Shown in pieces: positions 1-64,000 of a stretch of DNA of 64,000 nt. Every line of letters starts with the position of its first letter. The stretch's first letter is position 1. Source of the stretch: Sporosarcina sp. (GTDB taxonomy: Bacteria > Bacillota > Bacilli > Bacillales_A > Planococcaceae); the NCBI RefSeq assembly GCF_029257255.1, contig NZ_JARICI010000015.1:1-64000 (forward strand), read 5' to 3'. The notes beneath the pieces are model-generated. The model was not told the DNA's origin and did no database searches. It was given only the letters and a program-made list of their open reading frames with translations. Made by a program: the position numbers and the translations under genes.

Positions 1-1401
1 TGAAATAGTTAAAGCGAATTCAGAAAAAATCTGTCCGATTAATCCGCTGATGAAAATAACCGGTACAAATACAGCAAGAGTCGTCAGCGTGGAAGCGGTA
101 ATTGCTCCCCCTACTTCCTTCGAGCCGTCATTCGCGGCAACTTTCGGCTCTTTGCCCATTGCTAAATGCCGTTCAATATTTTCGATTACGACAATGGCGT
201 TATCGACAAGCATTCCGATTCCGAGCGCCAGTGCGCCGAGCGTCATGATGTTCAGCGAGAAATCCGCAAAATACATCAAGACGAATGTTACGATAACCGA
301 ATAAGGAATTGCTACGCCGATAATAATTGGGCTCTTGATCCCGCGCAGGAATAAGAAAAGCACAAGCATCGCAAACACACCACCGAGAATCAGTGACTGT
401 CCGATATTTCCAATTGCCAGCTTCACATAGTCTCCTTGGTCAAACAGTATATTGGAATCTATGCCGTTGTATGCATCTTTTTCCAATAACTCATCTAGAG
501 ACTTTTTAAATTCTTTCGAAACAGTTGCAGTGTTAGCGCCTGACTCCTGCAGTACCGACATCAAGACAGCCTGCTCATCATTGGCACGTGTTTCTGTCTG
601 CGCTTTCGGTTCAAGCAGCGCTACATCTGCCACATCTGAAACTTTGATTTTTGTTCCTGTTAATGGATTCGCTCCAAGCTGAATGTCGCGTATATCCGAA
701 ATACTTTGTAGAGAGCTGATAATTCTAGTTGTTAATGTACGGCCTTCATTTGTATCAATTGGATCGCCAGGCATCGAGACATTGCTCGCCTGGATCATTT
801 GCACAACATCTGATTGACCAAGACCATGTTCCTTTAATTTATCAGGATCTAAAATCACCTGGACGTCTTCAATAATTTTTCCTGATACGTTGACACTGGC
901 GACTCCGTCGATGCGCCGTAATTCTTTTTCTAAGTCCTCCGCTATGCTTCTAATATCCGCTTTGGCATCATCTGTACGCAGTGATAATTGAATAACCGGG
1001 AATTGAGAAGGGTCGAATTTCATAAAGCGCGGTTTATTTGCACCGTCAGGAACCTGTACCTGATCAATTCGCTGCAAGATATCCATCTGCACGTCATCAA
1101 TTGTAGAGGACCAGTCAAATTGCAGGAATAGTAAATTGGCACCTTCCTGAGACGAAGACTGCATAGATTTCAAACCGGGCGCCGTAGATAAGCTTTCTTC
1201 CAGCGGTTTCGTAATCTTCTCGCTTACTTCTGTCGGAGAGGCACCAGGATAATTGGTGACAACTACTGCGACGGGCGGATTTAAATCCGGTATGAGTGTC
1301 ATCGGAATCTTGAAGAACGAGACAGCTCCTAATATGATGACCAAGAACATCGTGACCAGTGTAAATACAGGGCGTTTTACCGAAAAGCTGCTTATCTTCA
1401 T
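1..1401 (-). CDS. RND-family efflux transporter (AcrB/SwrC-like), partial, C-terminus beyond window start
   Basis: Reverse-strand reading from ATG at 1401: MKISSFSVKRPVFTLVTMFLVIILGAVSFFKIPMTLIPDLNPPVAVVVTNYPGASPTEVSEKITKPLEE, typical RND N-terminus. Confidence 0.9.
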   Translation of the reverse strand, partial: MKISSFSVKRPVFTLVTMFLVIILGAVSFFKIPMTLIPDLNPPVAVVVTNYPGASPTEVSEKITKPLEESLSTAPGLKSMQSSSQEGANLLFLQFDWSSTIDDVQMDILQRIDQVQVPDGANKPRFMKFDPSQFPVIQLSLRTDDAKADIRSIAEDLEKELRRIDGVASVNVSGKIIEDVQVILDPDKLKEHGLGQSDVVQMIQASNVSMPGDPIDTNEGRTLTTRIISSLQSISDIRDIQLGANPLTGTKIKVSDVADVALLEPKAQTETRANDEQAVLMSVLQESGANTATVSKEFKKSLDELLEKDAYNGIDSNILFDQGDYVKLAIGNIGQSLILGGVFAMLVLFLFLRGIKSPIIIGVAIPYSVIVTFVLMYFADFSLNIMTLGALALGIGMLVDNAIVVIENIERHLAMGKEPKVAANDGSKEVGGAITASTLTTLAVFVPVIFISGLIGQIFSEFALTIS

Positions 1402-1547
1402 ACATCTATTCCTCTCTGTCACTATAGAAAAATTTATACCATTCTACCATACCATTTGTCTCAGTTACTTTCATCATGGGGATATCAAAAATTCAAATCA
1501 AATTAACACAATGGAAAAATCTTTTTTCTTTTAGTAAAAATAGCAAA

Positions 1548-1584
1548 CGACCCGGCTGGATAACAATGAATCCAACCGGGTCTG
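1548..1584 (-). terminator. Rho-independent terminator of prfC
   Basis: GACCCGGTTGGAT...ATCCAGCCGGGTC stem followed on the minus strand by a T-rich run. Confidence 0.6.
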
Positions 1585-1596
1585 TACGCAATATAA

Positions 1597-3171
1597 TTAT
1601 AGCTGATTGTACAGCTTAATATCTGGGAATTTATCTTGGAACCAACGCATAGCAAAATCGTTTTCGAAGAGGAATACTTTTTTATCGAAGCGGTCTTTAA
1701 CCAGTAATGCCCGCTGACCAGCCATCGATTCTTTGACTTCTTCTTCATTCTCAATCCAGCGAGCTACTTTCGAACCCATTGTCTCCATTTGTACTTCCAC
1801 ATGATATTCCGCTCTCATACGGTGTTCAAACACTTCAAATTGAAGCTGACCTACAGCTCCTAAAATCACTTCTTCTGTATGGAGTGTCTTATAATACTGA
1901 ATTGCACCTTCCTGAACGAGCTGCAGAATCCCTTTATGGAATTGCTTGGATTTCATAACGTTTTTCGCAGATACCCTAACAAATAATTCGGGCGTAAACT
2001 GCGGCAGCGCTTCGAATTGGAAGTTCGCTTTACCACCGATTACTGTATCGCCGATCTGATAATTTCCTGTATCGTACAGACCGATGATATCACCCGCCAC
2101 TGCTTCATTGACAGTTTCACGATCATCCGCTAAAAACTGTGTCGTTTGAGACAACTTGAAGTTTTTGGACAGTCTCGGCACGGTAACTGACATACCTCTG
2201 TCAAAGTGTCCGGAGACAATACGTACAAACGCAATACGATCACGATGAGCTGGATTCATATTCGCCTGGATCTTAAAGATAAATCCGGTGAATACTTCTG
2301 ATTCCGGCGCTACTTCTTCTCCTTCGCGCGTTTTTCTCGGCTGAGGAGCTGGAGCGAACTGCAGGAAAGTTTCCAGGAATGTCTGAACGCCGAAATTTGT
2401 CAGTGCACTTCCGAAAAATACAGGTGTCAATTCGCCTACTGCTATGCGCTCTTCATCAAAATCATTGCCTGCTTCATTTAGCAGCATAACGTCTTCGAGA
2501 GCCTGTTTATAATAAGAGGTTTCAGTCATCGAGTGCTGAACGGCAAGCTCCCCGTCTTCCGTTATTGGCAGAAATCTTTCCTCTGCTTCCGGACGCGCCA
2601 GCTCGACACGCTGATTAAAACGGTCATAAATACCGAGGAATTCTTTCCCCATACCGATCGGCCAATTCATAGCATAGGACTGGATTCCGAGCACTTCTTC
2701 CAATTCTTCCATCAATTCAAGCGGTTCCTTACCTTGACGGTCCATTTTATTAATGAATGTAAAAATCGGAATTCCGCGCATACGGCAGACTTTAAACAAT
2801 TTAATCGTCTGCGGTTCGATACCTTTTGCAGAATCCACCATCATGACGGCTGCATCCACCGCCATCAGTGTACGGTACGTATCTTCACTGAAGTCTTCGT
2901 GGCCCGGCGTATCTAAAATATTAACGCGCTTTCCGTCATAATCAAATTGCAGGACAGAAGACGTAACCGAAATTCCACGTTGTTTCTCGATTTCCATCCA
3001 GTCAGAAGTCGCATATTTGCCGGACTTCTTTCCTTTTACTGTTCCTGCATCGCGAATGGCACCGCCAAAATATAGAAGTTTTTCTGTAATAGTTGTTTTA
3101 CCGGCATCCGGGTGCGAAATGATCGCAAAGGTGCGCCGTGAATTTATTTCATCTTGAATCTTATTTTCCAT
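1597..3171 (-). CDS. prfC: Peptide chain release factor 3
   Basis: [49 protein letters not shown]; translational GTPase motifs; internal ATG at 3171 preferred. Confidence 0.95.
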
Positions 3172-3274
3172 CGTGGGAACTCTCCTTTTGTTTACGTTTT
3201 CTATCATAGAGAGTATACAGCGGCAAATCAATGTTTTTTCATTGTTTTGCAGAAAAAATCCATACACTCTTCTC

Positions 3275-4765
3275 TTATGAATTAACGGAAGTTCCGCCGA
3301 ATTTTTTACGCGCTTCATCCAGAGCGATCTCTGCATCGGAATGAGGATATTTCGTGTGGCCTATAATCTGATAGTTCTCATGGCCTTTTCCCGCGAAAAT
3401 AATGATATCCCCTTCATTTGCCATCTCAATTGTATGACGTACTGCTTCTTCCCTGTCACCGATGCATGCATATTGGTCATGTGGCATACTCGCACTTAAT
3501 TCGGAAACGATCGATTCATACGGTTCGTCTCGCGGATCATCTGTTGTAAAGACTACATAATCAGCCGCAGCAGCTTTTTCTCCCATTACAGGACGCTTCA
3601 GACGGTCCCGGTTTCCGCCTGTGCCAATCAAAAACAGCAGCCGTTTGCCATCTTTTTTCAACGGTTCAACAGTGGCAATCGCTTTTTCAATGGCATCAGG
3701 TGAATGAGCATAATCAATAAAGATCGTCAGCGGTAAAGATGTTTCGACTTTCTCTAAACGTCCCTTGACCGTCGAGATATTCGCAAGCAACGGCAAAATC
3801 TCTTCAACTGTCATTCCTTTTGCATAAAGAGCTGCCACAGCTGCCAACGCGTTATAAACATTAAACTCGCCAATTAACGGCATCGTCACAGGATATGTAC
3901 CATCCGGTGCAAGTAACACGAACTTTGTACGGTCAGGGAACATTTCAATAGAAGTCGCCTGAAATGCGGCCTTGACTCGAATTCCATACGTCAATACAGG
4001 ATAAGACGTTACTTCCGTCATTTTGCTGCTCCACGGATCATCTGCATTGACAATAGCATACTTCTGCTGATCAAGCTGCTGACCGAGATGCGCGAATAGC
4101 AGTGCTTTTGCGGCACTGTAATTCTCCATAGTTTTATGATAATCCAAATGATCATGGGTTAAGTTTGTAAAAATCGCAATATCGAATTCCGTTCCCGCTA
4201 GTCTTCCTTCAATTAAACCATGAGAAGACACTTCCATCGTCATTGACTGACAGCCTTCATTTGCAGCCTGAGAAATCATTTGCTGTGTCGTTAAAACGTC
4301 AGTTGTCGTATTTTCCGTTTCATACAAAATATCATTTAACTTAAAACCAATTGTGCCGGACACCGCGGTTTTCTCTCCAGTCTGCCGCAGCATATCATGA
4401 ATGATGTTGCCGACACTGGTCTTACCGTTCGTGCCAGTCACCCCGATCATTTTCATTCGTTTCGAAGGATAACCGTAAAACTTGGACGCAAGAAGCTGAA
4501 TTGCTTTTAAAGAATCTTCTACATAGACAACCGCTGTCCGCTCCTCATCTACAGTAATCGGTTCAGAAGCGATAATCAGGCGCGCCCCGCTCAATAACGC
4601 ATTATTGACGAATTGGTGACCGTTCACAGTATATCCTTTTAAGCAGACAAACGCCCCCCCGTCTTGTACCGCGCGAGAGTCAACCGCCAAGTCAGTCACG
4701 GTTTCCGGGACGGTCCCTATAATCGTTTTGACAGGCAGGACAGATAAAAGTTCATTCGTATTCAT
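3275..4765 (-). CDS. murE: UDP-N-acetylmuramoyl-L-alanyl-D-glutamate--diamino acid ligase (MurE)
   Basis: Mur ligase motif [10 protein letters not shown]; substrate motif reads TTDDPRDEP; adjacent to prfC. Confidence 0.9.
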
Positions 4766-4938
4766 ATAGTTTCCTCCAATAGAACATTAGATAAAATTGA
4801 TAATTATAAAAAATAAATGTATTTTAGCTTCAAATGAAGTAAAATATATATAACAAATTTCTATCATCTTTGCTGATTACATTCAAAAAGTTCCCCTTAG
4901 ATGAATTATTTGAATTTTATTAAGGGAGGTATATTACA

Positions 4939-6012
4939 TTGCTTGGACAGCATTTCAACGAACCCCGTTACTATAACTATTTTGACCTTTTTTTCAAACA
5001 ATCACAAGATGCTATTTCTGTTTTTGATTTGGAAAACAGAGTGATTACAGGAAATCCAGCTTTTGAGAAGCTGTACGGTTGGTCATTAGAGGAATGCGTA
5101 GGTGAAAAAATCCAGTTTTATCCTGACTCTGAAATAGAGAAAGTTGAGCAACGATGCGAATTATTAAAGCAAGGCATGTCGTTGGCGAATGAACGAGTTA
5201 CAGAACAGCGTAAGGACGGAAGTATTTTTCAGGCAGAAATTAGCATGACACCTATTTTTAATGACCAGGATGAAGTGATGGCATTTTCCTACGTCACACG
5301 AGATATCACATCTCGCCTTCAGCTCGAGCAGAATAAATTAGAAATCGAACGACTTCAGACAATGAGTATGATTGCAGCTGTAGTGGCACATGAAGTTCGC
5401 AATCCAATGACAGCGATTACCGGTTTCATTCAAATGATGAATCAAGACTCAACAAACCCCTACACTTCTTTCACTCAAGTTATGGAAATGGAAATCAAGC
5501 GGGTCAACCAAATAGTTTCTGATTTTTTAATCCTGTCAAAACCGACCCTTCACAATCCTTCGTACTTTTCAATAACTGATACGCTCAAAACCGCTATCGA
5601 AGAATTTCAAGAAGACTTTGAACTACGAAATATCGTACTCTCTTCGACGTTCCCTGAACAAGAATTAACGTTTTATGGCAATCAATCCTCATTGAAGCAA
5701 GTTCTCTATAATGTCTTAACCAATAGCTATGATGCCATTGAGCAGAATGGAAGTATTTGTCTTTCCCTAAATTTACGTGAGGATACTTTTTCAATACGTA
5801 TCCAAGACGACGGCGAAGGAATGGATAATGATACGCTAGAAAAACTTTACATGCCGTTTTTTTCCACAAAAGCAGAAGGTACTGGACTCGGCATGATCAT
5901 TTCTAAAAAAATTATTGTTGACCATAAAGGCACTCTGGAAGTTGACAGTCTCCAGAGTGTAGGAACCACAGTCACTATTACGCTGCCGTTAACGGATAAC
6001 CCGCTTCACTAA
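4939..6012 (+). CDS. PAS-domain sensor histidine kinase, orphan, sporulation KinA/KinE-like
   Basis: PAS domain, HisKA box AAVVAHEVRNPMTAITGFIQMM, HATPase DDGEGM and GTGLGMIISKKI; no response regulator adjacent; TTG start. Confidence 0.85.
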   Translation: MLGQHFNEPRYYNYFDLFFKQSQDAISVFDLENRVITGNPAFEKLYGWSLEECVGEKIQFYPDSEIEKVEQRCELLKQGMSLANERVTEQRKDGSIFQAEISMTPIFNDQDEVMAFSYVTRDITSRLQLEQNKLEIERLQTMSMIAAVVAHEVRNPMTAITGFIQMMNQDSTNPYTSFTQVMEMEIKRVNQIVSDFLILSKPTLHNPSYFSITDTLKTAIEEFQEDFELRNIVLSSTFPEQELTFYGNQSSLKQVLYNVLTNSYDAIEQNGSICLSLNLREDTFSIRIQDDGEGMDNDTLEKLYMPFFSTKAEGTGLGMIISKKIIVDHKGTLEVDSLQSVGTTVTITLPLTDNPLH

Positions 6013-7395
6013 AGGCAGTTTCCCTTTATACGGCGGATAGCCGATCGGCAAAGTAACGGAAGTACTTTTCTTCATCATAGATTTCGAATGAGTAAACGTA
6101 TCGAAACTTGCTTTACCGTGGTATTGATTCATACCCGACGGCCCGACACCTCCAAACGGCAAATGAATATTGCCAACATGCGATATCGTATCGTTAATAC
6201 ACCCTCCGCCAAACGGCAGTGCCTCGATGAAATGATCGGCGGCATTGTCGTTTTCTGTGAAGAAATAGGCAGCGAGCGGCTTCGGTTGCATGCCGATCTG
6301 GTGAATTGCTACACCGAGATCATCGTAAGCCAGAAGTGGAAGAATTGGTCCAAAGATTTCTTCCTGCATACTCGCCCTATTCCAATCGGGTATACCTAAG
6401 ATTGTTGGCTCGATATATAAATCTTCTGCATCTGTGCGCCCGCCTTCTATAATATAGGACTGATCTTCTTCCAAGATGTTCGCCAGGCGCTGAAAATGGC
6501 GTTCATTGACGATCCGTCCATAGTCTACGCTCTTTTGTGCGTTTTTACCGTAAAATCGTTTGATCGCTTTCTTCATTTCCTCCAGTAGCTGATTGTAGAT
6601 AGAAGCATCAGCCAGAACATAGTCCGGTGCAACACATGTCTGTCCGTTATTCAAGAATTTTCCCCAGACAATTTTTTCTGCCGCTTTCTTTATATCAGCG
6701 GTATGATCGACGACTGCCGGGCTCTTCCCACCTAATTCAAGCGTCAGAGGTGTCAGACGCTCCGCACAAGCCTTCATAACGATTTTGCCGACATTCGCAC
6801 TGCCGGTAAAAAACACATAGTCAAACGGCGCTTGCAGCAATAGCTGTGTTTCTTCTTTTCTGCCCTGCACAAGATGAATATAGTCAGAAGGGAAGATGTC
6901 TGCAATCATTTTTTCAACTGCATCCGCCGTGTGCGGTGTATCTTCAGACGGTTTCAACACTGTACAGTTGCCTGCTGCAATCGAGCCAACCAGCGGATCA
7001 ATCAGCAGTTGAAATGGATAATTGAACGGCGCGATCACCAGTACACTCCCGTAAGGCTCCTTGACAACAAAACTCGTCGCTGGCTGCAAATGAATCGGCG
7101 TTTTCGCTTTTTCAGGCGCCATCCATTCTTCCAATTGATTCATAGTATGGGTAATACTCGATAAAACAAACCCGATTTCTGTTACATATGCCTCAAATGA
7201 AGGCTTACGCAAGTCTTTATGCAACGCCTCCATCAGCTTCTTTTCATTACGCTGAATCGCATTGTATAAATTTTGCAGCATCATTTTTCGAAAAGATATA
7301 CTGCGTGTCACACCGGAAACATAATACGTCTTCTGTTTGCTCATGATGATATCCAAGTCGTTTTTCGTCATGCTCACATCATTCACGCTCCTCAT
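5989..7395 (-). CDS. Aldehyde dehydrogenase family protein
   Basis: LELGGKSPAVV and NNGQTCVAPDY motifs; RBS before ATG at 7395. Confidence 0.9.
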   Translation of the reverse strand: MRSVNDVSMTKNDLDIIMSKQKTYYVSGVTRSISFRKMMLQNLYNAIQRNEKKLMEALHKDLRKPSFEAYVTEIGFVLSSITHTMNQLEEWMAPEKAKTPIHLQPATSFVVKEPYGSVLVIAPFNYPFQLLIDPLVGSIAAGNCTVLKPSEDTPHTADAVEKMIADIFPSDYIHLVQGRKEETQLLLQAPFDYVFFTGSANVGKIVMKACAERLTPLTLELGGKSPAVVDHTADIKKAAEKIVWGKFLNNGQTCVAPDYVLADASIYNQLLEEMKKAIKRFYGKNAQKSVDYGRIVNERHFQRLANILEEDQSYIIEGGRTDAEDLYIEPTILGIPDWNRASMQEEIFGPILPLLAYDDLGVAIHQIGMQPKPLAAYFFTENDNAADHFIEALPFGGGCINDTISHVGNIHLPFGGVGPSGMNQYHGKASFDTFTHSKSMMKKSTSVTLPIGYPPYKGKLPLVKRVIR

Positions 7396-7433
7396 TTTCG
7401 TACTTCCTTCCATTCTACCATGTTGCCCAAAAG

Positions 7434-7467
7434 AAAAAACTCCGAACGATTTAAATCGTCCGGAGTA
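7434..7467 (-). terminator. Terminator of the cadA-like gene
   Basis: ACTCCGGACGATTTAAATCGTTCGGAGT followed by TTTTTTC on the minus strand. Confidence 0.8.
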
Positions 7468-7472
7468 CTTAC

Positions 7473-9578
7473 TTATATTCTGCTTCTCATGAGGCGTAAA
7501 GAGTTCAGTACAACGATCACCGTCGCGCCCATATCAGCCATTACCGCCATCCACAATGTCAGCCACCCCGGAATAATCAGCAATAAAGCAATTACTTTTA
7601 AGCCTAGCGCAATCGAGATATTCTGCAAAATGACTTGCTTCGTACGCTTGCTGAGCCCGATCGTGTACGGCAATTTTTCCAGATCATCCGCCATCAATGC
7701 AATATCTGCCGTCTCGAGCGCTGTATCCGTTCCCGCGCCACCCATGGCGATGCCGATATTCGCACTAGCCAAAGCAGGTGCATCATTGACTCCATCACCC
7801 ACCATAGCTACTTTGCCGTATTGTCCCAGCGATTTTATCATGGCTACTTTTTCTTCCGGCATCAGTTCCGCTTGCACTTCAGAAAGTCCTAACTGTTTAC
7901 CGATTGCTGACGCAGTAGACTGATTATCCCCTGTCAGCATGACGGTTTTTTCAATGCCAATATGATGCAGTTTCTCAATGATTGACAGACTGCTTTTACG
8001 GACCTGATCAGCCACTGCAATCATGCCGTCAAGACCTTGTTCTGACCAGATCAACATGACCGTCTTGCCTTGCTGCTGCAACTCAAGTATCCGCTGTTCA
8101 TATGCCGAATCCAATTCATTCATTTCTCTGTAAAGATTCGGACTGCCGACATACACTAACCTGCCGTCAAGAACTGCTTTCGCGCCTTTGCCCGTAATCG
8201 ACTGAAAGTTTTCTGCTTTCGTCAAGCGGTTTGGCAATTTTTCAGCTGCTCGCATGATGGATGTTGCGAGCGGATGCTGTGAAAACTTTTCAATAGCAGC
8301 TGCCTGCAACAGCAGTTCTTCTTCCGTCAATGAAGAAACAGAAATTGTATCCGTCACTTCTGGACGTCCTTCAGTCAAAGTACCCGTTTTATCGAATGCC
8401 ACTACTTTGATCTGTCCCGTTTCCTCTAGATGAATACCACCTTTAATTAGCACACCATTACGCGCTGCATTTCCTATCGCTGTAACAATTGCAATGGGTG
8501 TCGAGATGACCAGCGCACACGGACAGCCGACTACGAGCACGACAAGGCCTTTATAGAACCATTCGCTCCATAAACCGCCCATCATTAGCGGCGGAATGAT
8601 CATGATTAATAATGAGATCACAAGAATTGCAGGGGTATAGTATTTCGCAAATCGATCGACAAACAGCTGCGTAGGTGCTTTTTCTGCCTGCGCCTCTTCG
8701 ACCAAATGAATGATTTTTGCTATCGTCGTATCTTCCGCGAGCTTCGTCACACGCACTTGCAGCGAGCCTTCTTCATTCAGCGTACCTGCGAATACTTCGT
8801 CACCAATCACTTTGTGCACCGGTACTGATTCACCGGTGATTGCAGCCTGGTTAACAGAAGAATCCCCCTGAATCACTTCACCGTCCATCGCAATCTTCTG
8901 GCCCGGTTTGATGAGAATCACATCATTGATTTGAAGAGTTTCTACTTCGACTTCAAATTCATTGCCGTTTCGCAACACCATAGCTGTTGAAGGAGCAATT
9001 TCAATGAGTGAGCTAATGGAATTTCTCGCTTTATCGATTGAATAGCTTTCAAGCGCCTCACTGACAGAAAACAGGAATACCACGACTGCACCTTCTGCCC
9101 AGTCTCCAATTAAAGCTGCACCAATGACCGCAATCGTCATCAATGTAGACATATCAAACTCTAATTTGGTGAGATTCAACAATCCTTCTTTTAAGAGACT
9201 GTAGCCGCCGATTAAAATGGCCAGAGCGAAAAGCCCAATTGATAGCCACGTATTCCCGCCATTAACTGAAGAAACTGCGTACCCTGCCAATAACAAAACA
9301 AGCGCCGCGATCGTCGTCTGATTTTCTCGTTTTTGCCAAAACGGTACATGCTGTTTGATGATTCGCTGCTTTTCAGGGAATACTTTAATACCGTCAAACG
9401 CGCCGGCTTCTTCTAACTGCAAAATTGAAGCATCACCGGCGACAGTCAGCTTGGATGCCCCAAAGTTCAGTTGCACATCTTCTACCGAATCGATCTGCCG
9501 AATATTCTTTTCAAACTTCGCCGCACAACTCGTGCATGATAAATTTTGCAGACGATAGACATTTTTCTCGGTAGCCAT
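7473..9578 (-). CDS. cadA: Cd/Zn/Pb-type P1B ATPase (CadA/ZntA family)
   Basis: N-terminal CTSC heavy-metal domain, CPC motif (VGCPCALVIS), DKTGTLTEG phosphorylation site. Confidence 0.88.
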   Translation of the reverse strand: MATEKNVYRLQNLSCTSCAAKFEKNIRQIDSVEDVQLNFGASKLTVAGDASILQLEEAGAFDGIKVFPEKQRIIKQHVPFWQKRENQTTIAALVLLLAGYAVSSVNGGNTWLSIGLFALAILIGGYSLLKEGLLNLTKLEFDMSTLMTIAVIGAALIGDWAEGAVVVFLFSVSEALESYSIDKARNSISSLIEIAPSTAMVLRNGNEFEVEVETLQINDVILIKPGQKIAMDGEVIQGDSSVNQAAITGESVPVHKVIGDEVFAGTLNEEGSLQVRVTKLAEDTTIAKIIHLVEEAQAEKAPTQLFVDRFAKYYTPAILVISLLIMIIPPLMMGGLWSEWFYKGLVVLVVGCPCALVISTPIAIVTAIGNAARNGVLIKGGIHLEETGQIKVVAFDKTGTLTEGRPEVTDTISVSSLTEEELLLQAAAIEKFSQHPLATSIMRAAEKLPNRLTKAENFQSITGKGAKAVLDGRLVYVGSPNLYREMNELDSAYEQRILELQQQGKTVMLIWSEQGLDGMIAVADQVRKSSLSIIEKLHHIGIEKTVMLTGDNQSTASAIGKQLGLSEVQAELMPEEKVAMIKSLGQYGKVAMVGDGVNDAPALASANIGIAMGGAGTDTALETADIALMADDLEKLPYTIGLSKRTKQVILQNISIALGLKVIALLLIIPGWLTLWMAVMADMGATVIVVLNSLRLMRSRI

Positions 9579-9618
9579 TCAACCAATCCTTTCATCAATG
9601 TAAAGTTATGATTAACAT

Positions 9619-9634
9619 TCAATCATCCGTTTGA
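9619..9634. promoter_or_regulatory. Candidate ArsR/CadC-type operator, distal copy
   Basis: TCAA-N8-TTGA (TCAATCATCCGTTTGA) upstream of the cadA-like gene. Confidence 0.5.
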
Positions 9635-9681
9635 TTGATTACTTTCAGTATATTCAATTCTATTACTTTTGTCAATCAAGT

Positions 9682-9703
9682 CATTCAAATGATAACTTGA
9701 ATG
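9682..9703. promoter_or_regulatory. Candidate ArsR/CadC-type operator, second copy
   Basis: CATTCAAATGATAACTTGAATG, 7-bp inverted repeat; TCAA-N8-TTGA geometry. Confidence 0.55.
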
Positions 9704-9710
9704 TAAATGT

Positions 9711-9756
9711 AAAAAAACAGTTCTATTAAGCAAAAATTGCTAATAGAACTGTTCCA
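9711..9756 (-). terminator. Terminator downstream of the pseudouridine synthase gene
   Basis: AACAGTTCTATTA...TAATAGAACTGTT stem with T run on the minus strand. Confidence 0.85.
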
Positions 9757-9781
9757 TAAAACGCCAGTCAGTCTTATGCTA

Positions 9782-10678
9782 TTATTTCGACCGCGAAATA
9801 AACATCTGTGGTACTTCCGCTTCAAATCGCACCAATTCACCTGTTCGCGGATGCAGAAAGGATAAAGCTGTCGCATGAAGCCCTAAACGACGCAAAGGAT
9901 TGCTCGTTGCACCGTATTTTTTATCTCCGACAACCGGATGACCCAATTCTTCCATATGAACACGGATTTGATTTTTTCGTCCGGTTTCAAGAAGAACCTC
10001 CAGTAATGAACATTCTTTGTTGGCTTGAATCCTTCTATAATGTGTAATTGCATGTTGCCCGCCATTATCAAATTGACTTGAATATACCCTGAATGCGCTG
10101 TTTTCAGTCAGCCAGGAGTTGATTGTGCCCGAAGCAGTTCTTACTTTCCCCTGTACAAGTGCAGTGTACATACGTTCCTTGACAGACTCACTCCATGTAG
10201 ACTGCAAGGCTTGCTGCGTTTTTTCATTCTTGGCGAACATCATTACACCTGATGTGTCTTTGTCCAATCTGTGCACGACAAAGATTCTGTTTTCAGGATG
10301 ACTTCTGCGGACGTAGTCTGTAACTTGCCGATAAGCAGTCATTTCATGTTCTTTTTTATTAGAAGACACAGAAAGCAATCCAGCATCTTTATTGATGACT
10401 ATAATATCTTCATCTTCATGCAAAATGGATACGCCTACTAATTTAGACACGTTAAGAGCTGCTTTGTTACTTTGTATTTCAACCTTCTGTCCCGGCTGCA
10501 ATGAATGATTATGTTGCGTTATCATTACGCCGTCTACCATAACCTGACCACGCGTCAAAACAGATTTAACAGAATTTCGACTGCTTTTTGACATAACTTG
10601 CAATAAAAACGGCAGCAATTCGACCTGTTCTTGAACAGTATATTCCGTTACGTTAGATACTTGTTGCTTTCTTTTCAT
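9782..10678 (-). CDS. RluA/RluD-family pseudouridine synthase with S4 domain
   Basis: FVVHRLDKDTSGVMMFAK motif; S4-like N-terminus; RBS GGAGG before ATG at 10678. Confidence 0.9.
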   Translation of the reverse strand: MKRKQQVSNVTEYTVQEQVELLPFLLQVMSKSSRNSVKSVLTRGQVMVDGVMITQHNHSLQPGQKVEIQSNKAALNVSKLVGVSILHEDEDIIVINKDAGLLSVSSNKKEHEMTAYRQVTDYVRRSHPENRIFVVHRLDKDTSGVMMFAKNEKTQQALQSTWSESVKERMYTALVQGKVRTASGTINSWLTENSAFRVYSSQFDNGGQHAITHYRRIQANKECSLLEVLLETGRKNQIRVHMEELGHPVVGDKKYGATSNPLRRLGLHATALSFLHPRTGELVRFEAEVPQMFISRSK

Positions 10679-10758
10679 AAAACTAACCTCCAACATGAAA
10701 ATAGTTTACATCTTTATTTTAAATTGGGTAATAATATAATTTTCCATTAAAATATAAA

Positions 10759-10798
10759 AAAGAGACCCCTAGGCATCCGGCCTAATAGGATCTCTTAT
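10759..10798 (-). terminator. Terminator downstream of tRNA-Val
   Basis: AGAGATCCTATTAGGC...GCCTAGGGGTCTCTTTTTT on the minus strand. Confidence 0.75.
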
Positions 10799-10845
10799 TG
10801 TTAAAAACCGTGTTCCGACGGTAATTAACTTAGGTTTGGCACCTA

Positions 10846-10918
10846 TGATTCCTACTGGGCTCGAACCAGCGACCTCCACCCTGTCAAGGTGGCGCTCTCC
10901 CAGCTGAGCTAAGGAATC
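10846..10918 (-). tRNA. tRNA-Val (GAC)
   Basis: Minus strand GATTCCTTAGCTCAGCTGGGAGAGCGCCACCTTGACAGGGTGGAGGTCGCTGGTTCGAGCCCAGTAGGAATCA; acceptor GATTCCT/AGGAATC; anticodon loop TTGACAG; CCA not encoded. Confidence 0.95.
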
Positions 10919-11107
10919 GAATTAAACTGCTATGTGCATATTGTGACAAACAAGTCAGCTTGGATAAGCACAAATACTATAATAGCATCATCTTCATTTA
11001 TTGTAAATAGAGAAATTAAAAATCGGCAATTTTCCTGAAGTTAACAGAAGAATCACCGATTTTTATGAATAACTTTTACCTTTGCCAGTTGAAACACTCC
11101 TTTATCC

Positions 11108-11257
11108 TTACTGCATATGTGTAACTGATTCTTCTGCTTGTGCCTGCTCGAAGTATAAAAACTCTTCATGATCCAACTCGCTGATTCGTTCTTTGTTGAT
11201 CCCGTGTGCCAAGTGACCTTCAAATAAGTTTTCAAACCATATGTCTTGATTCTGCAT
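11108..11257 (-). CDS. Small acidic protein of 49 aa, function unknown
   Basis: MQNQDIWFENLFEGHLAHGINKERISELDHEEFLYFEQAQAEESVTHMQ*; RBS AAAAAGGAGAGAATC upstream; absent from the supplied track, which shows a different frame here. Confidence 0.65.
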   Translation of the reverse strand: MQNQDIWFENLFEGHLAHGINKERISELDHEEFLYFEQAQAEESVTHMQ

Positions 11258-11663
11258 AGTTGATTCTCTCCTTTTTAGTTAGCTGAATTTTTATTGACGA
11301 TATGTAATTCAGTATTTGTTATTGATTTGCTTATATATAGTATATACAGAATCAGCTATGGCAAAACTGCGTAATTAGTCCAAAATCATTTTATCTAATT
11401 ATAGACCTTCGGCTTGTTGACTTTTATACATCCTTATGTTTTCCTTTCACTACTTTTTACTCTATTGCCTATATAACAATACTAGCAAGCTACTTTCCAT
11501 ATTAACGTCACTAGTTCGATACTCACAAATTAGTTAATCCACTTATTTACTTATTCAAAGGGTCTTAGCCATTATCTGTTCTTGACTTCACATATACTTT
11601 TATAACACGCCTGCTGTAAATGATAGATTAATGTGAAACCACGTGCTTTAAATGTACTAAGTA

Positions 11664-11792
11664 GGATTGGAGCGGAAGACGGTCGACTCCGGGAGGATCA
11701 GCCCGACAGGTAAGACAACTTGGGGGAGCAAAGCGACCGAGTTGGCTTATCGCGGGCCCTCCGGAAAGCGTACCGTCTGAAGCGCAAACCCC
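11664..11792 (+). repeat. Long-hairpin intergenic repeat, copy A
   Basis: GGATTGGAGCGGAAGACGGTCGACTCCGGGAGGATCAGCCCGACAGGTAAGAC...GGCTTATCGCGGGCCCTCCGGAAAGCGTACCGTCTGAAGCG. Confidence 0.9.
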
Positions 11793-11867
11793 AAGCTGCT
11801 TGCTTAGTATCCTGTCAAGTTCATGTTTTGGCTAAGAGCCATTCAAATACTTAGTATTAAAATTTGA

Positions 11868-11917
11868 TAAAAAAGACTTGTCTGCTCAACTTTACAGTTA
11901 AACAGACAAGTCTTTAT
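11868..11917 (-). terminator. Terminator of the TAXI-TRAP operon
   Basis: AAAGACTTGTCTG...CAGACAAGTCTTT. Confidence 0.85.
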
Positions 11918-11921
11918 AAAG

Positions 11922-13961
11922 TTAATCCGTTACCAATTTGGGCGGATTTTGTTTTTTATGACTAATAAACTGCCACGCCATCAAAATAGCGAATAGAACT
12001 AAACCAACAACATCCGTTAAGGTTTCTGGATAGATCAATAGCATACCAGTACCAACTGTCACGATTCGCATGATCCAGTTCAATTTAAGATACCAAAAAC
12101 CAATCATTCCGGCTCCAATCGCTACCATACCAACAATAGCTGTAAATGTCACCCATACAATTTCCGGAACAGTAGAATCTAGCATTAGCATCGCTGGATT
12201 GAATACGAACATATAAGGAATAATGAAAGCTGCAATTGCTAGTTTAGCGGATGTAACACCTGTCTTAATCGGATCTCCACCCGAAATTCCTGACGCTGCA
12301 AAAGCGGCAAGTGCCACTGGAGGCGTGATATCAGCAATGATACCAAAGTAAAATACAAATAAGTGTGCAGAGACAGCTACCACTATCGGAACAGTCGCGC
12401 CTGGAGGCATATCAAGCATCAGCAAGGTAATTATAGCTGGTGCTGCAATTGTTGATGTAATAACGTAGTTTGCTGTTGTTGGCGAACCCATTCCCAGAAT
12501 GATCGCTGCTAACATCGTAAAGAATAATGTCAGGAATACATTACCGCCTGCAGCAGAAATCAGACCGGTTGCCAAACTTAATCCCAATCCTGTTTTCACG
12601 ACTACCCCTACAATAATACCCGCACAGGCAGTTGCGGCAGCAACGGCTAATGCTGTACGTGCACCGTCCACTAGCGCTTGAATCATATCGCGAATACCAA
12701 TCCGTGTTTCTTTACTGATTGAACTGACAACAATCGTCAGAACGATACCTAATAACGCCGCTTTCATCGTAGGTATACCTACCAATAAGAACACGATAAT
12801 CCCCAGAATCGGAAGGAGCAAATAAATTTTCTTCAGTGTTTCTTTTTTGTTTGGAATCTGAGAAGCATCCATCCCAGCTAGTCCAACACGCTTCGCTTCA
12901 AAGTGCGTCATAATCCAAATTCCGGTGAAATACAATAGCGCAGGAATAGCTGCTGCTTTCGCAATCTCCCAGTACGTCACTCCGCCAATGAACTCAACCA
13001 TCAGGAATGCAGCTGCACCCATGATTGGCGGCATAATCTGACCGCCTGTCGAAGCCGCTGCTTCAACACCACCGGCAAATTCTTTGCGATAACCAAGCTT
13101 TTTCATCATGGGAATCGTATAAGAACCCGATCCCACAACGTTTGCTACAGAACTTCCTGAAATCGTACCTTGCAAAGCACTTGAGAAGATCGCAACTTTT
13201 GCTGGTCCACCTGTCAAACGGCCGGCTACGACAACTGCTAAGTCATTAAAGTAGTTCCCTACTCCTGTTTTCACCAAGAAGGCTCCAAACAGCAGGAAAA
13301 CGAATATGAAAGTAGCAGATACACTGATCGGCGTACCGAGAATCCCATCTGTCGTAAAGAACATTAATTGAACTAAGTTTTCTACACTCTGACCCCTGTG
13401 GGCTAAGAATCCTGGGAAGTACGGACCGAAGAAAGCATAAATCAAGAATACGACTGAAATGATCGTGATCGGTAAACCAACAGCACGTCTTGCTGCTTCC
13501 AAAGTTAAAAGCACAGCCAGTATACCGATAATTAAATCAATGTCAGAAACGCGTCCGACACGGTACACTAAATCGCCCATAAATAACGGCCAGTATAAAC
13601 CGACTGCAATGGCCAGTAATGACAAAATAATATCATAAAATGGAACTTTATTTCGTTTAACTCCAATTTTCTTACGTGCAGGGAACAATAAAAAGATCAG
13701 CGACAAAGCAAACCCTAAGTGAATGGAACGCTGTATCTGCGCAGTAAATGGTTTACCAATTGCTGTGTATAACTGAAAAATAGAAAATGCCAGTAAGCCA
13801 AAAAACACAATTTTGCTTATAAGACCTGTTAAATCTCGTGTATTGGATTCAGGATCATATTTTTGAAGAATTTCCAACTGTTCCCGTTCTGAAAGCGTAC
13901 TCATTTGTTCATCCGACAATTTCGGAATTTCCTCTTCCCTATCCTTGTTTTTTGCCATCAA
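11922..13961 (-). CDS. TRAP transporter fused permease subunit (DctQM-like, TAXI type)
   Basis: 679 aa polytopic protein; GSGSYTIPMMKKLGYRKEFAGGVEAAASTGGQIMPPIMGAAAFLM signature. Confidence 0.92.
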   Translation of the reverse strand: MMAKNKDREEEIPKLSDEQMSTLSEREQLEILQKYDPESNTRDLTGLISKIVFFGLLAFSIFQLYTAIGKPFTAQIQRSIHLGFALSLIFLLFPARKKIGVKRNKVPFYDIILSLLAIAVGLYWPLFMGDLVYRVGRVSDIDLIIGILAVLLTLEAARRAVGLPITIISVVFLIYAFFGPYFPGFLAHRGQSVENLVQLMFFTTDGILGTPISVSATFIFVFLLFGAFLVKTGVGNYFNDLAVVVAGRLTGGPAKVAIFSSALQGTISGSSVANVVGSGSYTIPMMKKLGYRKEFAGGVEAAASTGGQIMPPIMGAAAFLMVEFIGGVTYWEIAKAAAIPALLYFTGIWIMTHFEAKRVGLAGMDASQIPNKKETLKKIYLLLPILGIIVFLLVGIPTMKAALLGIVLTIVVSSISKETRIGIRDMIQALVDGARTALAVAAATACAGIIVGVVVKTGLGLSLATGLISAAGGNVFLTLFFTMLAAIILGMGSPTTANYVITSTIAAPAIITLLMLDMPPGATVPIVVAVSAHLFVFYFGIIADITPPVALAAFAASGISGGDPIKTGVTSAKLAIAAFIIPYMFVFNPAMLMLDSTVPEIVWVTFTAIVGMVAIGAGMIGFWYLKLNWIMRIVTVGTGMLLIYPETLTDVVGLVLFAILMAWQFISHKKQNPPKLVTD

Positions 13962-14472
13962 TTCTAACCCCTCTCAACAATTCAAAATTCGATACTTTTG
14001 TTACATGAAAATCATAAGAATGCCCTCTTTGAAGATAATCCTTTAAGTGATAATCCTTTTGTTCATAACGCAGAGATAAGTCAGTATTTACTCTGCCCAC
14101 ATACAGAACAAACGAATTAATCACACGGTTTTCGAATGTAAGCGTATAAACACCATCCTCAACCACTAAAGTTTCGCCCTTCTCCGCATACCCGGGCAAT
14201 CCGATGGCTACATCTTCATACTGCATAAATTCGAAACGGAGCTTTTCATTATCCGTTATTTTATATTGCTCCTTCACATTAGATAAATGGATGGAGTGAA
14301 TATAATTCACCTGAAAATAACGATCAGTATGTAATGGAAGATAATACGAAATTGGTTTTTCGCTCCGTACTTCTTCAAGTACGACCACTTTTTTATAGGG
14401 ATAAAATGTGACGATTAGAACCGCACTTACAAGCAAAGCGATCAGCAGAAGGATAATTTTCCTGAATTTCAT
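13939..14472 (-). CDS. DUF1850 domain-containing protein
   Basis: Signal anchor followed by a DUF1850-like sequence; position between TAXI SBP and TRAP permease is typical. Confidence 0.75.
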   Translation of the reverse strand: MKFRKIILLLIALLVSAVLIVTFYPYKKVVVLEEVRSEKPISYYLPLHTDRYFQVNYIHSIHLSNVKEQYKITDNEKLRFEFMQYEDVAIGLPGYAEKGETLVVEDGVYTLTFENRVINSFVLYVGRVNTDLSLRYEQKDYHLKDYLQRGHSYDFHVTKVSNFELLRGVRIDGKKQG

Positions 14473-14569
14473 CCGCTTATTCCTTCCTATTTTTACAATG
14501 AAGAATGGGACGGACAAAGCAATTTGCTTTACCGTCCCTGGCCTTCATTTCAGAAATCTCATTTTTTGA

Positions 14570-15574
14570 TTAGTTTACTTCGTCAAAGTACTTCTGTGCG
14601 CCCGGGTGTACTGGAATTCCAATACCATCCAAACCGTTTTCCGCTTTGATCAAAGCGCCTTTAGCGTGCTGGATTTTTGAAGCGTTTTCATAAATTGCTT
14701 TTGTAATCTGATAGCCAAGTTCTTCAGAAATATCATTTTGCATAACAAGCATTGCACCTACAGAAACTGCAGGAGTATCCTCAGTTGAACCGTAAGTTCC
14801 GGATGGGATTACTTCTTTTGCATAGTATGGATATTTTGCGATTAACTCGTCTGCTTTGGCATCTTCAACCGGTACGATGAATACTTCCGCAACAGCGTTC
14901 AAACCTTCAACCGCACCTGTTGGCGTACCAGCAGTGATGAATGCAGCGTCGATCTGGCCGGCCTGAAGACTTTCCTGTGACTCACCGAAGTCCAGGTTTT
15001 GAGGCTTGATGTCATCCATTGAAAGACCGTGTATTTCAAGTAATTGCTCAGCGTTCGCATACGTACCTGAACCTGGAGCTCCTACAGAAACACTTTTACC
15101 TTTAAGATCTTCAAACGTTTTGATATTGTTCTTTTTCAATGTAACCAATTGAACAGTTTCAGGGTATAGTGAACCGACTGCAGACACTTCGTCGATTACT
15201 TCTCCGTCAAACATCATTTCACCTTTAGAAGCATAATACGCGATATCAGTCTGAACGAATGCGATTTGAGCGTCGCCGTCTTTAAGCGCCGTCATGTTTG
15301 CAGCAGATGCCTGAGAAACTTCAGCAGTTGTTTTAATGCCTGTTTCTTCAGTAATAAATTCAGCAAAAGAACCGCCTAATGGATAATAAGTTCCTTGTGT
15401 TCCGCCCGTAAGTAAACTCAAGAATTTGTATTCTTGTTCTGTTTTGCCTTCATCTTTGTTTCCGTCTCCTGCATCCTTGTCCCCGTCAGTTGCTTTGTCG
15501 GTACCGCAAGCAGCCAAAACAAAAAGAGCAAGCATAGAAACCAGTGCCAAAAGGCGAATAGAGTTTTTCTTCAT
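14570..15574 (-). CDS. TAXI family TRAP transporter solute-binding lipoprotein
   Basis: Lipobox LFVLAACG; TGGTQGTYYPLGGSFAEFI; VGAPGSGTYANAEQLLE. Confidence 0.93.
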   Translation of the reverse strand: MKKNSIRLLALVSMLALFVLAACGTDKATDGDKDAGDGNKDEGKTEQEYKFLSLLTGGTQGTYYPLGGSFAEFITEETGIKTTAEVSQASAANMTALKDGDAQIAFVQTDIAYYASKGEMMFDGEVIDEVSAVGSLYPETVQLVTLKKNNIKTFEDLKGKSVSVGAPGSGTYANAEQLLEIHGLSMDDIKPQNLDFGESQESLQAGQIDAAFITAGTPTGAVEGLNAVAEVFIVPVEDAKADELIAKYPYYAKEVIPSGTYGSTEDTPAVSVGAMLVMQNDISEELGYQITKAIYENASKIQHAKGALIKAENGLDGIGIPVHPGAQKYFDEVN

Positions 15575-15616
15575 GTGACAATCTCCCCTTTTCTAATAGT
15601 AGTCATAGACAAATTC

Positions 15617-15647
15617 ATTCTACCATGAAAGCGCTTCAATGTGTCAA
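15617..15647 (-). promoter_or_regulatory. SigA-like promoter with overlapping CcpA cre-like site
   Basis: Minus strand TTGACA-N19-TAGAAT; the spacer contains (plus strand) ATGAAAGCGCTTCAA, close to WTGAAARCGYTTWN. Confidence 0.55.
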
Positions 15648-15743
15648 TCTATTTCATAATTTCATAGTCAATAAGTTCACTTTATAATAGGAAATTGTAC
15701 GTTTTACCATTCAATATTACTATTCTTTTTCTGATTCCACATA

Positions 15744-15786
15744 AAAAGGCGCACAAGTTCCGCATATTGCAGTGCTTGTGCGCCCA
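15744..15786. terminator. Hairpin terminator of pgpA
   Basis: GGCGCACAAG...CTTGTGCGCC with A/T flanks. Confidence 0.7.
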
Positions 15787-15791
15787 ATTAA

Positions 15792-16346
15792 TTATTGGCC
15801 GTTACCGTTCTGGACGTCTTCAAATGTCAGTCCAGCTTCCTGTAAATCACGTGTTCTGTGAGCAATCCTCGAAGCTGCACACGCAGCAACACTTGCCACT
15901 AAATCATCCAGGAATGTGTGAATTCCAATTCCTTTTTTCGTATCCAGTTCATTAATGATGCCGATTTTATTTTTATCCAGGTGCCCGAAAGTTGTAACTG
16001 CAATGGAGCCGTATGTATAAACCGCTCCCAAGGCAATCGTTTCATCCACCCCAAACAGACCTTCATCAGACTCTACAATCTGCTGCAACGGTGCAGACAA
16101 TTGACCTCTTTCCGCGATTTCGTCCAGCTCCACACCGACCAGGATCGCATGCTGTAATTCGCGTTTGCGTAACACATTTTCAACCGAATCAATACATTGA
16201 TCTAAAGACAGCCCCTTATTATAAGGCACCTGCATTTCATAAACAATTTTTGCAATATCCTCAATTTTGACTCCGCGGCGGATTAACGCATCCTTCGCAG
16301 CAGCCGTTACGATATCCGAATGAACAATATTTTTACCTGCTACCAT
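15792..16346 (-). CDS. Phosphatidylglycerophosphatase A family protein (YutG-like)
   Basis: YEMQVPYNKGLSLDQCIDSVENVL and FLDDLVASVAACAASRI; start ATG at 16346. Confidence 0.8.
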   Translation of the reverse strand: MVAGKNIVHSDIVTAAAKDALIRRGVKIEDIAKIVYEMQVPYNKGLSLDQCIDSVENVLRKRELQHAILVGVELDEIAERGQLSAPLQQIVESDEGLFGVDETIALGAVYTYGSIAVTTFGHLDKNKIGIINELDTKKGIGIHTFLDDLVASVAACAASRIAHRTRDLQEAGLTFEDVQNGNGQ

Positions 16347-16453
16347 ACTATATCCCCTCTCTTTCCTGCCAATAACTTTTTTCACTGGCATTTCACTGTT
16401 AGTTATCGGTATGATATCTACTTAGTGTACATTATTTTTGGAGGTCGTACAAA

Positions 16454-17176
16454 ATGAACCCTGGTAAGATAGAAGAAATCCGCTTTTACAGCAATGAACT
16501 GCAGGAAGAAATGGAATTGTTGCTGTATTTGCCTTCCCGCTATTCTCCCTTATACAAACATAACGTCATCATCGCGTCTGACGGAAAGGATTATTTCCAG
16601 CTTGGCAGAATCGGCCGAGTAGCAGATGAGTTAATGGAAGAAGAAATGATTGAACCTGCAATAATCGTCGGTATTCCTTACAAAACCGTCGCAGAGCGAA
16701 GACGCATGTATCATCCAGAAGGAGACCGACACCAAGCTTATATCCGCTTCCTTGCACATGAGTTAATTCAGTATATTGATGAAAGCTATCCAACATACCA
16801 AATGGGTGCAACCCGGATGCTGATCGGTGATTCATTGGCCGCTTCCATTTCCCTGCTGACAGCTGCTAAGTATCCAAATTGTTTTGGCAAAGTTGCGCTG
16901 CATTCTCCTTTTGTGAATGAACAAGTGCTCAAAGCAGTAGAATCCATAAAAGATCCGGCAGCCCTGTCAATTTATCATGTGATAGGTAAAGAAGAGACAA
17001 ATGTACCGACAACCGCAGATGGCCGACTGGACTTTTTGACTCCGAACCGCGAACTTCACGAACTGATCAAAAAGAGGGGCTTCCCATATTTTTATGAAGA
17101 ACTGGAAGGTGATCATACTTGGAAATCCTGGCAGCCGGATATCCGCCGTGCACTTCTGCAAATTAACAGCATATAA
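16454..17176 (+). CDS. yjcH: Esterase family alpha/beta hydrolase (YjcH-like)
   Basis: IGDSLAASISLL nucleophile elbow; DHTWKSW; synteny with yjcG and yjcF. Confidence 0.8.
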   Translation: MNPGKIEEIRFYSNELQEEMELLLYLPSRYSPLYKHNVIIASDGKDYFQLGRIGRVADELMEEEMIEPAIIVGIPYKTVAERRRMYHPEGDRHQAYIRFLAHELIQYIDESYPTYQMGATRMLIGDSLAASISLLTAAKYPNCFGKVALHSPFVNEQVLKAVESIKDPAALSIYHVIGKEETNVPTTADGRLDFLTPNRELHELIKKRGFPYFYEELEGDHTWKSWQPDIRRALLQINSI

Positions 17177-17262
17177 AGTTATTTGAGACAAATGCGACTA
17201 TTTTCTGATATAATAGAATAGACGGACTTAATATGAAACAATTCACGAGGAGGTAATCTTAA

Positions 17263-17778
17263 ATGAAATACGGTATTGTTGCATTTCCTACGAAGAAACT
17301 TCAAGACCTGGCAAACAGCTATCGCAAGAGATATGATCCGCATTACGCGCTGATCACACCTCACATGACGCTGAAAGAAGCATTTGAAGCAAATGATCAG
17401 GAAATTGAAGAGGTAGCAAAAGCGTTAAAAGAAATTACAATCAAGAACGAACCTTTTGAATTAAATGTCACTAAAGTCAGCTCGTTCGCGCCAACTACGA
17501 ATACAATTTACTTCAAGGTTACGCCAAACGATGAATTGCTCGACTTACACAAAGACCTTAATTCCGATTTTTATCATGCTGAATCCAACTATGCATTTGT
17601 ACCGCACATCACAATCGCTCAAGACCTCACTTCCGGCGAGCACGACGATGTCATCAATCAGATGAAAATGGTAGGTGTCGACCACTCTGAAGTCATCGAT
17701 CGTATTCACTTATTGTATCAATTAGATGACGGTTCATGGACAGTGTATGAAACATTCCGTCTAGATCGGGACGCTTAA
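17263..17778 (+). CDS. yjcG: 2H phosphoesterase / 2'-5' RNA ligase family protein (YjcG-like)
   Basis: Two HxT motifs (HMTLKE, HITIAQ); synteny. Confidence 0.85.
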   Translation: MKYGIVAFPTKKLQDLANSYRKRYDPHYALITPHMTLKEAFEANDQEIEEVAKALKEITIKNEPFELNVTKVSSFAPTTNTIYFKVTPNDELLDLHKDLNSDFYHAESNYAFVPHITIAQDLTSGEHDDVINQMKMVGVDHSEVIDRIHLLYQLDDGSWTVYETFRLDRDA

Positions 17779-17779
17779 T

Positions 17780-18223
17780 TTGCAGATTACAATGAAGATC
17801 GTTACAGATGATCATGGAAGACAGGATGCATTCTCTGTTCGCAAGAAAGTATTTGTCGAAGAGCAGGGAGTGCCTTTGCATTTAGAATTGGACGAGTATG
17901 ATACAGATGCTACACATTTTGTCGTATATGATAATGAAGATCACCCGATTGGCGCTGGCCGTATGCGTGGTCTCGTCAATGCACATGGAAAGATCGAAAG
18001 AATATGCGTGCTGCCTGAACACCGTGGCAAACACTTCGGCAATATGATTATGAATACACTGGAAGAACATGCGAGGGTTAACTCGATGAAAAAACTTCTA
18101 CTGAACGCACAAACCTATGCCGTGCCTTTTTATGAGAAACTAGGCTATGTAGTCACTTCACCAGAGTTCATGGATGCCGACATTCCCCATCGTGCAATGG
18201 AAAAAGTTCTAATATACGACTGA
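17780..18223 (+). CDS. yjcF: GNAT family N-acetyltransferase (YjcF-like)
   Basis: AGRMRGLVNAHGKIERICVLPEHRGKHFGNMIM; synteny. Confidence 0.85.
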   Translation: MQITMKIVTDDHGRQDAFSVRKKVFVEEQGVPLHLELDEYDTDATHFVVYDNEDHPIGAGRMRGLVNAHGKIERICVLPEHRGKHFGNMIMNTLEEHARVNSMKKLLLNAQTYAVPFYEKLGYVVTSPEFMDADIPHRAMEKVLIYD

Positions 18224-18232
18224 AATACAACT

Positions 18233-18273
18233 AAAATACCCCTGTCAGCATAGAGCTGACAGGGGTATTTTGA
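18233..18273. terminator. Bidirectional terminator
   Basis: AAAATACCCCTGTCAGCATAGAGCTGACAGGGGTATTTT. Confidence 0.9.
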
Positions 18274-18278
18274 ATTTG

Positions 18279-18593
18279 TCATACATACGCGTTTACGGCT
18301 AGACCTTTTCCGACCACTACAGCAATCTCTGGAGATAATTGAGCTGGATTCGGAGAAATGGGTCCTTTTTTAACTAACGGTCGAGGTACACGACGCTTCA
18401 TGTTGCGCTCTTCCATTTGCTCTTTACGCTGACGATTCTCGTCTTCCAATACATCTTCCCAATAGCTTGATTCCTCATTTTGAAGACGTACTGGACTTAC
18501 CCGGCCGATATAAGCAAAGTTATGACGTTCGTTATTCATTCTTTCTGCGTATTGCTGAGATTGAAGTGGCTGGATCGGTAAAATATATCCCAT
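18279..18593 (-). CDS. Hypothetical protein
   Basis: MGYILPIQPLQSQQYAERMNNERHNFAYIGRVSPVRLQ; RBS GGAGGTG upstream. Confidence 0.6.
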   Translation of the reverse strand: MGYILPIQPLQSQQYAERMNNERHNFAYIGRVSPVRLQNEESSYWEDVLEDENRQRKEQMEERNMKRRVPRPLVKKGPISPNPAQLSPEIAVVVGKGLAVNAYV

Positions 18594-18675
18594 GACGTGC
18601 ACCTCCTTAGAATGTACTCTTTGTTTATACTATATCCACTTTGCATCGGCTTTAAACCTATTTATGAAAATTTAA

Positions 18676-18930
18676 TTAATTACCGCCAAGCATTTTATTG
18701 ATGTCGTTCATGTTTAGTCCCTTACCACTTTGAAGGATGGAATTGACCAGTTCGTCTTCTATATGCTGCGGTACGTCTTTCCTTGCTACCTGACTTACTT
18801 TCTGCACAATCTTTCGAACTTGGTTTTCATCCTTAAAGTCTGCATATTGGATGGCATTGGCTAATGCAAAGACTTCTTCCATCGGGACACCTGTCTTCGA
18901 TTCTATTTTACGAAAAAATGAATCATTCAT
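18676..18930 (-). CDS. spoVIF: Stage VI sporulation protein F
   Basis: MNDSFFRKIESKTGVPMEEVFALANAIQYADFKDENQVRKIVQKVSQVA; near yjc genes. Confidence 0.88.
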   Translation of the reverse strand: MNDSFFRKIESKTGVPMEEVFALANAIQYADFKDENQVRKIVQKVSQVARKDVPQHIEDELVNSILQSGKGLNMNDINKMLGGN

Positions 18931-18945
18931 TCTCAGATCTCCTCC

Positions 18946-19086
18946 TTAGAAGTAGCAGCTGCCTACAATAATCAGTAAAATGAACAGTACGACAATCAAG
19001 ACAAACGTAGAACCGTTATAGCGGTCTCCGCAGCCTCCGCCGCCATAACCTTGACCTGGACCATAAGATGGAAAACATCCGTACAT
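18946..19086 (-). CDS. YjcZ-like small sporulation membrane protein
   Basis: [46 protein letters not shown]. Confidence 0.8.
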
Positions 19087-19155
19087 AAAAACCCCTCCTT
19101 CCTTCTTCTCTATCGTATGCAGAGAAGTAAGAAATGGAGAGGGCATTTTTTCTAT

Positions 19156-19518
19156 TTAAACATTTCCTTTTGATGTAAAAAGAAGTGCCCCAATCATACC
19201 GAAGATAATCGCAGCACTGATACCTGAACTAGTTACTTCAAACATGCCGGTGACTACACCGATCAAACCGTGTTTCTCAGCTTCCGCCAGCGCGCCATGT
19301 GTTAATGCATTGCCAAATGAAGTGATAGGAATGGTTGCACCCGCACCTGCAAAATCAATCAGCGGCTCATACCACCCAATTCCGTCGAGAATCGATCCGG
19401 TAACGACAAGGGTACATAATGTATGAGCAGGAGTGAGTTTCGCTACATCCATTAGCAACTGGCCAATGACACAAATTAAACCTCCTACTATAAAAGAGGT
19501 AATATAAATCGATATCAT
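19156..19518 (-). CDS. spoVAE: Stage V sporulation protein AE
   Basis: GGLICVIGQLLMD and GAGATIPITSFGNALTHGA motifs; follows spoVAD. Confidence 0.9.
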   Translation of the reverse strand: MISIYITSFIVGGLICVIGQLLMDVAKLTPAHTLCTLVVTGSILDGIGWYEPLIDFAGAGATIPITSFGNALTHGALAEAEKHGLIGVVTGMFEVTSSGISAAIIFGMIGALLFTSKGNV

Positions 19519-20531
19519 ACCGCCACCTCGCCTGCAGTTATTTCTATTGCATGTGCGATACAAGGAATCGTGTCACCTTGCTGATAAGAAAGCGGAGACA
19601 GTAAAGCGCCTGTTGCAATCATCAGTACACGCTGATATTCACCCGTACACAACTTTTCATAGACATCCGAAAAGAATACAGCAGCTGAACAGCCCGCTCC
19701 GCTTGCGCCAGCCATAAATGAAGGATCTTTTCCATAGAATTCCTCACCGGCATCCCGGAAGTTTTTTGTATGTGGCAGGCCAGCTTCATTCACAAGTGCT
19801 TTAAAAATTTTGAACCCATTGCTGCCTAAATCACCTGTAATGATCGTGTCATAGTCGTCAATCGTTTTGCTGTGACCTATCAAGTGGCTGGATAGAGTAG
19901 CCATTGCCGCAGGAGCCATTGCTGACCCCATATTCAGGGGATCCGTCATCCCCATATCAACGACCTTGCCGACTGTTGCACATTCAATTGACGGCATTCC
20001 CGGTTTATTTTTACCAATCAGCACAGCACCCGCTGCCGTTACAGTCCACTGGGCAGTCGCTCCTTTTTGAGAACCATATTCCAGAGGGTAGCGGAACTGT
20101 CTCTCAACAGCATTATGCTGGCTAGAGGAACCGGCAACTATCCAATTCGCTTGCTGTGCATCTGTAAATAACGCGCCTGTAATCATGGAAGAAACAGACG
20201 TAGCACAGGCTGAAAATAATCCTATGTACGGAATTCCCAGTGAATGTGCAGTGAAATTCGAAGGCGTCATCTGGTTTACTAAGTCGCCCGTTAAGAAGAA
20301 GTCTATTTTTTGCACATCTTTTTTTGCTTTGCTAAGTGCAATCATCACTGCATCGTACATTAATTGTCTGTGACCATCTTCATTCGTTGGTAAATCACAT
20401 CTTTCATCTTCGTAAACTTTATCAAATTGCTTCGCAAAAATACTTTTCTTATCCTCTAAAGGACCTGCCGCCACACCTGCAGAATGAATGCTTGGTTTAG
20501 TCGAAAAAGTCATCGTCCCATTTTTCACCAT
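19515..20531 (-). CDS. spoVAD: Stage V sporulation protein AD
   Basis: Thiolase-fold SpoVAD sequence (AAGPLEDKKSIFAKQFDKVYEDERCD). Confidence 0.95.
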   Translation of the reverse strand: MVKNGTMTFSTKPSIHSAGVAAGPLEDKKSIFAKQFDKVYEDERCDLPTNEDGHRQLMYDAVMIALSKAKKDVQKIDFFLTGDLVNQMTPSNFTAHSLGIPYIGLFSACATSVSSMITGALFTDAQQANWIVAGSSSQHNAVERQFRYPLEYGSQKGATAQWTVTAAGAVLIGKNKPGMPSIECATVGKVVDMGMTDPLNMGSAMAPAAMATLSSHLIGHSKTIDDYDTIITGDLGSNGFKIFKALVNEAGLPHTKNFRDAGEEFYGKDPSFMAGASGAGCSAAVFFSDVYEKLCTGEYQRVLMIATGALLSPLSYQQGDTIPCIAHAIEITAGEVAV

Positions 20532-20980
20532 GATACGACACCTAATTTCACTAAAATTGTTTTAATAAGCGCCACTAGAAACGCCGAGAATACCCCGAAT
20601 AAAATAACCGAACCCGCCAGTTTAAACATATTTCCGCCAACACCGAGCACATAACCTTCCGATTTATGCTCAATCGCTGAAGAGACGACAGCATTGCCAA
20701 AACCAGTGATAGGCACTGCTGCGCCGGCACCTCCAAATTGCGAAATCTTCTTATAGAGACCAAATCCGGTCAGCAGCATGGAAATAAAGATCATTGTCGC
20801 TACGGTCGGATTACTTGCTGTGCGTTCGGTAAAATCAAAATATGTTATATAGAAGAGAGCGATAAATTGACCGATTAAGCAAATCAATCCACCTGTCAAA
20901 AAAGCACGAACTGTATTTTTTAGAAGAGGAGTTTTCGGTGATAGTTCTTTCTCTAAATGGGCATACTTTTGTTGTTCCAT
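20525..20980 (-). CDS. spoVAC: Stage V sporulation protein AC
   Basis: GGLICLIGQFIALFYI; GGAGAAVPITGFGNAVVSSAIEHKSEGYVLGVG. Confidence 0.93.
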   Translation of the reverse strand: MEQQKYAHLEKELSPKTPLLKNTVRAFLTGGLICLIGQFIALFYITYFDFTERTASNPTVATMIFISMLLTGFGLYKKISQFGGAGAAVPITGFGNAVVSSAIEHKSEGYVLGVGGNMFKLAGSVILFGVFSAFLVALIKTILVKLGVVSW

Positions 20981-21372
20981 CAGGTTTGCTCCTTTTCAAT
21001 GGATTGAATTTCCTTTATCTTTTTTCCGTATTCGTCTTTGTTCTTTTGATCCATCAGTTTTTCAGTCTCCAGAAGCACTTTACTATCTGCAGAGACGGTA
21101 ACGTTTAATTCCGGATAAGCTTTTTCAATTTTCTTCTGTAAATCAGCGGCAATTTTTTTCTTTTGAAAGCGTGAAAAAGTGTTAACCCGAATACCGGCAA
21201 TCATCTCTTTTTCATGGAGAAGAACGAACGCTAATTTTACTTGATCCTCTGCTTTCAAAATCTCTTGCAGCGGCTCATCCTGATAGTCCGTAGTATTTTC
21301 AACTCTCGTTCCCAGTTCACTGCATCCCGCCAATAAAATGAGTATAATCAACAGCAAATTTATTCGTTTCAA
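20980..21372 (-). CDS. YhcN/YlaJ family sporulation lipoprotein
   Basis: LKRINLLLIILILLAGCSELG lipobox; RBS AAAGGAGGAGATATCC before TTG at 21372. Confidence 0.75.
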   Translation of the reverse strand: MKRINLLLIILILLAGCSELGTRVENTTDYQDEPLQEILKAEDQVKLAFVLLHEKEMIAGIRVNTFSRFQKKKIAADLQKKIEKAYPELNVTVSADSKVLLETEKLMDQKNKDEYGKKIKEIQSIEKEQT

Positions 21373-21393
21373 GGATATCTCCTCCTTTCCTAA

Positions 21394-21423
21394 CAGTATG
21401 GAATATTTCAAGATGATTTATGC
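21394..21423 (-). promoter_or_regulatory. SigG/SigF-type promoter of the yhcN-spoVAC-AD-AE operon
   Basis: Minus strand GCATA-N18-CATACTG versus SigG consensus GHATR-N18-CATWMTA, one mismatch. Confidence 0.65.
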
Positions 21424-21499
21424 ATCCCTGTACAAACGCCCTGTCGTCCTGGTTTGCCCGGCATAAAGTATAGAGAAAGACAAACAGGAGGTGGATTTA

Positions 21500-22096
21500 G
21501 TGGGATGTGAAAGAACAGAAAGTGGAAGAGATCATCATCATCACGACGGTTGTTGCAATAAGTCCAATTGTATTTGTGAAGTGTTACGCTACATCAAGCG
21601 TGTCCAAAGCACTAGTCCGGAGGTGGATTGTGTAGAATGTGATACCGATTGTTTCATGGCACCACTCGGCAGTCTGGTAAGTCCTGCACGTGGCCGCGTC
21701 AATACGCGTGTGTTTAGTTTATTGACAGCAAACGGAGACTATTTCAAAGCGGTATTCCGTGGAGGCAAAAAGAACCCTTGTAATCCGACGCTAAGAAGCA
21801 CGTCTGATGATGCAGGCAGAAGACCACATCCACACCCAGTATCAACAAGCTGTGTGTCAGTGTTCTTCAGAGTACAAAAAGTATTTGACTCTTGCTGTGC
21901 AACAATCCAAGTATTGCAGCCTTTGAAAGACGGCTGTCCGTTTGATATCTTTCACAACGGAAAAATCTGTTTAGAAAAAGTTTGTGAAGTTAACGGTTTT
22001 GGACCAACCAATACTTGCTTGACTGTCGATTTAAACTGCTTCTGCGGTATCCAATGTATCGATGACGTCTTTATTGATTTCTGCGACGAAGATTAA
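21500..22096 (+). CDS. CotY/CotZ family cysteine-rich spore coat/crust protein
   Basis: Cys-rich; CVSVFFRVQKVFDSCCATIQVL; RBS AGGAGGTGG before GTG at 21500. Confidence 0.9.
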   Translation: MGCERTESGRDHHHHDGCCNKSNCICEVLRYIKRVQSTSPEVDCVECDTDCFMAPLGSLVSPARGRVNTRVFSLLTANGDYFKAVFRGGKKNPCNPTLRSTSDDAGRRPHPHPVSTSCVSVFFRVQKVFDSCCATIQVLQPLKDGCPFDIFHNGKICLEKVCEVNGFGPTNTCLTVDLNCFCGIQCIDDVFIDFCDED

Positions 22097-22126
22097 TTTA
22101 GTAGCAATAACACTTGCAATGCGATA

Positions 22127-22161
22127 AAAAAGGCGAACCCGGAATATCGGGTTCGCCTTTT
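22127..22161. terminator. Bidirectional terminator
   Basis: AAAAGGCGAACCCGGAATATCGGGTTCGCCTTTT. Confidence 0.9.
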
Positions 22162-22167
22162 CACTTG

Positions 22168-22581
22168 TTATAAAACGAATGATTGCTGTTTCCACTTTAT
22201 TTCTTGAATGTCTTTGATCTCGATCGACGTCAGTTCCTCATTTTCCATCATCAACAGCAAGCCATCCTTCATATCATGTATCTTCCCTTTAATGACATTG
22301 GCTTCCGTCACGATCTCAATCGGTTGGTACAATTCTCTTCGAAACTGATGATTTAAAAAATCCAAACGGTGCTGAATATCTGGATTTGCAACAGACGGCT
22401 GCTCATCTTGTAGTTCTTCTATTGCGGCTGGTACTTCTTCCCGCGCATTCTCCATTTCAAAAACTGACGTACTTTCTTCTTCCATCATCGGTTTATAGAC
22501 GAATTTTCGAATCACCGGATTTTGTATAAATAACAGCGGTTCTTCTTTACGCACATTAGTCACATCCTTTTTGTTTAGCAT
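22168..22581 (-). CDS. cotO: CotO-like spore coat protein
   Basis: Acidic, RHLDFLNHQFRRELY-type C-terminal half; adjacent to cotY/Z as in Bacillus. Confidence 0.7.
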   Translation of the reverse strand: MLNKKDVTNVRKEEPLLFIQNPVIRKFVYKPMMEEESTSVFEMENAREEVPAAIEELQDEQPSVANPDIQHRLDFLNHQFRRELYQPIEIVTEANVIKGKIHDMKDGLLLMMENEELTSIEIKDIQEIKWKQQSFVL

Positions 22582-22649
22582 ATGTAAGCAAATTGCCTAA
22601 CGTTCCACATGCTAAACCTTGTGCTTTACGAAAAAAAGCATTCATCAGC

Positions 22650-24026
22650 TCATAACGAACTGATAAATGCTGTAGCCAGGCCTAGATAGATGATAATACT
22701 AATGACGTCATTTAATGTTGTGATAAATGGACCTGAAGCAACCGCTGGATCAACTTTGATCTTATGCATGAACAAAGGAATAAATGATCCTGAAATCGTT
22801 GCAACAAAGATCGATACAAGGGTTGCGGTACCTACAAGCAGCGCGATGACTAATTCATGTTTCCAGACAAATATCAGCAGGACCACGAATATCGCACAGA
22901 CTAATCCGGTAATCAGCCCGGTACCTGCTTCCCTGATCAGTAACTTCATTTTGCTTTCATCTTCAATATCCCGCGTAGCGATACCACGGACCGCAACGGC
23001 TAATGACTGAGTTCCACTGTTACCAGCAGTTCCCGCAATTAGCGGAATAAAGACCGCTAGCAATGCTACTTGTGAAATGGTTTCGGTAAATAAATCAATT
23101 AAATTTGCTGTCAGCATCCCAAGCACGATTAAGGTAATCAGCCACGGAATCCTTTTCTTTGCTGCGGAAAGGGAGTTTTTATCAAACGTATCCATTGTTG
23201 ATACACCGGCAAGTTTGGAATAGTCATCGGAAGCTTCTTCATCGATAACATCAATAATATCATCGACTGTAATAATCCCTAATATATGCTGCTGAAAATC
23301 AACAACAGGAACAGCAAGGAAATTATAGTCTTGAATCGTTCTGGCGACATCTTCCTGATCATCAGAAACAGATACACTGACAATTCGATCGCTCATAATA
23401 TCGCCGATAATTGTATCTTCATCCGCTATAATGAGATCACGCAAAGACACAACGCCATTCAGACGTTGATAATCATCTACAACAAAGATATAATAAATGG
23501 TTTCTGCACTCGGCGCTTCACTGCGCAGAATGGTCATAGCAGAACGGACAGTCGAATTTTCAGGAACCGTAACGAATTCCGTTGTCATAATCGATCCGGC
23601 TGTATACTCTTCATAATGAAGCAAGGCTTTGATTTGCACTGCTGCTTCTTTATCCATCAACGTAAGATAGCTGACGGCCTGCTTTTTATCAAGTTCTTTC
23701 AGGACATCTACCGTATTATCCACAAACATGTATGAGATCATCTCTGCGGCATAAGTCGCGTCCATCTCCTCTAGGAACTCTTTGTATTCATCTTCCTCAA
23801 TTTCACTTGTTTCAAAAATCTCAGCGAGTTCTTTTGGCGATAAATAAAAATACATCAATTCCCTAAATTGGGAACTAACTTTTTCATAAAAAATTGCTCT
23901 GTCATATGGATGAAGGGTTAAGTATTCTTGTCTAAATGAATGAATATCTTCTTTTTCGAGTAATTCACGCAAGCTATCTTCATCAAAGACGACTTCATTT
24001 TTCATTTCCTCTGGTTGATTGTTCAT
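22650..24026 (-). CDS. mgtE: Magnesium transporter MgtE
   Basis: MgtE N-domain, CBS domains (VVDDYQRLNGVVSLRDLI), GTAGNSGTQSLAVAVRGIA. Confidence 0.95.
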   Translation of the reverse strand: MNNQPEEMKNEVVFDEDSLRELLEKEDIHSFRQEYLTLHPYDRAIFYEKVSSQFRELMYFYLSPKELAEIFETSEIEEDEYKEFLEEMDATYAAEMISYMFVDNTVDVLKELDKKQAVSYLTLMDKEAAVQIKALLHYEEYTAGSIMTTEFVTVPENSTVRSAMTILRSEAPSAETIYYIFVVDDYQRLNGVVSLRDLIIADEDTIIGDIMSDRIVSVSVSDDQEDVARTIQDYNFLAVPVVDFQQHILGIITVDDIIDVIDEEASDDYSKLAGVSTMDTFDKNSLSAAKKRIPWLITLIVLGMLTANLIDLFTETISQVALLAVFIPLIAGTAGNSGTQSLAVAVRGIATRDIEDESKMKLLIREAGTGLITGLVCAIFVVLLIFVWKHELVIALLVGTATLVSIFVATISGSFIPLFMHKIKVDPAVASGPFITTLNDVISIIIYLGLATAFISSL

Positions 24027-24100
24027 GAGGGTTCACCTTCCCTTCCGCATTTACAGTTTACACTATATTCTTCTATTATTCCCCGGGAAATTATTTCATT

Positions 24101-25030
24101 TTACAGTTGGATGAGCTCACTATCCTGCAAAAAACGTTGCATATCATCCGGCAACGCACTTTCAAACTTCATTCGTTCCTTCGTAAGCGGATGTAGGAAA
24201 CTGATGGACGAACAATGCAAAGCCTGTCTTGGGAAAGTATGATTTACAGCGCCATACAAATCATCGCCAACTAAGGGATGACCTGCCCACTGCATATGGA
24301 CGCGGATTTGATGCGTCCTACCTGTATGCAGTGTCAAATTCACTACAGAAAAAGGATAAGCATTATTCACATAACTTCCCAACAACTTTACATCAGTCTT
24401 GGCATACTGCCCATCCTGCCGTACTGTCCGTTCGATAATACTGCCCTCTTTCCTACCGATAGGCTGCTCAATTGTCATAAAAGCGGGAATACTGGCCCCT
24501 TCTGCAAATGCTGTATAACTTCGCTGAAAAAGCTGTTGATTCATCTGTTTGCTTAATAAATGATGAATATGTCGATTTTTTGCTGCACAGATCACACCAG
24601 ATGTGTCTGTATCCAGTCTTGTCACCATATGTGCAGTCGATAAAACTCCATCTTTTTCAAATTTACCGCATACAAAATTTGCAAGCGTTCCTGTAGGATG
24701 ATTGCGCGAAGGAATCGTACTCTGACCAGCTGGCTTATCCAGCAATAAAATCGCTTCGTCTTCATATAAAATCGATAGTTTTCCATACTCCGGCTTCAGA
24801 CCTTCACTCATCTGTTCCGGTGGAAATTGTACCGTGATTCGATCACCGGGCTGCAACACATGACGGACGTTGCGAACTTCATCATTTACTAGGATCTGTC
24901 CGCCTCCATACTTAATTGCTGTTAAAGTAGTTTTAGAAATGTCATTTTGTGCCAAGAATTCACGAAGCAACATCCCTACTTGCGTCTGAAATTCAAGTCG
25001 AAATAAACGGTCAGTTCTTTGCTTCATCAT
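24101..25030 (-). CDS. yjbO: RluA-family pseudouridine synthase (YjbO-like)
   Basis: [18 protein letters not shown]; start overlaps the nadK stop. Confidence 0.9.
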
Positions 25031-25844
25031 CTTCACGTTCAAAGCGCAAATCACTTGCCACGAAGGATTCGTTGACGCGCTTCCAGAATGGGAAAGGCCT
25101 GAAACGTGCAAAGCCCATTTTTTCATTGGAAACTTTGTACTCAATCGATTTTACGTCTTTATGAAGCAATTGCAAATGATCCACAGTTACCATAAAATCC
25201 GGTCCTTTTACAGGAGTCAGCGTACAAATATGATGATCCGGCAAAATCAGCGGAGAACCGACAGTACGGAACACTCTATTATTAATTGATGCCATTTCAG
25301 TCAGCTGCATAGACGGCAGAGACGGATGGATAATCGCACCGCCAAGCGATTTGCTATAAGCAGTGGAGCCAGATGGTGTCGACATACACAGGCCGTCTCC
25401 TCTAAAACGTTCGAAGTGTTCGCCATTCAGTTCAACATCCATTACCAACGTCACTTCAGGAGATTTGACTGTGGACTCGTTCAACGCCAGATAAGAAGCA
25501 CTTTTTTCGGAATGACGATAATTAATCGTTACCTCAATTAGCGGATACTCAATGACTTCATATTCCTGTCTAGCGATTAAAATGACCAATTTCTCTATTT
25601 CTGAAGGTTTCCAATCCGCATAAAAGCCAAGATGTCCTGTATGAATCCCTACGAATGATGTTTTATCTAAACGGTGTATGTATTTATGGAAAGCATGCAG
25701 TAAGGTTCCATCCCCACCGATTGACAGCACGATATCTGGTTCTTCTTCGTCATACTTCAAACCGAAATCCCGCAGATAGACCCGTGCTTCCTTCATTAAC
25801 TTATTCGAAATCTCATCGTTTCGCGACTGAATCGTGAATTTCAT
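25011..25844 (-). CDS. nadK: NAD kinase
   Basis: [28 protein letters not shown]; start at 25844. Confidence 0.95.
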
Positions 25845-25895
25845 TAAGTCACTTCCTTTCTTCTTTTGTGATTTCTGGTACTCCATTACCATTTA

Positions 25896-26294
25896 TTAAT
25901 CCACCTGTTCTAGCACAGGCCGAAAAACCTCTTCTACAGCCGCGCTAAATGTTTCACCATAGTTATCATTTCCCTCAATATTCAGTATTAAAGCTTCTAA
26001 TTCTTCTATCGCACCGTCTAAATGAACTTTTTCATCATTCCATACGATGACGGGAGCTAACTTATTCAGCAGCATTTCCACAAGACCTTCCCAGCTTTCC
26101 TGCTGAAAATACGCATAGCGATAGCCCGACTCATGATCAAATACATAAACGAATGATTGTCGGTCTGTGTCGGTCAGCATTTTTCCCGCTGGCGAACCTA
26201 ACGGCCACTCGTTTTCGGGAGATAAAATGAAGTGCATTTCATTGTCTTGCTGAATCGTTTTTATTATTTTGTTTTTACTATCCACGATGATCAC
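25896..26294 (-). CDS. yjbL: YjbL-like UPF0738 family protein
   Basis: Sequence and position between yjbJ and nadK; GTG start ambiguous. Confidence 0.65.
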   Translation of the reverse strand: MIIVDSKNKIIKTIQQDNEMHFILSPENEWPLGSPAGKMLTDTDRQSFVYVFDHESGYRYAYFQQESWEGLVEMLLNKLAPVIVWNDEKVHLDGAIEELEALILNIEGNDNYGETFSAAVEEVFRPVLEQVD

Positions 26295-26441
26295 TTCCTT
26301 TATTTGTTGTCTTTACGTTCAGTCTAACATATGACACACATAGTTGCATTTTGTTATTGTACATTCTGGTATAGAAGTTGCTATAATGGATATAATCGAC
26401 CAATAAATATGTTAGAAAAATTATAAATAGGGGGAGAAAGT

Positions 26442-27119
26442 ATGAACCTAGACCCACAAAACCTGCGGATACTCCTGCAAATTAATGCTATTCAAACTCT
26501 CGGAGCTGTTCAATCCTTCAGTACACACTCTTCAGGAAGTTCAAATGAATTTCAGTCTATGCTTGCGCAGCTGATGATGGGCGGAGGAACACTTGGTTCA
26601 GAAAGTTCAGAGGCATTGTCCAGCAGCCTGCTTTACCAAGGAGTAAACCCAGTACAAATGCCTTCTACAATGCCTGCAATCCCGCTACAAAACCCGAGGA
26701 CAGCTGTCTCGGCGCTGCCGACATCAACTGGCACATACAACGGGCGCTACGAAGATATCATTAAACAAGCAGCCGATAAATACCAACTGCCTGAAAAACT
26801 CATTGCTGCTGTCATTAAGCAGGAATCCAATTTCAATAATAATGTCACCAGTCACGCAGGTGCAGCCGGTCTCATGCAGCTCATGCCCGGTACTGCAAAA
26901 TTCATAGGGGTTACGGATCGTTTTGACCCGAAACAAAATATTATGGGCGGAGCCAAATACCTGAAAAACATGCTGAATCAATTCGGCAATATCGAAACGG
27001 CATTGGCAGCCTACAACGCAGGCCCCGGAAACGTCAAAAAATACGGCGGTATTCCTCCATTTAAGGAAACACAGCAATATGTCAAAAAAGTCATGAACTA
27101 TTATGGGCAGATGGTATAA
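26442..27119 (+). CDS. yjbJ: Lytic transglycosylase, SLT domain (YjbJ-like)
   Basis: YQLPEKLIAAVIKQESNFNNNVTSHAGAAGLMQLMPGTAKFIGV; AYNAGPGNVKKYGGIP. Confidence 0.92.
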   Translation: MNLDPQNLRILLQINAIQTLGAVQSFSTHSSGSSNEFQSMLAQLMMGGGTLGSESSEALSSSLLYQGVNPVQMPSTMPAIPLQNPRTAVSALPTSTGTYNGRYEDIIKQAADKYQLPEKLIAAVIKQESNFNNNVTSHAGAAGLMQLMPGTAKFIGVTDRFDPKQNIMGGAKYLKNMLNQFGNIETALAAYNAGPGNVKKYGGIPPFKETQQYVKKVMNYYGQMV

Positions 27120-27287
27120 TGTTTCCGTTTCCCCTTTTACAATTTCCATCCAATTACCGAACGCTATCGGATGGATTTCTATTCATTCAGCTAGCGCCTG
27201 CTATATAACAATGATAAATAATAAGCTCTTTTATTTGTATAGAAAATCGTTCGTTGATAGAATAAAGACACAGAAGAACGAAAGGGT

Positions 27288-27689
27288 GTGAATGCAATGA
27301 CCCGAAAACCTGTTATCCCTTTCGAGGAGATTGGCGAAAAAAAGTTACATGAAATGATTGATTGTTTTTACGAAAAAGTCGCTGTGCACCCGGATCTCTA
27401 TCCAATATTTCCTGATGATCTATCGGAAACTGCGCGGAAACAAAAACAATTTCAGACACAATATTTAGGCGGCCCTAACTTATTTACAGAAGAACACGGC
27501 CATCCCATGATGAAAGCCCGGCATATGCCTTTCCCCATAACACCTACTCGCGCTAAAGCTTGGCTTGCTTGTATGGAAGAAGCAATGGATGAAGTGGGAC
27601 TGGAGGGACCGCTTCGGAATGTCTATTATCAGCGCCTTGTCTTAACAGCCAACCATATGGTAAATAGGAACGAGGAGGAAGACCAGTGA
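27288..27689 (+). CDS. yjbI: Group II truncated hemoglobin
   Basis: GGPNLFTEEHGHPMMKARHMPFPIT; adjacent to spxH. Confidence 0.9.
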   Translation: MNAMTRKPVIPFEEIGEKKLHEMIDCFYEKVAVHPDLYPIFPDDLSETARKQKQFQTQYLGGPNLFTEEHGHPMMKARHMPFPITPTRAKAWLACMEEAMDEVGLEGPLRNVYYQRLVLTANHMVNRNEEEDQ

Positions 27690-28510
27690 ACTATCTAACC
27701 GTAATTGATGATACGTTACACTATTCTGCTTCAGCAAAACCGATTGAACTTTATGTATTTTTGGATCCTTACTGCAAAGACTGCTGGTCACTCCAACCGC
27801 TTTTGCGTAAACTACAGGTCGAATACGATCACTATTTTACGTTACGAATTGCGTTGCGCACGCCAATAAACAAACTGAACATACCGCAACATACAAACAC
27901 AAAAGGTACTGCATCAACGAAGCGTTCTAACCCGTGCTTCCCGAGCATCGCAGTAAAAGCTGCAGAGTTTCAGGGCAAGCGTGCCGGTTTTCGCTACCTT
28001 TCTTGCTTATTGGAGTATTCCTTCATGAAAAATCGTGATGTGGCATCATTTTCTGTCCTGGTAGAAATTGCAGCACGCATTAATTTGGACGTCGATGAAT
28101 TTATTGTCGATTTTACGTCTGAAGAGACGCTCCGTGCGTTACAGGTCGATATGTTTCTAGGCAATGAAATGGAAGTGGATGAAGCGCCGACCTTTGTCTT
28201 TTTCAATGGCAATATTGAAGATGAAGGCTTGAAAGTGGACGGCCTCTATGACTATCCAATCTATGAACAAATCTTAGAAGAATTGATTGGACAACAGATT
28301 TCACCTGATATCCCGCCTTCGATCAGTTCATTATTCAATCGTTTTGATTTGCTGACAACAAAAGAAGTCGCAGAGATCTATCACATTTCAGAAAAAGAAG
28401 CGGAACGTGAATTAAAAAAACGTGTATTGAAACAACAAATTGAACGCATACCTTTTCAAGACCGTACATTATGGCGGAAGAAACAGCCCAATTGTTCATT
28501 AATCAAATAG
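27686..28510 (+). CDS. spxH: ClpXP adaptor SpxH (YjbH), DsbA-like
   Basis: ELYVFLDPYCKDCWSLQPLLRKL; operon with yjbI. Confidence 0.92.
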   Translation: MNYLTVIDDTLHYSASAKPIELYVFLDPYCKDCWSLQPLLRKLQVEYDHYFTLRIALRTPINKLNIPQHTNTKGTASTKRSNPCFPSIAVKAAEFQGKRAGFRYLSCLLEYSFMKNRDVASFSVLVEIAARINLDVDEFIVDFTSEETLRALQVDMFLGNEMEVDEAPTFVFFNGNIEDEGLKVDGLYDYPIYEQILEELIGQQISPDIPPSISSLFNRFDLLTTKEVAEIYHISEKEAERELKKRVLKQQIERIPFQDRTLWRKKQPNCSLIK

Positions 28511-28520
28511 CACTTATTCT

Positions 28521-28560
28521 AGTCCGGGATAATAATCATTTTATTATCCCGGATATTTTT
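28521..28560 (+). terminator. Terminator of spxH
   Basis: TCCGGGATAATAATCATTTTATTATCCCGGATATTTTT. Confidence 0.85.
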
Positions 28561-28786
28561 CTGCGTAAAAAGTAAGTAGAAGAATATCGTTTCCCTGGGT
28601 TCTAGGCGGACGCTTCCACTCCGGGACACTGGCTGGTTTTAAGGCAATCCCCCAGCGCCGAAGCGGGTTTAAACCGCAAACTCACACTTCATTTAACTGC
28701 CTGCAAAATCGAGCAACGGAACCACAGCAACTACATCAATACTCAGCGAAAAATCAGCTTGTTATACATTCGTCAGACAAAAAGAA

Positions 28787-28826
28787 AAGAGCATTCGCTC
28801 CTGGGGGGGAGTGAATGCTCTTTTTC
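28787..28826. terminator. Strong hairpin terminator in the spxH-pepF intergenic region
   Basis: AAAGAGCATTCGCTCCTGGGGGGGAGTGAATGCTCTTTTT. Confidence 0.75.
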
Positions 28827-28997
28827 AAAGGGAATGGGAGAAATGTTCACGTTCAAACAAAAGGGGTGTATGTTTGGTATGTGATTTATTCCACACTCAT
28901 ATCTTATCATAATTGACTTTTGACATCAACAAATTAAACCCGCATTCCTTCAGATGTCACAGGTTTCGACACGGTCATGTGAATGGTATGGAACCAA

Positions 28998-30815
28998 TTA
29001 CCCTCTTTTAGCCAATAGCTGTTCCAGTTCATTCAAACGTTCTTCAAATACGCGGCAGGCATCCTCGATCGGCTGTTCCGATGTCATATCAACACCTGCT
29101 TTTTTCAGTACTTCGATTGGATAATCTGAAGAACCCGCTTTTAAGAAGTTGTTGATGTACCGATCGACTGCCGGCTGGCCTTCTTCAAGAATTTGCTTGC
29201 TCAGCGCTACTGCTGCACTATATCCTGTCGCATATTGATAGACATAATAGTTATAGTAGAAGTGTGGGATACGCGCCCACTCTAAGCCAATTTCTTCATC
29301 ACTGACAATCGCATCGCCGTAATATTTCTTATTAAGTGCATAATATTCTTCAGTTAATTTTTCAGCTGTTAACGGCACGCCTTCTTGATCTAGCTTATGA
29401 ATCAGCTGCTCAAACTCTGCAAACATCGTTTGACGGAAGACTGTCGCACGGAATCCGTCTAACCAATAATTCAGAAGATAAATTCGCTGATCTTCATCCG
29501 TTGTCACTTTCAATAAGTGATCGTTCAGCAATGCCTCATTCACTGTAGAAGCTACTTCCGCCACAAAAATTGAATAACCGCTGTAGATAAACGGCTGGTT
29601 CTCGCGTGAATAATAACTGTGGACACTGTGCCCGAATTCATGTGCTAGCGTAAACAGATTGCTCACATTATCCTGCCAATTCATTAAAATATACGGATTC
29701 GTTCCATATGAACCTGAAGAATATGCGCCTGAACGCTTCCCTTTGTTTTCACGCACATCTACCCAACGATTCTCCAGCCCTTCTTTGACGATGGACTGAT
29801 AGTTCTCACCAAGCGGGTGGAAACTCTCAAGCATCGTCTCTTTTGCCTCTTCATATGTGTACTTGATTTCAGTATCTTCTACAAGTGGCGTGTACATATC
29901 CCACATATGAAGGGTGTCGGTCTGTAAGACTTTTTTACGTAAAGCTACATAGCGATGCAGAGAATCCAGGTTTTTATTAATTGTCGACACTAGGTTCTCA
30001 TACACCTGTTCCGGAATATGATTCCCAGACAACGCAGCTTCTCTTGCAGAACTATAGTTGCGGATTCTTGCATTGACGTTATGCGCTTTGACATTTCCGC
30101 TTAATGTAGAAGCAAAAGTATTTTTGAACTCACCATATCTTGAATACATTTCTTTGAAAGCAGCCTCCCGAACTTTCGGATCTTTGCTTTCCAAGAAACG
30201 TGAGTAACGGCCGTGTGTCAGCTGTACTTCATTGCCCTCCTCGTCCTTCACCTTGCCGAACGTCAAATCGGCGTTATTCAGCATACTGAATGTTTCACCA
30301 GGCACTGCCGTCACTTCAGACAGCTGCGCAAGCAATTCTTCCTGTTCTGATGAAAGGATATGCGCGCGTTCTGCATTCAATTCTTTGAATTCCTGCTTAT
30401 ATAAACGTAAACCTTCATGTGAATCAATCGTTTTGTTCAATTGCTCTTCATCAATTGAAAGCAATTCAGGTGTGAAATACGAAAGGGCTGTGGAGACTTT
30501 AACAACCAGCGTTTTAATACGCCCATCCATTGCCTGATAATAGCTGTTAGTCGTATCTTGATCCGTCTTTAAATGAGCATACGTATACAATCTTCGCAAA
30601 CGTTCCGCCAATTTGTCACGGTAAGTGAGGGCTTCGAAAAGCGGTCTAGCTCCGTCGCCGAGAGTCCATTTATATCCCTCGGCTTCATTAACCATTTCTT
30701 CTACTTTCAGATATTCTTTATCCCACGCTTCATCAGAAACAAAAATATCTTCCAGGCGCCATGTTTCTTCTTCGGCTACTTCATCGCGAGTCAATACTGT
30801 ATTATCATTTGTCAA
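28998..30815 (-). CDS. pepF: Oligoendopeptidase F
   Basis: HEFGHSVHSYYS zinc motif; M3 family. Confidence 0.95.
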   Translation of the reverse strand: MTNDNTVLTRDEVAEEETWRLEDIFVSDEAWDKEYLKVEEMVNEAEGYKWTLGDGARPLFEALTYRDKLAERLRRLYTYAHLKTDQDTTNSYYQAMDGRIKTLVVKVSTALSYFTPELLSIDEEQLNKTIDSHEGLRLYKQEFKELNAERAHILSSEQEELLAQLSEVTAVPGETFSMLNNADLTFGKVKDEEGNEVQLTHGRYSRFLESKDPKVREAAFKEMYSRYGEFKNTFASTLSGNVKAHNVNARIRNYSSAREAALSGNHIPEQVYENLVSTINKNLDSLHRYVALRKKVLQTDTLHMWDMYTPLVEDTEIKYTYEEAKETMLESFHPLGENYQSIVKEGLENRWVDVRENKGKRSGAYSSGSYGTNPYILMNWQDNVSNLFTLAHEFGHSVHSYYSRENQPFIYSGYSIFVAEVASTVNEALLNDHLLKVTTDEDQRIYLLNYWLDGFRATVFRQTMFAEFEQLIHKLDQEGVPLTAEKLTEEYYALNKKYYGDAIVSDEEIGLEWARIPHFYYNYYVYQYATGYSAAVALSKQILEEGQPAVDRYINNFLKAGSSDYPIEVLKKAGVDMTSEQPIEDACRVFEERLNELEQLLAKRG

Positions 30816-30866
30816 TTAAATTCCTCCTTCAGCCTATTCAACTTAGTTATAATCCATTATATTTTC

Positions 30867-32021
30867 TCAATTCTTCGCATGCATTGCAAGAAATCGCCCT
30901 GAAAGGACCTCGTAAACGTAATTCCCTTCAGAAAGTTGATCCATACGATAGATATCTATGCGTTCTGCACGTAAAAAATCCACATACGAGCGGCAAGCCT
31001 CAAGTAGATTGACTTGTTCTCCTTCGAATTTTTTGGCGAATGAATGAAAAAATGACAGATCCAGCTGATGAGGTGACTTTCTGGTTTCACGAACAGCCGC
31101 TACAAGCAATAATTGCCATTCACAGTCCGATTGCTTGAATGCTTCCTGCCCCAGAACAGGAACTCCAATCCAAGCAGGGAGCTGAACCGGCTGAATACGC
31201 ATTTCATAGCATGCCCGCAAGAATTGATTGTGTATGCCCTTTTGATTGTAAGCGATGACAGTACGCAAATATTTGCGACGGGCAGATTGATAATGAAGGG
31301 TAAGCTCACGGATATCTGTTTGTCGGGGAGCAGAAGGAAGCGAAAATGGAACGGTCTGTTTATGCAAAGACAATGTTAAACGCCGAGCTGCATATGTCGA
31401 ACCTTGTAAATGAATTATCGGGCTTAGATAGTGGAATTTTTCACTATGAGGATGATAGGTAAGAAGGACGGACATTCGGTTATGTATTGGCCGAATAAAA
31501 AATTGAAGAAATGAAGATAAACGAAGAATAAGAGTGTCAGCAGAAGATGCGTGAACTGATTGAGGTGTCAGGATAATCCAAATGGGAAGCATAGACAATG
31601 TATAATAGCCTGCATTACGCTGCTGGACAAGCGTAATGGGAATTGTACTGCATTGGAATTCTACCGGCACTTCTGTGTTTTGCCAACGAACAAGCAGATC
31701 GGGCCGCTGCTTTATGTCTGGCAGAAACGGTTCCAACTCTACATCAAGTGCATGACTCGAAAACAATTCATACAGCTGACTTTTACCAAGCAAGTGTGCA
31801 GGAGATTCGCCCTCAGAAAAACTATCTCGGCAGGACGACTTCTGATAGTGAGCAAAATGTGGGATGACGACATTACCGACTTTCAAAAGCAACTGTTCTT
31901 TACATTGGGGACAATAAAAGGATTCTTGTTTACGCCACTCTCTTAAGCTTTCCAGGGATTGCGTTCTAGTTAGGATGACTAGTTTCCCTTCAACTGTTAG
32001 AGCTGTCAACAAGGACTTCAC
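30867..32021 (-). CDS. coiA: Competence protein CoiA-like
   Basis: YCPQCKEQLLLKVGNVVIPHFAHYQ; nuclease-like PVEFQCSTI; synteny. Confidence 0.88.
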   Translation of the reverse strand: MKSLLTALTVEGKLVILTRTQSLESLREWRKQESFYCPQCKEQLLLKVGNVVIPHFAHYQKSSCRDSFSEGESPAHLLGKSQLYELFSSHALDVELEPFLPDIKQRPDLLVRWQNTEVPVEFQCSTIPITLVQQRNAGYYTLSMLPIWIILTPQSVHASSADTLILRLSSFLQFFIRPIHNRMSVLLTYHPHSEKFHYLSPIIHLQGSTYAARRLTLSLHKQTVPFSLPSAPRQTDIRELTLHYQSARRKYLRTVIAYNQKGIHNQFLRACYEMRIQPVQLPAWIGVPVLGQEAFKQSDCEWQLLLVAAVRETRKSPHQLDLSFFHSFAKKFEGEQVNLLEACRSYVDFLRAERIDIYRMDQLSEGNYVYEVLSGRFLAMHAKN

Positions 32022-32080
32022 TCTCCTCTCTAATTTATCTTACAAATTTTCAGACTACTTAGCAAGCATTTTATAAAAAT

Positions 32081-32111
32081 AAAAAAGCTACCAGTATATC
32101 GGTAGCTTTTC
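32081..32111 (-). terminator. Terminator of mecA
   Basis: AAAAGCTACCGATATACTGGTAGCTTTTTT on the minus strand. Confidence 0.8.
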
Positions 32112-32117
32112 AGTATA

Positions 32118-32765
32118 TTATGCAAAATATTTATCGACTTGTTTGAATACATCAGATTCCATGACAACAGTACCATATTCTTCTAAACGGTGGATCGTCA
32201 GTTTGGACGGTGAACCAAATTCTGAAATCATGCTGGCAATATCTCTGGCGCGTTTAGTTTCAATGAGAGAGTAATCAAATCGCAAGTTTAGATAGTAACG
32301 ATTTTCGAATGCATATAGCTGAGTTTCGAACTCGTCATCCAAAGAAATCAGCTTAGCTGCAAGGGGAATCAGTTCGTCAAATTCATTGAACTTAAACAAT
32401 CTGTCCGTAAGCTGCACTTCTTCATCTTCCTCTTCAGATTCATTGAGTGCGTCAAAGATTGGATCAAATAACTCTTCCGGGTCTTCGATCCCAAAAGGAA
32501 ATTGGGAACTCTCAGCATTTTTCGGCAGATGCGCCCGGGTAACGATTACTTCGATTCCCTCATTCATCGCATTGACTTGAATCCATAGCGGACCTTCTAC
32601 TTCAAACTCTGTGTCGTCGCCTAATTCATCCATCATATCCCAAAAAAGCTCTTCACTCTTTTCGCGGTTATACCATACATCTTCTTTACTGAAGCCGCGA
32701 TCCTCAATATCCCCGTATGATAAATAAAACTTTACCGTATTTTCATTAATTCTCTCTATTTCCAT
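32118..32765 (-). CDS. mecA: Adaptor protein MecA
   Basis: MEIERINENTVKFYLSYGDIEDRGFSKEDVWYNREKSEELFWDMMDE. Confidence 0.95.
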   Translation of the reverse strand: MEIERINENTVKFYLSYGDIEDRGFSKEDVWYNREKSEELFWDMMDELGDDTEFEVEGPLWIQVNAMNEGIEVIVTRAHLPKNAESSQFPFGIEDPEELFDPIFDALNESEEEDEEVQLTDRLFKFNEFDELIPLAAKLISLDDEFETQLYAFENRYYLNLRFDYSLIETKRARDIASMISEFGSPSKLTIHRLEEYGTVVMESDVFKQVDKYFA

Positions 32766-32935
32766 CCCTTATCTCTCCCTTCTGTAAAACAGGCCTTCCC
32801 CTGTTATATAATTTACTCGCTTGCAATGCTTACTCTTACTATATGTCTACCAAACCGAATTCGAAAGGGTTTATTTCATTTGCCTAAGCATTCAAGCGAA
32901 AATCCTAGAGGAATCCAAGGGAAATTGAATTCAAA

Positions 32936-32985
32936 AAAGCTGATAGGCACAAATGTATCCAGTGTGTCGTCCCTATCAGCTTTTG
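32936..32985 (-). terminator. Terminator of spx
   Basis: AAAAGCTGATAGG...CCTATCAGCTTTT. Confidence 0.75.
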
Positions 32986-32993
32986 TATTTAGA

Positions 32994-33392
32994 TTAGTTT
33001 ACCATACGCCGCGCTTCGAGCAGCTGATAGGCTCTAACTTTTCTAGGTAGGAAACGACGAATCTCATCTTCATTGTATCCTACTTGAAGTCTTTTTTCAT
33101 CTAGAATGATTGGTCTTCTTAAAAGACCTGGATGCTCTTGAATTAATTCATATAACCGCTGTAGCGGCAGGCTTTCTACGTCGACATTTAACTTTTGGAA
33201 AATCTTAGATCGTGTAGAGATAATTTCATCTGTACCGTCTTCAGTCATGCGCAGAATTTGTTTGATTTCTTGAATATTCAATGGTTCAGAGAAGATATTA
33301 CGCTCTGTATAAGGAATCTCATGTTCCTCCAACCATGCTTTAGCTTTTCTACAAGATGTACAACTAGGTGATGTATAAAGTGTTACACCCAT
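32994..33392 (-). CDS. spx: Transcriptional regulator Spx
   Basis: [38 protein letters not shown]; CxxC; start ATG at 33392. Confidence 0.96.
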
Positions 33393-33766
33393 TCCTGACA
33401 CGTCCTTTCTCACGGCTTGCGCTCATTTGGATTTAATATGTTTAGACTTTAATTTAGAATTATTATAATTTATCTTGATACTGCTCATTATACACATAAT
33501 CATTCTCAATTAATATAGTTTTTCAAAAAAACTTTTACGGAATTTCTACAATTATTTCATCAATAGAAATCTTCCATGAATCGAGATGTTTTCAGCAATA
33601 AATGAACATCTTTTCTTTTTATACCCCTTACCGATTTGATTTAAACCTGCTGCATAAAATTAATAGGATTCTCATTTAGATTTTTTCTCATTTACTGCTT
33701 CTCTTTCTTATAGTACGTACAGATGTACTGAAAGGTTTCATTTTAATTAGAAATTCTTTCAAGAAG

Positions 33767-33795
33767 TTGCATTTGTCAAGGCAAGCCGATATACT
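33767..33795 (+). promoter_or_regulatory. SigA-like promoter of the T-box leader
   Basis: TTGCAT-N17-TATACT. Confidence 0.65.
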
Positions 33796-33799
33796 TTTA

Positions 33800-34047
33800 A
33801 GTAATAAAACAACGGCCGTGAAGGAAAGAGTATTTTTGCCGCGATTTTCCCAGAGAGCTTGTACAAGGTGTGAACAAGCAAAATCGCCCAAAAGGAATGG
33901 GATCCTGAGCCTGATGGATGAACACAAGTACTCCATCACGTTTTCCACGTTACGGAACAGAGTGGCTTTTTTCAAAAGCAATTCGGGTGGTACCACGGTT
34001 CCCAACATCAATCGTCCCTATATCCAGGGAGGACTGATGTTTTTTTA
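33800..34047 (+). promoter_or_regulatory. T-box leader RNA, predicted tRNA-Trp responsive (specifier TGG)
   Basis: GAAGGAAAGAGTA 5' part, CCAGAGAGCTTG stem I bulge, AAAGGAATGGGATCCTGAG specifier region, T-box core GGGTGGTACCACGG (33985-33998), terminator CATCAATCGTCCCT...AGGGAGGACTGATGTTTTTTT. Confidence 0.92.
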
Positions 34048-34104
34048 TGCAGTTTTTTAGGTGAGTGGGTCTTAAGGCAGGTTTGGATTGATTATTATCC
34101 AGTT

Positions 34105-34203
34105 TGGGATTTAAAGCAAAGATGTGCTCATAACGCTTCGCTTTTAATCGCAGAAGTAATTGCTATTCCCGCAGGAGTCGCCCCACCCTCCGCTTCAATC
34201 CTA
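34105..34203 (-). repeat. Long-hairpin repeat copy C, partial, subtype with GCGATTAAAAGCGAAGCG arm
   Basis: Reverse complement reads GGATTGAAGCGGAGGGTGGGGCGACTCCTGCGGGAATAGCAATTACTTCTGCGATTAAAAGCGAAGCG. Confidence 0.8.
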
Positions 34204-34243
34204 GGTTTTGTTGTGGAAGGATGCAATAAGACCACTGAAGCTT

Positions 34244-34302
34244 TCTAACATCTGTGAAGTTTTGTAGATCACATAGTATATAAAGTATTCATGTCTCATT
34301 TG
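34244..34302 (-). repeat. Module M, copy 1
   Basis: Reverse complement CAAATGAGACATGAATACTTTATATACTATGTGATCTACAAAACTTCACAGATGTTAGA matches copies at 41968, 47501 and 58860. Confidence 0.88.
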
Positions 34303-34458
34303 CATATTTTAAATCCAAAAGGTAACTTGTTTGCAGTCTTGAATCATATCGATGCAAGTTTGTATTGATTTGGAACTTCTAACAGTATCTTTAGAATCAA
34401 AATTTATTTGCATAATAACTACAACGAACTCAACAAAGTATTTCACCACAAAAAATTA

Positions 34459-34586
34459 GGGATTGAAGCGGAAGACGGTCGACTCCGGGAGGATCAGGTC
34501 GACAGGTAAGACGACTTTGGGGAGCTCACGACCAAGTCGGCTTACCGCGGGCCCTCCGGAAAGCGTACCGTCTGAAGCGAAAATCA
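34459..34586 (+). repeat. Long-hairpin repeat copy D, upstream of trpS
   Basis: GGGATTGAAGCGGAAGACGGTCGACTCCGGGAGGATCAGGTCGACAGGTAAGACGACTT...AAGTCGGCTTACCGCGGGCCCTCCGGAAAGCGTACCGTCTGAAGCGAAAATC. Confidence 0.92.
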
Positions 34587-34620
34587 CCATGCCCAAAACC
34601 TTATATGCATACATTTTTAA

Positions 34621-35809
<1,189 letters not shown>

Positions 35810-35879
35810 ACTGATCCTCGCCTTTTCTGTTTTCTTTCAATATATGATTGAAGGAACCCATTTTAGACGAGCATACCAA

Positions 35880-35913
35880 AAACGGAAAGAGCCATGAGCT
35901 CTTTCCGTTTTTG
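35880..35913. terminator. Terminator of fabF
   Basis: AAACGGAAAGAGCCATGAGCTCTTTCCGTTTTT. Confidence 0.88.
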
Positions 35914-35917
35914 TATA

Positions 35918-37159
35918 TTAGATCTTTTTAAATATCAAGGAAGCGTTGTGACCACCAAATCCAAGCGAGTTGCTCATCGCGTAGGTGATATTTGCTTTAC
36001 GCGCTTCATTTACCACATAATCCAAATCACATTCAGGATCGGGCGTTTCGTAATGAATCGTCGGCGGAACAATGCCTTCCTGCAATGCTTTCACTGTGAA
36101 GATTGCTTCGATACCGCCAGCTGCGCCAAGTAAGTGACCAGTCATCGATTTCGTTGAGCTCATCATCAACTTATATGCATGATCCCCGAATACTGTTTTA
36201 GCTGCCATCGTTTCGAATAAATCATTATACGGCGTACTTGTTCCGTGCGCGTTAATATAATCAATTTGATTCGGCTCGATGTCCGCTTTCTTTAAAGCTT
36301 GTACCATTGCACGCGCGGCACCTTCTCCGCCTGGCGCCGGTGCCGTAATATGATGCGCATCTCCAGTCGAGCCGTATGCTACGATTTCTGCGTAGATCTT
36401 GGCTCCGCGTTTCACCGCATGCTCATACTCTTCCAGTATCAAGATTCCCGCACCTTCACCCATGACGAAACCGTCGCGGTTCTTATCAAACGGACGCGAT
36501 GCTTTTACAGGATCTTCATTCAATGAAAGTGCAGTGCTCGCAATGAATCCGGCAACAGCAAGTGACGTGATCGGCGCTTCAGTTCCGCCTGTGATCATGA
36601 CATCTGCATCTCCGCGCAGAATAACTTCAAATGCGTCTCCGATTGAGTTTGTACCTGAAGCACATGCCGTAACCGAACAAGAGTTAATTCCTTTTGCACC
36701 CGTTATAATCGAAACCTGTCCTGCTGCCATATCGGGAATCATCATTGGCACGAAGAACGGACTGACCCGGCGATAGCCTTTTTCAAGGAATGTGTTGAAC
36801 TGAATTTCGTGTGACTCCATGCCACCGATTCCAGAACCGATCCAGACACCTGTGCGGAGTGCTGTTTCATCATCCAGTTCAAGATCAGCATCCTTCATTG
36901 CCATCAATGCCGAAGCAACCGCGTAGTGAGTAAAGCGGTCCATTTTTCGTGCATCCTTACGTGAGACATACTGCTCGATATCAAAGTCTTTAACCTCAGC
37001 CATCACACGCACCGGGAATTTTTCTTGATCCAGGCGGGTCATGATATCGATACCTGATCTCCCTTCAATTACTGCATTCCATGAGTCTTCAGCAGAATTT
37101 CCTACTGGCGAGATACCACCGATTCCAGTTACCACTACACGTCGTTTTTCCAAGTTCAA
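35918..37159 (-). CDS. fabF: Beta-ketoacyl-ACP synthase II
   Basis: [43 protein letters not shown]. Confidence 0.96.
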
Positions 37160-37198
37160 ACTTCCTTTCTATCGTTAACTTTGTTAGTTAGTTACTGT

Positions 37199-38131
37199 TT
37201 ACTTACCCCATTTTATACATAGGGCACCCCAAGTCAAGCCGCTGCCGAATCCAACCATGACAATGACATCATCATCTTTGACACGGCCTTCCGCCAGATC
37301 ATCCACCAAGGAAATTGGAATAGACGCGGCAGACGTATTACCGTATTTATGAACGGACTTTGACATTTTCTCGACAGGCAGGCCAAGGCGTTCGCGTGCT
37401 GCTTCCATAATACGGATATTCGCCTGGTGAGGAATCAAAAAGTCTACATCTTCTTTTGCCAGACCTGCTTTTTCCGTAACAGCCAGTGCAGATTCACCCA
37501 TTTGACGAACAGCGAATTTAAATACTTCACGGCCGTTCATTTCAATGAATTTGTTATGCATTAAATACTTACCGCCTCCACCGTCAGCGCCCAATTCGAA
37601 CGAAAGAATACCTCTGTCGCCGCTTACTTTACCGACGACCGTCGCACCGGCTCCGTCGCCGAAAAGAACTGCAGTATTGCGGTCTTCCCAGTCTGTGATC
37701 TTGGATAATTTTTCTACACCGACCACTAATACATAATCATAAGTGTTCGATTCAACAAACTGTTTTGCAGTAACGACACCGTACATAAATCCGGCACAGG
37801 CTGCTGAAATATCCATCGCTGCAGCATTCTTTGCACCCAATCGCTCTTGTATCATTGTAGAAACAGAAGGAAACGAGTGGTCAGGAGTTACTGTCGCAAC
37901 GAGAATCAAACCGATCTGATCTGCACTGATTTCAGCTGATTCCAATGCCTGCTTTGCTGCTTCAAATGCCATGTCCGATGTGTTCGTTTGATCATCTGCA
38001 ATCCGACGTTCTTCTATCCCCGTACGTGAACGAATCCATTCATCAGATGTATCTATGCGTTTTTCCAAATCTTGATTTGTTACGACCTGCGGCGGATTAT
38101 ATTTTCCCATCCCTAACAATCCTGCTCTCAT
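37199..38131 (-). CDS. fabH: Beta-ketoacyl-ACP synthase III
   Basis: [25 protein letters not shown]; start MRAGLLG at 38131. Confidence 0.95.
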
Positions 38132-38160
38132 TTCATCTACCCCGTTCCTTATCATCTATT

Positions 38161-38179
38161 ATTAGTACCTGGTATTAAT
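38161..38179. promoter_or_regulatory. FapR operator upstream of fabHF
   Basis: ATTAGTACCTGGTATTAAT, one mismatch to the FapR consensus ATTAGTACCTGGTACTAAT. Confidence 0.88.
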
Positions 38180-38309
38180 TATAGAAGAAAATCGAACATT
38201 TTTCAATACAAGGACACTTTTTCGTCAAAAATAGTTCATATTATCATTTCATCGTTCAGATGTGCTATGGTATGATGTAGTTTGAAATAGACTAGTCGAG
38301 GTGAAAATC

Positions 38310-38492
38310 ATGCAATATATTATGACATTTGTTTGGTCGTTCTTATTAGTTTCCATGTTGAACTATGTTGCTGGTTCAATTGTAGGTACTGAATTTGACT
38401 TCATGGCGGGCGTTACCGTCTCAATCGTATTAGCTGTATTGGTTCTGATCATCACAGCTATTATTCCAGACGAGTCCCCGGCAGACGTTTAA
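38310..38492 (+). CDS. DUF2929 family small membrane protein (YjzD-like)
   Basis: MQYIMTFVWSFLLVSMLNYVAGSIVGTEFDFMAGVTVSIVLAVLVLIITAIIP; adjacent to fabH. Confidence 0.8.
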   Translation: MQYIMTFVWSFLLVSMLNYVAGSIVGTEFDFMAGVTVSIVLAVLVLIITAIIPDESPADV

Positions 38493-38501
38493 TCGAAAGC
38501 C

Positions 38502-38538
38502 AAAAAGCGTAAGCACTCTACAGTGCCTACGCTTTTTT
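38502..38538. terminator. Bidirectional terminator
   Basis: AAAAAGCGTAAGCACTCTACAGTGCCTACGCTTTTTT. Confidence 0.88.
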
Positions 38539-38545
38539 CATACCG

Positions 38546-40693
38546 TTATATCCTTCCGACCTGCACAACTAATTCCCCGTCCTGCATCGTCAATTGGATT
38601 CGTTCGCCTTCCTGCATACTGCCTTTAATGACTTCTTTCGCCACTTTCGTTTCCACATGACGCTGAATGAAGCGTTTCAGCGGCCGTGCACCGAAATCTG
38701 CATCCGCGCCTTCTTTGACAATCCAGTCCAGTACTTCATCGTCATAAACTAACAGCACATCCTGATCTGCAAGCCGCGCCACTAAATCGCCAAGCATTTT
38801 TCGGGTAATTGCTTTGAATGAATCAATCGTTAATGAGTGGAAGATAATGATATCATCCATCCGGTTCAGCAACTCAGGTTTGAAATGACGACGTAACTCT
38901 GCCATGATCAAATCTTCTTTTGCATGATCCTCATCATTCAAATTTCCATCCAAAAGATAAGCAGAACCTATATTCGAAGTCATGATGACGACTGTGTTCG
39001 TAAAGTTTACCAATCGTCCCTGACTGTCCGTGATCCGTCCGTCATCCAGAATCTGCAGTAAAATATTCGCGACATCCGGATGGGCTTTCTCGATTTCATC
39101 CAATAACACAACTGCATAAGGATTACGTCGAACAGCTTCTGTCAGCTGACCGCCTTCTTCATAGCCGATATACCCCGGAGGCGCACCGACAAGACGCGAC
39201 ACACTGTGTTTTTCCATATACTCAGACATATCAATCCGCACAAAATGGTCTTCTGAATCAAATAACGTAGCAGCCAGTGTCTTCGCAAGTTCCGTCTTAC
39301 CAACACCCGTCGGACCTAAGAATAGGAACGAGCCAATTGGTTTATTCGGATCCTGAATTCCTGCACGTGCGCGCCAAACCGCTTCAGTCACAAGTTGTAC
39401 CGCGTTATCCTGGCCAATGACGCGTTCTTTCAATGTTTCATGCAGGCGAAGCAATTTCTCCCGCTCACCTTCCACCAATTTTGTCACCGGAATGCCTGTC
39501 CAGCGTGCAACAATTGAAGCGATCTCTTCTTCCGTCACTTCTTCACGCAATAAACGAAGATCTTTACTGCCTTCAAGCGGACTTTCCAATGCTTTTAACT
39601 CTTTCTCCAACTCAGGAATCTTACCGTACTGTAATTCAGCAGCTTTATTCAAATCAAAACGACCCTCTGCTTCTTCCAATTCGCGACGATAACGATCCAA
39701 TTCTTCCCGCTTGCTTTGAACCTTTTTCAATGAAGCTTTTTCACTGTCCCACTGCTCCCGCATACCTTTCGAAGAATCTTTCAGCTCCTGCAATTCTTCA
39801 CGCAAAGCAGCAAGCCGCGTCTGACTCATCGTATCTTTCTCTTTGCGAAGTGCCTGCTCTTCAATCTCAAGCTGCATAATACGGCGTGTCACTGCATCCA
39901 GTTCCTGCGGCATGGAATCAATTTCGGTCCGGATCATCGCGCTCGCTTCATCAATTAAATCGATTGCTTTATCGGGCATAAAACGCTCCGTTAAATAGCG
40001 GTCTGACAGCGTTGCGGCCGCCACTAATGCACGGTCATGAATCCGCACCCCATGATGCAGTTCAAATCGCTCTTTCAATCCGCGTAAAATCGAAACTGTA
40101 TCTTCGACTGACGGTTCGCGCACCAAAACTTGCTGAAATCTTCGTTCAAGTGCTGCATCTTTTTCAATATACATCCGATATTCATCAAGCGTCGTCGCAC
40201 CGATACAGTACAGTTCTCCCCGCGCAAGCATCGGCTTCAGCATATTCCCCGCATCCATCGCGCCTTCCGTTTTCCCTGCACCGACAATCGTATGGATTTC
40301 ATCAATGAATAAAATGATTTCCCCATTACTTTCTTTTACTTGTTTCAATACACCTTTCAAACGCTCTTCAAATTCTCCGCGATACTTGGCACCCGCAATC
40401 AATGCACTCATATCCAGCTCAAAAATCTGTCGGTCCTTCAATCCTTCCGGTACATCACCTTTGACAATACGCTGAGCAAGTCCTTCAACGATTGCGGTTT
40501 TACCGACACCTGGCTCTCCGATCAGTACGGGATTATTCTTCGTTTTTCTTGATAAAATTCGTATGACATTTCGTATTTCTTCATCCCGGCCGATCACCGG
40601 ATCCATTTTACCGTTTTTCACTTCATCCACAAGATTCCGACCAAATTGCTCAAGAGGCGAGCGTTGGTCTTCCTGCATTCCATCCATACGCAT
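38546..40693 (-). CDS. clpB: ClpB-type AAA+ disaggregase lacking the N-terminal domain
   Basis: Starts near the first AAA module ([47 protein letters not shown]), has coiled-coil M-domain and second AAA module; ~715 aa versus ~860 for full ClpB. Confidence 0.88.
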
Positions 40694-40713
40694 AACCATC
40701 CACCTTTCATTTC

Positions 40714-40736
40714 TTTGACTTTGACTATCTTTGATT
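40714..40736. promoter_or_regulatory. CtsR-type operator with an additional half-site
   Basis: TTTGAC TTTGACT ATC TTTGATT; reverse AATCAAA-GAT-AGTCAAA-GTCAAA versus CtsR RGTCAAANANRGTCAAA. Confidence 0.65.
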
Positions 40737-40805
40737 AATTTAATTATAGATTATTTTATTAGAGATGTAAATGGATTTGCTTCGAATGAAAGGAGCAATT
40801 TTCAC

Positions 40806-40836
40806 CTAAAAAACCGCTCGCACAAGGCAAGCGGTT
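40806..40836 (-). terminator. Terminator of the RraA-family gene
   Basis: AACCGCTTGC...GCGAGCGGTTTTTT on the minus strand. Confidence 0.75.
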
Positions 40837-40843
40837 GCGAGGT

Positions 40844-41323
40844 TTATACGAGTTTTCTCGGTGCTACGACTACCCCGTCTTCATCTGCATAGACGTAGTG
40901 TCCCGGCGTCCATTCGACGTTACCGAAATGCAGTACTTCATTTGTTTGACCTTCGCCGCGCTTAATACTTTTCACCGGCATGCTGCCAATCGCCATGACG
41001 CCAATCTCTTGCGTGCCTAGATCCGCAGTGTCGCGCGCACAGCCATAAATAATAACACCTGCAAGTTTACGGTCCTGAGCAATTTCGCCAAGCATATCCC
41101 CCATCAATGCGCAGCGTTTCGAACCTCCCCCATCAACCACCAACACGTTGCCTTCTGGAATGGTCTGCAAAGCTTCTTTGACCAACACGTTGTCTTCAAA
41201 GACTTTGACTGTAGAAATCGGTCCCGAAAACCGCTTATGCTTGCCGTACGATTTGAACTCCATCGTACACACCTGCAGCTCCTCAATGAAATCATCACAT
41301 AAATCCGCTGTTTTAACTGACAT
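40844..41323 (-). CDS. RraA-family protein (putative 4-hydroxy-4-methyl-2-oxoglutarate aldolase)
   Basis: VVDGGGSKRCALMGDMLGEIA; GVIIYGCARDTADL; GHYVYADEDGVVVAPR. Confidence 0.9.
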   Translation of the reverse strand: MSVKTADLCDDFIEELQVCTMEFKSYGKHKRFSGPISTVKVFEDNVLVKEALQTIPEGNVLVVDGGGSKRCALMGDMLGEIAQDRKLAGVIIYGCARDTADLGTQEIGVMAIGSMPVKSIKRGEGQTNEVLHFGNVEWTPGHYVYADEDGVVVAPRKLV

Positions 41324-41390
41324 TTCCCTATTCCCCCTAAGTTAAATAATGTTTCATCCTTCATTAGTACGTATTCGACAAAGTTTGTCA

Positions 41391-41440
41391 TTTCCTTCTT
41401 TAAAGTTGTTGGAATTAGTAAGTTAATAGAAGTTGCGGTT
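41391..41440. repeat. Leader segment flanking hairpin copy E
   Basis: TTTCCTTCTTTAAAGTTGTTGGAATTAGTAAGTTAATAGAAGTTGC, near-identical to 41707-41756 and 47164-47213. Confidence 0.85.
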
Positions 41441-41441
41441 T

Positions 41442-41572
41442 GGGGATTTTCGCTTCAGACGGTACGCTTTCCGGAGGGCCCGCGGTAAGCCGACTTGGTC
41501 GCAAGCTCCCCAAAGTCGTCTTACCTGTTGGGCTGATCCTCCCGGAGTCGACCGTCTTACGCTTCAATCCCT
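41442..41572 (-). repeat. Long-hairpin repeat copy E
   Basis: GGGGATTTTCGCTTCAGACGGTACGCTTTCCGGAGGGCCCGCGGTAAGCCGACTTGG...CCAAAGTCGTCTTACC...GACCGTCTTACGCTTCAATCCCT. Confidence 0.92.
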
Positions 41573-41706
41573 AGTTTTTGTGGTGAAGTAGGGAGTGTGG
41601 TTCATTGTAGGCAATAAGCTGATAGACTCTCAATTCGAAACAGTCGTTCAAAACCAATGTCAAGACATACTAACTTTTAGACCAAGCGAATAGAGTAGGT
41701 TTGGCA

Positions 41707-41756
41707 TTTCCTTTTTAAAGTTGTTGGAATTAGTAAGTTGATAGAAGTTGCTGTTT
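41707..41756. repeat. Leader segment flanking hairpin copy F
   Basis: TTTCCTTTTTAAAGTTGTTGGAATTAGTAAGTTGATAGAAGTTGC. Confidence 0.85.
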
Positions 41757-41816
41757 GGGGATTTTCACTTCAGACGGTACGCTTTCCGGAGTCGACCGCC
41801 TTACGCTTCAATCCCT
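41757..41816 (-). repeat. Long-hairpin repeat copy F, internally deleted
   Basis: GGGGATTTTCACTTCAGACGGTACGCTTTCCGGAGTCGACCGCCTTACGCTTCAATCCCT; both ends present, apical arm missing. Confidence 0.88.
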
Positions 41817-41967
41817 AGTTAGAGTAGTGAAGTTAGAATGTATTGTTTCCTATCGTAAATAAGCTGACAGTGTTTTGTTTTAAAAAGCAGTTCAATGCTG
41901 AAAACATCAAGCAGTTCATTTAATCAAAGACTTGATCTCAAACTCCATACCGTCTTTCAGATATTGC

Positions 41968-42025
41968 CAATGAGACATGAACACTTTATATACTATGTAA
42001 TCCACAAAACTTCCCAGATGTTAGA
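41968..42025 (+). repeat. Module M, copy 2
   Basis: CAATGAGACATGAACACTTTATATACTATGTAATCCACAAAACTTCCCAGATGTTAGA. Confidence 0.9.
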
Positions 42026-42066
42026 TAATTGCAGTGACCTTACTGCATCTATTCACAACAAACGTA

Positions 42067-42194
42067 GGATTGAAGCGGAGGGTGGGGCGACTCCCGGAGG
42101 ATCAGCGTGAGTCTAAGACCCTGGACTGAGCGTAGCGAGGGAAGCGGCTTAGGCCACGCCCTCGGGAAAGCGCCCCAAGCCGAAGCGAAATCCC
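42067..42194 (+). repeat. Long-hairpin repeat copy G
   Basis: GGATTGAAGCGGAGGGTGGGGCGACTCCCGGAGGATCAGCGTGAGTCTAAG...CTTAGGCCACGCCCTCGGGAAAGCGCCCC...GAAGCGAAATCCC. Confidence 0.9.
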
Positions 42195-42235
42195 ACGACC
42201 AACAACAAGTAATCTTTCAACTCCTTTGAATACAA

Positions 42236-42264
42236 AAAAACCATACCCAAATGAGTATGGTCAG
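42236..42264 (-). terminator. Terminator of the MIP18-family gene
   Basis: ACCATACTCATTTGGGTATGGTTTTTTT on the minus strand. Confidence 0.8.
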
Positions 42265-42273
42265 AATTGCTTA

Positions 42274-42585
42274 TTATCGTACGCCAAGCGCCATTTTAGC
42301 ATAGCGTGACATGTTATCTCTGGACCATGGCGGGTTCCAGACGATATCTACTTCTGTCTCTTTTACTTCAGGAAGTTCCATTAACTCCTGTTTGATATTG
42401 GTTACGATCTGTGGACCCATTGGACAGCCCATTGACGTTAAGGTCATCGTGATTTTTGCTACTCCACCTTCAAGCAGCTCTGCATTATAAACTAAACCTA
42501 AGTTGACAATATCAACACCCAGCTCAGGGTCAATAACGTTTTCCAACGCGCCAAACAGGTAATCTTTGATTTCTTCTTTGCTCAT
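42274..42585 (-). CDS. yitW: MIP18/DUF59 family metal-sulfur cluster assembly factor (YitW-like)
   Basis: VIDPELGVDIVNLGLVY; LTSMGCPMGPQI. Confidence 0.9.
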   Translation of the reverse strand: MSKEEIKDYLFGALENVIDPELGVDIVNLGLVYNAELLEGGVAKITMTLTSMGCPMGPQIVTNIKQELMELPEVKETEVDIVWNPPWSRDNMSRYAKMALGVR

Positions 42586-42628
42586 CGGAATGCTCCTCTC
42601 TGTCGTGATCTGATTTCATCTTACCAAC

Positions 42629-43408
42629 TTACTCCCCCGCAAGCAAATGCTGTGCAAGCCAATCAACAGATGCCAGCATTCCTGGACGCGAAACCGCATG
42701 CCCTGCTTCTTCTTCATTCATCCACTTCAAACGCTCCGGATGACCTTCATACTCTTTTTGAATCGCCAAATAAAATTCCTTCGTAAACTCAAACGGCACC
42801 ACCGTATCCTGCTCCCCGTGCCACATAAATAGCGGGCGTTCATTCAGTCTGCCTGGATTCTTCGATAGATCAACCTGATCCAGTGCACCAAAAAGCTGTT
42901 CGCGCTCTTCCAATGTAACAGGTAGTTTTCGACCGCCTCGTTCAGCATAGGAAATCTGTCCTTTTGCCAATTTGACAAACGCCGGGGAACCCATCATCAC
43001 AGAAGCTGCATCGATCCATCCATAGCTCGCCAGACAGCCGAATGTCGTCAGTCCACCCATCGAAGTGCCGCCCATGCCAACCCGAGAATTATCATCAATT
43101 AAATTCTTTGCTTTCAATTCTTCGTGTAAAATTCCTGCTTCTTTAATGTTAGACAAAACAATTTCCCAAAACTTCAATGCCAAATGAAATTCATCCAGAT
43201 CTTCCGCACGCTCTCCATGCAGCATGCAATCCGGTAAAATCACACGAATGCCTTTTTTTGCTAAATTATAAGCGTAGTGCAGATTATGCTCCTTCGCACT
43301 CGTAAAGCCATGAAAAAACAGTACAACTGGAAGCTGTTCTTGTTCTGTAGACTCCTCCACAATATGAAGCACCGGGATATTCTGCCAATGTTCCGAACGG
43401 ATAATCAT
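42629..43408 (-). CDS. yitV: Alpha/beta hydrolase, prolyl oligopeptidase-like esterase (YitV-like)
   Basis: VGMGGTSMGGLTTFG nucleophile elbow; synteny with yitU and yitW. Confidence 0.85.
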   Translation of the reverse strand: MIIRSEHWQNIPVLHIVEESTEQEQLPVVLFFHGFTSAKEHNLHYAYNLAKKGIRVILPDCMLHGERAEDLDEFHLALKFWEIVLSNIKEAGILHEELKAKNLIDDNSRVGMGGTSMGGLTTFGCLASYGWIDAASVMMGSPAFVKLAKGQISYAERGGRKLPVTLEEREQLFGALDQVDLSKNPGRLNERPLFMWHGEQDTVVPFEFTKEFYLAIQKEYEGHPERLKWMNEEEAGHAVSRPGMLASVDWLAQHLLAGE

Positions 43409-43585
43409 ACGAATTCCTCTCTTCCTACGATTCTTTAGTGTTATTTTAGGATAGCAACAATCTCAGTAGAAGACAAAAGGTTCGCCTTATTCCAGTTTTT
43501 TTGACTTACTTGCCTTATTAGCGCTAAACTATGAAGATATAATGAGCACACTGGAACATATTATAAAGCAATAGGAGAGGATTCT

Positions 43586-44422
43586 TTGAAACCACATTTA
43601 ATTGTTTTAGACTTAGATGGAACATTATTAACTGATGAAAAAGTGATTTCTCCTAAAACGGAAGAAACATTACAACTGGCAGTTTCACAGGGGCATCATG
43701 TCATGATTGCAACTGGCCGACCATACCGAGCAAGTGAAATTTACTACCGCCAGCTCGGTTTAACTACACCGATCGTCAATTTTAACGGGGCCTTCGTCCA
43801 CCATCCAACCGATACATCTTGGAAAACCATGCACGAAACGATAGCTTTGCCAATTGTCAATGAAGTCGTCGAAGCCATGCAGGACTTTTCTGTCGAGAAT
43901 ATTGTTGCAGAAGTAATGGATGATGTGTATGCCCAGTATCATGATGAACGTTTCCTGGATATTCTGAGCTTTGGCAATCCAAATATTACAGAAGGCGACA
44001 TCCGGCAGTCATTGAAAACGGATCCGACGAGTTTATTAATTCAAGCTAACCACCTGACAGTGGATCCAATTCGCCAACATCTTGAAGATATTCACGCAGA
44101 AGTGATCGATCACAGACGCTGGGGGGCTCCATTTAATATAGTCGAGATCGTCCGACACGGCTTGAACAAAGCAGTAGGTATTGACGCAGTTTCGAAGTGG
44201 ATGAACATCCCGAAAGAGCGCATTATTGCTTTCGGTGACGAAGACAACGACTTAGAAATGATTGATTATGCAGGGGTCGGCGTCGCAATGGGCAATGCAA
44301 TCGACCGCTTAAAATCCATCGCAAATGAAGTGACCGATACGAACAACCAAGACGGTATCTCTTTAATTCTAGAAGACCGCCTCTCATTAAATAAATCCAT
44401 ACTTAAGAACAGTAGTTATTAA
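43586..44422 (+). CDS. yitU: Cof-type HAD-IIB hydrolase (YitU-like)
   Basis: LIVLDLDGTLLTDEKVIS; IAFGDEDNDLEMI. Confidence 0.9.
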   Translation: MKPHLIVLDLDGTLLTDEKVISPKTEETLQLAVSQGHHVMIATGRPYRASEIYYRQLGLTTPIVNFNGAFVHHPTDTSWKTMHETIALPIVNEVVEAMQDFSVENIVAEVMDDVYAQYHDERFLDILSFGNPNITEGDIRQSLKTDPTSLLIQANHLTVDPIRQHLEDIHAEVIDHRRWGAPFNIVEIVRHGLNKAVGIDAVSKWMNIPKERIIAFGDEDNDLEMIDYAGVGVAMGNAIDRLKSIANEVTDTNNQDGISLILEDRLSLNKSILKNSSY

Positions 44423-44454
44423 TAGAAAAATCATTTGTTCAAGGGGGAATTCCA

Positions 44455-45312
44455 ATGAAAATTTTTGCTGACAGTGCCTGTGATCTGCCTCAATCTTACT
44501 TTGAGGAAAACGATGTAGAACTCTTTCCGCTGAGCGTCCTGCTTAACGGCAAGGAATACGAAGATATCGTGGAAATCAATTCAAAAGAAGTGTTCGATGC
44601 CATCCGTAAAGGACAGCAACCTAAGACTTCACAAGCTTCGCCTGATGTGATGATGAAAACATGGAAAGAGTTTGCCAAGTCTGGAGAAGATGGCATATAT
44701 ATCGCTTTCTCCTCACAGCTTTCCGGCACGTATCAAACAGCCGTCATGACGAGCGACCAAGTAAAAGAAGGCAACCCATCCATGAATCTCGTACTCATTG
44801 ATTCCCGCTGTGCTTCACTTGGCTATGGACTGCTCGTTAAAGAAGCAGTTCGGCTGCGCGAAGAAGGATTGAATGTACGCGAGATCGAACGAAAGATTCG
44901 TGCCATGGCTTCACACATGGAACATTTATTTACAGTGGAAGACCTGGATTATCTGGCAAAAGGCGGACGTGTATCAAAAGCAAGCGCATTTTTTGGAGGT
45001 TTGCTCAACATCAAACCTTTACTTCATGTAGAAGGCGGAAAACTCGTGCCGATCGAAAAGCATCGCGGACGGAAAAAAGTACTGCGCCGCATGATCGAAA
45101 TGATGAAAGAACGCGGCCACAATCTCGAGGAGCAAGTCCTTGCCATCAGCCATGGTGACGATGAAAAAACAGCCCTTGAATTTAAAGCGATGATTGAAGA
45201 AGTCATTCAGCCAAAAGCCATTGAGATTCATCAAATTGGCTCTGTTATCGGATCACATGCAGGACCGGGCACGATTGCACTGTTTTTCTTAAATAAAGTC
45301 AGTTCCAAATAA
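44455..45312 (+). CDS. yitS: DegV family protein (YitS-like)
   Basis: MKIFADSACDLPQSYFEE; IYIAFSSQLSGTYQTA; GSVIGSHAGPGTIALFF. Confidence 0.92.
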   Translation: MKIFADSACDLPQSYFEENDVELFPLSVLLNGKEYEDIVEINSKEVFDAIRKGQQPKTSQASPDVMMKTWKEFAKSGEDGIYIAFSSQLSGTYQTAVMTSDQVKEGNPSMNLVLIDSRCASLGYGLLVKEAVRLREEGLNVREIERKIRAMASHMEHLFTVEDLDYLAKGGRVSKASAFFGGLLNIKPLLHVEGGKLVPIEKHRGRKKVLRRMIEMMKERGHNLEEQVLAISHGDDEKTALEFKAMIEEVIQPKAIEIHQIGSVIGSHAGPGTIALFFLNKVSSK

Positions 45313-45356
45313 AAAACGTCAGTTCACAAATATAAAATGTGGACTGACGTTTTTGT
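45309..45356. terminator. Bidirectional terminator
   Basis: AAAAACGTCAGTTCACA...TGTGGACTGACGTTTTTG. Confidence 0.88.
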
Positions 45357-45357
45357 T

Positions 45358-46809
45358 TTATTTAGTTTGCTGCTGTTTTTTTAGTGCTTCCTCTTTTTTG
45401 CGCTGTCTACCTTTACGGAATATCGCAAATAGGAATGATAAGAAGAATGCATAAACTAAAAGTGAAGCGATTAAATATGGAGTGTTGAAACCTTCGTCCT
45501 CTTCCACGATATAGATTTCTGCCAGTTCACGATCTAGCACGACGTGGTACTTATTGTCTTTTGTTTCTTTTACTAAATCTTGACCAAGAACACCCCGCAG
45601 CTTTTTCTTTTCCCCGATTTCAGCCGGGTTAATTTCAAAGCTTTGAACTTCTGAAGTATTATTAATCGCGATTATCCATTTTTCCTTTTCGGAAGAACGC
45701 TCAAATACCATGAACCCGTCTTCATTGTGCAAAATACGGAAGTCTCCGTTGCGCAATGTGTCTGAGTCATTACGAAGCGTATTAAGATCCCCGATCCACT
45801 CATGCAACTCCATATCCGTCTTAAAGTTAAAGAATGGATGAGATTCAGGCGCCTCTTTACCATTCACTGCAATTTCCGTTGCATACGGTACTAGCGGAAC
45901 ACCCGGCAACATGAATTGTGCCGCCGTCGCCACTTTCCAGCGGGTTGGAGGGAACTGTCGTAATTCCACCATTCTATAAGTAAAGCGCGGTCCTGTTAAA
46001 TCGTCGAATTGAAGTAATTTATCTGTATCTTCACCCGTAAACTGATCCATCGAAGAAGAATCAGGATCTACTTGAACGAATGATTCTTGAATCGCGTCAC
46101 TACGTTCTTTAGCAGGCACGCTGTCAAATGAAGCGTCACTTGCTTCATTAGTAATGACATATAGACCTTCACGCTCATTCTTAAGCGCTTCAATCATACG
46201 GTTGAGGAATGCAGTGTCTACTTCCTTCAGTTTTGTCAGACGAAGACCGGCGAGCTCGTAGTCTTTAACAAATTGAACCGCTGCACCGATCAGTTGATCC
46301 TGAACTTCCTTGCTGCTCAAATCCCAATCAATTGTTCCTTCTTCAGCAGGTGAAGAAGCAAGCTCATTCGCCCAGACATGATCTGCGCTGACGTTTCCAA
46401 GTGGAAAATCCGCCATCACTTTCAAGTCTGCATCATGCATTTGTGAGAGTAATTCTGTTAATTCTTCTGATGTTCCAAAATGAGGCTCAAGCTCGGAATA
46501 ATCGAGTACTTGATTGCCGTCATATGTAGCCGTCTTGAAAACGGGTCCGATTGAAATCATGGAGAAATGCATATCAATCAAGTGCTGTAGTCGGTTGCTG
46601 ATTCCTCCAAAGTCTCCGCCGTTAAAAGCATTAGGGTCTTGGGCATTGACGTCAAAATCATTGGTTCCCAGGCCGTTGTTGAAACGGTCGACGAGCAGAT
46701 CATATATACTTTCATCGCTGAAGGTCTTTTCTGTTTCTGCATAGGTGACCGGTTGTGCTATAGATAGGGCAAGCATACAAGCTGCCAGTAGTCCGGTGAT
46801 TCGTTTCAA
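45358..46809 (-). CDS. GH13 alpha-amylase-like secreted membrane-anchored protein, probably catalytically inactive
   Basis: Signal peptide; SIYDLLVDRFNNG...FNGGDFGGISNRL GH13 start; C-terminal TM (YLIASLLVYAFFLSFLFAIFRKGRQRKK); catalytic motifs degenerate. Confidence 0.82.
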   Translation of the reverse strand: MKRITGLLAACMLALSIAQPVTYAETEKTFSDESIYDLLVDRFNNGLGTNDFDVNAQDPNAFNGGDFGGISNRLQHLIDMHFSMISIGPVFKTATYDGNQVLDYSELEPHFGTSEELTELLSQMHDADLKVMADFPLGNVSADHVWANELASSPAEEGTIDWDLSSKEVQDQLIGAAVQFVKDYELAGLRLTKLKEVDTAFLNRMIEALKNEREGLYVITNEASDASFDSVPAKERSDAIQESFVQVDPDSSSMDQFTGEDTDKLLQFDDLTGPRFTYRMVELRQFPPTRWKVATAAQFMLPGVPLVPYATEIAVNGKEAPESHPFFNFKTDMELHEWIGDLNTLRNDSDTLRNGDFRILHNEDGFMVFERSSEKEKWIIAINNTSEVQSFEINPAEIGEKKKLRGVLGQDLVKETKDNKYHVVLDRELAEIYIVEEDEGFNTPYLIASLLVYAFFLSFLFAIFRKGRQRKKEEALKKQQQTK

Positions 46810-46983
46810 TGTAGTAAATCCTCCTTACGCAAACTCTTTCATAAGTTTATCAAACGCCAGAACCCCGCGCCATTCTTTCTGCTTATTTACCCAGCACTCC
46901 TCTATAAATACGGCAATCCTGTGAATTGCTTGCTAAGTGTTGGAGTAAAGTTCAAAGGCATAAGGATATTTTGCGTTGCAGTA

Positions 46984-47035
46984 GGGGATTTTCGCTTCAG
47001 ACGGTACGCTTTCCGGAGGGGCCGCTTCAATCCCT
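46984..47035 (-). repeat. Long-hairpin repeat copy H, internally deleted
   Basis: GGGGATTTTCGCTTCAGACGGTACGCTTTCCGGAGGGGCCGCTTCAATCCCT. Confidence 0.85.
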
Positions 47036-47163
47036 AGTTTGAGTGGTAAAGTAGTAAGTGTAGTTCTTTGTAGATCATAAGCTGACAGTGTTTCATAAAA
47101 AAAGCAGTTCAAATTCAAAACTAAGAAAATTACTGACTTAGCCATTAGCCACAAAGTATGATA

Positions 47164-47213
47164 TTTCCTTTTTTAAAGTTGTTGAAATTAGTAAGTTGAT
47201 AGGTGTTGCAGTC
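47164..47213. repeat. Leader segment flanking hairpin copy I
   Basis: TTTCCTTTTTTAAAGTTGTTGAAATTAGTAAGTTGATAGGTGTTGC. Confidence 0.85.
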
Positions 47214-47214
47214 T

Positions 47215-47343
47215 GGGATTTTCGCTTCAGACGGTACGCTTTCCGGAGGGCGGGCGGTGAACCACACCCCTCGCTTCGCTCGCCGGGTGTTTCACCTGTC
47301 CCGCTGATCCTCCCGGAGTCGACCGTCTTCCGCTTCAATCCCT
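47215..47343 (-). repeat. Long-hairpin repeat copy I
   Basis: Reverse complement GGGATTGAAGCGGAAGACGGTCGACTCCGGGAGGATCAGCGGGACAGGTGAAACACCC...GGGTGTGGTTCACCGCCCGCCCTCCGGAAAGCGTACCGTC. Confidence 0.92.
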
Positions 47344-47500
47344 AGTTTGAGTGGCGAAGTGCGATGTGCTGGTTATTGTATCTAATAAGCTGACATTGTT
47401 TAAATTTTAAAAAATAGCTCAAATTCAAAACCAGAAAAATTCTGGTGGTGCTATGAAACAAATTCTGGATATCAAACTTCATACCATCTTTTAAACCAAG

Positions 47501-47559
47501 CCAGTAAGACATGAACACTTTATATACTACTTGAAAATCAAAGCTTCACAGATCGTAGA
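47501..47559 (+). repeat. Module M, copy 3
   Basis: CCAGTAAGACATGAACACTTTATATACTACTTGAAAATCAAAGCTTCACAGATCGTAGA. Confidence 0.88.
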
Positions 47560-47601
47560 CAGCTTCAATCAACTTACTACATCCCTTCACAACAAAACAT
47601 A

Positions 47602-47769
47602 GGATTGAAGCGGAGGATGGGACGAAATGCAAAGATGTGCTCCCAACGCTTCGCTTTTGCTGTGGGAATAGCAATTACTTCTGCGATTAATAGCGAAGCG
47701 TTATGAGCATGAGCTGGAGACCTGGCAAAGATGCCCCCGGAAAGCGCCCCATCCCGCAACGAAAATCCC
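47602..47769 (+). repeat. Long-hairpin repeat copy J, subtype with duplicated snap-back arm
   Basis: GGATTGAAGCGGAGGATGGGACG...GTGCTCCCAACGCTTCGCTTTT...AATAGCGAAGCGTTATGAGC...CCCCGGAAAGCGCCCCATCC. Confidence 0.85.
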
Positions 47770-47816
47770 ATGACCCACACTAATTTTCTTCTTTTAAAAC
47801 CGAGCCAACCCCAAAC

Positions 47817-47943
47817 ACAAAAAGAGGAAAGAGGAAAGAATGTTTACTATTCCCTCCCCTTCTAATTCACTCATCTTCATCCAGAAAAAAATCAGGATCT
47901 TTCTGCTTGCGGGCGAATACGAATACGGGGACTGCAAACTACG
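47817..47943 (-). pseudogene. Truncated duplicate of the 42-aa small membrane protein gene and its terminator
   Basis: Minus strand ...PVFVFARKQKDPDFFLDEDE*, matching VSVFVSARKQKDPAFFLDEDE* at 48363-48491; 3' flank also duplicated. Confidence 0.75.
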
Positions 47944-48151
47944 GCTATCCTAAAGGCTTAGTGAAACTTTGGTTTCCAGTCTCAGATCTACGTTTCAATC
48001 ACTATATTCCCTCGCTGAACAGGGTACAATTTATTATTGCTGAAGATAACTTTTTTGGTACTTTAAACCACAATACTTTTTCTGTTGAATAACATTATAT
48101 CTTGCAGCTGGAACATCTACGTAAAAGATTTAAAAACCAAGCTAGTGTACC

Positions 48152-48268
48152 GTAGCGGAAGGCGGCGACTCGGGGAGGATCAGCCCGACAGGTGAGACGA
48201 CTTGCGGGAGCAAAGCGACCAAGTCGGCTCACCGCGGGCCCTCCCGAACGCGTCCGCCTGAAGTGCAG
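48152..48268 (+). repeat. Long-hairpin repeat copy X
   Basis: GTAGCGGAAGGCGGCGACTCGGGGAGGATCAGCCCGACAGGTGAGACGACTTG...CAAGTCGGCTCACCGCGGGCCCTCCCGAACGCGTCCGCCTGAAGTGC. Confidence 0.9.
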
Positions 48269-48362
48269 GGAAACGGTCTTCCCTCTACACACAAATTCCA
48301 AAGCACAAAAAAGAGGAAAGAATGTTTACCATTCCTCCCCCTGCTTAAAAGCTAATACCTAT

Positions 48363-48491
48363 TCACTCATCTTCATCCAGAAAAAATGCTGGATCCTTCT
48401 GCTTGCGGGCGCTTACGAAAACGGAAACTGCAAACAGCGCCATCAGCAAAAGGACCACCAGTAAAAAGATCCATCCGGTTTGACTTGCCAT
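48363..48491 (-). CDS. Small single-pass membrane protein, 42 aa
   Basis: MASQTGWIFLLVVLLLMALFAVSVFVSARKQKDPAFFLDEDE*; RBS GAGGAGGGCTGCAG before ATG at 48491; below the track's length cutoff. Confidence 0.75.
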   Translation of the reverse strand: MASQTGWIFLLVVLLLMALFAVSVFVSARKQKDPAFFLDEDE

Positions 48492-48524
48492 CTGCAGCCC
48501 TCCTCGTAAAATCACATCACCAGA

Positions 48525-48908
48525 TTAAGCAAAAAAGTCAAAGCCAAGCGGCAACTTGAAACCTACGAACATCGTAGCAAGCAAGAACACGATGAACAAA
48601 ATCAACATAACACCCGTGCTCTTTCCTTTGCTTCCACGTACAAGCGTCATCTCCATAAACCCAATCGTCAGAAGACCTAGAACGAACTTAATTCCGTACA
48701 ACATCGAGTTCAAGCCCATATGCTCAAAGAACAGCGCTGCGCCCGAAATAATAATCAAAATATAGAACAAACGCAAAATCATATGAGTGATTTTCTTGCC
48801 TTTCGTACCTGAAGCCATACCGACAGCTACGAAGAACAAAACAATCCCCACTACCCATGTCAAAATATGAAAATGGGTTGTATCAGTTAAAAATCCCAAA
48901 CTTGCCAC
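48525..48908 (-). CDS. yisL: YisL/DUF1516 family membrane protein
   Basis: HFHILTWVVGIVLFFVAVGM; next to yisK. Confidence 0.88.
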   Translation of the reverse strand: MASLGFLTDTTHFHILTWVVGIVLFFVAVGMASGTKGKKITHMILRLFYILIIISGAALFFEHMGLNSMLYGIKFVLGLLTIGFMEMTLVRGSKGKSTGVMLILFIVFLLATMFVGFKLPLGFDFFA

Positions 48909-48991
48909 CTCATTTTAATATAGTCGATTGATATGTTACCATAATTTCCAAACGACGACTATTCTATTGCTTGCTGTCAACCACTCAATTT

Positions 48992-49891
48992 TTATTCGAA
49001 TCGGTTAACTAATGTGCCAATGCCTTCAATAGACACTTTTACGGTGTCGCCTTTTTTCAGGAATGTTGGCGGAGTCATGCCTTTTCCAACGCCAGCTGGT
49101 GTGCCTGTCAAAATGACATCGCCTGCTTCAAGCGTCACATACTTAGAGATCTCTGCGATCAATTCATCGATTTTCAACATCATGGAAGAAGTATTGCCGT
49201 TTTGACGAACTTCATCATTCACTTTCGTAACGATGGACAGATTATGCGGGTTTGGAATTTCATCCTTCGTTACAACATAAGGGCCCATCGGACATGAACC
49301 GTCTAATGTTTTGCCAAGGAAGAATTGTTTATGATCCGTCTGTACATTGCGTGCTGTAATATCGTTCGCAATCGTGTAGCCAAATACATAATCATATGCC
49401 AGTTGCTTCGGAATGTTTTTGCCATTCTTGCCAATCACAACTGCCAATTCGCCTTCATAATCCAATGAATCTGTCACATCGCTGTGAATTGAAAGAGTCT
49501 GCTCATCTCCAGCGATCGCTGTCGGTGCCTTCGTAAACACTACAACTTTCTCAGGCGGTGCTTCGTCACCCATTTCGGTTACATGTTCTGCATAGTTCTT
49601 CCCTACACAAATAACGTTCTTTGGTGTGCGCGGAATCGGTGCAAGCCACTCAACTTCAGTAAATGCATGTTTAAACTGTTCTGCATTGTCTTCTGCCTCT
49701 GTTTTTTCCACTAATTTACGAACCATTTCCACAAAGTCCATACCAAGGGATACGGCTTCAATCATCGTTTTTGGAAAATCATTTTGATCCTGTGCTTCCG
49801 CCATTGCAAGCACGTCCCAAACTGCTTCCTCACGTTTCACTTTTGTACCGAATAACGTTCTTCCTTCGTAACGGAATGACAATAGTTTCAT
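48992..49891 (-). CDS. yisK: Fumarylacetoacetate hydrolase family protein
   Basis: KNVICVGKNYAEHVTEMG; DYEGELAVVIGKNGKNI; GDVILTGTPAGVGKGM; start ATG at 49891. Confidence 0.93.
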   Translation of the reverse strand: MKLLSFRYEGRTLFGTKVKREEAVWDVLAMAEAQDQNDFPKTMIEAVSLGMDFVEMVRKLVEKTEAEDNAEQFKHAFTEVEWLAPIPRTPKNVICVGKNYAEHVTEMGDEAPPEKVVVFTKAPTAIAGDEQTLSIHSDVTDSLDYEGELAVVIGKNGKNIPKQLAYDYVFGYTIANDITARNVQTDHKQFFLGKTLDGSCPMGPYVVTKDEIPNPHNLSIVTKVNDEVRQNGNTSSMMLKIDELIAEISKYVTLEAGDVILTGTPAGVGKGMTPPTFLKKGDTVKVSIEGIGTLVNRFE

Positions 49892-49946
49892 TTGAATGCC
49901 CAACCCTTTCCATGTGTATTCACATACTTCTATGTTACGACAAAAT

Positions 49947-51134
49947 CTATACATTTTCCTCTTTAATACCGAAATTCTTTCCGTAAGACAACTTTCTCCA
50001 GATAGATTCCAAGGGTCCCATTCGGAATTTTGACAGCCAGATCTGTGCGCCAATCAGCTGAATGAAAAAGATTCCAATGGCGAGCCACGTACCTGTTATG
50101 ATATCTACTTTACCATAGAGTCCGGCTCCGTATGAGTAAAATATCAATGTCGCGATGATAGATTGCAAGATATAGGTCGTAAACGCCATTCTGCCGATTG
50201 TTGCAAACGGCTTTGTGACAATCTTCAAAAACGGAATCTGCCACAGTAGCAAGAATAGAGCCCCATAGCCAATCGTCAAGACCGCGCCACCGAACGTCGA
50301 CTGCACGAGATATATGTTCTCAAACTTTGGTCCATCCATAAACGGAACATTTTTCAGAAAGACACCCAGTGAAATGAAAATGATCATTACAACAGCTAAC
50401 TTCCCTTTCATTTCATACATCCGTTCAATAATCTTCCATTTTGAAAGAGCTGCGCCAATCATCATCAATGGTAAGATCGAGACCACCGATGTGATCAAGC
50501 CGGTTACACTGAACATCAGCCATTCTTGCATTCTGAACACGAAAATTTCGGCGAATGTTCCATGCGCATAGGCGGAAATTGCGAGTTCAATGCTTTGAAT
50601 ATCAACAAAGCCGTCCATCAGTGAGTTCGGATTGATTTTCCGTGCGATGACGAGAAATACATAGAGCAGTCCCGCCGGCACGATATATAGCACGAAGGCC
50701 AACGACAAAAGCCATTTTTTCGGAATGCGCACAACAGCGATCATGATGAAACCCATTAACGCGTAGGTAAATAAAATATCACCAAACCAGATCAGTAAAG
50801 CATGCAACACCCCAAATACCAGCAGCCAACTCATCCGTCGTGCCATGAATGGAGCAAAAGGCGTCCCGTTGCGCAGGGACTTTTCATACTGCATATTGAT
50901 ACCGTATCCAAACAACATCGCAAACAGCGGATAAAAACTAGCTTCTACAAATACGTCAATAAAATGAAATGCCGACTGCTCGCCCGGTACAGTGAACCAT
51001 GAATACGGATCCATATAAACATAAGGCGAATGAAAATGCAGCATATTCGCAATGAAAATCCCTAATAACGCGATGCCTCTTAGAAAATCAAGCCCATCAA
51101 CCCGATCCTTCAGAGGCGTAGGAGTTAACTTCAA
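49947..51134 (-). CDS. DUF418 domain-containing membrane protein (YeiB-like)
   Basis: RVDGLDFLRGIALLGIFIANMLHF; GPLESIWRKLSYG C-terminus. Confidence 0.92.
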   Translation of the reverse strand: MKLTPTPLKDRVDGLDFLRGIALLGIFIANMLHFHSPYVYMDPYSWFTVPGEQSAFHFIDVFVEASFYPLFAMLFGYGINMQYEKSLRNGTPFAPFMARRMSWLLVFGVLHALLIWFGDILFTYALMGFIMIAVVRIPKKWLLSLAFVLYIVPAGLLYVFLVIARKINPNSLMDGFVDIQSIELAISAYAHGTFAEIFVFRMQEWLMFSVTGLITSVVSILPLMMIGAALSKWKIIERMYEMKGKLAVVMIIFISLGVFLKNVPFMDGPKFENIYLVQSTFGGAVLTIGYGALFLLLWQIPFLKIVTKPFATIGRMAFTTYILQSIIATLIFYSYGAGLYGKVDIITGTWLAIGIFFIQLIGAQIWLSKFRMGPLESIWRKLSYGKNFGIKEENV

Positions 51135-54100
51135 ACTGATTCCTCCTGTAAACTGATTGTTTTTGCTCCGTCAAATAAGTAAAGGAGCATCTCTTTTATT
51201 TCAATGCCTAAAATCGACTGCAGCACTTTCTTATACAAATTCAACTGCGTACCATAGCGCTTCTGCATTTCATTTGCCACTGCTTCCTGTGTATGAAAAC
51301 CACCCGTGTAATCCGTCTTGTAATCAACGAGTACCCATTCCTCGTCCTCATGAAACAGACAGTCCGCAATACCTTGCAGCAGTTGGAATTCCCCTTGTTC
51401 TGCAGGCAGCGCGTATGTAAACGGCATTTCGCGCAGCACGTCATCCGCCTGCTTCATTCGTTCACCTAGAGGCGTCGCAAAAAACTTCACGATATCCGAC
51501 GCATCGATTGCAGCTCCTTCTTCCTTTGTTAGCAGTTCACGTTGGACAAGCTCTTCTACAAATTGGCCTGCTTGTCCAATATCCATCGGCAGTTTCAAAT
51601 TGATATGCTGCATAACAGTATGCATGGCCGTACCGATTTCCGCTTTCGTCAACTCACGCTTTTGCAAAAACGACGGACGGTCATGCAGGAATGAAGGACG
51701 ATTTGCAAATTCAGATGAACGTTCCTCAAACGGATCCGCATCCCCACGTTCAAGCTCGAGCAAAGCAATGCGTTTCAACTCACTGACCGATTGCTTAGAC
51801 GGCATATCGACCGCATGTTTATATGGATAGCGCGTTTCAAAACGCTCGGTAATCGTTTTGACCATCTGCGGATCAGCAGTTACATTTTCATTGTCGAGCG
51901 GGATCCATTCGTCTATTTCCATGCTGTCTGCCGAATGAAAAGCAGAGAACGGATAGGCATTGATGTTCCAGACAGACGCATCATCCATCAATTCACCGCC
52001 AGCCGCTTTGCCGAACTTGCCGAAATCCATATGACGCGCAACGGCAGGGCCGATCCAATCCAGATAACCGGTGGCACGCGAACGTTTATATTCAGGCAGC
52101 GGCAGATTTTCATCAAGCAGCTGGGCTTCCTGCCATTGACTCATCGTCTTTTCAATATCCTTAACGGAAGCAATCAGCTCCAAATGCTCCTTAGCACGCG
52201 TCATCGCCACATACAGCACGCGCATCTCTTCCGCACGCATCTCTAGCTCCTTCTTCTCTTTCACCGCTAAAAACGGCAGTGAAGTAAATGTAATGCGTTT
52301 CTCCGGATCGATTGCTTTAACAGCCAGCCCAAAATGCTGATCGAATAAATACGGATTATGGAAATCCATTTTATTGAACGGACGCCCCATCCCCGCAAGA
52401 AACACATACGGAAACTCGAGACCCTTCGACGAGTGAATCGTCATGATCCTTACCACGTTTTCTTTCTCACTCATGAATCGAGCTTCCCCTAAATCATCGC
52501 CGCGTTTACGCATGCGGTCGATAAAGCGCAGGAAGCGGAACAGCCCACGGAAAGAAGTCTTCTCATACGACATCGCCCGGTCATGAAGCGCGCGCAAATT
52601 CGCCTGCCGCTGTTTGCCGTTCGGCAGAATCCCGACCATTTCGTAATAATACGTATCCTGATAGACTTTCCAAATTAATTCGGATAAGGATCCATGCCGG
52701 GCCATATTGCGCCAGTCTTCCAGGCGAAGGAAAAACTTCTGCAACTTTTCCTGTGCTGCGGGACTTACACCCGCCCCGCCAGTTTGTACAAATAGCTGCA
52801 ATGCTTCGTAAAACGGCACATTCGGTTTCACGAGACGAATTTCCGCCAGCTCATTTTCCGTCAGCCCAACAAACGGCGCACGAAGTACAGATACTAGTGG
52901 AATATCCTGATACGGATTATCGATGACCCGCAATGTATTAAGCATGATCATCACTTCAATGGCGTCAAAATAACCGGAAGAAAGCTCCACATACACAGGA
53001 ATTCCTGCCGCTTTTAATTCATCCGCAATTTCACTCGACCACGTCATCGAACGCATTAAAATCACAACATCACGGTACTCGAGCGGACGTGTCTTACCGC
53101 TGAATGCATCCGCTACCTGCGCCTGATCCGCCTGCCACTGCTTGATTTTCTGCGCAATGAAACGGGCTTCAGCCTGTGATTTTTTCAGGTCCTGCTGTGC
53201 TTCCTGTTCTTCTGACAGTTCCTCGTCTTCATTCTCATAAAGAATTGTCAGCCCTGCCGCCACATCTTTGTCTGGATACTGCGCGCCATATTTCAGCGCA
53301 GCCGCGTCGTCGTACTCAATTTCTCCAACACGCGTGCCCATGATCTGCCTGAAAATGAAGTTGGTGGCGTCAAGTACTTCTTTACGGCTCCGGAAATTTG
53401 CGTTTAAATCAATTTTCAAGCCTTGCTCCGATGAATCATCAAGGAACCGGTCATATTTCCCGAGAAAAAGCCCCGGCTCAGCCAGACGGAAACGGTAAAT
53501 CGACTGCTTGACGTCGCCGACCATGAACAGATTGCCATCTGCCTCTGCTCCCTGCTTGATCAGCTGCAAAATCGCTTCCTGCAGGAAATTGGTATCCTGA
53601 TATTCATCAACCAACACTTCTGCAAAACGCGCCTGATAATCGAGCGCTATATCTGAAGGGACCAGCTTGCCGTCTGCTTCAGCAGATAAAATCTGCAGCG
53701 CATAATGCTCTAAATCTGAGAAGTCGACAAGTCCACGCTCTGCTTTCAATGCTTGATAACGTGCAGAGAAATCTTCAACTAACCCGACCAGTGTATGCAT
53801 CAGCGGCGCCATCAAACGTATTTCTTCCAGCAGCCGTGCAGGCGTCCTTGTAAAATACGTTTCTTTCAGCTTATTGACGATCTTTTTCACCGAGTCACGC
53901 ATATCTTTTCCGCGCTTCGCCAGTTCTTCATCACAAGAATCCTTCTTAATCATTCCCGCTTTGACCCAGGTAAGCGTCTGGAAATACGCATACACATCTT
54001 CCCACTCGCCGTTTGTCACATAGTCAATCGCCTGATTCAGCCAGGCTTCATCCGCCTTTGCGGTATCAAGAAGCGGCAGCGGGCCTTCATTCATTTCAGC

Positions 54101-54835
54101 TACACGCTGCAAATCGAGCGCTATCGTTTTCGCTTCATCGAGTGTATGTTTTATCGCCAACTTTAACGGCTCAATGAAAGATAAACCGTCAATTGTTGCG
54201 TTGTCCCCAATGTCATATTGCTGCGGAATCATTTCCAGCCACTCGGTAGGATTCGGATGTACGCGTGAATAGTCGTACAGCTTATCAATCAACGTCTCAA
54301 TCGCCTGGTCATTGCGGTCCGCCGTAAAACTGTCGCTCAGACGGTAGACCGCTTCAGGATTTGCCTGACTATAAGCATCTTCAAGTACGGCCGCCACCGT
54401 GTCATCCCGTAAAATCGAAGCTTCCGTCGGGTCTGCAATACGGAATCCAGGATCAATATCAAGTACATAAGAATACTGTCTGACCACCTGCAGACAAAAT
54501 GAGTGCAGCGAAGAAATCTGTGCTTTATTCAGCAGGTTCAATTGCCTCCGCAAATGAACGGAAGACGGATCATTCGCAATCGCTTCCTCGAGCGCACTAG
54601 CCATCCGGTGACGCATTTCAGCAGCCGCGGCATTTGTAAATGTCACAACGAGTAGCTGATCGACGTCGATTGGATTTTCGGTATCGAGCACTTTCTCGAT
54701 CATCCGTGTAATCAGAACTTTCGTTTTCCCGGAACCTGCCGCAGCAGAAACGAGGATATCTTTGCCCGACGCATAAATGGCTTTCCACTGTTCATCAGTG
54801 AACGTTTCATGGGCCGGTTTTTCAGGAATTCGCAT
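51131..54835 (-). CDS. addA: ATP-dependent helicase/nuclease subunit A
   Basis: UvrD motifs (VSAAAGSGKTKVL, VDEYQDTN); C-terminal nuclease (WVLVDYKTDY). Confidence 0.96.
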   Translation of the reverse strand: MRIPEKPAHETFTDEQWKAIYASGKDILVSAAAGSGKTKVLITRMIEKVLDTENPIDVDQLLVVTFTNAAAAEMRHRMASALEEAIANDPSSVHLRRQLNLLNKAQISSLHSFCLQVVRQYSYVLDIDPGFRIADPTEASILRDDTVAAVLEDAYSQANPEAVYRLSDSFTADRNDQAIETLIDKLYDYSRVHPNPTEWLEMIPQQYDIGDNATIDGLSFIEPLKLAIKHTLDEAKTIALDLQRVAEMNEGPLPLLDTAKADEAWLNQAIDYVTNGEWEDVYAYFQTLTWVKAGMIKKDSCDEELAKRGKDMRDSVKKIVNKLKETYFTRTPARLLEEIRLMAPLMHTLVGLVEDFSARYQALKAERGLVDFSDLEHYALQILSAEADGKLVPSDIALDYQARFAEVLVDEYQDTNFLQEAILQLIKQGAEADGNLFMVGDVKQSIYRFRLAEPGLFLGKYDRFLDDSSEQGLKIDLNANFRSRKEVLDATNFIFRQIMGTRVGEIEYDDAAALKYGAQYPDKDVAAGLTILYENEDEELSEEQEAQQDLKKSQAEARFIAQKIKQWQADQAQVADAFSGKTRPLEYRDVVILMRSMTWSSEIADELKAAGIPVYVELSSGYFDAIEVMIMLNTLRVIDNPYQDIPLVSVLRAPFVGLTENELAEIRLVKPNVPFYEALQLFVQTGGAGVSPAAQEKLQKFFLRLEDWRNMARHGSLSELIWKVYQDTYYYEMVGILPNGKQRQANLRALHDRAMSYEKTSFRGLFRFLRFIDRMRKRGDDLGEARFMSEKENVVRIMTIHSSKGLEFPYVFLAGMGRPFNKMDFHNPYLFDQHFGLAVKAIDPEKRITFTSLPFLAVKEKKELEMRAEEMRVLYVAMTRAKEHLELIASVKDIEKTMSQWQEAQLLDENLPLPEYKRSRATGYLDWIGPAVARHMDFGKFGKAAGGELMDDASVWNINAYPFSAFHSADSMEIDEWIPLDNENVTADPQMVKTITERFETRYPYKHAVDMPSKQSVSELKRIALLELERGDADPFEERSSEFANRPSFLHDRPSFLQKRELTKAEIGTAMHTVMQHINLKLPMDIGQAGQFVEELVQRELLTKEEGAAIDASDIVKFFATPLGERMKQADDVLREMPFTYALPAEQGEFQLLQGIADCLFHEDEEWVLVDYKTDYTGGFHTQEAVANEMQKRYGTQLNLYKKVLQSILGIEIKEMLLYLFDGAKTISLQEESV

Positions 54836-57800
54836 TCGGATCTACCTCCTTCCGCATTTTTTCTAATGAATCTTCCGGTTTCAGTGCTGCATAATGCCGT
54901 TCTGGCTGCGTCGGATCTGTCCGGTCGAACTGACAAATCGACTGATACGAGCAGAACTGGCATGGCATATGATCTTTCAGACGGTACGGATAAACTCGCG
55001 TATCTCCCGCCAACATACCGTCGCCTGCCTGCCTGTGCCGCTTCCGCACAAATGTACGCATCATATTCAAATCCTCAGTCGGCAATACTTTCGACGTCGA
55101 ATAAAACGAACCGTCCTTTTTCAGCCGCGCCGGAATAATGAGCGATTCACTTTCCAGATGATCATCCATCGCAAGCGCCACTTCCGCATCTTCCACGATA
55201 TACCCTTGCATCTTGTAAGACTTCATTAATTCCTTCTCGACAGCATCATCCGCCAGCTCTTTCGTCAAGCGCAGCATCGGATTATGCACGTACATATACA
55301 GCACACCTGCAGGATCTGCGTGCACACCGAGCCAGTCGTCCGCGTGTTCAAGCGCGACGTCGAGATACGTCAGCATTTGCAATGAAAGACCGTAATACAC
55401 TTCGGTCAGATCAAGAGCACGCGCGGAAGATTTATAATCTACGACACGCAGAAATGTCTGATCATCTTTCTTCATCGTATCCACTCGGTCAATCCGTCCT
55501 CTAATGCGCATCTGCTGCCCTTGCTTTAATTGAATCTCAAGTGGCGGGATGGCTTCATTCGGACCAAATCCTGCTTCAATCGCAATCGGTGTGAACTTTG
55601 AGTTGCGTGACTGCGACTGTAGCGCGCTAATCGTCCGCTGAATGATTTGCATAAGTTTGCGCTGAATATACGCGTAGCGCTGGCTCGATAGCAAAATCTT
55701 ATGGAAGAATTTCGGCGTCAGCGCATCAATCGCTTCACGTCCAAGCTGCCAGCACTGCTCTCTCGTCAACTCAGCCCATGACAGCCCCTGCCGCATCACT
55801 TCGTCCGATACCCATTTCAATGCGGCATGGAATAGATCACCGATATCCGGTGCTTCCAACTGGAATTCCGTCCGGTCCTGCAAGCCAAGACCATACGTCG
55901 TGAAATGCTGGAACGGACAGCTGTAATACGATTCGATTCGCGAAACACTCGTGGTAAATGAAGTGCCGTATAACCCGGCAGTCAAATGCGGATCAAGCAT
56001 CTCCGTTTTCTGCCGCTTCAATGCAGGCTGCGCGATTGACTGAATAATAGACGACCATAGCGGATCTTCCTTATAATACGCAAGCACCGCCTGCCACTCC
56101 GGCTCCATTTCCTCATGTGAATTTGCCTGTCGCATGACGCGCACCGCATAGGACAAGGAAACTTCGGGGTGCTCAATATAAGGCATTTTATCTTCTGTAT
56201 CGGGAAGGTCCGTCGGCTCAATAACGGCGAGCTCTACCGGAATATCATTAGAAATTTGCTGCAGTCTCGGAACATAGAGAGACGGAATGAGCGCTTTTCC
56301 TTCTTCATCCGCAATTGGATAGCTGACTGTCAGACGCTCCCTCGCACCCGTGAAGGCACGGTACACCATATACGATTCTCGCATCAACTGTGTCTTTGAA
56401 GTCGGCGCGAGGGTAATGCCAAGCTCGCTGAACAGCTCTCTATCGTGATCTGACAGCAACCCTTCATGATCATTACGCAAAGGCAACACGCCTTCATTTG
56501 CCCCTAACACAAACACACAATCGACATCCATCGAATTAAACAGCTCGACCGTCGTCACCGTCACTTGATCAAGCGACGGAGGAATGAGTTTGAATTCGAG
56601 TGTATCGAAACCTTCGTCGAGTATTTTAATCGCGTCTGCAATCGGCAATTCTTTATCACCAAACATCAGCACAAACTGATCGAGCACATTGATCCAGCTG
56701 TTCCACGCCTGCTCATGCTCTGCTGCCTCGCGCAGCCGGTTCTCTTGCTGCTCTTCTTTTTCAAGTCCGACCATTTTGTCATAGACGTGCAGCGATTCCA
56801 TCGTAAAGAACAGTGCTTCCGCAACATCGCGGCCGGTTTTCGCATCTTGCATTTTTTCTTGAAGTTCCAGCAACGGCTGACGAATTATATCTCGTGTCTC
56901 CGCGTATTCTGCCTGCATCGCCAATTCCTCATCGGTCTGGACTTTCTTGACCATCTCAAGCCCGCGGTAACGGCTAACAATCCAGCGTTCCTCGTCCAGC
57001 CAGCGTTTGCTGCCGTGAATTCCTTTTGCCAAAATGAAATTTTCTAGACGGTCCGCCCGTTCCCGCCACACTTGCTTGCTTTCATTAGCAGGGAAAAAGA
57101 GGTCCGTTTTGACAGCGCGGAAGACTGCTTCATACGTCCAATCCGTGCGCACTGCTTCGAGCAATGAACGGGCAAACTCAATGAGCGGATGGTGCAGCAT
57201 CGGCTTTTTACGGCTGATGAACACGGGAATATCGTACTGCGGAAAAATCATTTGAAGCAGCTCATCGTATTCTTCAGGCTGTCTGTAGATCACGGAAATG
57301 TCTTGATAACGCTTGCCTTCGCGCATCAGCTTACGAATCGAACGCGCGACCGCATGCACTTCTGCACGCCGGTTCGTCGCCTCGATTAACTGGATATGAC
57401 TTTCAGATTCTTTTGTTTGTGGCGGATAGTTATCAAATTGTTCTTCTAAATGCTTTAACTCTTCATTGGAAAATCTCTGCAGTTCTGTCAGATGAACCGT
57501 TTCGTCGAGCGGCACAGAATCACTGTACGCATGCTGCTGAAGCGTTGCGAATTGCTGTTCAGCCGTATAAAACAGCTCATGCTCGCCACTCTGCCCCGCA
57601 TCTTCCATAGGCAGCACCACATTAACACGTTTCGTGAATTTCATCAGCTGCGAGATGATATTGTATTCCTGCGTCGTGAAATCGCCGAAGCCGTCTATGT
57701 AAATAGTGGAATCCTTCAGCCACTCTGCATGCGGAATCTGTTGGGCGAGAGCGTTGAGCTGCCCTTCGCTGTCCATATACGTTGTGCCCAGACGTTCCTC

Positions 57801-58310
57801 TATTTTACCTAGCAAAAGTTGCAGATCATGCGCTTTGTCTTGCAAAATCCGAGGTGCCTGTTGATCTTCTAGTAAAGCAGTGACTGCAGCGAAAGTTTGC
57901 TGATCAATGCAGTATTTGCTGAATTCTTTCATGACATCGCTGATTTGCTCGGCAAAGCCGTGTTTCGACGCCGCCTGCTTGAACAGACGGAAGTCTTCTT
58001 TATTTTCTTCGAGCACGCTACGGACGAGCATGCGGTAGCCAAAGCTGTCGACTTCTTCACGTGTGATGCCGCCGACTTCCTGAAGGACGCGCCAGGCGAG
58101 CCGTTTGAATGTCAAGACTTGCGCGCGAATCATGCCGCTCAGCCCGAATTTGACCGAGAGGCTGTATTCCATGGAGTACGACAGCTGATCCGGCACAATG
58201 ACAATAATCGGCGGCCCCATTGGACGCTGCTTCAATTCTTCAGCGATTTCATTTTGAATGAAGTATGTTTTCCCCGTTCCTGAACGGCCTGTGATGAAAC
58301 GCAGTGACAT
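54822..58310 (-). CDS. addB: ATP-dependent helicase/deoxyribonuclease subunit B
   Basis: MSLRFITGRSGTGKTYFIQNEI; Fe-S cluster CQFCSYQSICQF; start at 58310. Confidence 0.95.
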   Translation of the reverse strand: MSLRFITGRSGTGKTYFIQNEIAEELKQRPMGPPIIVIVPDQLSYSMEYSLSVKFGLSGMIRAQVLTFKRLAWRVLQEVGGITREEVDSFGYRMLVRSVLEENKEDFRLFKQAASKHGFAEQISDVMKEFSKYCIDQQTFAAVTALLEDQQAPRILQDKAHDLQLLLGKIEERLGTTYMDSEGQLNALAQQIPHAEWLKDSTIYIDGFGDFTTQEYNIISQLMKFTKRVNVVLPMEDAGQSGEHELFYTAEQQFATLQQHAYSDSVPLDETVHLTELQRFSNEELKHLEEQFDNYPPQTKESESHIQLIEATNRRAEVHAVARSIRKLMREGKRYQDISVIYRQPEEYDELLQMIFPQYDIPVFISRKKPMLHHPLIEFARSLLEAVRTDWTYEAVFRAVKTDLFFPANESKQVWRERADRLENFILAKGIHGSKRWLDEERWIVSRYRGLEMVKKVQTDEELAMQAEYAETRDIIRQPLLELQEKMQDAKTGRDVAEALFFTMESLHVYDKMVGLEKEEQQENRLREAAEHEQAWNSWINVLDQFVLMFGDKELPIADAIKILDEGFDTLEFKLIPPSLDQVTVTTVELFNSMDVDCVFVLGANEGVLPLRNDHEGLLSDHDRELFSELGITLAPTSKTQLMRESYMVYRAFTGARERLTVSYPIADEEGKALIPSLYVPRLQQISNDIPVELAVIEPTDLPDTEDKMPYIEHPEVSLSYAVRVMRQANSHEEMEPEWQAVLAYYKEDPLWSSIIQSIAQPALKRQKTEMLDPHLTAGLYGTSFTTSVSRIESYYSCPFQHFTTYGLGLQDRTEFQLEAPDIGDLFHAALKWVSDEVMRQGLSWAELTREQCWQLGREAIDALTPKFFHKILLSSQRYAYIQRKLMQIIQRTISALQSQSRNSKFTPIAIEAGFGPNEAIPPLEIQLKQGQQMRIRGRIDRVDTMKKDDQTFLRVVDYKSSARALDLTEVYYGLSLQMLTYLDVALEHADDWLGVHADPAGVLYMYVHNPMLRLTKELADDAVEKELMKSYKMQGYIVEDAEVALAMDDHLESESLIIPARLKKDGSFYSTSKVLPTEDLNMMRTFVRKRHRQAGDGMLAGDTRVYPYRLKDHMPCQFCSYQSICQFDRTDPTQPERHYAALKPEDSLEKMRKEVDPNANS

Positions 58311-58355
58311 GTTGGTTTTGCTCCTTTCTTTGTACAATTGAATTTGTATGTAGTT

Positions 58356-58484
58356 GGGGATTTTCGCTCCGGGCAGACGCTTTCCGCGGGGCATGGCTTG
58401 AGCCTCCTCGTCCGCTACGCTACCTGCGGGGTCTCAAGGCTCATGCTATTCCCGCAGGAGTCGCCGCCCTGCGCTCCAATCCCT
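58356..58484 (-). repeat. Long-hairpin repeat copy L, upstream of addB
   Basis: GGGGATTTTCGCTCCGGGCAGACGCTTTCCGCGGGGCATGGCTTGAGCC...GGTCTCAAGGCTCATGC...CCCGCAGGAGTCGCCGCCCTGCGCTCCAATCCCT. Confidence 0.9.
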
Positions 58485-58859
58485 AAATAGTAAGCTAAAT
58501 GAATAAGAGTTAGCTTTTCAATTATACCTCTTAAGTTCTTCGGTACTTTGTCTTGTGTAAAAAACAACTGTATGTATAATTTATACAGTTCTATTTTATA
58601 TTAAAATGAGTTCTAGTTCTTTGAAAGCAAGCTTAGTATTGTAACCTCATACTTAGCTTTTAAGCCCACAATAAATTTCCAGTTCATAGGTATTGTGCCA
58701 GTGAAAATGCTATTTGTTTAAATGTAGTTTGGTGTCACTAATATGCAGATAGCGTCTTGATCCCAAAACATTGGTGCAAAGTTCAAAACCATGAATATTA
58801 ATAACTTAGCAATAAACAAAAGACTAAAATCAAACTCAATATCCTCTTTTAACCCAAGC

Positions 58860-58918
58860 CAATGAGACATAAATACTTTATATACTCCGTGATCCACAAA
58901 GCTTCCCAGATGTTAGAA
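58860..58918 (+). repeat. Module M, copy 4
   Basis: CAATGAGACATAAATACTTTATATACTCCGTGATCCACAAAGCTTCCCAGATGTTAGAA. Confidence 0.9.
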
Positions 58919-58959
58919 GGCTTTAGCGTCCTTACTATATCAATTCGTAACAAAAAGTA

Positions 58960-59168
58960 GGATTGAAGCGGAGGGTCGGGCGACTCCTGCGGGAATAGCA
59001 ATTACTTCTGCGATTAAAGGCGAAGCGTTATGAGCATGAGTCTGGAGACCCCGCAAAGATGCCTTAATTTCTGTAAAGAGCACAGAAATACGGCAAATCG
59101 AACACTTCGCAGTTCGATTGGCAGAAGCCACGCCCGCGGAAAGCGTCCCCACCTGTAGCGGAAATCCC
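58960..59168 (+). repeat. Long-hairpin repeat copy K, with internal insertion
   Basis: GGATTGAAGCGGAGGGTCGGGCGACTCCTGCGGGAATAGC...CCCGCGGAAAGCGTCCCC...GCGGAAATCCC; extra mini-hairpins TTTCTGT/ACAGAAA and ATCGAAC/GTTCGAT. Confidence 0.85.
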
Positions 59169-59263
59169 AAACTGCCCACTAACTAGTCTTGCATTCAACA
59201 CAAAAAAATCCCGCCACACCGTTTCTTTCATTGTACCGAAAGAGTGGTGAGACAGGAAATTTT

Positions 59264-59914
59264 TTAATTATTCTTTTCCTCTGGCTTGTTCAGCGTTGAG
59301 AAGCTTCTGAAATCATCTTCCACTTTTTTATTCAGCCTGCGTTCAAACCACTTCCCAACAATCCACAGCAGGAAAATCAGCAAGAACATGATCAGCGTTC
59401 TGATCGGCTTCGTAAACAAAGCCCTGAAATCGTAACCTATGTACGTAATCATAATAATCATCACAAGCTTTCCAAGCATCAGCGCAAACAAATAATTCTT
59501 CTTATTCATATTCGACAAACCCGCCACTAGATTAACGAGTGCTGACGGCGTGAACGGGAAACATATCAGTATGAAAAGCGGTCCGAATCCGTTACGCTCC
59601 ACCCATTGAATCAGCTTCTGCACTTTCGCTGGTCTCTTCAAGAATGAAAAGAAGCGGTTGTGGCCGTAATAGCGCACCAGCAGGAACACCGCATACGACC
59701 CCGCAACCGTCCCCACCCATGACAGCAAAAAGCCGTACCAGAAGCCGAACGCGATGGCGTTAGCGAAGACGAAGACGACAAGCGGCAGAAACGGCAGAAA
59801 CGCTTCCAGAAATGGCGGGATGAGCCCCACAAACAAACCTATTGATTCATACTGCTCTGCCAAGTCTTCTACTTTATCAATCGACAACCATTCATTCATC
59901 ACAAACACCCTCAC
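59264..59914 (-). CDS. TVP38/TMEM64 (SNARE-associated/DedA-like) membrane protein
   Basis: GLIPPFLEAFLPFLPLVVFVFANAIAFGFWYGFLLSWVGTVAGS; FPFTPSALVNLVAGLS. Confidence 0.9.
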   Translation of the reverse strand: MRVFVMNEWLSIDKVEDLAEQYESIGLFVGLIPPFLEAFLPFLPLVVFVFANAIAFGFWYGFLLSWVGTVAGSYAVFLLVRYYGHNRFFSFLKRPAKVQKLIQWVERNGFGPLFILICFPFTPSALVNLVAGLSNMNKKNYLFALMLGKLVMIIMITYIGYDFRALFTKPIRTLIMFLLIFLLWIVGKWFERRLNKKVEDDFRSFSTLNKPEEKNN

Positions 59915-59975
59915 CGTTTCGAATTAACTTATAGTATAATAGCAGACAGATTCTTAAAGAAAGATGGGTTGCTAG

Positions 59976-60701
59976 ATGAACACAACCTTTTCTCAAGGCG
60001 TAAAAGCGGGGACAAGCATTGCAATCGGCTACTTCCCTGTCGCCTTGACATTCGGACTGCTTGCCAAAACAACCGGCCTGTCCATTTTTGAAGCTACTGC
60101 CATGAGCCTGCTCGTCTATGCCGGCGCTTCACAATATATGGCGCTCAGCCTGATTGCAACGGGCGTGGCCCCTTGGCTTATCGTAATGAATACATTCATC
60201 GTCAACATCCGCCACTTTTTGATGACCGCTTCATTGAGCGAAAATGTTGCACCTGCACCAAAGTGGATGAAAGCGATCTATGCTTTCGGTATTACCGATG
60301 AATCTTTTTCTGTACTGTCTACGCAAAAAGGCGGTAAGATCACAGCCGTATTCACGTTCGGTGTTACCTTGATTGCCTACAGCAGCTGGGTGATCTTCAC
60401 AGCAGTAGGCCATGTAATCGGAGCCAATCTGCCGCAGTTTCTGCAGCAAGCGATGTCCGTTGCGCTTTATGCGATGTTCATCGGACTGCTCGTTCCTTCG
60501 ATGAAAGGTAACCGGAAAGTCGTGTTGCTGGCCGTAATTGGCGCCGGTATTCATTGTGTACTGTATTACTCGAACCTGCTTTCAACCGGCTGGTCTATAT
60601 TGGTCGCAACGCTCGGTTCCGCAATCATTGTGGAAATTTTATATGTAAAAACCAATAAAACTGTTGAGAACTGGACTGCAGAGAAGGAGGCTGATCAATA
60701 A
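59976..60701 (+). CDS. azlC: AzlC family branched-chain amino acid exporter subunit
   Basis: GYFPVALTFGLLAKTTGLS; VYAGASQYMALSLIATG; NIRHFLMTASL. Confidence 0.92.
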   Translation: MNTTFSQGVKAGTSIAIGYFPVALTFGLLAKTTGLSIFEATAMSLLVYAGASQYMALSLIATGVAPWLIVMNTFIVNIRHFLMTASLSENVAPAPKWMKAIYAFGITDESFSVLSTQKGGKITAVFTFGVTLIAYSSWVIFTAVGHVIGANLPQFLQQAMSVALYAMFIGLLVPSMKGNRKVVLLAVIGAGIHCVLYYSNLLSTGWSILVATLGSAIIVEILYVKTNKTVENWTAEKEADQ

Positions 60702-61003
60702 TGGGACCTGTTTATTGGTGGATGATTCTCGGAATGGCAATCGCGACATATTTGCCTAGAATGATTCCTTTGACGTTCCTTGACGGAAAAGAGTTGCCGC
60801 CAATCGTCAGCGGAGTGTTGCGCAATATTCCCTACGCTGTGCTCGGCGCATTGATCTTCCCTGCAATCTTGCATATCCAGGATCATATGTTATTTGGAAT
60901 TATCGGTGCTATTACTGCATTCATTTTATCTTTTATTGGCTTGGACGTCATGTTCGTTGTCATTGGCACGATCGCCGTTCTAGCGGTGTATAGTTTATTT
61001 TAA
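60701..61003 (+). CDS. azlD: AzlD family branched-chain amino acid exporter subunit
   Basis: GMAIATYLPRMIPLTFLDGKELPPIVSGVLRNIPYAVLGALIFP. Confidence 0.92.
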   Translation: MGPVYWWMILGMAIATYLPRMIPLTFLDGKELPPIVSGVLRNIPYAVLGALIFPAILHIQDHMLFGIIGAITAFILSFIGLDVMFVVIGTIAVLAVYSLF

Positions 61004-61067
61004 GATCTCTTACTACAATGATTCCCAAAGAATAGCTAACTAAAACAGCAAAACTTCATTACGGTAC

Positions 61068-61115
61068 AAAAATGCGGTTTTCAAAGAGTCGACTCCTTTG
61101 AAAACCGCGTATTTT
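61068..61115. terminator. Bidirectional terminator
   Basis: AAATGCGGTTTTCAAAGAGTCGACTCCTTTGAAAACCGCGTATTTTT. Confidence 0.88.
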
Positions 61116-61366
61116 TATTCCTCAATTTGATTCTTTCGTGCAGTGCGCACCATACGCGTTGCAAACCAAAATCCAGCTGTCAATGAAACCGCATCGGCCA
61201 CATACAGCAACCAGTTATGCGTATAGCCCGCGTAAACGGATGCCGCAATCAGCGCGAGCGTCAAAATGAGACCGACCACATGGTGAAATGTCACCCTCGT
61301 AAAAAATACCACTAATATTCCAGGCAGTAAAGTCGCAAACAGAAGCTTCGTTTCAAAATCATGCAT
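61115..61366 (-). CDS. csbA: CsbA/DUF2198 family membrane protein
   Basis: ATLLPGILVVFFTRVTFHHVVGLILTLALIAASVYAGYTHNW; adjacent to minJ. Confidence 0.88.
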   Translation of the reverse strand: MHDFETKLLFATLLPGILVVFFTRVTFHHVVGLILTLALIAASVYAGYTHNWLLYVADAVSLTAGFWFATRMVRTARKNQIEE

Positions 61367-61380
61367 CGCACTCTCTCCTT

Positions 61381-62562
61381 TTACCGCACAACCAGCATGC
61401 CCAGTCGGAAATGATCGTGGCGGTATAACACTTGCTGTTTCAATCGCACTTCGCCGTCACGTCCGATGACTTGCAGGCGGCAGTGAGCAGCGTTTATTTG
61501 AATCGCATCATATAATTCGTCTTCATTGTGAATCGTAATTCCGTTAACCGACTTGATGAGATCTCCCGGGATAATTCCCATTTTCTCTGCTGGAGAATCT
61601 TCTAGCACCGAAACGACGTAGACTCCTTCTGATTGGGGAACCAATAAAAGTGCATGTTTGCGCTCAGTGACCGACATCAAAACAGACAGGAAGATTCGGC
61701 ATACGACACCCGCAATGAGTGCTGCCCAGCCTAGAATTGGCATCCAGTAAGCCCCGATACCAACTGCCGCAACCGCGACTCCAAGCCATGCAACTGCTGC
61801 CCCTATTTTAGGAAACAGCACATCAGGGAAAGTAGCGCGTGCCATTTGTGAGAACCCAATGACTAAAGGAATCGGAATCAAAGAAAACTTCTCAGAACCC
61901 AGCGTAAACTGTGGCCAGTACGGCACATATTCCGCGATCATATGTCCTGGAACGACCAACACAACCGGTACAATCCACAGCAATTTAGCCTGATATATCG
62001 CGGCACGCAACCCACGTTTTGTGGGAGTTAAAAACGGTGAAGCATGTCGGCTCGCATAACGACGGATCAATAATCCTTCCGTAAGTAAGAACAATCCTGC
62101 GATGATCGGTACCGTGACAGCCATCGTGCCGAAAAAGTCCAAGTTTTCCTGCACGAACCAATCTTTCACGGAAAATTTCGGTGCCCAGCGATCAAGCGCA
62201 TACAATCCAAAAAATGCAATCGCTGCATAATAGATCGGCGAAGCGAGTTTATAAGAAAATGATAAGATTACGATCATCATCACAGCTGATACCAGGATAA
62301 TCCAATTGAAATCTACGGTCAGTCCGACGCCTGCAATGAGGAGTGATAGCAGAAACCCGTGAAGCCAGGCGGATGAAATCGAGTGTTTCATTTCAGTTAG
62401 GCCCGAAAGCACACGAATTGTAAAATCTCTCCGTTCCCGTTTCACGCGCACATAGCCGAGCAAAACAGCTGCAAGAACCGCCACCAGCCACACCGGATTC
62501 AACACGAAATAGAGGATCGCTTCTGTAATGTTATTCAGTAGTTCACTAGATATGATGATCAC
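61381..62562 (-). CDS. minJ: PDZ-domain membrane protein MinJ
   Basis: Multiple TM helices followed by a PDZ domain (DSPAEKMGIIPGDLIKSVNGITIHNEDELYDAI); next to a ctp protease. Confidence 0.85.
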   Translation of the reverse strand: MIIISSELLNNITEAILYFVLNPVWLVAVLAAVLLGYVRVKRERRDFTIRVLSGLTEMKHSISSAWLHGFLLSLLIAGVGLTVDFNWIILVSAVMMIVILSFSYKLASPIYYAAIAFFGLYALDRWAPKFSVKDWFVQENLDFFGTMAVTVPIIAGLFLLTEGLLIRRYASRHASPFLTPTKRGLRAAIYQAKLLWIVPVVLVVPGHMIAEYVPYWPQFTLGSEKFSLIPIPLVIGFSQMARATFPDVLFPKIGAAVAWLGVAVAAVGIGAYWMPILGWAALIAGVVCRIFLSVLMSVTERKHALLLVPQSEGVYVVSVLEDSPAEKMGIIPGDLIKSVNGITIHNEDELYDAIQINAAHCRLQVIGRDGEVRLKQQVLYRHDHFRLGMLVVR

Positions 62563-62765
62563 CTTCCCGCTCGTCCAAACAACTCTTTTACCTATTGTAC
62601 AAAAAATAAAAGCAAATAGCGAATACCTACTTGCTTAAAATGGCTATTTTGATAGAGATGAGTAAAAAGTTATGCAGACTTCACGGCAATGAGCGTTTGC
62701 GGATACTGTCTGGGCAATGTTATTGGCGTATGATCCACCCAGCTATGCGGTAAGATCACCTTGAC

Positions 62766-62909
62766 GCACCAAAAAGCTGTCGCAACGCACCAAAACTCCC
62801 GAGAAGCGAGCCAAAACCATCCTGCGACGCACCTTTCCACAGCTCCGCCGCACCATTCGCACCCGGCACCGAGCCAATCCACCTGGCCACCGCACCAATC
62901 CTGTGCACC
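62766..62909. repeat. GCACC-rich intergenic tract
   Basis: Eight GCACC pentamers at 62766, 62787, 62829, 62850, 62859, 62866, 62892 and 62905. Confidence 0.7.
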
Positions 62910-62976
62910 CCACGCATCCTCCCAATGAAATCCACAAAAAAGCAGCTCCAGGAAAATACCTCCCAGAGCCACCACG

Positions 62977-64000
62977 TCATTCTGCTAATTCATTCACCAA
63001 ATAATCAACTGCCATTCGCAGCTGCTTGTCGTTCTTTGGTTGATTGCGGAATTCTTCAACAGTCTCTTTCAATGCAGTGAAAAATCCGCGATCCATTGAG
63101 TTGCTCTCAGCAATCTGGCGGTCGGCGCGAAAAGCGTGGACTGCCGCTGCGGTATCTTTATCATAATAGCCGTCCGTGCGACCAGGCTTATAGTCGAGCG
63201 CCTTCAGCATGCGCTGCGCGTAAGCAATCTGCTCATTGAAGTGTCCTTCTTTGAACGAATCCGTCACCATTTGTAAATGTTCTGTGAACAGGACGCTCTG
63301 CTTCACTTCAATGTCAGCCGTGACCCCTTTGCCGTGAATCCACTTTTCTTTCGGCGTCAGCCATTTATTCGTCGACAGCTTCAGTTCGCCACCGTTTGAT
63401 AACTCCATTGTTTCCTGCACAGTCCCTTTACCAAAACTCGTCGTGCCAATTAACGTTCCGCGTTTTAAATCCTTCAGCGCGGCACTCAATACTTCGCTGG
63501 CTGATGCACTTCCGACATCCTGCAGCAACACGACAGGGATTTTCTTCAACCGTTCATTAAACTCCAGCTTCTCCGACTTTTCTGTAACAATCGGAGCCAG
63601 ACTGCCTTTCGCATCTTGCATCACGACAAAAACTTGATCGTTCTCGAGTAAACTCGCTGCAATCTCAGATACCGCTACCAAATAGCCCCCCGGATTTCCG
63701 CGCACATCAATAATCACTGCCTGCGCGCCTTGCTTAATGACGTCAGAAGTCGCTTTCTGCCACTCCTTTGCCGTCTCTTCCCCAAACATCGTCAGTGCTA
63801 TGTATCCCAGTTTAGCACCTCGTTCTTCAAGCAGTTGATGACTCACAGACTGTACAGGCATCGTATCGCGCACAATCGTGAACTCCATATGCTTATCCGA
63901 TTCTGGCCGGAATATCGTCAGCTTCACTTCCGTCCCTTTTTTACCCCGAATCGAATTGACGACTTCCTGCAGCGTTTCATTGCCCAGCCGTTCACCGTTC
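62977..64000 (-). CDS. S41 family C-terminal processing peptidase (CtpB-like), partial, N-terminus beyond window
   Basis: PDZ remnant, VIIDVRGNPGGYLVAVSEIA, DVGSASASEVLSAALKD, FGKGTVQE, C-terminal peptidoglycan-binding domain; frame open to window end. Confidence 0.93.
   Translation of the reverse strand, partial: NGERLGNETLQEVVNSIRGKKGTEVKLTIFRPESDKHMEFTIVRDTMPVQSVSHQLLEERGAKLGYIALTMFGEETAKEWQKATSDVIKQGAQAVIIDVRGNPGGYLVAVSEIAASLLENDQVFVVMQDAKGSLAPIVTEKSEKLEFNERLKKIPVVLLQDVGSASASEVLSAALKDLKRGTLIGTTSFGKGTVQETMELSNGGELKLSTNKWLTPKEKWIHGKGVTADIEVKQSVLFTEHLQMVTDSFKEGHFNEQIAYAQRMLKALDYKPGRTDGYYDKDTAAAVHAFRADRQIAESNSMDRGFFTALKETVEEFRNQPKNDKQLRMAVDYLVNELAE

Follow-up and report, generated by a model that had tools for sequence, protein, structure and literature searches.

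Among the described repeat systems closest to the element analysed here are the GTAG-tagged REPs, which are mobilized, along with their head-to-head and tail-to-tail dimers (BIMEs), by RAYTs (PMC2817692, PMC3733652); GTAG repeats have been listed in Proteobacteria, Cyanobacteria, Chloroflexi and PVC, not in Firmicutes (PMC3733652). The BOX repeat of Streptococcus pneumoniae, boxA-(boxB)n-boxC, keeps a single orientation; its end modules are fixed and its inner modules vary in number, and one has been described beside T-box riboswitches (PMC3049150). The Bacillus repeats bcr1 (B. cereus group) and Bhal-1/2 (B. halodurans) are MITE-like, and bcr1 has been described as showing characteristics of a mobile element (PMC2267715, PMC3733652). 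Finally, TIR repeats are known from TIRtrons, the TIR-associated tyrosine transposases (PMC3733652).

We have analysed a stretch of 64,000 nt from a contig of Sporosarcina sp., a genus of soil bacteria; this whole stretch is referred to as the window. It holds four elements (E1 to E4), each with a copy of a segment termed module M. This segment is real, conserved and non-coding; it forms the inner flank in one of the two halves of an interspersed, paired-hairpin repeat of a REP/BIME/MITE-like kind. The element resembles REPs and BIMEs in consisting of intergenic palindromes with many copies per genome, and in forming tandem arrays and inverted dimers with a conserved or variable spacer; one foot is GTAG, as in REPs, in 20 of 30 R units. 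However, its hairpins measure 100–200 nt and have replaceable inner cassettes, whereas REP palindromes measure 20–40 nt; the feet of the L-type units in Sporosarcina are not GTAG, the spacer is 160–480 nt, and no linked RAYT with the same repeats was found at 17 Y1_Tnp loci. With BOX (PMC3049150) it has in common a modular intergenic organization, a variable number of modules and stable hairpins but, compared by description rather than by sequence, it differs in being built from two inverted hairpin half-units, each of which can be amplified whole. Likewise, bcr1 and Bhal-1/2 are non-coding stem-loop repeats in Bacillales, yet by their descriptions they are set apart as single units of about 74–167 bp with no evidence of L and R half-units. 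Longer, partly self-complementary inverted repeats, dispersed families and dimers are also found among TIR repeats and TIRtrons, but no tyrosine transposase was found between the present hairpins in the genomes tested. The features of a MITE that were observed are multiple copies, terminal inverted repeats, a module M without coding signal and empty sites. Literature searches by hairpin sequence and by name returned unrelated matches or general families only.

Module M and the paired half-units

The four copies of M, reported earlier as a conserved sequence lying between paired hairpins, were all recovered with an offset of at most 1 nt (Table 1). BLASTN matches of the copy at 41968–42066 to the other three had E values ranging from 3e-23 to 2e-9, and a 34-base core pattern, allowing up to three mismatches, had 0 occurrences in 100 shuffles. 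The absence of gaps claimed for the four copies held with a single exception, an A in the A-run of the 41968 copy, immediately ahead of its hairpin (AAAC vs AAAAC). When the module was looked for in the host genome and its relatives, as the earlier note had proposed, 14 copies were found in total: six in the host (four in a 25 kb section of this contig and a pair in a 13 kb section of another), with another eight in S. cascadiensis, the sister species. Among 36 other genomes of the genus, the one with M was Sporosarcina cascadiensis A4, with its eight matches in corresponding regions and one additional place; the remaining near relatives matched just the hairpin arm and the final bases preceding it. 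The core of M reads TTTATATACTA...CTTCnnAGATnTTAGA, of which TTTATATACTA is nearly invariant across the 14 copies. Every one of these copies adjoins an R-type hairpin arm, always of the GTAGGATTGAAGCGG type, in agreement with the claim that M runs into the hairpin. Searches of M against Rfam, phages, plasmids and viral contigs gave no match, and M did not turn out to belong to any known gene or IS end. At Rfam gathering scores the window contained only a T-box and tRNA, and no family covered the element.

We conclude that M is probably the inner flank, or subterminal segment, of the R half-unit in a composite Sporosarcina element that is palindromic, interspersed and non-coding. A half-unit comprises a flank of approximately 45–110 nt and a large, imperfect, GC-rich hairpin, which are usually joined by a GTAG-like foot (GTA|GGATTGAAGCGG). 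An element has the form (L)n-(R)m, with at least one L and at least one R half-unit placed back to back so that the hairpins, which are inverted copies of each other, face outward. Two sequence-only models were built, R1 from 32 sequences of R flank plus arm and R2 from 16 sequences of L flank plus arm, and their mapping revealed that L and R half-units diverge in pairs, R occurring singly or in tandem up to four times and L up to twice. Thus E2 and E3 are L-L-R, while the loci at 2803 kb of genome G030 and 2702 kb of G071 are R-R-R-R-L and R-R-L, respectively. A divergent L partner lay near 10 of the 10 best R matches in the complete genome G018 and near about 9 of 14 R loci in G030, as counted from tables. 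The foot was GTAG in 20 of 30 R units and TAGG or AAGG in L units. The hairpin alone is also dispersed, with 52 matches in the host genome for each of one L and one R hairpin query.

Table 1. Positions in the window of module M, the L and R hairpins, and the trpS region (BLASTN query, 41968–42066)
Feature	Position	Strand	Evidence
T-box leader of trpS	33809..34022	+	Rfam RF00230, E 5.6e-27
R hairpin of E1, truncated inside	34100..34201	-	duplex search: no well-paired outer arm found
Module M of E1	34203..34313, core 34244-34302	-	BLASTN 85% to 41968 copy (34300-34207, minus; 94 nt); nhmmer E 1e-38
L hairpin of E1	34460..34590	+	R2 match 34401-34495; arms pair
trpS, encoding tryptophanyl-tRNA synthetase; lies downstream of both E1 and the T-box	34648..35634	+	Pfam PF00579, E 4e-78
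L hairpin of E2, outer, complete	41440..41570	-	R2 match 41535-41628; DNA fold z = -4.66
L hairpin of E2, second in tandem, shortened	41755..41814	-	R2 match 41783-41871; repeat families D2, D3
Module M of E2 (segment of the earlier note)	41954..42062, core 41968-42025	+	BLASTN, nhmmer
R hairpin of E2, directly 3' of M	42067..42197	+	R1 match 42010-42102; DNA fold z = -2.37
L hairpin at the left end of E3, truncated; L half-unit in tandem	46984..47033	-	R2 match 47021-47089
L hairpin of E3	47215..47341	-	R2 match 47306-47397
Module M of E3 (most diverged of the four)	47488..47597	+	BLASTN 77% (47507-47596; 92 nt); nhmmer E 3e-33
R hairpin of E3	47602..47771	+	R1 match 47544-47625; arms pair
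L hairpin of E4	58353..58482	-	R2 match 58450-58539
Module M of E4	58846..58955	+	BLASTN 90% over 58 nt (58860-58917); nhmmer E 2e-37
R hairpin of E4	58960..59170	+	R1 match 58902-58994; arms pair

The pairing of the hairpins is maintained, as their arms covary strongly. When 22 distinct arm pairs, drawn from several subfamilies, were compared, 82% of cells were paired, 36 cells had changed on both sides (shuffled mean 8.8; slid controls 1–8) and the covariation score was 0.231 vs 0.088. DNA folds of two hairpins from the window and one from a relative had z values of -2.4 to -4.7. That the inner cassettes are replaceable is seen in the L hairpin of S. cascadiensis E1, which contains an extra stem. 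Pairing of the L and R flanks specific to each element was also considered and was rejected, within-element duplex energies being no different from cross-element energies.

Two further observations concern the hairpins. A direct repeat in the window (47828–47950 and 48310–48440; 88–89% alike in two blocks) surrounds approximately 380 bp holding a solo L-type hairpin at about 48139–48263, and S. cascadiensis appears to have a single copy of this repeat. In host contigs C14, C32, C37 and C69, hairpin copies lie about 100 bases from the contig ends (near base 100–200), so that the assembly is probably interrupted by the repeats and their copy number underestimated.

Spread, flank variation and insertion sites

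The R1 model matched 48 of 61 Sporosarcina genomes, with up to 69 matches per genome and 20–69 in most of the nearest clade; elsewhere in the order the matches were weak only. Half-units, ends and subfamilies are now defined for this hairpin repeat family, which is in at least 48 of the 61 genomes and not in Rfam. Several near relatives have an R flank with the sequence ...CACACTATCTACAGTGATTGACCTACGTACCTCCACTATCAACGTAGGATTGAAGCGGAAGCTGGGGCGACTCC, and its final ~45 nt align with the tail of M (CAGTGA...CTACnTACCTnCAC), while no counterpart of the M core was found in the R flanks of near relatives. Since these relatives keep the plan and the tail without the core, M is a lineage-specific form of a more general flank. 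In the complete genome G030 the loci seem to be dense at 2.06–2.84 Mb and sparse at ~1.0–2.0 Mb.

In both the host and S. cascadiensis, E1 lies between the T-box and the ribosome-binding site of trpS. It is absent from 12 of the 14 closest genomes compared, that is, from all but the host and its sister, and a short gap separates T-box and ribosome-binding site there. As E1 falls within 33809–34647, a repeat of about 500 nt may lie in, and lengthen, the regulated 5' UTR of this T-box-controlled gene. The E3 position is a plain intergenic region of ~340 bp in G030, G018 and G071, and E1 and E3 thus represent insertion polymorphisms with empty sites in relatives. In the rraA-FeS intergenic region occupied by E2, G030 and G018 have an oppositely oriented element that belongs to another subfamily, and G071 has none. 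Opposite orientations were also found between 2746 kb of G030 and 2808 kb of G018, where flanks are collinear and hairpins similar while spacers are dissimilar, and at a third shared position, 69.7 kb in the host and 2707 kb in G071. No clean target-site duplication could be read, the flanks being too diverged; a TATGCA...TTTTT present on both sides of E1 is no more than suggestive.

Other repeats occupy some of the same intergenic regions in relatives, so these spots tolerate repeats. In S. cascadiensis another hairpin repeat family (CGCTTCGGCGCTGGGGGATTGCC...) is nested with the elements (L031 1986–2669, and L032 at the E3 position), and one 680 bp insertion has ACTAAAAAAAG on both sides. 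The addB-VTT and rraA-FeS intergenic regions of G071 (L237/L238) contain further families (GGCGCTGGCGGATGGCT... and AGCGCTCA-rich).

Conservation of the core and what it may reflect

Sliding identity across the four copies was 0.73–0.87 in M and about 0.4–0.6 in the rest of the spacer. Across the 14 copies from two species, identity was 0.83/0.81 in the core, 0.53 in the 36 nt tail by the hairpin, 0.47 upstream and 0.88 in the hairpin arm, the core differing from adjoining sequence with a permutation P value of 5e-5. The earlier view that M is far more conserved than the rest of the spacer is therefore upheld between copies, with the qualification that the conserved part is the core and not the whole 100 bp. 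It fails between orthologs. E1 provides one clear orthologous pair (host vs S. cascadiensis), in which identity is 93% in the core, 90% in the middle, 92% in the L flank and 66% in the tail; ordinary intergenic DNA of the same two genomes is 74–98% identical, and the core of E1 is no better conserved than this. For the same reason we withdrew a reading of strong purifying selection on E1, which had set its 90% identity against the 67% of trpS third positions. To judge from these alignments, constraint on the core shows among old copies and not between recent orthologs, and a binding role for M is accordingly one for which the comparison of copies is the sole basis.

It is unlikely, although several observations fit, that M has no function of its own and has been conserved through common descent and local exchange, by gene conversion within the two clusters. 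The copies are indeed clustered (4 in 25 kb and 2 in 13 kb), the orthologous core does not rise above ordinary intergenic DNA and the flanks of other species are unrelated over the core. However, the 36 nt tail, which separates the core from an equally conserved arm, is near-random (0.53 vs 0.83/0.81, P=5e-5), and this counts against conversion because simple conversion tracts would be expected to include the tail.

The suggestion that M is a functional part of the element stands in so far as M belongs to the element and has a core under greater constraint than the sequence at either side; the particular roles of RNA domain and promoter are not supported. A regulatory element or part of a non-coding RNA, with TATATACT as the -10 of a promoter from which the neighbouring hairpin is transcribed as a small RNA, would agree with the near invariance of TTTATATACTA in the 14 copies and with the stable folding and covarying arms of the hairpins. 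Against it, no sigma-70-like site is present at TATATACT, which lacks a -35 partner; the number of promoter-like sites equals that in shuffled sequences and none coincides with TATATACT; other species retain the hairpin with a different flank that lacks TATATACT; and M of E1 is directed away from trpS. Nor does M itself have an RNA fold, as there is no consensus structure and the single-strand fold has z = -0.27, and no Rfam family corresponds to it. We regard this explanation as quite improbable.

We consider it very unlikely that the element is an invertible switch, in which a spacer with M flips between inverted hairpins. The opposite orientations seen in different species at three shared intergenic positions are what such a switch would give, but they are explained equally well by independent insertion into tolerant sites, and no recombinase gene was identified. 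Between G030 and G018, moreover, whole hairpins are swapped and each still matches itself, a state that points to separate insertions more than to crossing-over between the hairpins, after which the outer arms would have stayed in place; the spacers are only ~45% alike, in an alignment read by eye. There is hardly any likelihood that M is a short gene or gene remnant, since although the frame ATGAGACATGAAYACTTTATATAC... (MRHEYFIYYVIHKTSQMLE...) is open for 31–46 codons in the four window copies (in E3 without ATG) and in several S. cascadiensis copies, the synonymous fraction of single-difference codons is 0.22 vs 0.18 expected with other frames as high, two S. cascadiensis copies have stops and the four copies of the second cluster have a 1 nt deletion, and the short ORF was rejected on this codon-position test and these frameshifted or stopped copies.

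Putative mobility and Y1 transposase loci

The best reading of these data is of a GTAG-tagged, REP/MITE-like, non-autonomous element in which M would be a lineage-specific subterminal recognition segment. A recognition site is a possible role for the M core, and the one that we prefer is that of a segment recognized by a protein during movement of the element. An enzyme acting in trans would insert the elements and would read both the hairpin, folded and single-stranded, and the adjacent flank, by analogy with the recognition of GTAG-tagged REPs by RAYTs (PMC2817692, PMC3733652); the M core would be the lineage-specific part of its site. Tandem half-units would arise through slippage or unequal exchange; a tandem duplication in G018 takes in neighbouring terminator-like DNA, as expected from such events. 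Less probably, the element may represent an undescribed class of Firmicute palindromic repeat, in which a large hairpin with a replaceable cassette is combined with a lineage-specific flank in a divergent (L)n-(R)m arrangement, in either orientation at shared positions, the hairpins being well conserved and the flanks unlike one another between lineages; such a class would imply a dedicated enzyme reading both hairpin and flank.

With two species that share M, many with other flanks, and empty sites at trpS, the elements offer a comparative system for finding the mover and, should it be found, the M core would be the first place to test its specificity. No mobilizing enzyme was found among 17 Y1-transposase loci in 11 genomes (2 in the host and 15 in ten relatives). 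RAYT/IS200 proteins were rejected as the mover, as these loci are without half-units on both sides; at one, an IS200-like gene, a hairpin relic is present on one side only. Host contig C50 (L133 1250–2130) contains a RAYT-like Y1 transposase gene (211 aa) that is situated between inverted short repeats, GGTGCCTGTGTGCCAC and GTGTGGCGCACAGGCACC, which are apparently that gene's own REP family.
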